From positions 1-43,908 of the forward strand of contig JAKEGK010000134.1 in assembly GCA_022627515.1 (NCBI GenBank): a stretch of 43,908 bases of DNA, given 5' to 3'. Shown piece by piece: positions 1-43,908 of the stretch (positions are counted from its first letter, which is position 1; every line of letters starts with the position of its first letter). The DNA is from Gammaproteobacteria bacterium. GTDB lineage: Bacteria; Pseudomonadota; Gammaproteobacteria; SZUA-152. A model generated the notes under the pieces. It worked only from the letters and a program-made list of their open reading frames with translations. It ran no database searches and had not been told where the DNA came from. A program made the position numbers and the translations under genes.

Positions 1-899
1 CCAAGAACTACGGCCGCGCCGTGTACGAGTGCCTGCGCGGCGGTCTGGACTTCACCAAGGACGACGAGAACGTCAACAGCCAGCCGTTCATGCGCTGGCG
101 CCAGCGTTTCGACTTTGTCATGGAAGCCATTCACAAAGCCGAGAAAGAAACCGGTGAGCGCAAGGGTCATTATCTGAACGTTACAGCGCCGACTCCGGAA
201 GAAATGTACAAGCGCGCTGAGCACGCCAAGTCCATTGGCGCGCCGATCATCATGCACGACTACATCACCGGCGGTTTCTGCGCCAACACCGGTCTCGCCA
301 ACTGGTGCCGTGACAACGGCATGCTACTGCACATCCACCGCGCCATGCACGCCGTGCTCGATCGCAACCCGCACCATGGCATTCACTTCCGCGTGTTGGC
401 CAAGATCCTGCGCCTCTCCGGCGGCGATCACCTGCACACCGGCACCGTGGTTGGCAAACTGGAGGGCGATCGCGCTGCAACCCTGGGCTGGATCGACATC
501 CTGCGCGAGAAGTACATCAAGGAAGACCGCAGCCGCGGCATCATGTTCGATCAGGACTGGGGCTCCATGCCGGGTGTATTTGCCGTCGCCTCGGGCGGTA
601 TCCATGTGTGGCACATGCCGGCGCTCGTGACCATCTTTGGTGATGATTCCGTGCTGCAATTCGGTGGCGGTACGTTGGGGCACCCCTGGGGCAACGCCGC
701 CGGCGCCGCCGCCAACCGTGTTGCGCTGGAAGCCTGCGTCGAAGCCCGTAACCAGGGCCGTGCGCTGGAAAAAGAAGGCAAGGAGATTCTTACCGCTGCG
801 GCCAAACACAGTCCGGAACTCAAGATGGCTATGGAAACCTGGAAAGAAATCAAGTTTGAATTCGACACTGTTGACAAACTTGATGTGGTGCATAAATAA
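1..899 (+). CDS. cbbL: Ribulose-1,5-bisphosphate carboxylase large subunit, form I (5' truncated by window edge)
   Basis: Open reading frame with [60 protein letters not shown] and [16 protein letters not shown]; immediately followed by cbbS. Confidence 0.98.
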
Positions 900-917
900 G
901 TCAGACGTCGAAAGTGC

Positions 918-956
918 GGGTGCAAGGCGAAACAGCAATTGCGCAGCCTTGCACCC
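918..956 (+). promoter_or_regulatory. cbbL-cbbS intergenic stem-loop (GGGTGCAAGGC / GCCTTGCACCC)
   Basis: Perfect 11-bp inverted repeat with 17-nt loop, no U-tract; likely mRNA processing/stability element. Confidence 0.6.
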
Positions 957-1026
957 CCTCCCTGCGTAAACTTAAGCGCTGACGGGCTTAGTAATTAAAA
1001 GTATCGAATTAACCGAGGATATCAAT

Positions 1027-1386
1027 ATGAGTGAAATGCAAGATTACAAATCAAGTTTAACAGATGTTTCCAGCCGCAAGTTTGAAACTTTTTCTTACTT
1101 GCCGGAAATGGATGCAGGCAATATCCGTAAACAGGTGCAGTATATTGTTAACAAAGGCTGGAATCCCGCCATTGAACACACCGAGCCGGAAAATGCCTTT
1201 GATCATTACTGGTACATGTGGAAACTGCCTATGTTTGGTGAAACCGACGTAGACAAGATTCTGGCTGAAGCCGAAGCCTGCCACAAGGCGCATCCCAACA
1301 ATCATGTGCGCCTGATTGGATATGATAACTATGCGCAATCTCAAGGCGCCGCCATGGTTATCTTTAGGGGCCCCATCAAGGTATAA
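1027..1386 (+). CDS. cbbS: Ribulose bisphosphate carboxylase small subunit
   Basis: 119 aa, [35 protein letters not shown]...[14 protein letters not shown]; typical RbcS, directly downstream of cbbL. Confidence 0.98.
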
Positions 1387-1455
1387 ATTGTTTTTTTAAA
1401 ATACTTTTTTAAAAGCTTTTTTTAATCGTGCTTTATTAAAGTAAAGGCCTTGTTA

Positions 1456-1496
1456 GAAAAACCCCTGTCCGTGGTGATGCCGGTCAGGGGTTTTTT
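1456..1496 (+). terminator. Intrinsic terminator/attenuator between cbbS and cbbQ
   Basis: AAAAACCCCTG...CAGGGGTTTTTT: 11-bp stem followed by T-run. Confidence 0.75.
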
Positions 1497-1645
1497 GCTA
1501 TAGATTGGCGCATAAATAGGTGTAATAACGTGGCCAATAAGAGTCTGGCGATAAAAACTTACCGTTACGGAATTGGTTCCATCAATCGCATCCGGCAAAA
1601 ACAAATTTAATAAATTACAGAATAATTTATAAAGGTACTCGTCAC

Positions 1646-2455
1646 ATGACAGATATCGATATAGACCAATACAAGGTTACCGAAGAGCCCTATTACAAAC
1701 CGGTCGGTAACGAAGTGGAGTTGTTTGAAGCGGCATACCACTCAGCCCGTATGCCGATTATGCTTAAGGGCCCAACCGGCTGCGGCAAATCCCGTTTTGT
1801 GGAATACATGGCGTGGAAGCTTAAAAAGCGTTTGATCACCGTCGCCTGTAACGAGGACATGACCGCTTCAGATCTGGTAGGCCGGTTTTTACTGGATCCA
1901 AGCGGCACCACCTGGCAGGATGGTCCATTGACCACAGCGGCACGTATCGGCGCGATCTGCTACCTCGACGAGATTGTCGAAGCGCGCCAGGACACCACGG
2001 TGATTATCCATCCGCTCACTGACCACCGCCGTACTTTGCCACTGGATAAAAAGGGCGAACTGGTACAGGCGCATCCGGATTTTCAACTGGTCATCTCCTA
2101 TAATCCCGGTTATCAAAACCTGATGAAAGATTTGAAACAATCCACCAAACAGCGGTTTGGGTCTCTGGATTTTTATTATCCGGACGCTGAAACTGAAGCG
2201 GAAATCGTGGCGCATGAATCCGGCGTTGATCCGGCTACCGCCGCCAAACTGGTTCAGGTCGGGCATCGCGGCCGCAACCTCAAAGGCCATGGCCTGGATG
2301 AAGGTATTTCCACGCGGTTGTTAATTTATGCCGGTCAGTTGATCGCAAAAGGCATTGATCCCAAGGCGGCGTGCATGATGGCGCTGGTGAGTCCCATCAC
2401 CGACGATGCCGATATGCGCGATACCCTGAATGCCTCGGTGGCGACCTATTTTTAA
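1646..2455 (+). CDS. cbbQ: RuBisCO activase MoxR-type AAA+ ATPase CbbQ
   Basis: 269 aa; Walker [29 protein letters not shown]; located between cbbS and cbbO. Confidence 0.95.
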
Positions 2456-2493
2456 TGGGCGTCACGTAATCAAATGATGCGTATTGGGGTGTT

Positions 2494-4839
2494 ATGTCCA
2501 TGATGGCGGTAAACCTGGATGAATATCGCGAACAATTGGCAAACGCTTCTTCGGAAGTAAAGGACACATTTGACGCGTGTTTTCATGAAGCGTCGCGTGT
2601 CATGTCTCCCGCGGGCCTGCAAAATTACCTGGAGGGCGCGCGGGGTTTGTTCGAGCTGGGCCGTGGTTCCGGTCTGGTAATTTCCTACCTGCAAAATATG
2701 CCCGCTGTTGCCAGGGAAGTCGGTGAAGATGTTCTCAAGGATGTGGTTGCCAGCGCCATGAAGTTATCGTCCATGGTCAGCGGCGAAGTTATCGATCTGA
2801 TGCTTTCCAGCTTGCCCACCGCCAGCCGGCGCTTGAGGGATGCGGATCTGTTTCGCGGCTACCTGTCGCTGATTCATCAATTGTCAGCCAAGGCGCCCCG
2901 GGGCTTGCGCCCCATGCTCGCGCATCTCGATCAGTTGTTTGAGAAATTGACTCTTGGCGGCCTGCGCCGCTGGGCATTGTGGGGCGCCCAGGCTCATGCC
3001 CGCGATTTCGACGCGCTCACCAAATATTTTGCTTTGCAGTCCGCTGACAGTCAGGCCGTGTTGCAGAAAGAACGCCGGGGCACTTTGTTTGTTGATAATC
3101 AGCGTAAACTGAATTTTTATCTGCGCGCTTTATGGGGCAGGGATTTTTTTCTGCGCCCTACCTCCGGCGATTACGAAAGCCGGGAAGGCTACAAGCCCTT
3201 TATCGAGCACCACGTTATCCATGTGCCGGATGCGTTCGATGACTATGGAACGGTTCCCGGTGTTGAACTGTATCGCGCCGCGGCCACGCACGCGGCTGCG
3301 CATTTATCCTATACGCGTGAACCGTTGTCCGCGGAAGCCCTGACGCCGGCGCAAATGGTGTTTATCGGCCTGTTTGAAGACGCGCGGGTGGAATATCTGG
3401 CAATCCGGGAATTTCCAGGCCTGAAAAAAATATGGCTGCGCATTCACGAACAAGTGAGTGAAATCAGTTGCGCGGCAGACCGGGTGGTGGGTTTGCTGGA
3501 GCGTGTGGCGCGCGCCATGCTGGATGAATCCCATCAGGATACCAATCCCTGGGTCAGTGAGGCGGCCGCCGCATTTCATGAAAGGGTAAAAATAGACGCG
3601 GCAGACAGTCAAATGAGTTGGGATCTGGGCGTAACATTTTATAACAAGCTTGCCGGTTATATGCCGATACCCAGCCTGCGCATTCTGGAGTCATTTGGTA
3701 TTCCCTATCGCGATGACAACCGCTATATTTGGGCGTTTGATGAAACGGAATGGCGTGACGCGGAATATATTCCATTAAGTCAACGCCAGGTTCGTAAAAC
3801 AGTGAACGTGATGGAAATGGTTAACGAGGTGGATTGCGAACTGGCGGGTGACGATGCCCAGGAAATCTGGCGGCTGGATACGCCTTTCTACCTGGATCAG
3901 GAAGGGCGCACTATTAATGAGCTTGAAGGCGCAGAACCCACGAGTGATCCTTATCACTATCAGGAGTGGGATTATCAGGTGCAGTTACACCGGCCTGACT
4001 GGGTGACAGTTCTGGAGCGCCGTCAAAGCAAAGGTGATCCGCAGATTATTGATAATACCTTGATCGAGTACCGGCCCATTGCCAGCCGCCTGAAGCATAT
4101 TATCGATGCGTTGCAACCTCGTGGAATCGTTAGAGAGCGTTATCAGGAAGAGGGCGACGAGATCGATATCAATGCCGCGATCCGGGCCATGATTGACATG
4201 CGCATGGGGCAAATGCCGGATTCGCGCATTAACATTCGTTATAAGCATCGAACCCGGGATCTGGCGGTGCTGGTTTTGCTGGACTTGTCGGAATCCACCA
4301 ATGAAGTATTGCCGGGTACTGACCGGCCGGTTTTGCAATTGGCTCGTGAGGCAACGGCGATCTTGTCATGGGCGATTGATGGTATTGGCGATCCATTTGC
4401 GGTGCATGGTTTTGCCTCTGATGGCCGTCACGATGTGCAATACTACAGGTTCAAGGATTTTGACCAGCCCTATGACGACCAGGCCAAAGCTCGTCTGGCG
4501 GGCATGAAGGGAAGTTTGTCCACCCGTATGGGCGGCGCGCTGCGGCACGCCGGACAATTTTTATTGCGTCAACCCCAGCAACGCAAGTTGCTTCTGCTGG
4601 TTACCGATGGCGAGCCGGCGGATATCGACGTGCGTGATCCGCAGTACTTACGTTATGACGCAAAAAAAGCGGTAGAAGAACTAGCTACATGCGGCGTTAC
4701 TACCTACTGCCTTACTTTGGATCCCGATGCGGATGATTATGTGTCGCGTATCTTTGGCGCTAACCGTTTTGCCGTGGTTGATCATGTACAAAAACTGCCG
4801 GAAAAACTACCCGCCTTGTTCATGGCTTTGACGAGTTGA
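2494..4839 (+). CDS. cbbO: RuBisCO activation protein CbbO (C-terminal vWA domain)
   Basis: 781 aa; C-terminal vWA with MIDAS-like LDLSEST and LVTDGEP; follows cbbQ. Confidence 0.94.
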   Translation: MSMMAVNLDEYREQLANASSEVKDTFDACFHEASRVMSPAGLQNYLEGARGLFELGRGSGLVISYLQNMPAVAREVGEDVLKDVVASAMKLSSMVSGEVIDLMLSSLPTASRRLRDADLFRGYLSLIHQLSAKAPRGLRPMLAHLDQLFEKLTLGGLRRWALWGAQAHARDFDALTKYFALQSADSQAVLQKERRGTLFVDNQRKLNFYLRALWGRDFFLRPTSGDYESREGYKPFIEHHVIHVPDAFDDYGTVPGVELYRAAATHAAAHLSYTREPLSAEALTPAQMVFIGLFEDARVEYLAIREFPGLKKIWLRIHEQVSEISCAADRVVGLLERVARAMLDESHQDTNPWVSEAAAAFHERVKIDAADSQMSWDLGVTFYNKLAGYMPIPSLRILESFGIPYRDDNRYIWAFDETEWRDAEYIPLSQRQVRKTVNVMEMVNEVDCELAGDDAQEIWRLDTPFYLDQEGRTINELEGAEPTSDPYHYQEWDYQVQLHRPDWVTVLERRQSKGDPQIIDNTLIEYRPIASRLKHIIDALQPRGIVRERYQEEGDEIDINAAIRAMIDMRMGQMPDSRINIRYKHRTRDLAVLVLLDLSESTNEVLPGTDRPVLQLAREATAILSWAIDGIGDPFAVHGFASDGRHDVQYYRFKDFDQPYDDQAKARLAGMKGSLSTRMGGALRHAGQFLLRQPQQRKLLLLVTDGEPADIDVRDPQYLRYDAKKAVEELATCGVTTYCLTLDPDADDYVSRIFGANRFAVVDHVQKLPEKLPALFMALTS

Positions 4840-4972
4840 GATTTTTAAAACTATTCGTAATTTTTTACATGAACGAGGGTCATAATCTGTATATTTTTTA
4901 CTTATTAGACATTAGCGCCAAATTAATAAAAAGTAGTTGATCACAAGCCAAACAAATTGCATACTGTTGAAC

Positions 4973-5395
4973 ATGAAATCACGGCTAAGCGACATTCCAA
5001 TTATTAAGTCAGTTCCTTCTTATGTCGGGGCGACCCACTTCAATCGCGTGCGTCTTTCCCAGCTGCGGTTAGATCATTCATTGCGCCTGGAGCTGTTTAG
5101 TTTGCGTGGCTTAGACATTGTGATTGATGATGACGCATGGGTATGCATCGATCGTACATTGGGCGATCTACCCGTATTGGCGTGGACTGATTTCGATAAA
5201 CGCAACCGTAAGGGATTGCATCAGCCAGTGCCTTGTAAACTGCGTTTCTACCACAATCACGCCGATCTTATTTGTGGAACCGTGTTGGACGACTTGGGCC
5301 GAATCCTGGAACGCCGCTTGTCCAAACTTCGTTACAAATCATCCCATAAAATAGTTTACCTACGTAGAATACGCCGCTCTCGTAAATTTACTTAA
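4973..5395 (+). CDS. Hypothetical protein (140 aa if it starts at ATG 4973; ORF extends to 4937)
   Basis: Open frame with coding-like sequence (LELFSLRGLDIVIDDDAWVCIDRTLGDLPVLAWTDF), Arg/Lys-rich C-terminus; no family recognised. Confidence 0.5.
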   Translation: MKSRLSDIPIIKSVPSYVGATHFNRVRLSQLRLDHSLRLELFSLRGLDIVIDDDAWVCIDRTLGDLPVLAWTDFDKRNRKGLHQPVPCKLRFYHNHADLICGTVLDDLGRILERRLSKLRYKSSHKIVYLRRIRRSRKFT

Positions 5396-5898
5396 GATTA
5401 CTTAAGTTAAGATTGCTTAAGAATGTTGCTCGAGTTAAAAGCACTAACTAACCCAAATCTAATTCCATTCTGCTGGCTCCCACTAAACGGAATTCCCTTA
5501 TCTTTTGCTGTGTAATAATCTGACGATTTATTTGTTGATTCGATAGTCACCTTTTGATACAACCTGTAGATAACGCTCACCAGGGACTGGAAAGCGGCAT
5601 AATAATTGTCCGGGGTAGGGGTATTGTGGTCTGGGAATAAATAATAACAATGAGCTGTAAAAGGGACTTTGCAAGCCGCAAATTGTGGTATGAAGTCAGG
5701 CGTATTGTATTTCAAGCGGTATCTGTGGTGGCAGCTTTCACCAACAAACTTAATAACCACCCGCTTTCCCGTCCAAATTTATTTCCCGCTTGCCCATTTG
5801 GAAATTATTGTATGGTTTTCGTTGTTTGCGGTACACCGGAAATCGTTTGTTCTGACTGAGCGCGCGTTAATGCTTGGTTAAAGGGAATTAACATTGTG

Positions 5899-5925
5899 AC
5901 CGCGGTCTCTGCTCGCGGTTTTTTT
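5899..5925 (+). terminator. Putative intrinsic terminator
   Basis: ACCGCG-GTCTCTGCT-CGCGGT followed by T7; just upstream of the CusF-like gene. Confidence 0.55.
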
Positions 5926-5966
5926 AAAGCATCAACCAAAAGTCAATTCAAAGAGGAGCGCTAAAA

Positions 5967-6275
5967 ATGAAAAAACTGGGAATGGCTGTTGTGGCAGGCT
6001 GTGGAATTATTTTTGGTAGTCAGGTATGGGCTGGCGATGAGCACACTGTTGAAGGCGTTATAAAAGATATCAAAATGTCAGACAAGAAACTGACAATTTC
6101 TCATGGGCCAATCAAAACACTGGGCATGGACGGCATGACTATGGATTTTGCGGTGAGTGATCCTGGAATGCTGGAAGTTGTGCAAAAAGGACACACCGTC
6201 AGCTTTGTAATAGAGGTGGATCAAAAAGGCAACTTCATAATTACTGATATCGAAGACAAAGGCATGGCGAAGTGA
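5967..6275 (+). CDS. CusF-like periplasmic copper-binding protein
   Basis: 102 aa, signal peptide (MKKLGMAVVAGCGIIFGSQVWA), HTVEGVIKDIKMSDKKLTISHGPIKTLGMDGMTMDFAV as in CusF domain; RBS GAGGAG. Confidence 0.88.
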   Translation: MKKLGMAVVAGCGIIFGSQVWAGDEHTVEGVIKDIKMSDKKLTISHGPIKTLGMDGMTMDFAVSDPGMLEVVQKGHTVSFVIEVDQKGNFIITDIEDKGMAK

Positions 6276-6342
6276 TGCGTCTTATGACACTGGCTTAGAA
6301 TTACCAACATCCGCAAATACTGCTATTTGAATATATTTGTCA

Positions 6343-6370
6343 TTGACCGCCTGGTTCGCCAGGCGGTCAA
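6343..6370 (+). terminator. Very stable hairpin with TTCG loop downstream of the CusF-like gene
   Basis: TTGACCGCCTGG-TTCG-CCAGGCGGTCAA, 12-bp perfect stem; no T-run afterwards, so terminator function is uncertain. Confidence 0.5.
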
Positions 6371-6654
6371 GAGACAAACAACTTAAATGACATTCATAAA
6401 AATTTCAAAGTCTTTTGCTTATGCCATATGCGGCGCCATTATCGGATTTGTTAATACAGGCAATCTTGAGTCAGTGAATTAGAGAATGCGTATTAATAAT
6501 ACTATTTCCATAAAATAAACCAAGAATATGCCCTGAATCCAGGGCGCGTACCGCAAGTGCGCCGCCAGCACAATAAATTGTCTGGATATACGGAATCTGC
6601 TCTATGCGCATGCAGTTGGATGCGTCTTCAGCAATGGCTATCTAACAATGGTCA

Positions 6655-6696
6655 CCATACAGGGGCTGCCATACAGGGGTTGCCATACAAGGGCTA
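6655..6696. repeat. Three tandem copies of a 14-bp unit (CCATACAGGGGCTG / CCATACAGGGGTTG / CCATACAAGGGCTA)
   Basis: Direct reading of sequence. Confidence 0.85.
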
Positions 6697-6892
6697 TGGA
6701 AGAATGTTTATCAAAAAGAATGGCCATTAATTACAGTATGTATGCAGATTGCATTTACGATCTGCCTTCGGTTTGTTGATGGTTAACGCGCAGGTCAGAA
6801 TGCATGTCACTATTGATAAATTGTCTGGCAGGGTAACTGAATTATCAAAACCTATCACTCACCAACAGTAAAGGTTTTAAAGGGGGAAGGTT

Positions 6893-8197
6893 GTGCAAAG
6901 TTGGAAAAAAAGCAGCGGTTTGTTCCAGCATGCCGGTCGTAATTGTGTTGGCCTGATTCATACTGGTATTTTTCTTTTTTACTTTTCTGGTCCTGCTTTT
7001 GCTGACGGTTCGGGCGCTATGACTTTGTCCGAGGCGGAAATGATGGCGTTGCGTAACGATACGGCGGCCAAGAAAGCGCGCGCACAGCAGGAGAGCTTTA
7101 CGCAACAATCCGTGGCAGCCAATACCTGGCCGGATCCGAAACTTGACTTTGGAATTGCAAATATTTCCGCTAATACATTGGATTTTCAAAAAGAACCTAT
7201 GACCCAGGCCGTAATTGGGCTGACACAGGCTTTTCCACCCTGGGGTGCGGTAGGCGCGAAAAGCAGGCAAATGCAGAGCATGGCCGATGCCATGAGTCAT
7301 GAGGCAAGAAACAATCGTTTAATGACGCTCATAGGCGTGCGTAAAAGCTGGTTAGATGTATACCTTGAATTCCAATCCATTCAGTTAATCAAGGAGAGTC
7401 TGGAGGTGTTCGGCCAATTTATTAATGTGACGCAATTCCAATATCGTGTGGGCCGAGGCAATCAACAGGACGTCATTCGCGCTCAGTTAGAGCAAAATCT
7501 GCTCGAGGATCAACTGAGAAACACGGAATCTCAGCATGATAGTGCCATGGCTACGCTGGCCAGATGGCTGGGTACCGAGCAAATTAGCCAGCAGTTAGAC
7601 ATGCAATTCCCGGCGTTTTCCAAGTTACCGCCAGAACAGGAAATTCTTTCCAATCTGGAGAATCATCCTTCGGTTATGGTGCGTAAAATGCGTGTAACCG
7701 CTGCGGAAAATGGTGTAAACTACGCCAGTTCACAACGTCGTCCCGGATGGGCATTAAGAGTTCAGTACGGTTACCGTGCTGAAGATAATTTCGGGCAGCC
7801 CCGGGATGATATGTTAAGCGCTTTGGTTAGCATAGATCTTCCTCTATTCACGAATAATCGTCAGGATCGCATGATAGCGGCCGGTACGTCCGATGTTATG
7901 GCAAGCAAGCAGGATCTCGACGAGTGGCGGCGGGAAATCAGGCTGCGCTATGAGAAAAATGCAGCGGTGTACAATCGTTTTAACGAGCGCGTGAAGTTAT
8001 ACCAAGGTTCAGTTTTACCAAACGCCAAGCAGAACTCAGAGGCAAGCTTAAATGCCTATAAATCCGGGGTGACGGATTTTGACATGTTAGTGCGCGCGCG
8101 CCTGACGGAACTTAAAAGTCAATTACAATATCTGAAATTAAACGTAGAACGCGCCAAAGCACAGGTTGAACTGTTGTATCTAACTGGGATCGACTAG
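6893..8197 (+). CDS. TolC/CusC-family outer membrane efflux protein
   Basis: 434 aa, signal peptide then MTLSEAEMMALRNDTAAKKARAQQES, SWLDVYLEFQSIQLIKESLEVF; GTG start after AAGGGGGAAGG; followed by CusB/CusA-like genes. Confidence 0.88.
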   Translation: MQSWKKSSGLFQHAGRNCVGLIHTGIFLFYFSGPAFADGSGAMTLSEAEMMALRNDTAAKKARAQQESFTQQSVAANTWPDPKLDFGIANISANTLDFQKEPMTQAVIGLTQAFPPWGAVGAKSRQMQSMADAMSHEARNNRLMTLIGVRKSWLDVYLEFQSIQLIKESLEVFGQFINVTQFQYRVGRGNQQDVIRAQLEQNLLEDQLRNTESQHDSAMATLARWLGTEQISQQLDMQFPAFSKLPPEQEILSNLENHPSVMVRKMRVTAAENGVNYASSQRRPGWALRVQYGYRAEDNFGQPRDDMLSALVSIDLPLFTNNRQDRMIAAGTSDVMASKQDLDEWRREIRLRYEKNAAVYNRFNERVKLYQGSVLPNAKQNSEASLNAYKSGVTDFDMLVRARLTELKSQLQYLKLNVERAKAQVELLYLTGID

Positions 8198-8199
8198 TC

Positions 8200-9834
8200 A
8201 TGATTTCAAATACACGACGCAACCATTCACAGCCGGGAATATCTCCCGGAAGAGGTAATGTCCACCACAATCCCTATTCGGGACAAACGCCGGCAGGCAG
8301 GCCGAAACACACCACAAATAACTTCAAGAGCGTGGCCCAGTTTACCGTGGCTGTCATTGTCGCGGCTATTCCCATCAGTTTTTATTTGGTGCAACCCAGC
8401 GATATTCAGAACGCTTTCGCATCTAACAAAAGTGACAGCGAGTCTGATATCAAGCAGATAATGTCGACACTGAGCGACAATATAAAAGAAAAAGCAAGTA
8501 ACGTCTTTGGCGGTGACAGCCGATCCATGACGGTTCAGATTGGGGCCGCCCAGTCAGCTTCTTCAACGCCGATGCGACAGCCTGACCGCGCGCGCCAAAC
8601 GCAAATGGCGCCCAGCGAATCATTACCCAATGAACCATTGCCCAATGAGCCATTACTTAATGAACCATTGTCCAATGAGCCATTACCCCGCGAACCACTG
8701 AAAGCGGTAATGAAAGATACTGCCATCGAGCACGCGGTAAAACATGCCAATGTCAGTTATGTCTGTCCCATGCATCCCGATGTCGTGTCCGATAATCCCA
8801 AAGCCATCTGTCCAATTTGCGGTATGGACCTTGTGCTTGTGGAAGCGGGCGGTGATGCAGGTGTGGTGAGACTTACCCCTACGGTAATCAATACACTGGG
8901 TGTGCGTACCGAGAAAGTGAAAAAGCGCACCCTGTTCCGCAAAATCGACAGTGTGGGTTATGTCGAAATGGATGAAAGCAAACTACGCACAATCAATCTG
9001 CGCGTTGACGGCTGGATAGAAAAACTGATTTTCAAAACGGAGGGCGACCGCGTCGAAGCCGGACAACCGCTGTTTGAATTGTATTCTCCCAAACTCGTTA
9101 ACGCGCAGGAGGAATACGTACAGGCGCTAACAAATAACAACCAATTGCTGCTCAATGCATCCAAGGACCGTTTGCTGTCATTAGGGATTTCGCTGGATCA
9201 GATTGAACGTCTGCAGGCCAAGGAAGATATAAAGCAGCACATCGTTTTTACCGCGCCACAAAATGGAATAATTTCCAAGCTGAAAATCCGCGAAGGACAA
9301 TTTGTGCAACTGTCACAGGCTGTGATGGAGATAGTGGATTTAAGCACTGTATGGATCATTGCGGAAATTTTTGAATCGCAATCGGATTGGGTTGTGAAAG
9401 GGCAACGCGCACAGGCAACCCTGCCTTATCTGCCCGGCAAGAACTGGGAAGGAATGGTCGAATATATATACCCAAGTCTTGATCCCACTACCCGCAGTTT
9501 AAAGGTGCGTCTGCAATTTGATAATGCCGGCGAATCTTTGAAACCCAATATGTATGCCGACGTGCAGGTATTCGCCAAACCCAGGGCTGATGTATTGGTT
9601 ATACCTCGCGAGGCGTTGATTGCGACCGGTGATCAAAACCGGGTAATTGTCGCGCTGGGTGAAGGCAAGTTTATGCCGATGAATGTACAGGTGGGGATGC
9701 AAACAGACCGGGGTGTGGAAATTCTGGACGGGCTGGCCGAAGGGGATGAGGTGGTCACATCCAGTCAGTTTCTTATAGATTCTGAAAGCAGTCTGAAAGC
9801 CAGTCTGGCCCGCATGGCGGGTGGAGGAAGTTAG
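8200..9834 (+). CDS. CusB-like RND efflux periplasmic adaptor with heavy-metal-binding domain
   Basis: 544 aa; YVCPMHPDVVSDNPKAICPICGMDLV heavy-metal-binding motif, membrane-fusion domains (VDGWIEKLIFKTEGDRVEAGQPLFELYSPKLVNAQEEY). Confidence 0.93.
   Translation: MISNTRRNHSQPGISPGRGNVHHNPYSGQTPAGRPKHTTNNFKSVAQFTVAVIVAAIPISFYLVQPSDIQNAFASNKSDSESDIKQIMSTLSDNIKEKASNVFGGDSRSMTVQIGAAQSASSTPMRQPDRARQTQMAPSESLPNEPLPNEPLLNEPLSNEPLPREPLKAVMKDTAIEHAVKHANVSYVCPMHPDVVSDNPKAICPICGMDLVLVEAGGDAGVVRLTPTVINTLGVRTEKVKKRTLFRKIDSVGYVEMDESKLRTINLRVDGWIEKLIFKTEGDRVEAGQPLFELYSPKLVNAQEEYVQALTNNNQLLLNASKDRLLSLGISLDQIERLQAKEDIKQHIVFTAPQNGIISKLKIREGQFVQLSQAVMEIVDLSTVWIIAEIFESQSDWVVKGQRAQATLPYLPGKNWEGMVEYIYPSLDPTTRSLKVRLQFDNAGESLKPNMYADVQVFAKPRADVLVIPREALIATGDQNRVIVALGEGKFMPMNVQVGMQTDRGVEILDGLAEGDEVVTSSQFLIDSESSLKASLARMAGGGS
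8620..8700 (+). repeat. 15-bp/5-aa tandem repeat inside the CusB-like ORF ([E/L]PLxNE type: SLPNEPLPNEPLLNEPLSNEPLPREPL)
   Basis: About five NEPLx copies encoded by near-identical 15-bp units (CCCAATGAACCATTG). Confidence 0.88.
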
Positions 9835-10021
9835 TACCCATTGCAGGCTCGCGGCTCGCAGCAAGTGGTTGCATGCTTGGCAAATTGTTATAGGGATTTA
9901 GCGCAGGGCAGCGCGGTCGGGTAATTCGTTAAGGGGCTAGTGGTTTTTGGGGGGGGCTTCGCGAGCTGATCCATCAGAATCGTGTGACTCGAAAACACAA
10001 TAACAAGAAGTTTGTGGTAGC

Positions 10022-13000
10022 GTGATTGCTCAAATCATACGATGGTCCATCGAGAACCGGTCACTGGTTCTCATCTTTACTGTTATACTTAGCGGTTGGG
10101 GGATATTTTCTGTAAAGAATACCCCGCTGGATGCTATCCCCGACCTTTCCGATCTTCAGGTTATCATCAAGACATCTTATCCCGGCCAGTCACCTGAAGT
10201 AGTCGAAGACCAGATTACGTATCCCATTACCACCGCCATGCTGGCGGTGCCCCGTACCACCGCGGTGCGAGGTTATTCTTTTTTTGGTGATTCCTACGTT
10301 TACGTTATTTTTGAGGAAGGCACCGATATTTATTGGGCCCGCACCCGCGTATTGGAATACATGAATCAGGTGGCGTCCCGATTGCCCGATTCGGCGCGGC
10401 CTTCATTGGGGCCCGATGCTACGGGTGTGGGCTGGATATATCAATACGTATTGGTGGATCGTACAGGCAAACACGATTTATCCCAGTTAAGAAGCCTGCA
10501 GGACTGGTTTTTAAAATACGAGTTGCAGACCGTGCCGGGTGTCGCGGAAGTGGCGACGGTTGGAGGGATGGTAAAACAGTATCAGGTGGTATTGGATCCG
10601 GATCGTCTGCGGGCGTTTTCAATTCCACTGGCGACGGTGAGGCAAGCAGTGCAGCGCGCCAACCAGGAGGTTGGTGGTTCGGTTATAGAGCATGCCGAAG
10701 CGGAATACATGGTCCGGGCGAAAGGATACCTGCAAACTATTGAAGACCTCGAGCAAATTCCTATTACTACAACCAAGCGCGGCACACCGGTTGTGTTGAA
10801 GGACATAGCGCACATCCGCATCGGTCCGCAAATGCGGCGCGGTATTGCTGAATTTAACGGCATGGGCGAGACGGTAGGCGCGATTATCGTGATGCGTTGG
10901 GGCGAAAACGCATTGAGTACCATTGACGCAGTGAAAGAAAAACTCGCACTTCTGAAAAATGGGCTGCCCGAAGGAGTGGAGCTGATTGAAGTTTATGACC
11001 GGTCAGGGTTGATACTGGATTCCGTGGATAACCTGGCGCATAAACTGATGGAGGAGTTTATTGTTGTAGCAGTTGTTTGTCTGGTGTTTCTGTTTCATTT
11101 GCGCTCTGCGCTGGTTGCCATTGTCATATTGCCGTTGGGGATTCTTACTTCCTTTATTATCATGGAATGGCAAGGCATCAATGCCAATATCATGTCGTTG
11201 GGGGGTATAGCGATTGCTATCGGCGCTATGGTGGATGCCGCCATTGTAATGATCGAAAACGCGCACAAGTACATAGAGAAAAACCAGTTAACCGACACCA
11301 ATCGCTGGGAGATCATGCGGGTCGCGGCAACGGATGTTGGCCCGGCGTTGTTCTTTTCACTGCTGATTATCACGTTAAGTTTCCTGCCGGTCTTCACTCT
11401 CGAAGCTCAGGAAGGCAAGTTGTTTGCGCCACTCGCGTACACAAAAACCTACGCCATGGCGGCGGCGGCCGGCTTATCCATAACGCTAATGCCAGTGTTG
11501 ATGGGTTATTTTATTCGTGGTCACATCGCGTCTGAAAATAAAAATCCCATTAATCTCTTTTTGATCGCGCTGTATAAACCGGTTATCAAATTTGTTCTGC
11601 GTCATCCGCTGCTGACCGTCGCGCTGTCCCTGGCTACCATCCTTAGTATGTATATACCGTTAAAAAATTTAGGCTCCGAATTCATGCCGGAACTTGACGA
11701 AGGGGATTTGATGTACATGCCTACAATGTTTGTGGGTATCTCGGCTGGTAAATCGAGTGAGTTGCTGCAAGTGACAGACCGGTTAATCAAGATGATTCCG
11801 GAAGTGGATACTGTGTTCGGGAAAGCCGGCCGCGCGGAAACAGCGACAGATCCGGCGCCTCTGACGATGGTTGAAACAACAATTCAGTTCAAGCCCCGCA
11901 GCCAGTGGCGTCCGGGAATGACCACCGAAAAAATTATTGAGGAACTGGACGAGCTGGTCAAACTGCCAGGTGTAACCAATGCCTGGGTGATGCCTATCAA
12001 AACGCGAATCGATATGATATCGACTGGTATCAAAACCCCCCTGGGTATCAAGATAGCCGGGCCCGATCTAGCGCAAATCCAGAAGATAGGTGAAGATGTG
12101 GAAAAAGTGGTAAAACAGATTCCGGGCACCCGTTCCGTTTTTTCAGAACGTACGGCGGGCGGGCGTTATGTCAACATCGAAGTCAACCGCCGTACCGCTT
12201 CGCGTTTGGGATTGAACATTGCCGATATACAGGAAGTCATTTCCAGGGCTGTGGGGGGCATGAATGTTACTGAAACTGTTGAAGGATTGGAACGCTACCC
12301 GGTAAACATCCGCTACCCGCGCGAGGTGCGCGATTCAATGGAAAAACTGTCACAACTCCCTATTATCACCCCTGGCGCGGCGCATATACCTTTGGGGCAA
12401 GTAGCTGATATCAGTATCGTCGATGGGCCAGGTATGATTAGAAGTGAAAACGCCCGCCGTACGGGATGGATTTACGTAGACGTCGCCGGCAGGGATCTTG
12501 GAAGTTATGTGGAGGAGGCGCAGCAGGTCGTATTGCAAAATATTAAACTGCCGGCCGGTTATTCCATTGGCTGGTCGGGTCAATATGAATACATGCTGCG
12601 CGCGAAGGAGCGTTTAAAGTACATAGTGCCACTGACTTTGGTGATTATTGTGTTGCTGCTCTATTTTAATTTTAAAAACTTTGCCGAGTCACTCATGGTA
12701 ATGGGATCGGTGCCCCTGGCGTTAGTAGGCGCGTTCTGGTTTGTTGACTTTTTGGGTTACAACCTGTCCGTAGCCGTGGGCGTTGGCTTGATTGCCTTGG
12801 CCGGTGTCGCAGCTGAATTTGGCGTGGTAATGATGGTTTATCTGGATCAGGCCTATAAAAAATACAAACCGCGCGACATGCGCGGTCTCAAAGCGGCAGT
12901 AATGGAAGGTGCGGTGTTAAGGGTTCGTCCCAAGGCCATGACAGCGGCGGTGATTCTGGCCGGATTGTTGCCCATCATGACGGGCGGCGGCACCGGTTCC

Positions 13001-13138
13001 GAAGTCATGCAACGTATTGCCGCACCGATGCTTGGCGGCATGGTTACCGCGCCACTGGTCTCGATGGTGTTGATCCCCGTGCTTTATGTGATGTGGCGAG
13101 GCCGGCAAATGCGGCGTGGAATTTATGATTATGGTTAA
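10022..13138 (+). CDS. cusA: CusA-like heavy-metal (Cu/Ag) RND efflux transporter
   Basis: 1038 aa; GTPLDAIPDLSDLQVIIKTSYPGQSPEVVEDQITYPI-type N-terminus, HME-RND signatures; GTG start. Confidence 0.95.
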   Translation: MIAQIIRWSIENRSLVLIFTVILSGWGIFSVKNTPLDAIPDLSDLQVIIKTSYPGQSPEVVEDQITYPITTAMLAVPRTTAVRGYSFFGDSYVYVIFEEGTDIYWARTRVLEYMNQVASRLPDSARPSLGPDATGVGWIYQYVLVDRTGKHDLSQLRSLQDWFLKYELQTVPGVAEVATVGGMVKQYQVVLDPDRLRAFSIPLATVRQAVQRANQEVGGSVIEHAEAEYMVRAKGYLQTIEDLEQIPITTTKRGTPVVLKDIAHIRIGPQMRRGIAEFNGMGETVGAIIVMRWGENALSTIDAVKEKLALLKNGLPEGVELIEVYDRSGLILDSVDNLAHKLMEEFIVVAVVCLVFLFHLRSALVAIVILPLGILTSFIIMEWQGINANIMSLGGIAIAIGAMVDAAIVMIENAHKYIEKNQLTDTNRWEIMRVAATDVGPALFFSLLIITLSFLPVFTLEAQEGKLFAPLAYTKTYAMAAAAGLSITLMPVLMGYFIRGHIASENKNPINLFLIALYKPVIKFVLRHPLLTVALSLATILSMYIPLKNLGSEFMPELDEGDLMYMPTMFVGISAGKSSELLQVTDRLIKMIPEVDTVFGKAGRAETATDPAPLTMVETTIQFKPRSQWRPGMTTEKIIEELDELVKLPGVTNAWVMPIKTRIDMISTGIKTPLGIKIAGPDLAQIQKIGEDVEKVVKQIPGTRSVFSERTAGGRYVNIEVNRRTASRLGLNIADIQEVISRAVGGMNVTETVEGLERYPVNIRYPREVRDSMEKLSQLPIITPGAAHIPLGQVADISIVDGPGMIRSENARRTGWIYVDVAGRDLGSYVEEAQQVVLQNIKLPAGYSIGWSGQYEYMLRAKERLKYIVPLTLVIIVLLLYFNFKNFAESLMVMGSVPLALVGAFWFVDFLGYNLSVAVGVGLIALAGVAAEFGVVMMVYLDQAYKKYKPRDMRGLKAAVMEGAVLRVRPKAMTAAVILAGLLPIMTGGGTGSEVMQRIAAPMLGGMVTAPLVSMVLIPVLYVMWRGRQMRRGIYDYG

Positions 13139-13201
13139 TTTCGATCAATTCCTGAAATTAGAACTTATCTCGGAATTGGTTAGTTAGCAGTTTCGGCGGG
13201 T

Positions 13202-13271
13202 ATTTCAAAAGCGCCGGCGGCATGGATGCCGCCGCCGAGCTTACGGGCGTATTTACAGCGTGTTTTGAAAT
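13202..13271. repeat. Structured palindromic intergenic element (candidate dispersed repeat)
   Basis: Outer arms ATTTCAAAA/TTTTGAAAT (13202-13210, 13263-13271) enclosing CGGCGGCAT-GG-ATGCCGCCG (13215-13234). Confidence 0.6.
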
Positions 13272-13512
13272 TGACCCACCGAAGTCGATAACTTGGGTGC
13301 CAAGGCTTCTTTTGCTGAATGGTAATTTTGATATAGGTACTAACTATTATACGTAAACAGCTTCGTTGTTTGATGTTTAACACTCATCTGTTCCGGAATA
13401 ACTTGTCTATGCGTATTTATCGTGCATAATTTAAAACTGAGCATGCGTAAAGTAACAACAGGTTTCATTTGCGGTACCGGAAAAGATTAACTCAACAAAA
13501 AAGCGAAAATCC

Positions 13513-14217
13513 ATGATTGATATAATTCCAAACTGGCATCCGTTCTTTGTGCATTTTGCGATAGCGTTGTTGTTGATCGCCACATCATTTCACATTGTCG
13601 CTGCGTTAAGCAGTAAATCGGCAGTTTATTATCAATTCGAGAATGTTGCTAACTGGAATTTATGGGTTGGCGCGGTTTTCGCGCTAATAACCGCAATTGC
13701 GGGATGGTTTGCCTTTAATTCGGTGGAGCATGATACACCGTCACATCTTGCCATGATTGATCACCGCAATTGGGCCTTAGGGACGACAATCCTGTTTTTG
13801 ATATTGGCAATCTGGTCATTCAAGCGCTCCCGAAAAGCCATTGCTATTGACTGGCTGATTACCGCGCCGCTGATTATCGCTTCGGCTTTGCTGGGTATTA
13901 CAGGGTGGAAAGGCGCTGAACTCGTTTATCGCCACGGCCTGGGGGTCATGTCATTGCCTAAAACCGGCGCACATGATCACGCTGGCCATGAACATGGCGC
14001 TGAAGATCACGCACATGGCGAGCAGGATATTGTAGTGCCAACTCCCGAAGACGCCGGTAAGGAAGCGGACCAGGAAGTAGGTGAAAAATCCAGCCTGCAT
14101 GATCAGGATGTTGAACGCCAGCAGGACGAAACTAATTCAACAAACAACGGCAAGGCTGCCAACACTGACAGCAAGCCAAGTGATCATCCCCACGATCATG
14201 GGGATCACACACATTGA
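13513..14217 (+). CDS. DUF2231-type membrane protein with His-rich C-terminal tail
   Basis: 234 aa; NWHPFFVHFAIALLLIATSFHIVAAL and several TM segments; tail AHDHAGHEHGAEDHAHGE...DHPHDHGDHTH. Confidence 0.8.
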   Translation: MIDIIPNWHPFFVHFAIALLLIATSFHIVAALSSKSAVYYQFENVANWNLWVGAVFALITAIAGWFAFNSVEHDTPSHLAMIDHRNWALGTTILFLILAIWSFKRSRKAIAIDWLITAPLIIASALLGITGWKGAELVYRHGLGVMSLPKTGAHDHAGHEHGAEDHAHGEQDIVVPTPEDAGKEADQEVGEKSSLHDQDVERQQDETNSTNNGKAANTDSKPSDHPHDHGDHTH

Positions 14218-14264
14218 CCTAATGCGGTTTAATGCGGCAGGCGGAAACGCTAACAGGAACCATA

Positions 14265-14720
14265 ATGCTTCACAAGATTCCCGGTTTGATTTTTGTTATT
14301 GGAATAATGGGGATCGTAAGCGGTTGTGATCAAAAACCCAAAGTAATGAGCAGCAGCACAGGTTTGATGCCGCAGCGCACTTACGATGTTCAACAGCTGG
14401 CTTTGGGGCAACAGGTCTATGTCGCCAACTGCGCGGTTTGCCACGGTGACAACGCGCAGGGAGCCAGCAATTGGCAGCAGCGCAATCCCGATGGAACTTT
14501 TCCACCGCCACCTTTGAATGGAACAGGGCATTCCTGGCACCATTCAACCGAAATTTTGTACGATGTGATTGCCAACGGCAGCCAGCCCGGCCAGGGCAAC
14601 ATGCCAGCCTGGAAAGACAGGCTTACTAAAGAACAAATTGACGCTGTTATCATATGGTTTCAGTCGTTGTGGCCGGATCAGGTTTATGCGGCGTGGTATG
14701 AAATGCAACAGCGTAAGTAG
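14265..14720 (+). CDS. Cytochrome c family protein, probable lipoprotein
   Basis: GIMGIVSGC lipobox-like, single haem motif CAVCH, VIIWFQSLWPDQVY; ORF extends to 14232 but ATG 14265 gives the signal peptide. Confidence 0.83.
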   Translation: MLHKIPGLIFVIGIMGIVSGCDQKPKVMSSSTGLMPQRTYDVQQLALGQQVYVANCAVCHGDNAQGASNWQQRNPDGTFPPPPLNGTGHSWHHSTEILYDVIANGSQPGQGNMPAWKDRLTKEQIDAVIIWFQSLWPDQVYAAWYEMQQRK

Positions 14721-14756
14721 GCTTAATACTGACGATTCGACTGCAGGAGACAAACT

Positions 14757-15149
14757 ATGTACGGATTTTCCATTAGCATGTCAGGTACGATGGACGATGT
14801 TTGCGCGAAGGTGACGGAAGCATTGAAAACAGAAGGATTTGGCGTGCTCACCGAAATTGACGTTCAGGCTACACTCAAGAAAAAAATCAACGTGGACCGC
14901 AAACCCTACAAGATTCTGGGCGCCTGCAATCCACAATTGGCCAATCAGGCAATTAATGCCGAACCGGATATCGGTTTATTGCTTCCCTGTAATGTTGTGG
15001 TTCGGGAGGAAGACAATGGTTCCATGACTGTTGCATTTATGGATCCTGCTGCCGTATTGGATCTTACGGATAATGTGGCTGTGCATCAGCTTGCCCCGCA
15101 AGTGAAAGCCAAACTGGAAAAAGTACGCGACCTGCTTGCCTCGGCCTGA
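14757..15149 (+). CDS. DUF302 domain protein
   Basis: 130 aa; KVTEALKTEGFGVLTEIDVQATLKKKI, PYKILGACNPQLANQAINAEPDIGLLLPCNVVV. Confidence 0.9.
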   Translation: MYGFSISMSGTMDDVCAKVTEALKTEGFGVLTEIDVQATLKKKINVDRKPYKILGACNPQLANQAINAEPDIGLLLPCNVVVREEDNGSMTVAFMDPAAVLDLTDNVAVHQLAPQVKAKLEKVRDLLASA

Positions 15150-15387
15150 CATTCATAACGCACCGGCTGCCGTGGCCGGAATGGCGTGCCAAACGTTATT
15201 TTACTTGTCGTTTTAACAGGTAACACGCCGCAGGTGTCGCTTTTTTCCTGATACTTTGTATTTCCCGTTTTGTGATCGGTTTAATGCCATAGGAAATATT
15301 CAATAAAATTGCCGTGTGTCATCGTGCCGGGGATATTTTTCAGCGTACTGTTTTCTAATTGCAATAGTGATTTCAGATGAGGATTTG

Positions 15388-15603
15388 ATGATGACAACGG
15401 AAACCACTTTTTATATTTCCGGATTAAAGTGCGGCGGATGCATCGCCACGGCAAAGGAATCGCTGTCCAAAGTGACCGGGTTTGAGTCTGCCGAATTTGA
15501 TCTTAAAGCAGGCATTATGCGTATCACCGGCGATGTTGATCCACAGGCCGTTTCCCGGGCAATGTCCGATGTGGGTTACGCCGCCGTTGTGAAAAGCGCA
15601 TAG
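15388..15603 (+). CDS. CopZ-like heavy-metal-associated (HMA) domain protein
   Basis: FYISGLKCGGCIATAKESLSKVTGFESAEFDLKAG; start inferred at ATG 15388 (or 15391). Confidence 0.82.
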   Translation: MMTTETTFYISGLKCGGCIATAKESLSKVTGFESAEFDLKAGIMRITGDVDPQAVSRAMSDVGYAAVVKSA

Positions 15604-15629
15604 TCATAAAATATTTTTCATAATGATGT

Positions 15630-17834
15630 ATGGATAAATTCACGCTGCGTGTATCCGGTATGACCTGCGCGGGTTGTGTCGCAACCGTGGAAAATGCCAT
15701 CCGCAAGGTTGAAGGCGTTGAAGAGGCGTGGGTCAATTTTGCCGACCACACCGCTGTGGTGGCAGGCGATGTGTCCCACGAAAAAGTCATCAGCGCGATA
15801 GTGGATGCCGGTTATGGCGCATCAGAAACTAAAGGCGGCGCCGCCGAACAAACCGCAGACTCAGCAGACGATAAGCCGCTACTGTATAAGACCATCTATT
15901 CCGGTGTTGTCGGATTTATATTGTTTGCCGTATCGATGACGCACCTGGCGCCAGCTATTCACACCGGTCAGGCTAATACCCTGTGGCTGCTATTGGGGCT
16001 ATTAACGCTGTCGGCATTGGCCTATTCCGGTTCACACATCTTCAAAGGCGCATGGAAACAGGCTAAGCATGGCTCGTCCAATATGGATACCCTGGTTGCA
16101 CTGGGTACCGGGGCGGCATGGGTTTATTCCATGCTGGTTGTCATTGTACCCAACTGGGTGCCGGAACTGGCGCGCCATGTCTATTTTGAAGCGTCAGCGG
16201 TGATTATTGCCTTCATTAATTTCGGTTCGCTGCTGGAACACCGGGCGCGTGGCAAAACATCCCAGGCAATCAGGCGGCTCATTGGATTGCAGGCGCGTAC
16301 CGCGCATGTGATGCGCGGCAATCAGGAAGCGGATATTCCAATTGAACAGGTCGCATTAAATGATTTTGTGCGGGTGCGGCCCGGCGAAAAAATACCGGTC
16401 GACGGTTTCATAATTGAAGGCCAGTCGGTGGTGGATGAGTCGATGATCACCGGTGAACCGATCGCTGTTTCCAAGAAGCCGGGCGATGAAGTGATCGGCG
16501 GCACTATCAATGCTTCCGGCAGTTTTCTGTTTCGCGCGGCCCGCGTAGGTGAGCAAACCATGCTGGCCCGGATTATGGAGCTGGTTAAAATCGCGCAAAA
16601 TTCCAAACCACCGATTGGCCGTCTTGCTGACAAGGTGGCGAGTATTTTTGTCCCGGTTGTCATACTGATTTCCATCGCCACGTTAATTGCCTGGTGGTAT
16701 TGGGGACCCGAGCCCAAGGCCAGTTATATGCTGGTCACATCGATGAGCGTGCTGGTGATTGCCTGCCCTTGCGCGTTAGGGTTGGCAACGCCGATATCGA
16801 TCATGCTGGGAATCAATAAAGCGGCTGAGTTCGGTATCCTGATCCGCAACGCGGATGCCCTGCAAAAGGCCGGCTCTGTAACCACGGTTCTGCTGGATAA
16901 GACCGGCACGGTGACGGAAGGCAAACCGAAGGTGGTTGCAGTCAAAACACGATCCACTTTGCCGGAGAATTATGTTTTGCAATTGGCGGCCAGTCTGGAA
17001 GCCTTGTCAGAACATCCGATCGCCAGCGCGATTACCGGGCATGCTAAACAATTGGGGATCAGTTTGCTTGAAGTCAGGGATTTCAAAGCGGCCGCGGGAA
17101 AGGGTGTTGTTGCCACAGTCAATGCATCGCTGGCGCATTGCGGGAGTGAACGTTATTTACAGCAATTGAATATGGATACTGGCGGTATTGATGTTCAGGC
17201 GTTCATTGACGCCGGGCATACCCTGGTATATGTGGCGGTGGATGGCGAATTGGCGGGGGTAGTGGCGATCGCCGATACACTCAAGTCAGACTCCCGCTCA
17301 GCGATCAATCGTCTGAAGGATCTGGGTTTAAAGGTGGTATTGGTATCGGGTGACCATCCCAATGCCGTCAACCATATTGCCAGGCAGCTTGATATCAGAG
17401 AGGTTCATGCCCAGGTAATTCCGGCACAAAAGGCGGATGAGGTGAAACGCTACCAACAACTGGGGCAGGTGGTGGCGATGGTGGGTGATGGAATCAATGA
17501 CGCGCCCGCCCTGGCGCAGGCGGATGTGGGATTCGCCATCGGCCGGGGAACAGATGTTGCCATTGAAAGCGCCAATATGACACTGGTGGGTAACTCGATT
17601 AACGCGCTGGCTGACGCCGTCCTCGTTTCCCGGGCGACCATGAAAAATATCAAACAAAACCTGTTTGGCGCGTTTATTTTCAATACGCTGGGAATACCCA
17701 TAGCGGCCGGGGTTTTATATCCTTTCCTGGGTTTTCTGTTAAATCCCATGATCGCCGCGGCCGCGATGGCCATGTCATCATTTACCGTGGTAAGTAATGC
17801 CAACCGGTTGCGGTTGTTTTCGCCCCGCCGTTAA
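15630..17834 (+). CDS. copA: Copper-translocating P1B-type ATPase
   Basis: 734 aa; N-terminal [18 protein letters not shown] motif [38 protein letters not shown]. Confidence 0.96.
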
Positions 17835-17920
17835 TCATGACTGCCCCGCGCGGATGCCCGCGTAACCATAAATCTGGTATCATGGCGCATCGCCGTCAAT
17901 CACGCTGAGGAACGTAATTC

Positions 17921-19768
17921 ATGCCGCAATACCGATCCAGAACCACTACTCAAGGACGCAATATGGCGGGCGCCCGGGCGCTGTGGCGCGCGACGGGAAT
18001 GACCGACGCGGACTTTAATAAACCCATTATTGCGATCGCCAACTCTTTCACGCAGTTTGTGCCGGGTCACGTGCATCTCAAGGATCTGGGGCAGCTGGTG
18101 GCGCGTGAAATAGAAAAAGCCGGTGGGGTGGCAAAAGAATTCAATACCATTGCGGTGGATGATGGTATCGCCATGGGACATGGCGGCATGTTGTATTCCC
18201 TGCCGTCGCGGGAGCTGATCAGCGATGCGGTTGAATATATGGTCAATGCGCATTGCGCCGATGCGCTGGTGTGTATTTCCAATTGCGACAAGATTACACC
18301 GGGCATGTTGAACGCCGCGTTGCGGCTGAATATTCCCGCTATTTTTGTTTCCGGCGGCCCAATGGAATCCGGGAAAAGCATTATCGGCGGCAAGGAAGTG
18401 CATCTCGATCTTGTCGATGCCATGGTTGCCGCGGCGAATCCCAAGGTATCTGACAAAGATACCTTGCAAATGGAGCGCTCCGCCTGTCCTACATGCGGCT
18501 CCTGTTCCGGCATGTTCACCGCCAACTCGATGAACTGCCTGACGGAAGCCCTGGGCTTGTCTTTGCCGGGCAATGGCAGCCTGCTGGCCACGCATGCCGA
18601 CCGCAAACAATTGTTTCTGGAAGCCGGCCGGCGCATCGTGGATCTGGCCAGGCGCTACTACGAACAGGATGATGAAACGGCATTGCCCAGAAATATTGCC
18701 AGTTTCGCCGCGTTTGAAAACGCCATGAGTCTGGATATCGCCATGGGTGGATCCACCAACACAATTCTGCATTTGCTGGCGGCCGCGCAGGAAGGCGAAG
18801 TTGATTTTACCATGGATGATATTGACCGCCTGTCGCGCAAGGTTCCCAACTTGTGCAAGGTGGCGCCCAGCACCCAGAAATATCACATGGAAGATGTGCA
18901 TCGGGCCGGTGGAGTCATGAGTATTCTCGGGCAGTTGAACAATGCGGGTTTGTTAAATACGGATGTTGCCACTGTGCACAGCAAAACCCTGGGCGAAGCG
19001 CTGGCTAAATGGGATGTTTGTGAGACCCCGGACCAAACGGTTCATACCTTCTTCCGCGCCGGGCCGGGTAACGTCCCGACTCAGCAGGCTTTCAGTCAGG
19101 AAAAACGCTGGGATACCCTGGATCTTGACCGGCGGAACGGCTGCATTCGCGATGTTGAGCATGCCTATAGCCGGGATGGCGGGCTGGCGGTGTTATACGG
19201 CAACATCGCAGAGGACGGTTGCGTGGTAAAAACCGCGGGCGTCGACGAAAGTATTTTAAAATTCACCGGGCCGGCGCGCATTTTCGAAAGCCAGGACAGC
19301 GCGGTCGAAGCCATTCTGGGCGATCAGATCAAAGCCGGTGATGTGGTGATTATCCGCTACGAGGGTCCGCGCGGCGGGCCGGGCATGCAGGAAATGCTGT
19401 ATCCCACCAGCTATTTGAAATCCAAGGGTCTTGGCAAGCAATGCGCCCTGATTACCGACGGGCGCTTTTCCGGCGGCACCTCGGGATTATCCATTGGTCA
19501 CGTCTCGCCCGAAGCGGCCGAAGGCGGCGCGATAGGATTAATCGAAGAAGGCGACTTGATTGAGATTGACATCCCCAACCGTAAAATCAACGTGGTGTTG
19601 GATGATGAAGTTTTGACGCAACGGCGTGCGGCGATGACGGCCAGAGGAGAGCAGGGGTGGCGGCCACTTAACCGGCAACGCCTGGTGAGCAACGCCCTGA
19701 AGGCCTATGCGGCGATGACTACATCAGCGTCGCGGGGCGCCGTGCGTGATGTCAGTCAACTGAAATAA
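17921..19768 (+). CDS. ilvD: Dihydroxy-acid dehydratase
   Basis: 615 aa; [76 protein letters not shown]. Confidence 0.98.
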
Positions 19769-19798
19769 AAGCCTATCGCTGCCTCTGGTAAAACCGGG

Positions 19799-20548
19799 CT
19801 AGCGCAATATCAGGCTGTCCGTGCTGTTCGAACTCCAACTCGAGCCTTTGGGCTTTCGAGTGCGCGTTAACATGGCGCCTATCACAATGCCGATGAATAT
19901 GACCCCCGCGCCGATGAGGAACCATAGTTTATTGTTTCCATTGTGTAATTCCTTGATTTCGTCCATCAGCATATCGCGCTGCGCCTGCAGGCTTGATTTG
20001 GCTTTGCTTAGCGTCTGGTTTTCCTGAAAAATCTGGTTTGATTCACTGGACAGCTTGCGCAAATGATCTGCTTCATCGGTCAGCGTTTTATGCGCCGTTT
20101 GCAGTTTCTCGTATTGCACCGCTATCAGCGCCAGTTCATTGCGTTCCCTGGTGAGATCCTTAAATTGCTTTTTTAATTCCGCGTGTTCCTCCTGGATTTT
20201 GGCGAGTTTTTCCTGAATAGCTGGCAGGACCATTCGGGCAACCGGTTCATCCACCAGATATTGCGTTAAGACCCAGCCTATTGTGCCATCCTCGGTTTTG
20301 ACGCGGGCATGGCTGCTGTCCGATTCCAGTATGCGTAATTTGGCGCCGCTGCTTAAGGAACGAATAATTCGATGCTCATTGGTCTTGCCGCTGCGTAACA
20401 GAATGGGAACATTATCCGAGACATACTGGATGGTTTTGCCGTTTTGCGCGCCTGAACCGGTCTGGGCGATGCTGCTGACCGGCGTTAGTAATAATCCATT
20501 AACCAGCAGTAATGCTATGAAATGTAAAAAATAATTGGTATTGCGCAT
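19799..20548 (-). CDS. SH3-domain (TIGR04211/YgiM-like) signal-transduction-type protein
   Basis: Signal peptide MRNTNYFLHFIALLLVNGLLLTPVSSIAQ, SH3b region, coiled coil, C-terminal TM; start inferred at 20548 rather than 20710. Confidence 0.8.
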   Translation of the reverse strand: MRNTNYFLHFIALLLVNGLLLTPVSSIAQTGSGAQNGKTIQYVSDNVPILLRSGKTNEHRIIRSLSSGAKLRILESDSSHARVKTEDGTIGWVLTQYLVDEPVARMVLPAIQEKLAKIQEEHAELKKQFKDLTRERNELALIAVQYEKLQTAHKTLTDEADHLRKLSSESNQIFQENQTLSKAKSSLQAQRDMLMDEIKELHNGNNKLWFLIGAGVIFIGIVIGAMLTRTRKPKGSSWSSNSTDSLILR

Positions 20549-20890
20549 GGTTGTTTCCAGGCTCAACGTAACGGTTTTCAAAGGGATCCCCCGGGTTGAC
20601 GATGCCTGAATACAGCAAATCAGGTGCCAATTTGACGGGTTAAGCTGAACAGAAAACAGACTTATGTTATTTTTTCGCCAATTCAGTAAAATAAACGGAC
20701 ACCGCCGCATGCTCCTGTGAAATTGACGTATGGTGTTTACTGATATACAGTCACTGACTAAAATTAGCGGACGCTGTGTGGGAGGAGAGGGTTATTTAGC
20801 GGCGCACCGTCTATTATAAAGATGTTTATAAAATTACCGGAATATCCGGTTCATTAGTTAAAACAAATTTCCAATCTAAAGGGTTAAGTC

Positions 20891-21547
20891 ATGATAAAAA
20901 GAATCACTTCTTTCGGAGCGATCTTGGGGATAGTCTTAATGTCGCAATCTGCTCAGGCCGACCAGGTAATCGCAGGGGGGATGGACGTAAAAGAAGGCGA
21001 TCCCAACGCAGGGAAAACCAAATCGGAATTATGCCATGGCTGCCACGGTGTGGATGGCATGAGTATTGATCCCACGACCTTTCCAAATCTGGCTGGGCAA
21101 TATGCCGGATATATTTTCAAGCAGGTACAGGATTTCCAACTGGGTAACCGCCAGGATGACACGATGTCCGCGATGGCGGCGATGGTCACCAGCCTGGAAG
21201 ATCTGCGAGACATCGCGGTCTACTTTCAGTCGCAAAAGCAAATGAAAGGCAAGCCGGCCGATTCCGCTCTGGCCAAACAGGGTGCGGAAATTTTCAAAAA
21301 TGGTAATCCCTCAACCGGTGTTTACGGCTGCGTGAATTGCCACGGCGAGAATGGCAAGGGTAAGGGCCCCAGCAATTCCCTGTTTCCGGTGATTGGCGGG
21401 CAAACCAAAGCTTATCTGATCAAGCAGCTCAATGACCTTAAGAGCGGTAAACGCACCAATGACCCCGCGGGTATGATGTCGGATATCGCAAAGAAATTAT
21501 CCGATAAGGAAATTCAGGCGGTAGCGGAATATTTATCCGGCCTTTAA
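20891..21547 (+). CDS. Dihaem cytochrome c4-like protein
   Basis: 218 aa; signal peptide; two CxxCH motifs (CHGCH, CVNCH); symmetrical two-domain arrangement. Confidence 0.9.
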   Translation: MIKRITSFGAILGIVLMSQSAQADQVIAGGMDVKEGDPNAGKTKSELCHGCHGVDGMSIDPTTFPNLAGQYAGYIFKQVQDFQLGNRQDDTMSAMAAMVTSLEDLRDIAVYFQSQKQMKGKPADSALAKQGAEIFKNGNPSTGVYGCVNCHGENGKGKGPSNSLFPVIGGQTKAYLIKQLNDLKSGKRTNDPAGMMSDIAKKLSDKEIQAVAEYLSGL

Positions 21548-21573
21548 CGGGAACGAAACCGTTATTCCTCACA

Positions 21574-21602
21574 AAAAAATGCGCCCCTGCGGCGCATTTT
21601 TT
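21574..21602. terminator. Bidirectional intrinsic terminator
   Basis: AAAAAATGCGCC-CCTGC-GGCGCATTTTTT between convergent genes. Confidence 0.88.
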
Positions 21603-21644
21603 GTTTGCGGGACGCCTGCTGGCGTCTGCATGCAACTGTTGAGA

Positions 21645-22691
21645 TCAGGTTTTCGTAAAAGCGACGACGTGCTGAATGTCCATGCGAATATTGACCTTGT
21701 CGCCCACCATAAAATCTTCATGACTGGGAAACAGCGACAGGATTTCCGTGCCGGTATCAAGCCGCAAGGTATACATGATTTCCGCACCCTTGAATGCTTT
21801 CTGAGTGATTTTTCCCTTTAACGGTCCTTCCGGATCATAAACTACATCATCCGGGCGCAACAAAATCTCCACCGCGGATTTTTCCGGCCATTTGTACGCC
21901 CGGTCTGCGTTGACGATTCCAAATTCAGTCCGGATTTCGTTTGGCGTGATCATGACACCGTCAATGAAAACTCCCTGGCCGATAAAATCCGCGACAAACC
22001 GGTTCGCCGGCTCATGGTATAGATTGAACGGCGTGTCCCATTGTAGGATGCAGCCATCTTTCATTACGCCCACATGGTCCCCCAACGCAAACGCTTCATC
22101 CTGATCATGCGTGACCATAATGCCGGTAATACCACGATCTTTTAAAATATTGCGGACTTCGGTGCTCAACCGTTTACGCATATCCACGTCAAGATTGGAG
22201 AAGGGTTCATCTAGCAGGATTGCCTTGGGCCGCGGCGCCAACGCCCTGGCCAGCGCAATGCGCTGCTGTTGACCGCCCGATAACTCGTGGGGATAACGTT
22301 CTCCATACTCATTCATTCCCACGATGGATAACATTTCCCTGGCAAGCTGTTGTTGCTCTCTTTTACTGTTATTGCGCAAACCGAAGGAAATATTTTCCAG
22401 CACGGTCATGTGCGGGAACAAGGCGTAGTCCTGGAATACCATGCCCAAATGGCGTTTTTCCGGAACCAGGGTGTAACCAGGACGTGACACTTCCTGGTCG
22501 TTAATGCGTATCGTTCCACGGTAGACCGGTTCAAAACCGGCAATCGCGCGCAATATGGTGGTTTTACCGCAACCACTGGGTCCAAGCAGGCAGACCAGGC
22601 TGCCCTGATTAACGTGTAATGACAGATCTTTAACAATCGTCTGGTGACGATATTTGCACTCGATATTTCTAACTTCAATAAGTGCTTTCAT
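21645..22691 (-). CDS. ABC transporter ATP-binding protein (Fe3+/FbpC-like)
   Basis: 348 aa; Walker A GPSGCGKTT, signature LSGGQQQR, Walker B ILLDEPFSNLD, C-terminal TOBE-like region. Confidence 0.9.
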   Translation of the reverse strand: MKALIEVRNIECKYRHQTIVKDLSLHVNQGSLVCLLGPSGCGKTTILRAIAGFEPVYRGTIRINDQEVSRPGYTLVPEKRHLGMVFQDYALFPHMTVLENISFGLRNNSKREQQQLAREMLSIVGMNEYGERYPHELSGGQQQRIALARALAPRPKAILLDEPFSNLDVDMRKRLSTEVRNILKDRGITGIMVTHDQDEAFALGDHVGVMKDGCILQWDTPFNLYHEPANRFVADFIGQGVFIDGVMITPNEIRTEFGIVNADRAYKWPEKSAVEILLRPDDVVYDPEGPLKGKITQKAFKGAEIMYTLRLDTGTEILSLFPSHEDFMVGDKVNIRMDIQHVVAFTKT

Positions 22692-22758
22692 TATTCTGGA
22701 AGGCAGCCGTTATTAATGTGACGATTAAAATGCTGATGCCGGTTAATGTTAAATGGAT

Positions 22759-23670
22759 CTATCGCGAATAAAGTAAAAATTCCAGTAACGCTTTTTGCGA
22801 GTGCAGGCGATTTTCCGCTTCATCCCAGACCACGCTTTGTTCTCCATCAATAACGTCCGCGGCAACTTCCTCGCCACGATGCGCCGGCAGGCAATGCATA
22901 AACAGCGCATCCGCCTTTGCTGCCGCCATGATTTTCCGGTTAACCTGATAATTTTTAAATGCCGCTTCGCGCTGCTTTTGCTGCTGTTCCTGACCCATGC
23001 TTGACCAGACATCGGTCACGATAAGGTCGGCATCCCTGGCGGCTTCCATCGGATTGTTACACAAGGTGACGATATCGGGCTGGGCTTGCGACAGTACTTC
23101 CTGCAGCGGTTCATATCCTCTGGGGCTGGCAATGCGCAGTTTGAATTGCAGCTGCTGCGCGGCGTGGATATAGGAATGGCACATGTTATTGCCATCACCG
23201 AGCCAGGCCACGGTTTTACCCTGAATATCGCCCCGGTGTTCAACAAAAGTCTGAATGTCCGCCAATAATTGACATGGATGGTGCAAATCCGTCAACGCGT
23301 TAATCACGGGCACCAATGAATAGGACGCAAACCTTTCGAGCTTTTCATGCTCATAGGTGCGGATCATGATGATATCAACCATGCGGGACAGCACGCGTGC
23401 CGTGTCTTCGATCGGTTCACCGCGGCCCAGTTGTGTATCGCGCGGCGAGAGAAAAATGGCATGGCCGCCAAATTGCGCCATGCCGGCTTCGAACGACACG
23501 CGGGTGCGGGTGGATGATTTCTCAAATACCATCCCCAGCACCTTGTTCTTCAGCGGCTGATAGATTTCCCCGGCTCTTTGCTTGGCTTTCAGCTCGATGC
23601 CACGGTAAACCAGCTTTTGCAAATCATCACTGCTTAAATCAAATAAAGTCAGAAAATGCCGAATGGCCAT
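22759..23670 (-). CDS. argF: Ornithine carbamoyltransferase
   Basis: [55 protein letters not shown]; start taken at 23670. Confidence 0.96.
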
Positions 23671-23689
23671 ATCGGTTACCCGTATTGAA

Positions 23690-24868
23690 TTATTTGGGAT
23701 TAAACCCGGAAACGAGTTCGCTGACCTTGGTGACAATCATATCGGCTTCATCGTCACTCAAAATCAATGGCGGCAACAGGCGGATCCGGTTTTCATTGGC
23801 GATATTAACCACGATGCCGATATCCAGCGCCCGTTGCGCCAGTTCCTTGCAGGGCGAATCCAGTTCCACGGCGATCAGCAGGCCCTTGCCCCGGATGTCC
23901 TTGACATGCGGATGCGATGAAAGGTTTTGTTTCAATCCTGTCAGGATACGATTACCAAGAAGCCTGGCGCGTTCCACCAGCCCGTTGTGCTCAATGGCTT
24001 CGATAACCGCCAGCGCCGTGCGGCATGCAAGCGGGTTGCCGCCAAATGTTGTGCCATGATTGCCGGGCTGAAATGTCCGGGCGGCTTCGCCTTTCGCGAG
24101 GCACGCGCCGATGGGAACGCCGTTTCCCAATGCTTTGGCAAGCGTCATGATGTCGGGCGTAAAATTGTAATGCTGAAACGCAAACCATTTTCCTGAGCGG
24201 CCCATGCCGGTCTGGATTTCGTCAAGTATCATCAACCAGCCGTATTCATTGCATATTTCCCGTATCGCTGGCAAATAGGTTTCATCGGGAATATTAATGC
24301 CGCTTTCACCCTGTAAAGGTTCAACCAGCACCGCGACAATATTTTTGTCATGGCTGGCAATGGTGTGCAATGCATCGACATTGTTATAAGGCGCCCGGGA
24401 AAAGCCGGTTACCAAAGGCTCAAAGCCGGCCTGCACCTTCCGGTTGCCGGTAGCCGAGAGTGTCGCCAGGGTTCTGCCATGAAAACTGTTCTCGGTAACA
24501 ATAATGGCAGGCTGTTTAATCCCTTTGTTATGGCCATGAAGACGCGCGATTTTAATGGCGGCTTCGTTGGCTTCAGCGCCGGAATTGGAAAAGAACACAT
24601 TATCCATTCCGGCCAGCGCCGTGAGCTTTTCAGCCAGCTGTTTTTGCAAATCGATCTCAAACAGGTTGGATGTGTGCAGCAAGCGTTTAGCCTGCCCGCA
24701 AATAGCCTCACTGATAGCCGGATGCGCATGACCTAGGCCGGTAACGGCAATGCCGCATAATGCATCCAGATATTTATTGCCTTTAGTGTCCCAAAGCCAG
24801 CAACCGCTGCCATGGGTGAAGGTAACGGGTAACGGAGAATAGGTTCTCATTAATTTATTATTTGCCAT
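23690..24868 (-). CDS. argD: Acetylornithine aminotransferase
   Basis: 392 aa class III aminotransferase; [57 protein letters not shown]; adjacent to argF. Confidence 0.95.
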
Positions 24869-24895
24869 TGATTCGATTGCGCCTTAAAAACAAAA

Positions 24896-24919
24896 CGGCA
24901 GTCTCGCCAGAGACTGCCG
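24896..24919 (-). terminator. Intrinsic terminator (minus strand)
   Basis: CGGCAGTCTC-GCCA-GAGACTGCCG; minus strand continues TTTTGTTTTT. Confidence 0.65.
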
Positions 24920-25022
24920 AAACTAAAAGTGTAAAGTAATAAAGTAATATAGTATCGGTAAAAACCGCCGTGGGCAAATAAACGCCGTTATTTACCCCGC
25001 GGGATTTCCCTCTCCATAAACA

Positions 25023-25047
25023 CAAACCCGGCCTTCCGCCGGGTTTG
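25023..25047 (-). terminator. Hairpin terminator downstream of the PuuD-like gene
   Basis: CAAACCCGGC-CTTCC-GCCGGGTTTG, minus strand continues TGTTTATGG; weak T-tract. Confidence 0.55.
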
Positions 25048-25075
25048 AAGCGATAACCTGACCAGCAGGCAGCGG

Positions 25076-25564
25076 CTAGAATACGCCGTGTGAATGACTG
25101 GCCATAAAAAACAACATCGGAATGGACAGCATGGTGTTGGTCCGTGACGCCAAAAGCGCGACGCGTTTGGCTTTGGCAATATCGTCGGCGCTAGCCTGGA
25201 CAATGCCCAGCACTTTTTTCTGGTTGGGCCAAATCAATACCCAGACATTGAACAACATGATCGTGCCCAGCCAGGCGCCCATCCCGATATTTTCAAATCC
25301 GTCCTGAAACGTGAATGCCGCGACGAAATTCTTGTTTAACAGGCCGGCGCCCGCGATCCAGGTTACCACCGCCGCCCAGCGGAACCAGAGTAGCGCGCGT
25401 GGCGCAACATATTTACCGATTGCCGCGGGTCCGGGGCCTTCTTTGTCCGCAGCGGCCGCTGCTATCGCAGGGACCTGAACAAAATTGAAGTAATAGAGCA
25501 ATCCAATCCAGACAATGCCGGCGAGGAAATGCAGCCAACGCTCGAAAAAAACTAACTCCGTCAT
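25076..25564 (-). CDS. PuuD-like (urate hydroxylase membrane-domain-like) integral membrane protein
   Basis: 162 aa; RWLHFLAGIVWIGLLYYFNFVQVPA, RALLWFRWAAVVTWIAGAGLL, WVLIWPNQKKVLGI. Confidence 0.75.
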   Translation of the reverse strand: MTELVFFERWLHFLAGIVWIGLLYYFNFVQVPAIAAAAADKEGPGPAAIGKYVAPRALLWFRWAAVVTWIAGAGLLNKNFVAAFTFQDGFENIGMGAWLGTIMLFNVWVLIWPNQKKVLGIVQASADDIAKAKRVALLASRTNTMLSIPMLFFMASHSHGVF

Positions 25565-25652
25565 GATCTTTACCCTTTGGTTTGTGTTGTTAGGGAAAAC
25601 TGTTAAATAAACGCCAAGTAAAATCTTCCTGAGATTACCGGATTCGTTCGGC

Positions 25653-25739
25653 TTAGAGAGCGCTGACGATAAACGCTAGCACCAGCGTAAGAACAAACCC
25701 GGAGATGATTGTGCCAAGAATTGAATCGAGTGGGTTCAT
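25653..25739 (-). CDS. Putative 28-aa single-TM microprotein MNPLDSILGTIISGFVLTLVLAFIVSAL
   Basis: Short ORF with AAGGAA RBS-like sequence upstream of ATG, hydrophobic helix, placed 88 bp upstream of and co-oriented with the PuuD-like gene; absent from supplied ORF track because of length. Confidence 0.55.
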   Translation of the reverse strand: MNPLDSILGTIISGFVLTLVLAFIVSAL

Positions 25740-25908
25740 ATGTCGTGTTCCTTGTTTTTATTACAGTAAGGTTCCAAATGTTACCGTGGTTTAAAGATGA
25801 TTAATTTATATTCAAAAAGGTTGAGCTAAACAGTCGGGGAAAGCCTAGAGCAATGATCTTGATAATGCAATATGATAGTAGGGATATTTCTAAGTTTACA
25901 GGCTTGTC

Positions 25909-27471
25909 ATGCAGAATCCATTCATGTCGCCCATTGCATTGAGCATATTTGCCAGCCGTGTTGAAGCCGTGTGCGATGAAATGGGCGCCGTGCTGCAACG
26001 CACTGCGTTCTCCCCTAACATCAAGGACCGGCTGGATTACTCTTGCGCCATTTTTGACGCGCAAGGCGAGCTGTGCGCACAAGCGGCGCATATACCCGTG
26101 CACATTGGCAGCATGGCGTATGCGATGCGTAATATTGTCAGTCAATTGGACTGGCGAACGGGTGACATGTTGATACTCAATGATCCGTATATGGGCGGCA
26201 CACATTTGCCGGACGTGACAGTTATTGCGCCCTTGTATGTGGCGGACCGGTTGATGGCATTCGTTGCCAACCGCGCGCATCACGCGGATATTGGCTCAGA
26301 AACACCGGGTTCCATGCCGATCTCACGCACTCTGGATGAAGAGGGCCTGCTGATTCCTCCCACCTTCCTTATGCGCGATTCAAAAATTCTGCCCGATGTG
26401 ATGGACCGGTTGGTGGGCCAAACCAGTGTGCCGGAACAGAGTTATGGCGATTTTGCGGCGCAGATCAGCGCCAACAAAACCGGCTTGTTGCGCCTTAGCC
26501 TCCTGGTTACGGAAATGGGGCCGGACACCTTTAACGCTGCTGTCACTGAGCTTAACGATTACGCGGAGCGTTTGGCCGCCGCTGCGCTGCTGCAAATTCC
26601 CGACGGTGATTACGAATTCACGGACGTCATGGACAGTGATGGTGTGGGCAATGCAGATATACCGATCAAGGTCAATTTACACATCAAAAATCAAAAAGCA
26701 ACGGTTGATTTCAGCGGCAGCGCCGGTCAAACCGCCGGCAATATTAATTGTCCCCTGCCGGTTACGGCGGCGGCTGTTTATTACGTGTTTTCCTGTCTGA
26801 TGCCACCCTATACGCCGGCATGTCAAGGCCGGTTTCGTAATATCAAAATCCTGGCTCCAGCTGCAAGCCTGGTTAATGCCAGGCGCCCGGCGGCAGTTGC
26901 CGCAGGGAACGTCGAAACCAGCACACGCATTGTTGACGTGGTACTGGGCGCCCTGGCGCAGGCCATTCCCGGGCAAATCCCGGCGGCGAGTCATGGCAGT
27001 ATGAACAACATCGCCATGGGAGCGCGCTATTCGACCGCGGGTGTTACCCGGCAATGGGATTATTATGAAACCATCGGCGGCGGCATGGGCGCGGGTCCGG
27101 CCGCGCATGGCATTGATGCCGTGCAAACCCACATGACCAATACCCGTAATACGCCTGTCGAAGTATTGGAAAGCCTGTATCCGTTACGCGTCCGCCGTTA
27201 TGGATTGCGCGAAGGTTCGGGCGGAGCGGGGCGGCATCACGGTGGCGCTGGGATTATCCGGGAATTTGAGTTTCTGGAACCGGCAACACTGACTTTGCTG
27301 ACAGAACGCCGCCGGCATCAACCCTGGGGATTAAACGGCGGTGCTTGCGGTAAAGCGGGAATTAATCAATTAAACGGGCGGCGGCTTGAAGCCAAACAAA
27401 GTTTATCCGTTAAACCCGGCGACCGTCTGACGATTGAAACCGCGGGTGGCGGCGGGTGGGGTTCAAAATAA
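25909..27471 (+). CDS. Hydantoinase B/oxoprolinase (HyuB) family protein
   Basis: 520 aa; VCDEMGAVLQRTAFSPNIKDRLDYSCAIFDAQGEL, LNDPYMGGTHLPDVTVIAPL, NRAHHADIGSETPGSMP, GGGGWGSK. Confidence 0.93.
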   Translation: MQNPFMSPIALSIFASRVEAVCDEMGAVLQRTAFSPNIKDRLDYSCAIFDAQGELCAQAAHIPVHIGSMAYAMRNIVSQLDWRTGDMLILNDPYMGGTHLPDVTVIAPLYVADRLMAFVANRAHHADIGSETPGSMPISRTLDEEGLLIPPTFLMRDSKILPDVMDRLVGQTSVPEQSYGDFAAQISANKTGLLRLSLLVTEMGPDTFNAAVTELNDYAERLAAAALLQIPDGDYEFTDVMDSDGVGNADIPIKVNLHIKNQKATVDFSGSAGQTAGNINCPLPVTAAAVYYVFSCLMPPYTPACQGRFRNIKILAPAASLVNARRPAAVAAGNVETSTRIVDVVLGALAQAIPGQIPAASHGSMNNIAMGARYSTAGVTRQWDYYETIGGGMGAGPAAHGIDAVQTHMTNTRNTPVEVLESLYPLRVRRYGLREGSGGAGRHHGGAGIIREFEFLEPATLTLLTERRRHQPWGLNGGACGKAGINQLNGRRLEAKQSLSVKPGDRLTIETAGGGGWGSK

Positions 27472-27529
27472 CGCGAAATAAAAATTGACTGTGAATCCGC
27501 CGAAGAACCGGTGCGCTACACCAGGCAGG

Positions 27530-27602
27530 ATCAGCGAGTCTTCGGGCGCCCTTTCTTTTGGTTCGTTTTCTTTGGGCGCGCAAAGAAAATGAACTCGCGC
27601 CT
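27530..27602. repeat. Nested inverted-repeat intergenic element (candidate dispersed repeat)
   Basis: GTTCgTTTTCTTTG-GGCGCG-CAAAGAAAAtGAAC (27561-27594) inside GCGAGT/ACTCGC arms (27534-27539, 27593-27598). Confidence 0.6.
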
Positions 27603-27703
27603 TATTCATCAAGGATCAAAAAGTATTGTAACCTGAACTGGCGCGAAACATTCCTTTGCTTTAATGAGCGAAATTATTATTTTTAATAAAGAGACCAACA
27701 AAT

Positions 27704-29476
27704 ATGTGCGGCATTTGCGGCGAATTGCGGTTCGATAAACAACCCGCTTCTCTTGAAACGGTGCATCGCATGATGGACAAGCTGACTCGGCGCGGACCGG
27801 ATAGCGGGGGTGACTACAGTAATGGCGTGCTGGCATTCGGGCACCGCAGGCTTTCCATTATTGATTTGTCCAGTCGCGCTAATCAGCCGATGACCGATAA
27901 GGAACTCGGCTTGAGTATTGTGTTTAACGGGACGATTTACAATTATCCTCAGTTGCGCAATGAATTGATTAAAAAAGGCTACACATTTTTTTCCCACGGA
28001 GATACGGAAGTCATTATCAAGGCGTTCGCGGAATGGGGAGATCGCTGCGTGGAGCGGCTGCACGGCATGTTTGCGTTCGCCATCTGGGAAAGCAAGAAAC
28101 AAATCCTGTTTCTGGCGCGCGACCGTCTGGGTATCAAGCCGCTTTATTATAGTCAGACTCAAAACCAGTTCCGTTTTGCGTCCAATACCCAGGCCTTGCT
28201 GGCGGCCGGCAGCGTGGACACTTCCATCGATGCGGTGGCCTTGCATCATCAATTCACCCTGCATGCGGTGATTCCCGCGCCGCGCACTATTTTCAACGGC
28301 ATTCGCAAACTGCCGCCGGGCTGCACCATGACCGTAAAGCCGGACGGTTCAGTCAGCAGCAAAACTTATTGGGAGCTGCGTTCCTGCCGGCCGGCGCAGG
28401 CCAAAACCGAGCAGGAGTGGATTGACGCCATTCACGAAAAACTCAGACAGGCGGTTGAAAAACGCAAAGTGATCGCTGATGTGCCGGTCGGTGTGTTGTT
28501 GTCCGGGGGGCTGGATTCCAGTTTGCTGGTGGGATTGTTAGTGGAAGCGGGAGTCAGTGACCTGCGGACATTTTCCATTGGTTTTGAAGATATCGGCGCC
28601 GAGAAAGGCAGCGAGTTTGAATATTCCGATCCGGTGGCTGAAAAGTTCAAAACACTGCACCACAAGATTCATATCCCAAACAGCGAGGTATTAAAGCGTT
28701 TGCCCGAAGCGGTGCAAAACATGGCGGAGCCCATGTTTGGCCAGGACGCTGTGGCGTTTTATTTGTTGTCGGAACAGGTTTCGAAGCACATCAAGGTTGT
28801 GCAAAGCGGGCAGGGCGCGGATGAGGTGTTTGGCGGTTATTTCTGGTATCCGTTGATGGACCAGGCCACTGGCAGCGATCTGGAGCGTTTTTCGCAATAT
28901 TATTTCGATCGTGACCATGATGAATTTCTGGAAATGGTGAGCGCCCGCTATCGGGGGGAGGATCATACATCTCAATATATCGCGCAGCGCTTTGCCACCA
29001 TAAGAGGCGATGAGTTCATGGACCGCGTGTTTAACTTGGATGTGACCACCCTGATTGTGGATGACCCGGTCAAGCGCGTCGACAATATGACCATGGCCTG
29101 GGGTCTGGAAGCCAGAGTGCCTTTTCTGGACCACGAGCTGGTCGAACTGGCGGCTCAAATGCCGCCGGAGCTGAAACTCAAGGAGAACGGCAAATATGTC
29201 TTGAAGAAAATCGCCCGCGGCCTGTTGCCGGATGCCGTCATTGACCGGCCTAAAGGTTATTTCCCTATGCCGGCGCTGAAATACGTGCGGGGTGAATTTT
29301 ACGACCTGATGCGGGACATTTTGAATTCCGCCACCTGCCGCCAGCGCGGCCTATACAACCGCGCTTATGTCGACAAGCTCCTGGCAGCCCCCGAAGCGCA
29401 TTTTACGCGCATCCAGGGCAGCAAGTTGTGGCATCTATCCCTCCTGGAATATTGGCTGCAGCTCAACTTGCCCTAA
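27704..29476 (+). CDS. Asparagine synthase-like glutamine amidotransferase, probably N-acetylglutaminylglutamine amidotransferase
   Basis: 590 aa; MCGICGELRF, RRGPDSGG, LLSGGLDSSLLVGLL, EPMFGQDAVAFYLLSEQVSKHIKVVQSGQGADEVFGGYFWYP. Confidence 0.88.
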   Translation: MCGICGELRFDKQPASLETVHRMMDKLTRRGPDSGGDYSNGVLAFGHRRLSIIDLSSRANQPMTDKELGLSIVFNGTIYNYPQLRNELIKKGYTFFSHGDTEVIIKAFAEWGDRCVERLHGMFAFAIWESKKQILFLARDRLGIKPLYYSQTQNQFRFASNTQALLAAGSVDTSIDAVALHHQFTLHAVIPAPRTIFNGIRKLPPGCTMTVKPDGSVSSKTYWELRSCRPAQAKTEQEWIDAIHEKLRQAVEKRKVIADVPVGVLLSGGLDSSLLVGLLVEAGVSDLRTFSIGFEDIGAEKGSEFEYSDPVAEKFKTLHHKIHIPNSEVLKRLPEAVQNMAEPMFGQDAVAFYLLSEQVSKHIKVVQSGQGADEVFGGYFWYPLMDQATGSDLERFSQYYFDRDHDEFLEMVSARYRGEDHTSQYIAQRFATIRGDEFMDRVFNLDVTTLIVDDPVKRVDNMTMAWGLEARVPFLDHELVELAAQMPPELKLKENGKYVLKKIARGLLPDAVIDRPKGYFPMPALKYVRGEFYDLMRDILNSATCRQRGLYNRAYVDKLLAAPEAHFTRIQGSKLWHLSLLEYWLQLNLP

Positions 29477-29589
29477 CATTAGGATAAATCTGACTTGTTT
29501 ACTTGGTTATTTTTGGTAGACTAGTTCGCTATTCAACGTTAGTCGTATGGTTATACCAATATAACCGCATGAAAAGAGGTTAAGTATCA

Positions 29590-29910
29590 ATGGACGTCCT
29601 GGAACGAATTCATCAGCAAGTAACCGAGAACCCCGTGGTTCTGTACATGAAAGGAACACCCAGTATCCCGCAATGCGGATTCTCGAGCCGAGCGGCGGAA
29701 GCCCTGAAAGCTTGTGGTCAGGAATTCACCTATGTGAATGTGCTGGCGGATCCGGAAATCTTTGAAAATCTGCCGCGCTACGCCGATTGGCCTACATTTC
29801 CACAGTTATACATTAATGGCGAATTGATTGGCGGTTGTGATATCACCCTGGAATTATACCAGCGCGGCGAACTGAAAAAGATGGTATCGGATGCGGTTGC
29901 CGGCGCCTGA
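29590..29910 (+). CDS. grxD: Monothiol glutaredoxin (CGFS type)
   Basis: 106 aa; VVLYMKGTPSIPQCGFSSRA, WPTFPQLYINGELIGGCDI. Confidence 0.97.
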   Translation: MDVLERIHQQVTENPVVLYMKGTPSIPQCGFSSRAAEALKACGQEFTYVNVLADPEIFENLPRYADWPTFPQLYINGELIGGCDITLELYQRGELKKMVSDAVAGA

Positions 29911-30100
29911 TAGTCATAAAACGATTAATTATGTGCTTTAAACCAGTGGTTTTAACGAACCGGTGGTCGAAATCACTACAGTTTGCAATCACAATCAATC
30001 ACAGCTGCTGACGATCAAAGCCGCTGTTGATCAAAGCAGTTAACAGCGTTTGGCTTAACTGTTAAAAAGTTTTACAACCCTCCCTCAGCAATAGGTTGTC

Positions 30101-30133
30101 AGGCTGTCCAGATGGACAGCCTTCATTTTTTTA
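30101..30133 (+). terminator. Intrinsic terminator downstream of grxD
   Basis: AGGCTGTCC-AGAT-GGACAGCCT followed by TCATTTTTTT. Confidence 0.85.
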
Positions 30134-30784
30134 TAATGGTTGTTCGAGGCATCCAGGGAACGCTTCTCCCCACATATTCACGATCTTACAGAACAACTGC
30201 GCGGTTTTTTCCGCATCATATTTTGCGGAGTGCGCGTGGTCATTATTCCATTCAATACCCGCGGCGATCATGGCCCGCGCCAGCACGGTCTGGCCAAACG
30301 CCAGGCCCGCCAAAGTCACGGTGTCAAACGTGCTGAACTGGTGGAACGGATTGCGTTTTATGCCGGAGCGCTGGACTGCCGCGTTTAAAAACGCCAGATC
30401 AAACGCCGGATTGTGGCCTACCAATATGGCGCGCGTGCAGGCTTGTTCATTTACCGCCGCGCGGATGGGTTCAAAAATGGTTTTTAGCGCGTCAAATTCG
30501 GACACGGCAAAGCGGAACGGATGATGCGGATCGATGCCATTAAATGCCAGTGAGGTTTTATCAAGATTCGCGCCGGGGAATGGCTGGATATGCGTAGAAT
30601 AGGTTTCACCGACGGTGAGCCGCCTTTCCTCGTTGAATACAACCGTAACCGCGGCGATTTCCAGCAACGCATCTGTTTTCGCATTAAATCCGGCGGTTTC
30701 CACATCGACCACGACAGGTAGAAAACCGCGGAACCGGTTCGACATGAGTTTGGCTGCTGCTGTAAGTTTGTTTGTCATGCGCAA
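30131..30784 (-). CDS. rnt: Ribonuclease T
   Basis: 217 aa DEDD exonuclease; PVVVDVETAGFNAKTDALLEIAAV, HNPAFDLAFLNAA, HSAKYDAEKTAQLF. Confidence 0.95.
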   Translation of the reverse strand: MRMTNKLTAAAKLMSNRFRGFLPVVVDVETAGFNAKTDALLEIAAVTVVFNEERRLTVGETYSTHIQPFPGANLDKTSLAFNGIDPHHPFRFAVSEFDALKTIFEPIRAAVNEQACTRAILVGHNPAFDLAFLNAAVQRSGIKRNPFHQFSTFDTVTLAGLAFGQTVLARAMIAAGIEWNNDHAHSAKYDAEKTAQLFCKIVNMWGEAFPGCLEQPL

Positions 30785-30794
30785 TGATTGCCGC

Positions 30795-31838
30795 TTAGTT
30801 GCTCTGTTGCGTCAGTTTCCAGGGCAGGGATTCGCCCGCCAGAAGAGGAATGAGTTGTTCATTGCCCGCGGCGTAGTGATCGGGCACCCGCCAGGATTCC
30901 CTGATCAGGGTGATTTCCCCCGTATTGCGGGGCAGCCGATAGAAATCCGCGCCGAAGTGGCTGGCAAAACCTTCCAGCCGGTCAAGCTTGCCCGCTGGTT
31001 CGAACGCCAAAGCATAAAATTCCATGGCGGCATGAGCGCTGTAAATCCCGGCGCAGCCGCAGGCGGTTTCCTTGGCGGTTTGAGCGTGCGGCGCGCTGTC
31101 GGTTCCCAGAAAAAATTTGGGGCTGCCACTTGTGGCGGCTTCGATTAATGCCTGCTGGTGAGTTTGGCGTTTCAATACCGGCAAACAATAAAAGTGCGGC
31201 CGGATACCGCCCACTAACATGGCATTGCGGTTAAACAACAGGTGATGGGGAGTAATAGTGGCGGCAATATTGTCATTAGCGGATAACACGTATTGCACTG
31301 CCTCGTGCGTGGTGATGTGTTCAAACACGATGCGTAGTGAGGGAATTTTTTCGTGTACCGGATTGAGTATCCTGTCGATGAAAATTTTTTCACGATCGAA
31401 TATATCCACCGTATTGTCGACTACTTCGCCATGCACCAGCAAGGGTATATCCTGTTCGGCCATTGCTTCCAGGGTGGCGTATACTTTGCGGATATCGGTA
31501 ACACCGCTGTCGGAGTTGGTGGTGGCGCCGGCGGGATAATATTTCACCGCGTGAACATGGCCGCTTTGCCTGGCCTCGCGGATTTCCGCCGCCGAGGTGT
31601 TATCGGTCAAATAGAGCGTCATCAAGGGTTCGAAACCGGTTTCACCCGGCAGCGCGGCAAGGATACGCTCGCGATAGGCCAGCGCCTGCCGGGTAGTGGT
31701 TACCGGAGGTTTTAAATTCGGCATAATGATCGCGCGCGCAAATTGCCGCGCGGTATGAGGCAGCACCGTTTGCAGCATCAGGCCATCGCGGATATGCAGA
31801 TGCCAGTCGTCAGGTTGGGTAATAGTTAGTGATTGCAT
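30795..31838 (-). CDS. pyrC: Dihydroorotase
   Basis: 347 aa; [50 protein letters not shown]. Confidence 0.97.
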
Positions 31839-31995
31839 GGATAATTACATGAATGACAGCATGGCTTGTGGTGAATCCTTGTGATGGATGCCTATTATTA
31901 CACAAAAGTATAATATTAAAGAATGCTGTGAAAACCGCGAGCCGCGGTAAAATTCCGTGAATACCTTTATATAAGGCTGAATTGGCGCTCTATCA

Positions 31996-32739
31996 ATGAG
32001 AATCCCGCGAATTTATCAGGCACAGCCACTGCAAGTGGGCGGAACTATTATCCTGGACGCGCAGTCGGCGACGCATATTGCAAAAGTACTGCGCTTAAAA
32101 CCTTCTGACCAAATTATCGTATTTAACGGTCAGGGCGGTGAGTATACGGGGGTGATTGAAGCAACCGGTAAACGCGAGGTGATCGTTAAGTTGCTCAGTC
32201 ATGAGGAACGCGCCACCGAATCACCACTGTTCATTTCGCTGGTGCAAGGCGTGTCGCGCGGTGAGCGCATGGATTACACGTTGCAAAAATCCGTGGAATT
32301 GGGCGTCAGTGCTATCTACCCGGTTACGACGCAACATATGGCTGTGCATCTCGAGGAGAATCGCGCGCAGAAAAAACAAAGTCACTGGCAGGGCGTCGTC
32401 AACAGCGCCTGCGAGCAAAGTGGCCGGGTTGTTATGCCTGCCGTGCACGCCGTGCAAACATTGCAACATTGCGTCGATAAAATCTCCGCCATCAAGGATC
32501 AATCAATGGTGGTATTGGATCACCGATCAACAGTCTCTTTGGTTAACCTTGATTTGAACCACAAAAGCCGCGTCGCCATTTTTGCGGGTCCCGAAGGCGG
32601 CTGGTCGGCTGAAGAAAGGACGCGGTTAATGGAGTCAGGCGCAATTGCCGTGGCGATGGGGCCGCGTATATTACGCACGGAAACCGCGGCATTGGCCGCA
32701 ATCGCCATTTTGCAGGCGCTTTGGGGCGATTTTAAATAA
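31996..32739 (+). CDS. rsmE: 16S rRNA (uracil1498-N3)-methyltransferase
   Basis: 247 aa; MRIPRIYQAQPL, HIAKVLRLKPSDQIIVFNGQGGEY, IFAGPEGGWSAEE, LGPRILRTETA-type motif. Confidence 0.95.
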   Translation: MRIPRIYQAQPLQVGGTIILDAQSATHIAKVLRLKPSDQIIVFNGQGGEYTGVIEATGKREVIVKLLSHEERATESPLFISLVQGVSRGERMDYTLQKSVELGVSAIYPVTTQHMAVHLEENRAQKKQSHWQGVVNSACEQSGRVVMPAVHAVQTLQHCVDKISAIKDQSMVVLDHRSTVSLVNLDLNHKSRVAIFAGPEGGWSAEERTRLMESGAIAVAMGPRILRTETAALAAIAILQALWGDFK

Positions 32740-32768
32740 GCCGTGCCGGAAATGGAGATCTGTTTTTC

Positions 32769-33266
32769 ATGAACGTCCTGCGAATACTTCGCAAACTTTC
32801 TTTCCTTTCGCCAAAACGGCGCATTGAATGGTATCCGCCGTTCTTTTTCATGGGGGTCAAGGTGCTGGAACTGCCGGATGACTGGAGCCGGGTCAGAATC
32901 AAGTTACCTTTAAACGCTTTTTCCAGGAATATGGGTGATGCCATGTTTGGCGGTTATCAGGCCTCGCTGGCTGATCCCATTGCGGCGCTGGCCTGCGTGA
33001 AGCGTTTTCCCGGTTATTCGGTCTGGACCCGCGCCATGAGCATTGATTTTGTGCGGGAAGGCAAAAGTGATCTTGAGTTACGCTTTGAGTTTGAGGAAAC
33101 GCTGTTTCAAAAGATCAGACGGGAACTGGAACAAACCGGACGCAGCACGCCAACCTTTGAGTATGCGCTGTACCGCAGTGATGGCGAAATCTGCACTAAA
33201 GTCACTAATACTGTGGCGATCCGGCCGGCCCACTATAAAAGTGAACTTAAAAGCAAAAGCAACTGA
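32769..33266 (+). CDS. DUF4442 / hotdog-fold thioesterase-like protein
   Basis: 165 aa; FSRNMGDAMFGGYQASLADPIAALACVKRFPGYSVWTRAMSIDFVREGKS. Confidence 0.78.
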   Translation: MNVLRILRKLSFLSPKRRIEWYPPFFFMGVKVLELPDDWSRVRIKLPLNAFSRNMGDAMFGGYQASLADPIAALACVKRFPGYSVWTRAMSIDFVREGKSDLELRFEFEETLFQKIRRELEQTGRSTPTFEYALYRSDGEICTKVTNTVAIRPAHYKSELKSKSN

Positions 33267-33279
33267 ACAAAAAACAAGT

Positions 33280-34092
33280 ATGCACTACCAAACCATATTA
33301 GCGGAATTAAGCCGCATTGTCAGAGATGCCGCTCAGGCAGAACTGATGCCGCGTTTTACTTCACAACACTTTGCGCAACACGCCAAGAATGACGGCAGTG
33401 TGGTGACGGAAGCCGATAACGCGGTACAGCAGCACATTGCATCAGCATTGCGGAGACAGTGGCCGGAGGTGGCGTTTCTGGGTGAAGAGATGCCGGTTGC
33501 GGAACAGCAGCGCATGCTGCAGAGCGATGCAGTATGGTGTCTTGATCCTCTGGACGGCACCAGTAATTTCGCCAGCGGCATTCCGTTGTTTGGCGTGTCA
33601 CTGGCGTTGATTGAACATCATCAGCCGCAATTGGGCCTGATTTATGATCCGGTACGCGACGAATGTTTTACGGCAATACGCGGTGAAGGCTGTTGGTTGA
33701 ATGGCGCGGCGTTGTCAACGGTTGCCATACATGATCAAATGAGGCCGCTGAAACAAATGATCGCGGTGGTGGATTTGAAACGCTTGCGCGGTCCGGTATT
33801 AACCGCGCTGGTGGCGGAACATCCCTTCCGTTCACAGCGTAATTTCGGTTCCTGCGCCCTGGAATGGTGCTGGCTGGCGGCGGGGCGGATTCAATTGTAT
33901 GTCCATGGTGGCCAGAAATTGTGGGACTATGCGGCGGGCGCATTAATTTTGGAAGAAGCCGGCGGTGTAAGCTCGACCTTAAAAGGAGACGCAATATTTA
34001 CCGCGGCTTTGGAGCCGCGGCCAGTGGTGGCGGCGTTTAACAGTGCGGCATATCAGCAGTGGTATGAGTGGATCAGCAAACACAACGTATAA
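33280..34092 (+). CDS. Inositol monophosphatase-family protein
   Basis: Motifs FLGEEMP and WCLDPLDGTSNFASGIPLF, and LWDYAAGALILEEAGG; start inferred at ATG 33280. Confidence 0.92.
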   Translation: MHYQTILAELSRIVRDAAQAELMPRFTSQHFAQHAKNDGSVVTEADNAVQQHIASALRRQWPEVAFLGEEMPVAEQQRMLQSDAVWCLDPLDGTSNFASGIPLFGVSLALIEHHQPQLGLIYDPVRDECFTAIRGEGCWLNGAALSTVAIHDQMRPLKQMIAVVDLKRLRGPVLTALVAEHPFRSQRNFGSCALEWCWLAAGRIQLYVHGGQKLWDYAAGALILEEAGGVSSTLKGDAIFTAALEPRPVVAAFNSAAYQQWYEWISKHNV

Positions 34093-34139
34093 TAATGCGC
34101 AACAAGCATAAGCAATGGATTTCATTTTACTAACTCAAG

Positions 34140-34198
34140 TTTCGGAGTTCGTAGGTTTACCACGCTTTGCCGTGATACCATGAAAATGAACTCCGAAA
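34140..34198. repeat. Structured inverted-repeat element between the IMPase and DUF2797 genes
   Basis: TTTCGGAGTTC (34140-34150) / GAACTCCGAAA (34188-34198) enclosing CACG-CTTTGC-CGTG. Confidence 0.65.
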
Positions 34199-34276
34199 TT
34201 TGACTTACTAAGAGCTTCAAAAAATAAAGCCTCATACTTTAGTAAGGAGCTGTTTTTAATCTATGAAAGGTAATTC

Positions 34277-35092
34277 ATGAAAGGCAATCTCAGAAAAATG
34301 ATTTCGGAAAATACCCGGCCGGTAACTTACAGTTTGCCGGTGGGTGACAACCTGGTTGCGCTCAATGAATTCTTCGGGAAAAAAATCTCGTTAGCTTTTA
34401 CCGGCACAATCAATTGCATCGCCTGCGGGCGCAAGACCAGTAAAAGTTTTAACCAGGGTTATTGTTTTCCCTGTATGCGCACACTTGCCGAGTGCGACAG
34501 TTGTATTGTGAAACCCGAACTGTGTCATTTTGCCAAAGGCACTTGCCGCGATGCCGAGTGGGCACTGTCCCACTGCATGCAGGATCATATTGTGTATCTT
34601 GCCAATTCTTCGGGAATCAAGGTGGGAATCACCCGGCACACACAAATACCCATGCGCTGGATTGATCAGGGAGCAACGCAGGCGTTGCCCATGTATCGCG
34701 TTGCCAGCCGGCATATCTCCGGCCTGATGGAAGTGATCATCAAAAATCATGTGGCGGATAAGACAGACTGGCGCAAGATGTTAAAAGGCGATCCCGAGCC
34801 TTTGGACCTGGCGGCGCAGCGTGATGATATTTTTGCGCAGTGCGAAATGGAAATAAAACAGCTCGAAGATACCTTGCCTGCAAGCAGTATTCGCATGTTG
34901 CCGGATGAAGCCGTCACCGGCATTGAATATCCGGTGCTGGAGTATCCCGCCAAAGTCGCGTCATTGAGTTTTGATAAAACACCCAACGTTACCGGCGCGC
35001 TGTTGGGCATCAAGGGCCAGTATTTGATTCTTGATAGCGGTGTCATCAATATCCGTAAATTTGGCGGGTATGAAATTGAATTTGCGGCCTAG
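34277..35092 (+). CDS. DUF2797 family protein with Cys-rich putative zinc sites
   Basis: 271 aa; CIACGRKTSKSFNQGYCFPCMRTLAECDSCIVKPELCHFAKGTCRDAEWALSHC and VYLANSSGIKVGITRHTQIPMRWIDQGATQA. Confidence 0.85.
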   Translation: MKGNLRKMISENTRPVTYSLPVGDNLVALNEFFGKKISLAFTGTINCIACGRKTSKSFNQGYCFPCMRTLAECDSCIVKPELCHFAKGTCRDAEWALSHCMQDHIVYLANSSGIKVGITRHTQIPMRWIDQGATQALPMYRVASRHISGLMEVIIKNHVADKTDWRKMLKGDPEPLDLAAQRDDIFAQCEMEIKQLEDTLPASSIRMLPDEAVTGIEYPVLEYPAKVASLSFDKTPNVTGALLGIKGQYLILDSGVINIRKFGGYEIEFAA

Positions 35093-35558
35093 CAGGCGTG
35101 TATCATGATGCGTCTAAATCGCTGTGCATGCATCGGTTTGCACCACGTTTTCGCTAAAACCCGCGCCAACCCGCGACAGTTTTTATTGTTCGCGGCACTC
35201 CTTAAATCTTTGTAACCTGTTGATCGCAAAAAATTAATTATGCCAGCCCGATAATTTGTCTTGCGCCTTAAACTTGACCTTGTGGCGCAAAACAACGATG
35301 ATATCGCGTTTTCGATGCCCTGGGGTCAAGTCAACGGCAAAGATGATGAAGTGCGTGCGGCAGCCAAGGATTGCATGGTTAATCAACATTTAATCAGCAT
35401 TCCACGCGCCAGGACACGGCACGAAAACGCTTTGCAAAAAAGAACGATACCTCGCGGCTTATTTTATTCAGAAACTTCAGCAACAGGTCAGGTCATAGTT
35501 GAGTCTGCCTGGAAGTTTTAAATCCCAAACAAAATAGTTAAACAAGATTAGGTGAACA

Positions 35559-36560
35559 ATGAGCCAATTAAGTACGGCTGACAAAAAACGGCTGCTTCGC
35601 AGCATGCTTTACGCGCGGCGTTTTGAAGAACGTTGTTATGAAGCTTACGTTGAACGCAAGATCGGCGGATTTTTACATTTGTATCCCGGCCAGGAAGCGT
35701 GCGCCCATGGCGTGCTTGCAGCGGCGAAAGCCGGTCATGATTATGTGATTACCGGTTACCGCGATCATGTGCATGCGATTTTGTGCGGCGCGCCACCGCG
35801 TGAAGTCATGGCGGAATTATATGGCAAGGAAACCGGTTCCAGTAAAGGCCGTGGCGGTTCCATGCATATCTTTGATGTGCGTTATCGTTTTATGGGTGGT
35901 TACGCGCTGGTGGGTGGTCCTTTCCCCTTGGCCGTGGGTATCGCCAAAGGCATCAAGATGAAAGGCGGCGATGAGATTTCCATTTGTTTCCTGGGTGACG
36001 CGGCCAACAACCAGGGTTCGTTCCATGAATCATTGAACATGGCGAAGATTTGGCAATTGCCTGTGCTGTTTGTTTGCGAAAATAATTTGTATGGTATCGG
36101 CACCCGCATTGACCGTTCCACCGCGGTATTGGATCAATACAAGCGGGTTTGCGGTTATGACATGCCTGCCAAACAAGTCGATGGCCAGGATATCGAAGTG
36201 GTTTATCAGGCGGCGCAGGAAGCCGTTAACTATGTTCGTTCCGGCAAGGGTCCTTATTTTCTGGAACTGAAAACCTATCGTTACCGCGGTCATTCCATGT
36301 CCGATTCCAACGCTTACCGCGCCAAGGAAGAAGAACAGGAGTGGGCCAGGCGCGATCCGGTGCTGATTCTGCGCGACCGGATGATCAAGGCCGGTGATAT
36401 GACGCAGGATGATTACAGCGCACTGGATAAAGAGATTATTGATGAGATCGAAAACGGCGTCATCAAATTTGCCGAGGAATCGCCGGAACCCAGGGTCGAG
36501 GAACTGGAAAAATATGTATTGGCGGAGAATGATCCATATGTACGCGGAGGGGCGAAGTAA
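35559..36560 (+). CDS. pdhA: Pyruvate dehydrogenase E1 component, alpha subunit
   Basis: 333 aa; ARRFEERCYEAYVERKIGGFLHLYPGQEA, GDAANNQGSFHESLNMAKIW, ThDP motif. Confidence 0.95.
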   Translation: MSQLSTADKKRLLRSMLYARRFEERCYEAYVERKIGGFLHLYPGQEACAHGVLAAAKAGHDYVITGYRDHVHAILCGAPPREVMAELYGKETGSSKGRGGSMHIFDVRYRFMGGYALVGGPFPLAVGIAKGIKMKGGDEISICFLGDAANNQGSFHESLNMAKIWQLPVLFVCENNLYGIGTRIDRSTAVLDQYKRVCGYDMPAKQVDGQDIEVVYQAAQEAVNYVRSGKGPYFLELKTYRYRGHSMSDSNAYRAKEEEQEWARRDPVLILRDRMIKAGDMTQDDYSALDKEIIDEIENGVIKFAEESPEPRVEELEKYVLAENDPYVRGGAK

Positions 36561-37540
36561 TGGCTGATTTAATGTATTGGGAAGCGATTCGCCGCGCGCA
36601 TGATGAAGAAATGGCGCGTGATCCGCTGGTGATTTGCATGGGTGAAGACATTGGTGTCGCGGGCGGCACTTATAAAGCCACTCAGGGATTGTATGACAAG
36701 TATGGACCGGAACGGGTTATCGATACCCCGATTTCTGAAAACGGTTACACCGGTGTCGGTATCGGCGCGTCCTTCGTGGGAGTGCGCCCGATAATTGAAA
36801 TCATGTCTGTCAACTTTGCCTGGCTGGCGATGGACCAGATCGCCAACAGCGCGGCAAAAGTACGCTATATGTCCGGCGGTCAGCTGACGGCTCCCGTGGT
36901 GATTCGCACACCCGGTGGAACCGCGCATCAATTAGGCGCGCAACACTCGGCGCGCATGGAAAAAGTCTTCATGGGTATCGCCGGATTGCGGGTGGTCACG
37001 CCGTCCAATCCCAAACAGGCTTATGGTTTGATCAAGTCCGGCGTGCGTTGCAATGATCCGGTGTTCATCAACGAGCATGAACTGATGTACAACATGAAAG
37101 GTGAGGTGCCGGACGGGGAATATTTTCATCCGCTGGAAGGTTCCGAAGTGGCGCGTCACGGTAAAGACGTTACCCTGTTCGGCTACAACATCTCGGTGCA
37201 CTGGTGCCTGCAGGCCGCTGACGTGCTTTCCAAACAACATGGAATCGACGCGGAAGTGGTGGATCTTTATGCCTTGAGTCCGCTGGACCGGGCCGGCATT
37301 GCGGAATCCGTTTCCAAAACCCACCGCGCCGTTATCGTTGAAGAAGCCGAACCCATGGTCGGCGTTGGCGCGGAAGTGATGGCGATTATCAATGAAGAGT
37401 GTTTCTTTGAGCTGGATGCGGCGCCGGTGCGGGTGTCTGCGGCTACCGTACCCATCCCGTTTAACCGCACGCTGGAAAAAGCCACCATTCCCAATGCGAA
37501 CGATGTGGTTAAGGCCGTATTAAAGATGTTCGGTAAATAA
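36560..37540 (+). CDS. pdhB: Pyruvate dehydrogenase E1 component, beta subunit
   Basis: 326 aa; CMGEDIGVAGGTYKATQGL, RVIDTPISENGYTGVGIGASFVGVRPIIE; overlaps E1alpha stop. Confidence 0.96.
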   Translation: MADLMYWEAIRRAHDEEMARDPLVICMGEDIGVAGGTYKATQGLYDKYGPERVIDTPISENGYTGVGIGASFVGVRPIIEIMSVNFAWLAMDQIANSAAKVRYMSGGQLTAPVVIRTPGGTAHQLGAQHSARMEKVFMGIAGLRVVTPSNPKQAYGLIKSGVRCNDPVFINEHELMYNMKGEVPDGEYFHPLEGSEVARHGKDVTLFGYNISVHWCLQAADVLSKQHGIDAEVVDLYALSPLDRAGIAESVSKTHRAVIVEEAEPMVGVGAEVMAIINEECFFELDAAPVRVSAATVPIPFNRTLEKATIPNANDVVKAVLKMFGK

Positions 37541-37600
37541 AGGAAGCTATAACCAGGAAGTAATCAACAAGCCGAATGATCTGTAAACCGGGGATACACA

Positions 37601-37646
37601 TTGGTTAACGTCGAAGTAATTGGTTAACGACGAAATATTAGTTAAC
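37601..37646. repeat. Three spaced copies of TTGGTTAAC-like motif
   Basis: TTGGTTAACGTCGAAGTA (37601), TTGGTTAACGACGAAATA (37620), TTAGTTAAC (37638); spacing 19 and 18 bp. Confidence 0.8.
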
Positions 37647-37683
37647 TGCCAGGTAAAAATTAACATCAAAGTATATAGCTGCT

Positions 37684-40600
37684 ATGTCTGAACCGTATGT
37701 AATTAAAATGCCCCAGCTTTCCGATACCATGACTGAAGGCGTGGTGGTGAGCTGGGAAAAACAAATCGGCGACAAGGTCGAACGCGGTGATATTGTTGCC
37801 ACCGTTGAAACGGACAAGGCCATTATGGATGTGGAAGTATTTCGGGAAGGTTATTTATCCGGTCCCATTGCAAATGTTGACAGCGTGGTGGCTGTCGGTG
37901 ATGCAATTGCCTATCTGGTGGCAAACGCCGGTGAAGCGCAGGGCGCAGAAGCGAAAGCGCCTATTACTGCGGCCGAATCAAAAGCTGCGCCCGAGCCGGT
38001 TTCCAGAAAGCCGGCAGGCGCATCCCATGTGATCAAGATGCCGCAGTTATCCGACACCATGACCGAAGGCGTGGTGGTGAGCTGGGAAAAAAAGCTCGGC
38101 GACAGGATAGAGCGCGGTGATGTGGTGGCGCAGGTCGAAACTGACAAAGCCATCATGGATGTGGAAGTGTTCCGCGAAGGTTACCTGTCCGGTCCCATTG
38201 CCGAAGTGGACAGCGTGCTGCCGGTGGGCGGAGCGATGGCCTATCTGGTGGACGACGCGTCACAGGTTATCAAGGAAGGCAGCGTGACAACGGTTGCCGC
38301 CAAAGATGAAGATGTCACCAGTCCTTCCAAGCAGGACAAACGCCACCTGATTGCGGCGGCCCATCCGGCGCCGGGACACAAAGCGCCTGAGTTACATATG
38401 ATCGTCACCGGCAAACCGGCGGCGCGCCCCGACAATAAATACGCCACGCCATTTGCGAGAAAGCTTGCCGGTTCCCTGCATGTTAATTTGAATACCTTGA
38501 AAGGCTCCGGCGCTAACGGCGTAATTGTGGCGGCGGATGTGCGCCGCGCGCAACCGTTGCAGCGTCCTTCCGAAGTCATGGAGGTCACACCCGCGCACGT
38601 GATGCCGGAAGTGCAAGTGCCCGGGCATGGGCGTCCCATGACCGCGATGGAACGCGCGGTCAGTCATTCAATGACCGCCTCCTTAACCATGCCGACATTC
38701 CGTGTGTCGATAAACGCGCAACCGGCAGCATTGATTAAGGCCTCCAAAGCCAAAGGTGTATCCGTTACCGTAGCCATAGCCAAGGCGTGTGCGTTGGCTA
38801 TGAAAAAACATCCCACCATAAACTGGTGTTACCAGCCGGTGGACAAACTCGTGGAGCGCGACCAGGTGGATGTCGGTATGGCGGTAGCCGCGGAAGGCGG
38901 CGGCCTGGTTGTTCCGGTATTGCGGCATTGCGAATCCCGCAGCCTTGAGGAACTTCATGAAATCTGGTCCGACCTGGTTGACCGTGGCCGCCGGCGCCGT
39001 CTCGCTCCGGAAGAATACGCTAACCCTACTTTCATGGTTTCCAACATGGGCATGCTGGGTGTGAGTTATTTTGACGCCATACCCACACCGGGTACCGCGG
39101 CGATTCTCGCCATTTCTTCGGCCGGTCCCGAAGGCATGCCATTGACCGTAACCGCCGACCACCGCGTGGTGAATGGCGCGGAAGTCGCGCAGTATTTGAA
39201 TACCCTGAAACAAAAAATCGAAAACCCCGAAGAATGGATGGGGCCGATTGGTCCGGCGATTCCCGAGGGTGACTGGGATTACGATGTGGTGATAATCGGC
39301 GGCGGACCCGGTGGCGAGGATTGCGCACGCGATCTGGCCTCGCACGGTTTGAAAGTCGCCATGATTAATGATTCCAAGTATCCCGGCGGCGAATGTTTGT
39401 GGCGCGGCTGTATTCCTTCCAAGGCCTGGCGCGCCGCCGCTGACCGCATCCGTGACCGCGCCCATGATGAACACCTGGGCGTGGAAGGAACCACCAAGGC
39501 AAAACTGAACTGGGAAAAACTCGAAGCCACGCGGCGCCATGTGCTGGAAACCCGCGGCGACATGGCGCTGAAGACCGACACTGGAGTGCGCATCAAAGTG
39601 ATTCAGGGATTTGCGTTATTTGAAACGGATCACCGCGTGTTTGTCGATACCTCCGGCAACAGCGACAATCCGCACAAGCGCGCCAAACAAGGTGATGGCA
39701 GTAAAGGCGAACACATTACTTTTGGCGCGGCGGTGATCGCCACCGGCGCGCCGCCGTTTGTGCCGCCGATTCCCGGCGCTATTGATGGTTTGAAAACCGG
39801 TGATGTATTAACGTCCGACACGGTATGGTTTTTGGAAACTGTGCCGAAAAAGATCGGCATTATCGGAGGCGGCGCGATCGGAGTGGAAATGGCGCAAATC
39901 TTTCAGGACTTTGGCGCCGAAGTGGTGCTGGTGGAGGGCAAGGACCGCATCCTGGCCGAAGTGGAACCGGAGATCGCCAAGCAGTTAACCGAGGTGCTGA
40001 ACAGCGATCCCAATATCAAGATCTTCACTTCCGCCAAAGTGGAAGAAATCAAACACCGCAGCAACAAGCGTAAAACACAATTAGTGTTTGAAAGCGTTGA
40101 AGGCAGTAAACACCGTTACGCCTGCGACTATGTGCTCATGGCGACCGGAAAACGTCCCGATCTTAATCCATTGCAGCTGCAGAACGCTGGCGTGCAAATG
40201 GAGAATGGCGTCATTAAAGCCGACGCCCGTTGCCGCACCAGTGTTCCGCACATTTTCGCCGTGGGTGATGTGATTGGCGGTTACATGCTGGCGCATACCG
40301 CGGGACAACAGGGACGCGTTGCCGCCGCCAACCTGCTGGGCGAAGATATGAAGTACGATCAAAACAAGGATTCCGGTGTGATCTTTACCCGCCCTGAGGC
40401 GGCGTTTGTCGGGTTGTCCGCCGAGCAGGCGAAAGCGCAGGGCATCGATGCCGTGGAAGTGAAAATGCCCATGAATATTGACGCCAAGGCGATGATCAAC
40501 AATGAACTGCATGGCATGATCAAAATCGTCGCGGACAAGAAAAACCATCGCGTCATCGGTGTGCATTACCTTGCCGATCATGCCAATACCCTGGTGGGTG

Positions 40601-40767
40601 AAGGCGTGATGATGGTGTCCGGGGAGATGACACTGGAACAGGTGGCTAACGCCATCCATCCGCATCCCACCCAGACGGAAATGTTTGGCGAAATGGCGCG
40701 GCGTTTGTTGAGCCGTTTGCGCCGCAGCAGCCAGCAAAAACAAAAAGCCGCAGCCGCCGCAAAATAA
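37684..40767 (+). CDS. Fused dihydrolipoamide acetyltransferase (E2, two lipoyl domains) - dihydrolipoamide dehydrogenase (E3)
   Basis: 1027 aa uninterrupted ORF: lipoyl domains ETDKAIMDVEV x2, PSBD YATPFARKLA, E2 core ending DHRVVNGAEVAQYL, then DYDVVIIGGGPGGEDCARDLASHG, GGECLWRGCIPSKAW, FAVGDVIG, HPHPTQTEMFGE. Confidence 0.95.
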   Translation: MSEPYVIKMPQLSDTMTEGVVVSWEKQIGDKVERGDIVATVETDKAIMDVEVFREGYLSGPIANVDSVVAVGDAIAYLVANAGEAQGAEAKAPITAAESKAAPEPVSRKPAGASHVIKMPQLSDTMTEGVVVSWEKKLGDRIERGDVVAQVETDKAIMDVEVFREGYLSGPIAEVDSVLPVGGAMAYLVDDASQVIKEGSVTTVAAKDEDVTSPSKQDKRHLIAAAHPAPGHKAPELHMIVTGKPAARPDNKYATPFARKLAGSLHVNLNTLKGSGANGVIVAADVRRAQPLQRPSEVMEVTPAHVMPEVQVPGHGRPMTAMERAVSHSMTASLTMPTFRVSINAQPAALIKASKAKGVSVTVAIAKACALAMKKHPTINWCYQPVDKLVERDQVDVGMAVAAEGGGLVVPVLRHCESRSLEELHEIWSDLVDRGRRRRLAPEEYANPTFMVSNMGMLGVSYFDAIPTPGTAAILAISSAGPEGMPLTVTADHRVVNGAEVAQYLNTLKQKIENPEEWMGPIGPAIPEGDWDYDVVIIGGGPGGEDCARDLASHGLKVAMINDSKYPGGECLWRGCIPSKAWRAAADRIRDRAHDEHLGVEGTTKAKLNWEKLEATRRHVLETRGDMALKTDTGVRIKVIQGFALFETDHRVFVDTSGNSDNPHKRAKQGDGSKGEHITFGAAVIATGAPPFVPPIPGAIDGLKTGDVLTSDTVWFLETVPKKIGIIGGGAIGVEMAQIFQDFGAEVVLVEGKDRILAEVEPEIAKQLTEVLNSDPNIKIFTSAKVEEIKHRSNKRKTQLVFESVEGSKHRYACDYVLMATGKRPDLNPLQLQNAGVQMENGVIKADARCRTSVPHIFAVGDVIGGYMLAHTAGQQGRVAAANLLGEDMKYDQNKDSGVIFTRPEAAFVGLSAEQAKAQGIDAVEVKMPMNIDAKAMINNELHGMIKIVADKKNHRVIGVHYLADHANTLVGEGVMMVSGEMTLEQVANAIHPHPTQTEMFGEMARRLLSRLRRSSQQKQKAAAAAK
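37699..38250 (+). repeat. Tandem duplication of the lipoyl domain, 330-bp period (37699-37920 and 38029-38250)
   Basis: VIKMPQLSDTMTEGVVVSWEK...ETDKAIMDVEVFREGYLSGPIA nearly identical in both copies. Confidence 0.93.
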
Positions 40768-41023
40768 ATCTAATCATTTTTCAGCATTCGGGCGCTTGTT
40801 TCACTCATACTGTATTAGCGGGTAATCAGGCGCCCATTGCCCGTCTTTTTCTGTCCCAAAATTAAGGCGTGGCAACATGGATAGTCTTGCAATTATATTG
40901 CACGGGTTTTCTTGAAATTTGGCAGAAATATGTGAATCGGATCACTCCAGAAACCGCCGTTTCGACCGCTATTCCAGACCAAGCAGGGTATATTTTGTAA
41001 CATCAACCAAAGGAACAATTGCG

Positions 41024-41530
41024 ATGGGTGCGGCGGCAGAAGATCTTTCCATGGAGCTGATCGGCGAAGGTGAGTCTTTTAAGCATGAATTGTGCGACAT
41101 GATTGAAAGCGCGCAAATGTTTAATGACTGTCCCCGTTCGGACACGGAAATCATTGCCAGTTATGCCCGCGCTTACAGCGTGAAAAAGGGAACTACGATT
41201 TTCAAGGAAGGGGGCAAAGGCAGTTTTATGTGCCTCGTGATTGATGGCAGGGTCGATGTGTACAAGGAAAACGACGGCAACGCCAAGCGCCTGACCACCA
41301 TTCGCCCCGGCAAGACCATGGGTGAGATGGCGCTGCTGGATGAATTACCGCATTCCGCCACCACCATTGCCGTGGAAGATACCACCCTGGTGCTGATCAC
41401 CAAATTTCATTTCGATCGATTAAACGAAGAGTATCCCGCGTTAGGCAACCGGATATTAAAAAAAATCGCCAAACTGCTGAGCTTGCGTCTGCGACAAACC
41501 ACCGGCATCCTTTCCGACTATCTCGAATAG
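41024..41530 (+). CDS. Cyclic nucleotide-binding (CRP/cNMP) domain protein
   Basis: YSVKKGTTIFKEGGKGSFMCLVIDGRVDVYKENDG, GKTMGEMALLDELPHSATTIA; no evident HTH; start inferred at ATG 41024 after AAAGGAAC. Confidence 0.85.
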   Translation: MGAAAEDLSMELIGEGESFKHELCDMIESAQMFNDCPRSDTEIIASYARAYSVKKGTTIFKEGGKGSFMCLVIDGRVDVYKENDGNAKRLTTIRPGKTMGEMALLDELPHSATTIAVEDTTLVLITKFHFDRLNEEYPALGNRILKKIAKLLSLRLRQTTGILSDYLE

Positions 41531-41715
41531 CCGTTCCTTACTTTTGCCATTCAGTGCCTTAGCCAGAATCCATCCCGCCAATCACTGCAAGCCGGGAGTT
41601 TTGCTACTGAAAAAAGAGTGAAGTTGCCTACCTAAAAATCAGGTTTCATCGTCTGCGTTAAACCCCTATAATCCCGGATTCCTACGTATATGTTCCATCA
41701 GGCAGAAAGGTTAGT

Positions 41716-42936
41716 ATGGCAAGAGTGGCAAAAGCAGATGTTAAAAAAGTGGTATTGGCTTATTCCGGGGGGCTCGATACCTCCATTATCCTGAAGTGGC
41801 TGCAGGACGAATATCACTGTGAAGTGGTGACGTTCACTGCGGATATCGGGCAAGGTGAAGAGGTGGAGCCTGCCCGGCAAAAAGCCCGTGCAGCCGGAGC
41901 AAAAGAAATCTACGTCGACGATCTGCGCGAAGAGTTTGCCCGCGACTTTGTATTCCCCATGTTTCGCGCCAATGCAATTTACGAAGGCGAATATCTATTG
42001 GGCACGTCCATCGCCCGTCCCCTGATCGCCAAGCGGCAAATCGAAATCGCCAATGAAACAGGAGCCGACGCGGTCGCGCATGGCGCAACCGGTAAAGGCA
42101 ACGACCAGGTTCGTTTTGAACTGGGATATTACGCGCTAAAACCCGAAATTCGCGTTATCGCACCCTGGCGCGAGTGGGATCTTAATTCCCGTACAAAATT
42201 GCTGGAATACGCCGAGCAGCACGGTATCAGCGTGGAGAAAAAACGCGGCAAGGAATCACCTTATTCCATGGATGCGAATCTGCTGCATATCTCCTACGAA
42301 GGTGGTGTCCTCGAAAACACCTGGACTGAGGCGGAAGAAGACATGTGGCGCTGGACAGTTTCGCCGGAAAAGGCGCCGGACGAACCCACCATGTTGGAAC
42401 TGACTTACCGTCAGGGTGACATCGTCGAAATCGACGGCAAGGCTATGAGTCCGGCGCAAGTCATGGAAAAGCTGAACAAACTGGCGGCGGCAAACGGTAT
42501 TGGCCGGGCGGATATCGTGGAAAACCGTTATGTGGGTATCAAATCCCGGGGCTGTTATGAAACGCCTGCGGGAACCGTTATGCTGAAGGCGCACCGGGCC
42601 ATCGAGTCCATTACTCTGGATCGGGAAATCGCCCACCTGAAGGACGACATAATGCCCCGCTACGCCAGCCTTATTTACAATGGGTACTGGTGGACGCCGG
42701 AACGAAAGGCCTTGCAATCGCTGATTGATGCTTCCCAGTCAACTGTTAATGGCCGGGTGCGTATTAAATTATATAAAGGTAATGTAATTATCCTGGGCCG
42801 GGATTCTGAAACCGATAGTCTGTTTAACGCCCGGATTGCGACTTTCGAAGACGACGCGGGTGCTTACAATCAGAAGGACGCGGAAGGTTTCATTAAAATC
42901 AACGCCCTGCGGCTCAGATTGGCCGCACGCTCCTAA
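41716..42936 (+). CDS. argG: Argininosuccinate synthase
   Basis: 406 aa; [49 protein letters not shown]. Confidence 0.98.
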
Positions 42937-43117
42937 ATACCTGCTAGTATTAATGAATTATCAGTTACCACTGTTTTACCTTTTGACGGACCGATTAAAA
43001 AATGTACAATGGAACTGTATAGCCAATGAGTAATTCTTTATTGGTAAAGCAACGAAAGAGTGGCATAGTATCGATGATAACGATAAGCTCATTCGTTGAC
43101 GCATACGTAGCAAAACG

Positions 43118-43908
43118 GTGGTCACATTGCAGCATCAGCTCAATTTAGTAAATGGTATCAGCAAAGGCGAATTGCTCCAGATCACAACGGTCAGAGGCGA
43201 GGGTGCGTTTGCGCTGGATAATGACGGCAAGCTTTTATTTCTTAATGAAGCGGCTGAGCGTCTGTTGGGTTGGCAGACATCCAACCTGTTGGGTAAAAAT
43301 TTTTTTGATGCTGTCAAATTCAAAGTAGATGCCATTGCGTCACTTGGCGCAACAGAGTGCGCCGCTGTTAAAAGTGTCGGCTGTTCCCATTTACACAAAG
43401 GCGCCAACATTACCCGCAAAGACGGTTCCATCCTTTCGATAGTGTTCGTCACTCTTCCGTTGTTCGACAAAGGCCGCGTATGCGGCAAGGTGTTCGTTTT
43501 TCGTGAATACAAGAATGCCAGCATAGAAGAAGAGTTGTACCGCAGCATTATTGAAGGTGCGGGAAGCGCGATTATCAAGCTGGATCTGTCCGGAAAAATC
43601 GTGTTCGCAAATCAATACGCCAATGATTTATTTGGCAATAACATTGAAGCAAATCTTCCCACCAAAGTGGTTACGGCGTTGCAGCAGGATCCTGACTCGT
43701 TGACCAGCCAGATGTGCATCAGGAAGCAATGCCGCACCTGCAATGGCCGCAGCAAAATGATTTCCTGGACAGTCAGGGTATTGCACGGTATCAGCGCAAA
43801 GGTGGTTGGCGTGATCTGTGTGGGCAATGATGTTACGGAAAATCAGCAAACCCAACAGGGGGCGCAGAACAGAAACAGCGAGTTATTACCCGATAAAGCG
43901 CTCACCCA
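43118..43908 (+). CDS. PAS-domain sensory protein, 3' truncated by window edge
   Basis: Open frame from about 43100 to the window end, absent from the ORF track because it has no stop; EGAFALDNDGKLLFLNEAAERLLGWQTSNLLGKNFFD and SIIEGAGSAIIKLDLSGKIVFANQYANDLFG...ICVGNDVTENQ (two PAS domains); start codon uncertain (GTG 43118 or TTG 43127). Confidence 0.8.
   Translation, partial: MVTLQHQLNLVNGISKGELLQITTVRGEGAFALDNDGKLLFLNEAAERLLGWQTSNLLGKNFFDAVKFKVDAIASLGATECAAVKSVGCSHLHKGANITRKDGSILSIVFVTLPLFDKGRVCGKVFVFREYKNASIEEELYRSIIEGAGSAIIKLDLSGKIVFANQYANDLFGNNIEANLPTKVVTALQQDPDSLTSQMCIRKQCRTCNGRSKMISWTVRVLHGISAKVVGVICVGNDVTENQQTQQGAQNRNSELLPDKALT

Follow-up and report, generated by a model that had tools for sequence, protein, structure and literature searches.

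The window, a stretch of 43,908 nt of gammaproteobacterial DNA, carries a gene that joins the E2 and E3 subunits of a pyruvate dehydrogenase (PDH) complex in one polypeptide of 1027 aa, and this protein is very probably the E2-E3 subunit of a three-gene PDH complex (E1-alpha, E1-beta, E2-E3), as judged from its domains, its catalytic residues and the genes beside it. The PDH subunits E2 and E3 are usually separate proteins. To our knowledge such a fusion has already been described, which makes the window's copy another example of a known oddity and not a new finding; its distribution and its conserved linker may be undocumented so far.

Domain architecture and identity of the complex

The features of the locus are as follows.

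35559..36560, + strand: E1-alpha, pyruvate dehydrogenase type (PF00676, E=2.4e-84; TIGR03182, 412 bits, cut-off 393.85)
36560..37540, + strand: E1-beta (PF02779, PF02780; NF006667, 371.7 bits, cut-off 321)
37541..37683, + strand: intergenic, containing a 19-nt repeat in three tandem copies (37600-37655)
37684..40767, + strand: E2-E3 fusion gene, 1027 aa, ATG start, stop-free inside
37702..37917, + strand: first lipoyl domain, residues 7-78, with Lys45 of ETDKA as the lipoyl lysine (PF00364)
38032..38247, + strand: lipoyl domain 2, about residues 117-188, Lys155 (second PF00364 stretch)
38440..38544, + strand: peripheral-subunit-binding domain (PSBD), residues 253-287 (PF02817, 41.0 bits, cut-off 23.7)
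38632..39240, + strand: E2 acyltransferase core, residues 317-519, catalytic His493, together with Asn497, in DHRVVNG (PF00198, E=1.8e-46)
39241..39279, + strand: E2-E3 linker, residues 520-532, GPIGPAIPEGDWD, between PF00198 and PF07992
39280..40695, + strand: E3, residues 533-1004, FAD/NAD domains, CLWRGC disulphide, dimerisation domain with HPHPTQTE (PF07992, PF02852)

The first-pass annotation, made from the sequence before any search, had read this gene as a single unbroken ORF with two lipoyl domains, a PSBD, an E2 core and a full E3, and the Pfam matches bear this out: two Biotin_lipoyl, E3_binding, 2-oxoacid_dh, Pyr_redox_2 and Pyr_redox_dim domains follow one another in that order, all above the curated cut-offs (best Biotin_lipoyl match at residues 7-78, Pyr_redox_2 at 533-877, Pyr_redox_dim at 898-1004). 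It was also correct that the fusion sets the ratio of E2 to E3 chains at 1:1. Two details needed adjustment. The linker, given as about 14 aa, is indeed short, with an exact length between the Pfam domains of 13 aa, and the motif HPHPTQTE, described as C-terminal, lies near the C-terminus (residues 992-999) with 28 more residues beyond it.

The E2 half has the order of a PDH-type E2, with lipoyl domains bearing an ETDKA-type lysine, then the PSBD and the catalytic core, and its DHRVVNG conforms to the catalytic motif DHRxx(D/N)G; an Asn at the position of N497 is also found in a known active E2p. The E3 half has the FAD/NAD domains, the redox Cys pair and the dimerisation domain with its His-Glu. 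Residues H493, N497 and G498 of E2 and Cys571, Cys576, His994 and Glu999 of E3 are invariant in 79 aligned fusions, as is lipoyl K155 (79/79), and K45 is present in all 71 of the aligned fusions having that column. The E3 active-site loop reads CLWRGC (39394-39411, residues 571-576) in all 79 fusions, and CLNVGC in common E3 proteins.

PDH-type E1 genes lie in the same cluster, the start codon of E1-beta overlapping the stop codon of E1-alpha (TAATG at 36560), and both genes were found upstream of the fusion in 62/62 loci with enough upstream sequence. The E2 half scored 307.3 bits against TIGR01349, the NCBIfam equivalog for PDH E2 (cut-off 445), and the E3 half 386 bits against the equivalog TIGR01350 (cut-off 408.8), scores that are diagnostic and not mechanistic; because both fall below the cut-offs, the substrate and the partner were assigned mainly from the E1 genes. 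These two scores and the unusual active-site loop would fit a complex that oxidises acetoin or a 2-oxo acid other than pyruvate, but E1-alpha and E1-beta both score above their PDH cut-offs and the nearest solved relatives of the E2 half are PDH E2 cores, so that we consider another substrate improbable. Among solved structures the best sequence match of the E3 half was 1ebd (E=4.4e-64), and a fold search with the full model placed E3 crystal structures best, with only E3 among the 50 matches listed, so that this search bears on the E3 half alone.

Under the assignment to PDH, the complex would convert pyruvate to acetyl-CoA in a RuBisCO-bearing gammaproteobacterium: E1 would load the lipoyl arms with acetyl groups, the E2 core would pass these to CoA, and the tethered E3 would re-oxidise the arms with NAD+. 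The general picture of pyruvate dehydrogenase function is left unchanged by the fusion. The host is probably an autotroph, since by their ORF translations the first genes of the window encode part of a RuBisCO large subunit and cbbQ/cbbO-like proteins. Elsewhere the same genome encodes a full 2-oxoglutarate dehydrogenase cluster (sucA-sucB-lpd-like) with its own E2 and E3, so the fused E3 would not be needed by other complexes, and a further standalone E2 with a lipoyl domain, PSBD and core (L006, contig C194 of genome G000). Downstream of the fusion are a gene for a cNMP-binding-domain protein and also argG, the latter by its sequence; a DUF2797 protein is encoded at 34277-35092, upstream of the E1 genes. 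The three 19-nt repeats between E1-beta and the fusion gene (ATTGGTTAACG...) are possible regulator sites, and visual inspection of the intergenic DNA of one relative (L029) revealed none.

Authenticity, distribution and history of the fusion

A missed stop or a frameshift could have merged two adjacent genes, given that the source genome is a draft assembly of 312 contigs and that elsewhere the genes for E2 and E3 are often neighbours, as a search of plasmid records indicated. That search gave no match above 60% identity, and its top listed matches were multi-piece or, where annotated, adjacent E2 and E3 genes. Against an artefact, the retrieved loci contain 71 fusions that each run full-length in a single ORF, a count that includes the window's own; they share 56-83% identity with the window protein and come from many assemblies, including those of the cultured Thiohalophilus thiocyanatoxydans and Thiohalobacter thiocyanaticus, and their linkers contain invariant residues. 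The check for a sequencing error at the E2-E3 junction, for which the first-pass annotation had looked to the raw reads, was thus answered by homologues, and the comparative data (homologous fused ORFs and a conserved linker) rule out an origin by missed stop or frameshift, leaving it a negligible probability.

In an even sample of Gammaproteobacteria, 77/369 genomes, about a fifth, had matches at E <= 1e-150, most of them crossing the join and some partial or at contig ends, so that the count may slightly exceed that of proven fusions. Only 3/399 genomes of a phylum sample matched, all three in the same class. A scan of genome_contigs recovered 152 stretches encoding relatives, and among the best 80 of these 152 almost every label was Gammaproteobacteria, Proteobacteria or a taxon inside one of the two. 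Within the host's own family, full-length matches at 81-83% occurred in two genomes, and the other sampled members had separate E2 and E3 only. The earlier reservation that the fusion might prove common and already described therefore largely holds, for its frequency by these counts and for its prior description by a 1997 report on an iron oxidiser, taken up below.

In the E2 tree a branch with support 93/62 sets the fused halves apart, and in the E3 tree one with support 100/99 does so; both trees contain few unfused controls, and long branches were flagged. As the fused E2 halves and the fused E3 halves each group together, the simplest history would be a single fusion that was then inherited, with losses or transfers along the way, for which the trees are suggestive only. 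Spread beyond the class was considered for one record titled Desulfobacteraceae UBA2771 (L083, DEIP01000076.1) and rejected, its fusion falling among gammaproteobacterial sequences in both trees; the record is probably a mislabelled or contaminated bin.

The closest unfused counterparts belong to the same family as the host (G001 and G013). Their E2 is about 40-42% identical to that of the fusion and is likewise clustered with E1-beta, and in G013 with E1-alpha too, but it stops at the core, and the closest E3 of G013 lies elsewhere in the genome. The nearest unfused E2 of the family adjoins E1 genes and a phosphoenolpyruvate synthase-like gene. The sister E2 proteins have in common with the fusions a shortened segment of the core before DHR, which therefore probably predates the fusion, judging from this comparison of sequences.

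Powles and Rawlings are said to have reported, in 1997, an unusual E2-E3 subunit fusion in the iron oxidiser Thiobacillus (Acidithiobacillus) ferrooxidans. The PDH of this chemolithoautotroph, which as far as can be told is a different organism from the source of the window, would consist, like that of the window, of E1-alpha, E1-beta and a fused E2-E3. No open paper describing an E2-E3 fusion was found in our literature search. The pyruvate dehydrogenase of A. ferrooxidans comprises three genes, AFE3068-70 (PMC2621215), which fits a fusion there and is not proof of it.

Linker, core assembly and the role of the PSBD

The junction is conserved across the fusions. Two residues are the same in all 79 fusions, W518 where the core ends and G529 within the linker; residue 531 is aromatic in every one of the 79, and residue 519 is Met, Leu, Ile or Val. 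In 56/79 fusions the spacing between W518 and the E3 glycine motif is constant; a sub-group carries an Ala/Pro-rich insert that extends it to up to 49 residues, so a rigid geometry would not be required. An AlphaFold2 model built with 65 sequences had a mean pLDDT of 83, with 78 for the linker block 521-530 and 36-48 for the lipoyl-lipoyl, lipoyl-PSBD and PSBD-core linkers. The E2-E3 linker is thus modelled as fairly ordered; the pTM of 0.61 is modest and makes the relative placement of the domains unusable.

In the fusion, E3 would be held near the point where the E2 core ends, the lipoyl arms swinging among E1, E2 and E3 as elsewhere. E3 forms two-fold dimers, and the C-termini of known E2 cores meet at two-fold contacts between trimers. 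From these two symmetries we tentatively propose, as the least certain part of our reading, that two neighbouring E2 chains could feed one tethered E3 dimer, one dimer per two E2 chains, with no help from the PSBD, which might then serve mainly E1. The fusion is in this respect a natural, long-lived test of the need for a PSBD in holding E3.

Since the C-terminal residues of known E2 cores form the contact between trimers, a C-terminal E3 might instead block that contact and leave the fused protein as trimers or other small oligomers with no 24- or 60-mer core, and OdhA, the fused E1-E2 of Corynebacterium glutamicum, is a precedent for a non-cubic complex. The hydrophobic C-terminus of the core is, however, retained (W518 invariant, a Met, Leu, Ile or Val at 519), as expected of a working anchor, and we see small oligomers as conceivable but somewhat doubtful.

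The first-pass annotation had asked whether the PSBD now binds only E1. In the E3-PSBD structure of B. stearothermophilus (1EBD), Arg139 and Arg156 are E3-binding arginines. In a by-eye alignment to that structure, the equivalents of the two arginines were never Arg in the 79 fusions, and that of E3 Glu431 was mostly Ser or Ala; at these positions the unfused controls vary too, and some unfused relatives have also changed the arginines, so that the changes do not show a PSBD dedicated to E1.

Other multi-component chains and a fused E1

Other proteins also join components of 2-oxo acid dehydrogenase complexes. OdhA/Kgd of Actinobacteria likewise carries two components in one chain, but what it links is E1 and an E2 domain, where the window protein links E2 and E3, and the substrate is 2-oxoglutarate; such E1/E2 fusion proteins of 2-oxoglutarate dehydrogenase were among the solved structures matched. 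Neisseria P64K (1ojt, 5u25), of the lipoyl-E3 type, resembles the fusion in having an E3 with an extra N-terminal complex domain. In P64K-type proteins, presumably, only a lipoyl domain is joined to E3, with neither an E2 core nor a PSBD.

At three loci E1-alpha and E1-beta also form one ORF, of 686-687 residues from stop to stop, directly upstream of the E2-E3 fusion (L034:2844-4904; L039:2587-4647; L098:2840-4897); all E1 domains are present in that of L034. In the class sample the same E1 fusion, stop-free, was found in three genomes of family f113 belonging to two genera (G130, G246 and G343), each of which matches the E2-E3 protein across both halves. With both fusions, the PDH complex of this family would consist of two polypeptides. 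Taken jointly, pairs of E2 C-termini feeding tethered E3 dimers, a PSBD that binds only E1 and a complex of two polypeptides in one family make up a reading that is possible and that we would hold with some reserve. With E2 and E3 fixed at 1:1, a conserved linker and, in one family, a fused E1, the complex is compact and could be amenable to structure determination. A separate and more distant (46%) ORF fusing E1-alpha and E1-beta was observed in a genome of another family (G369:C126:23667-25649).
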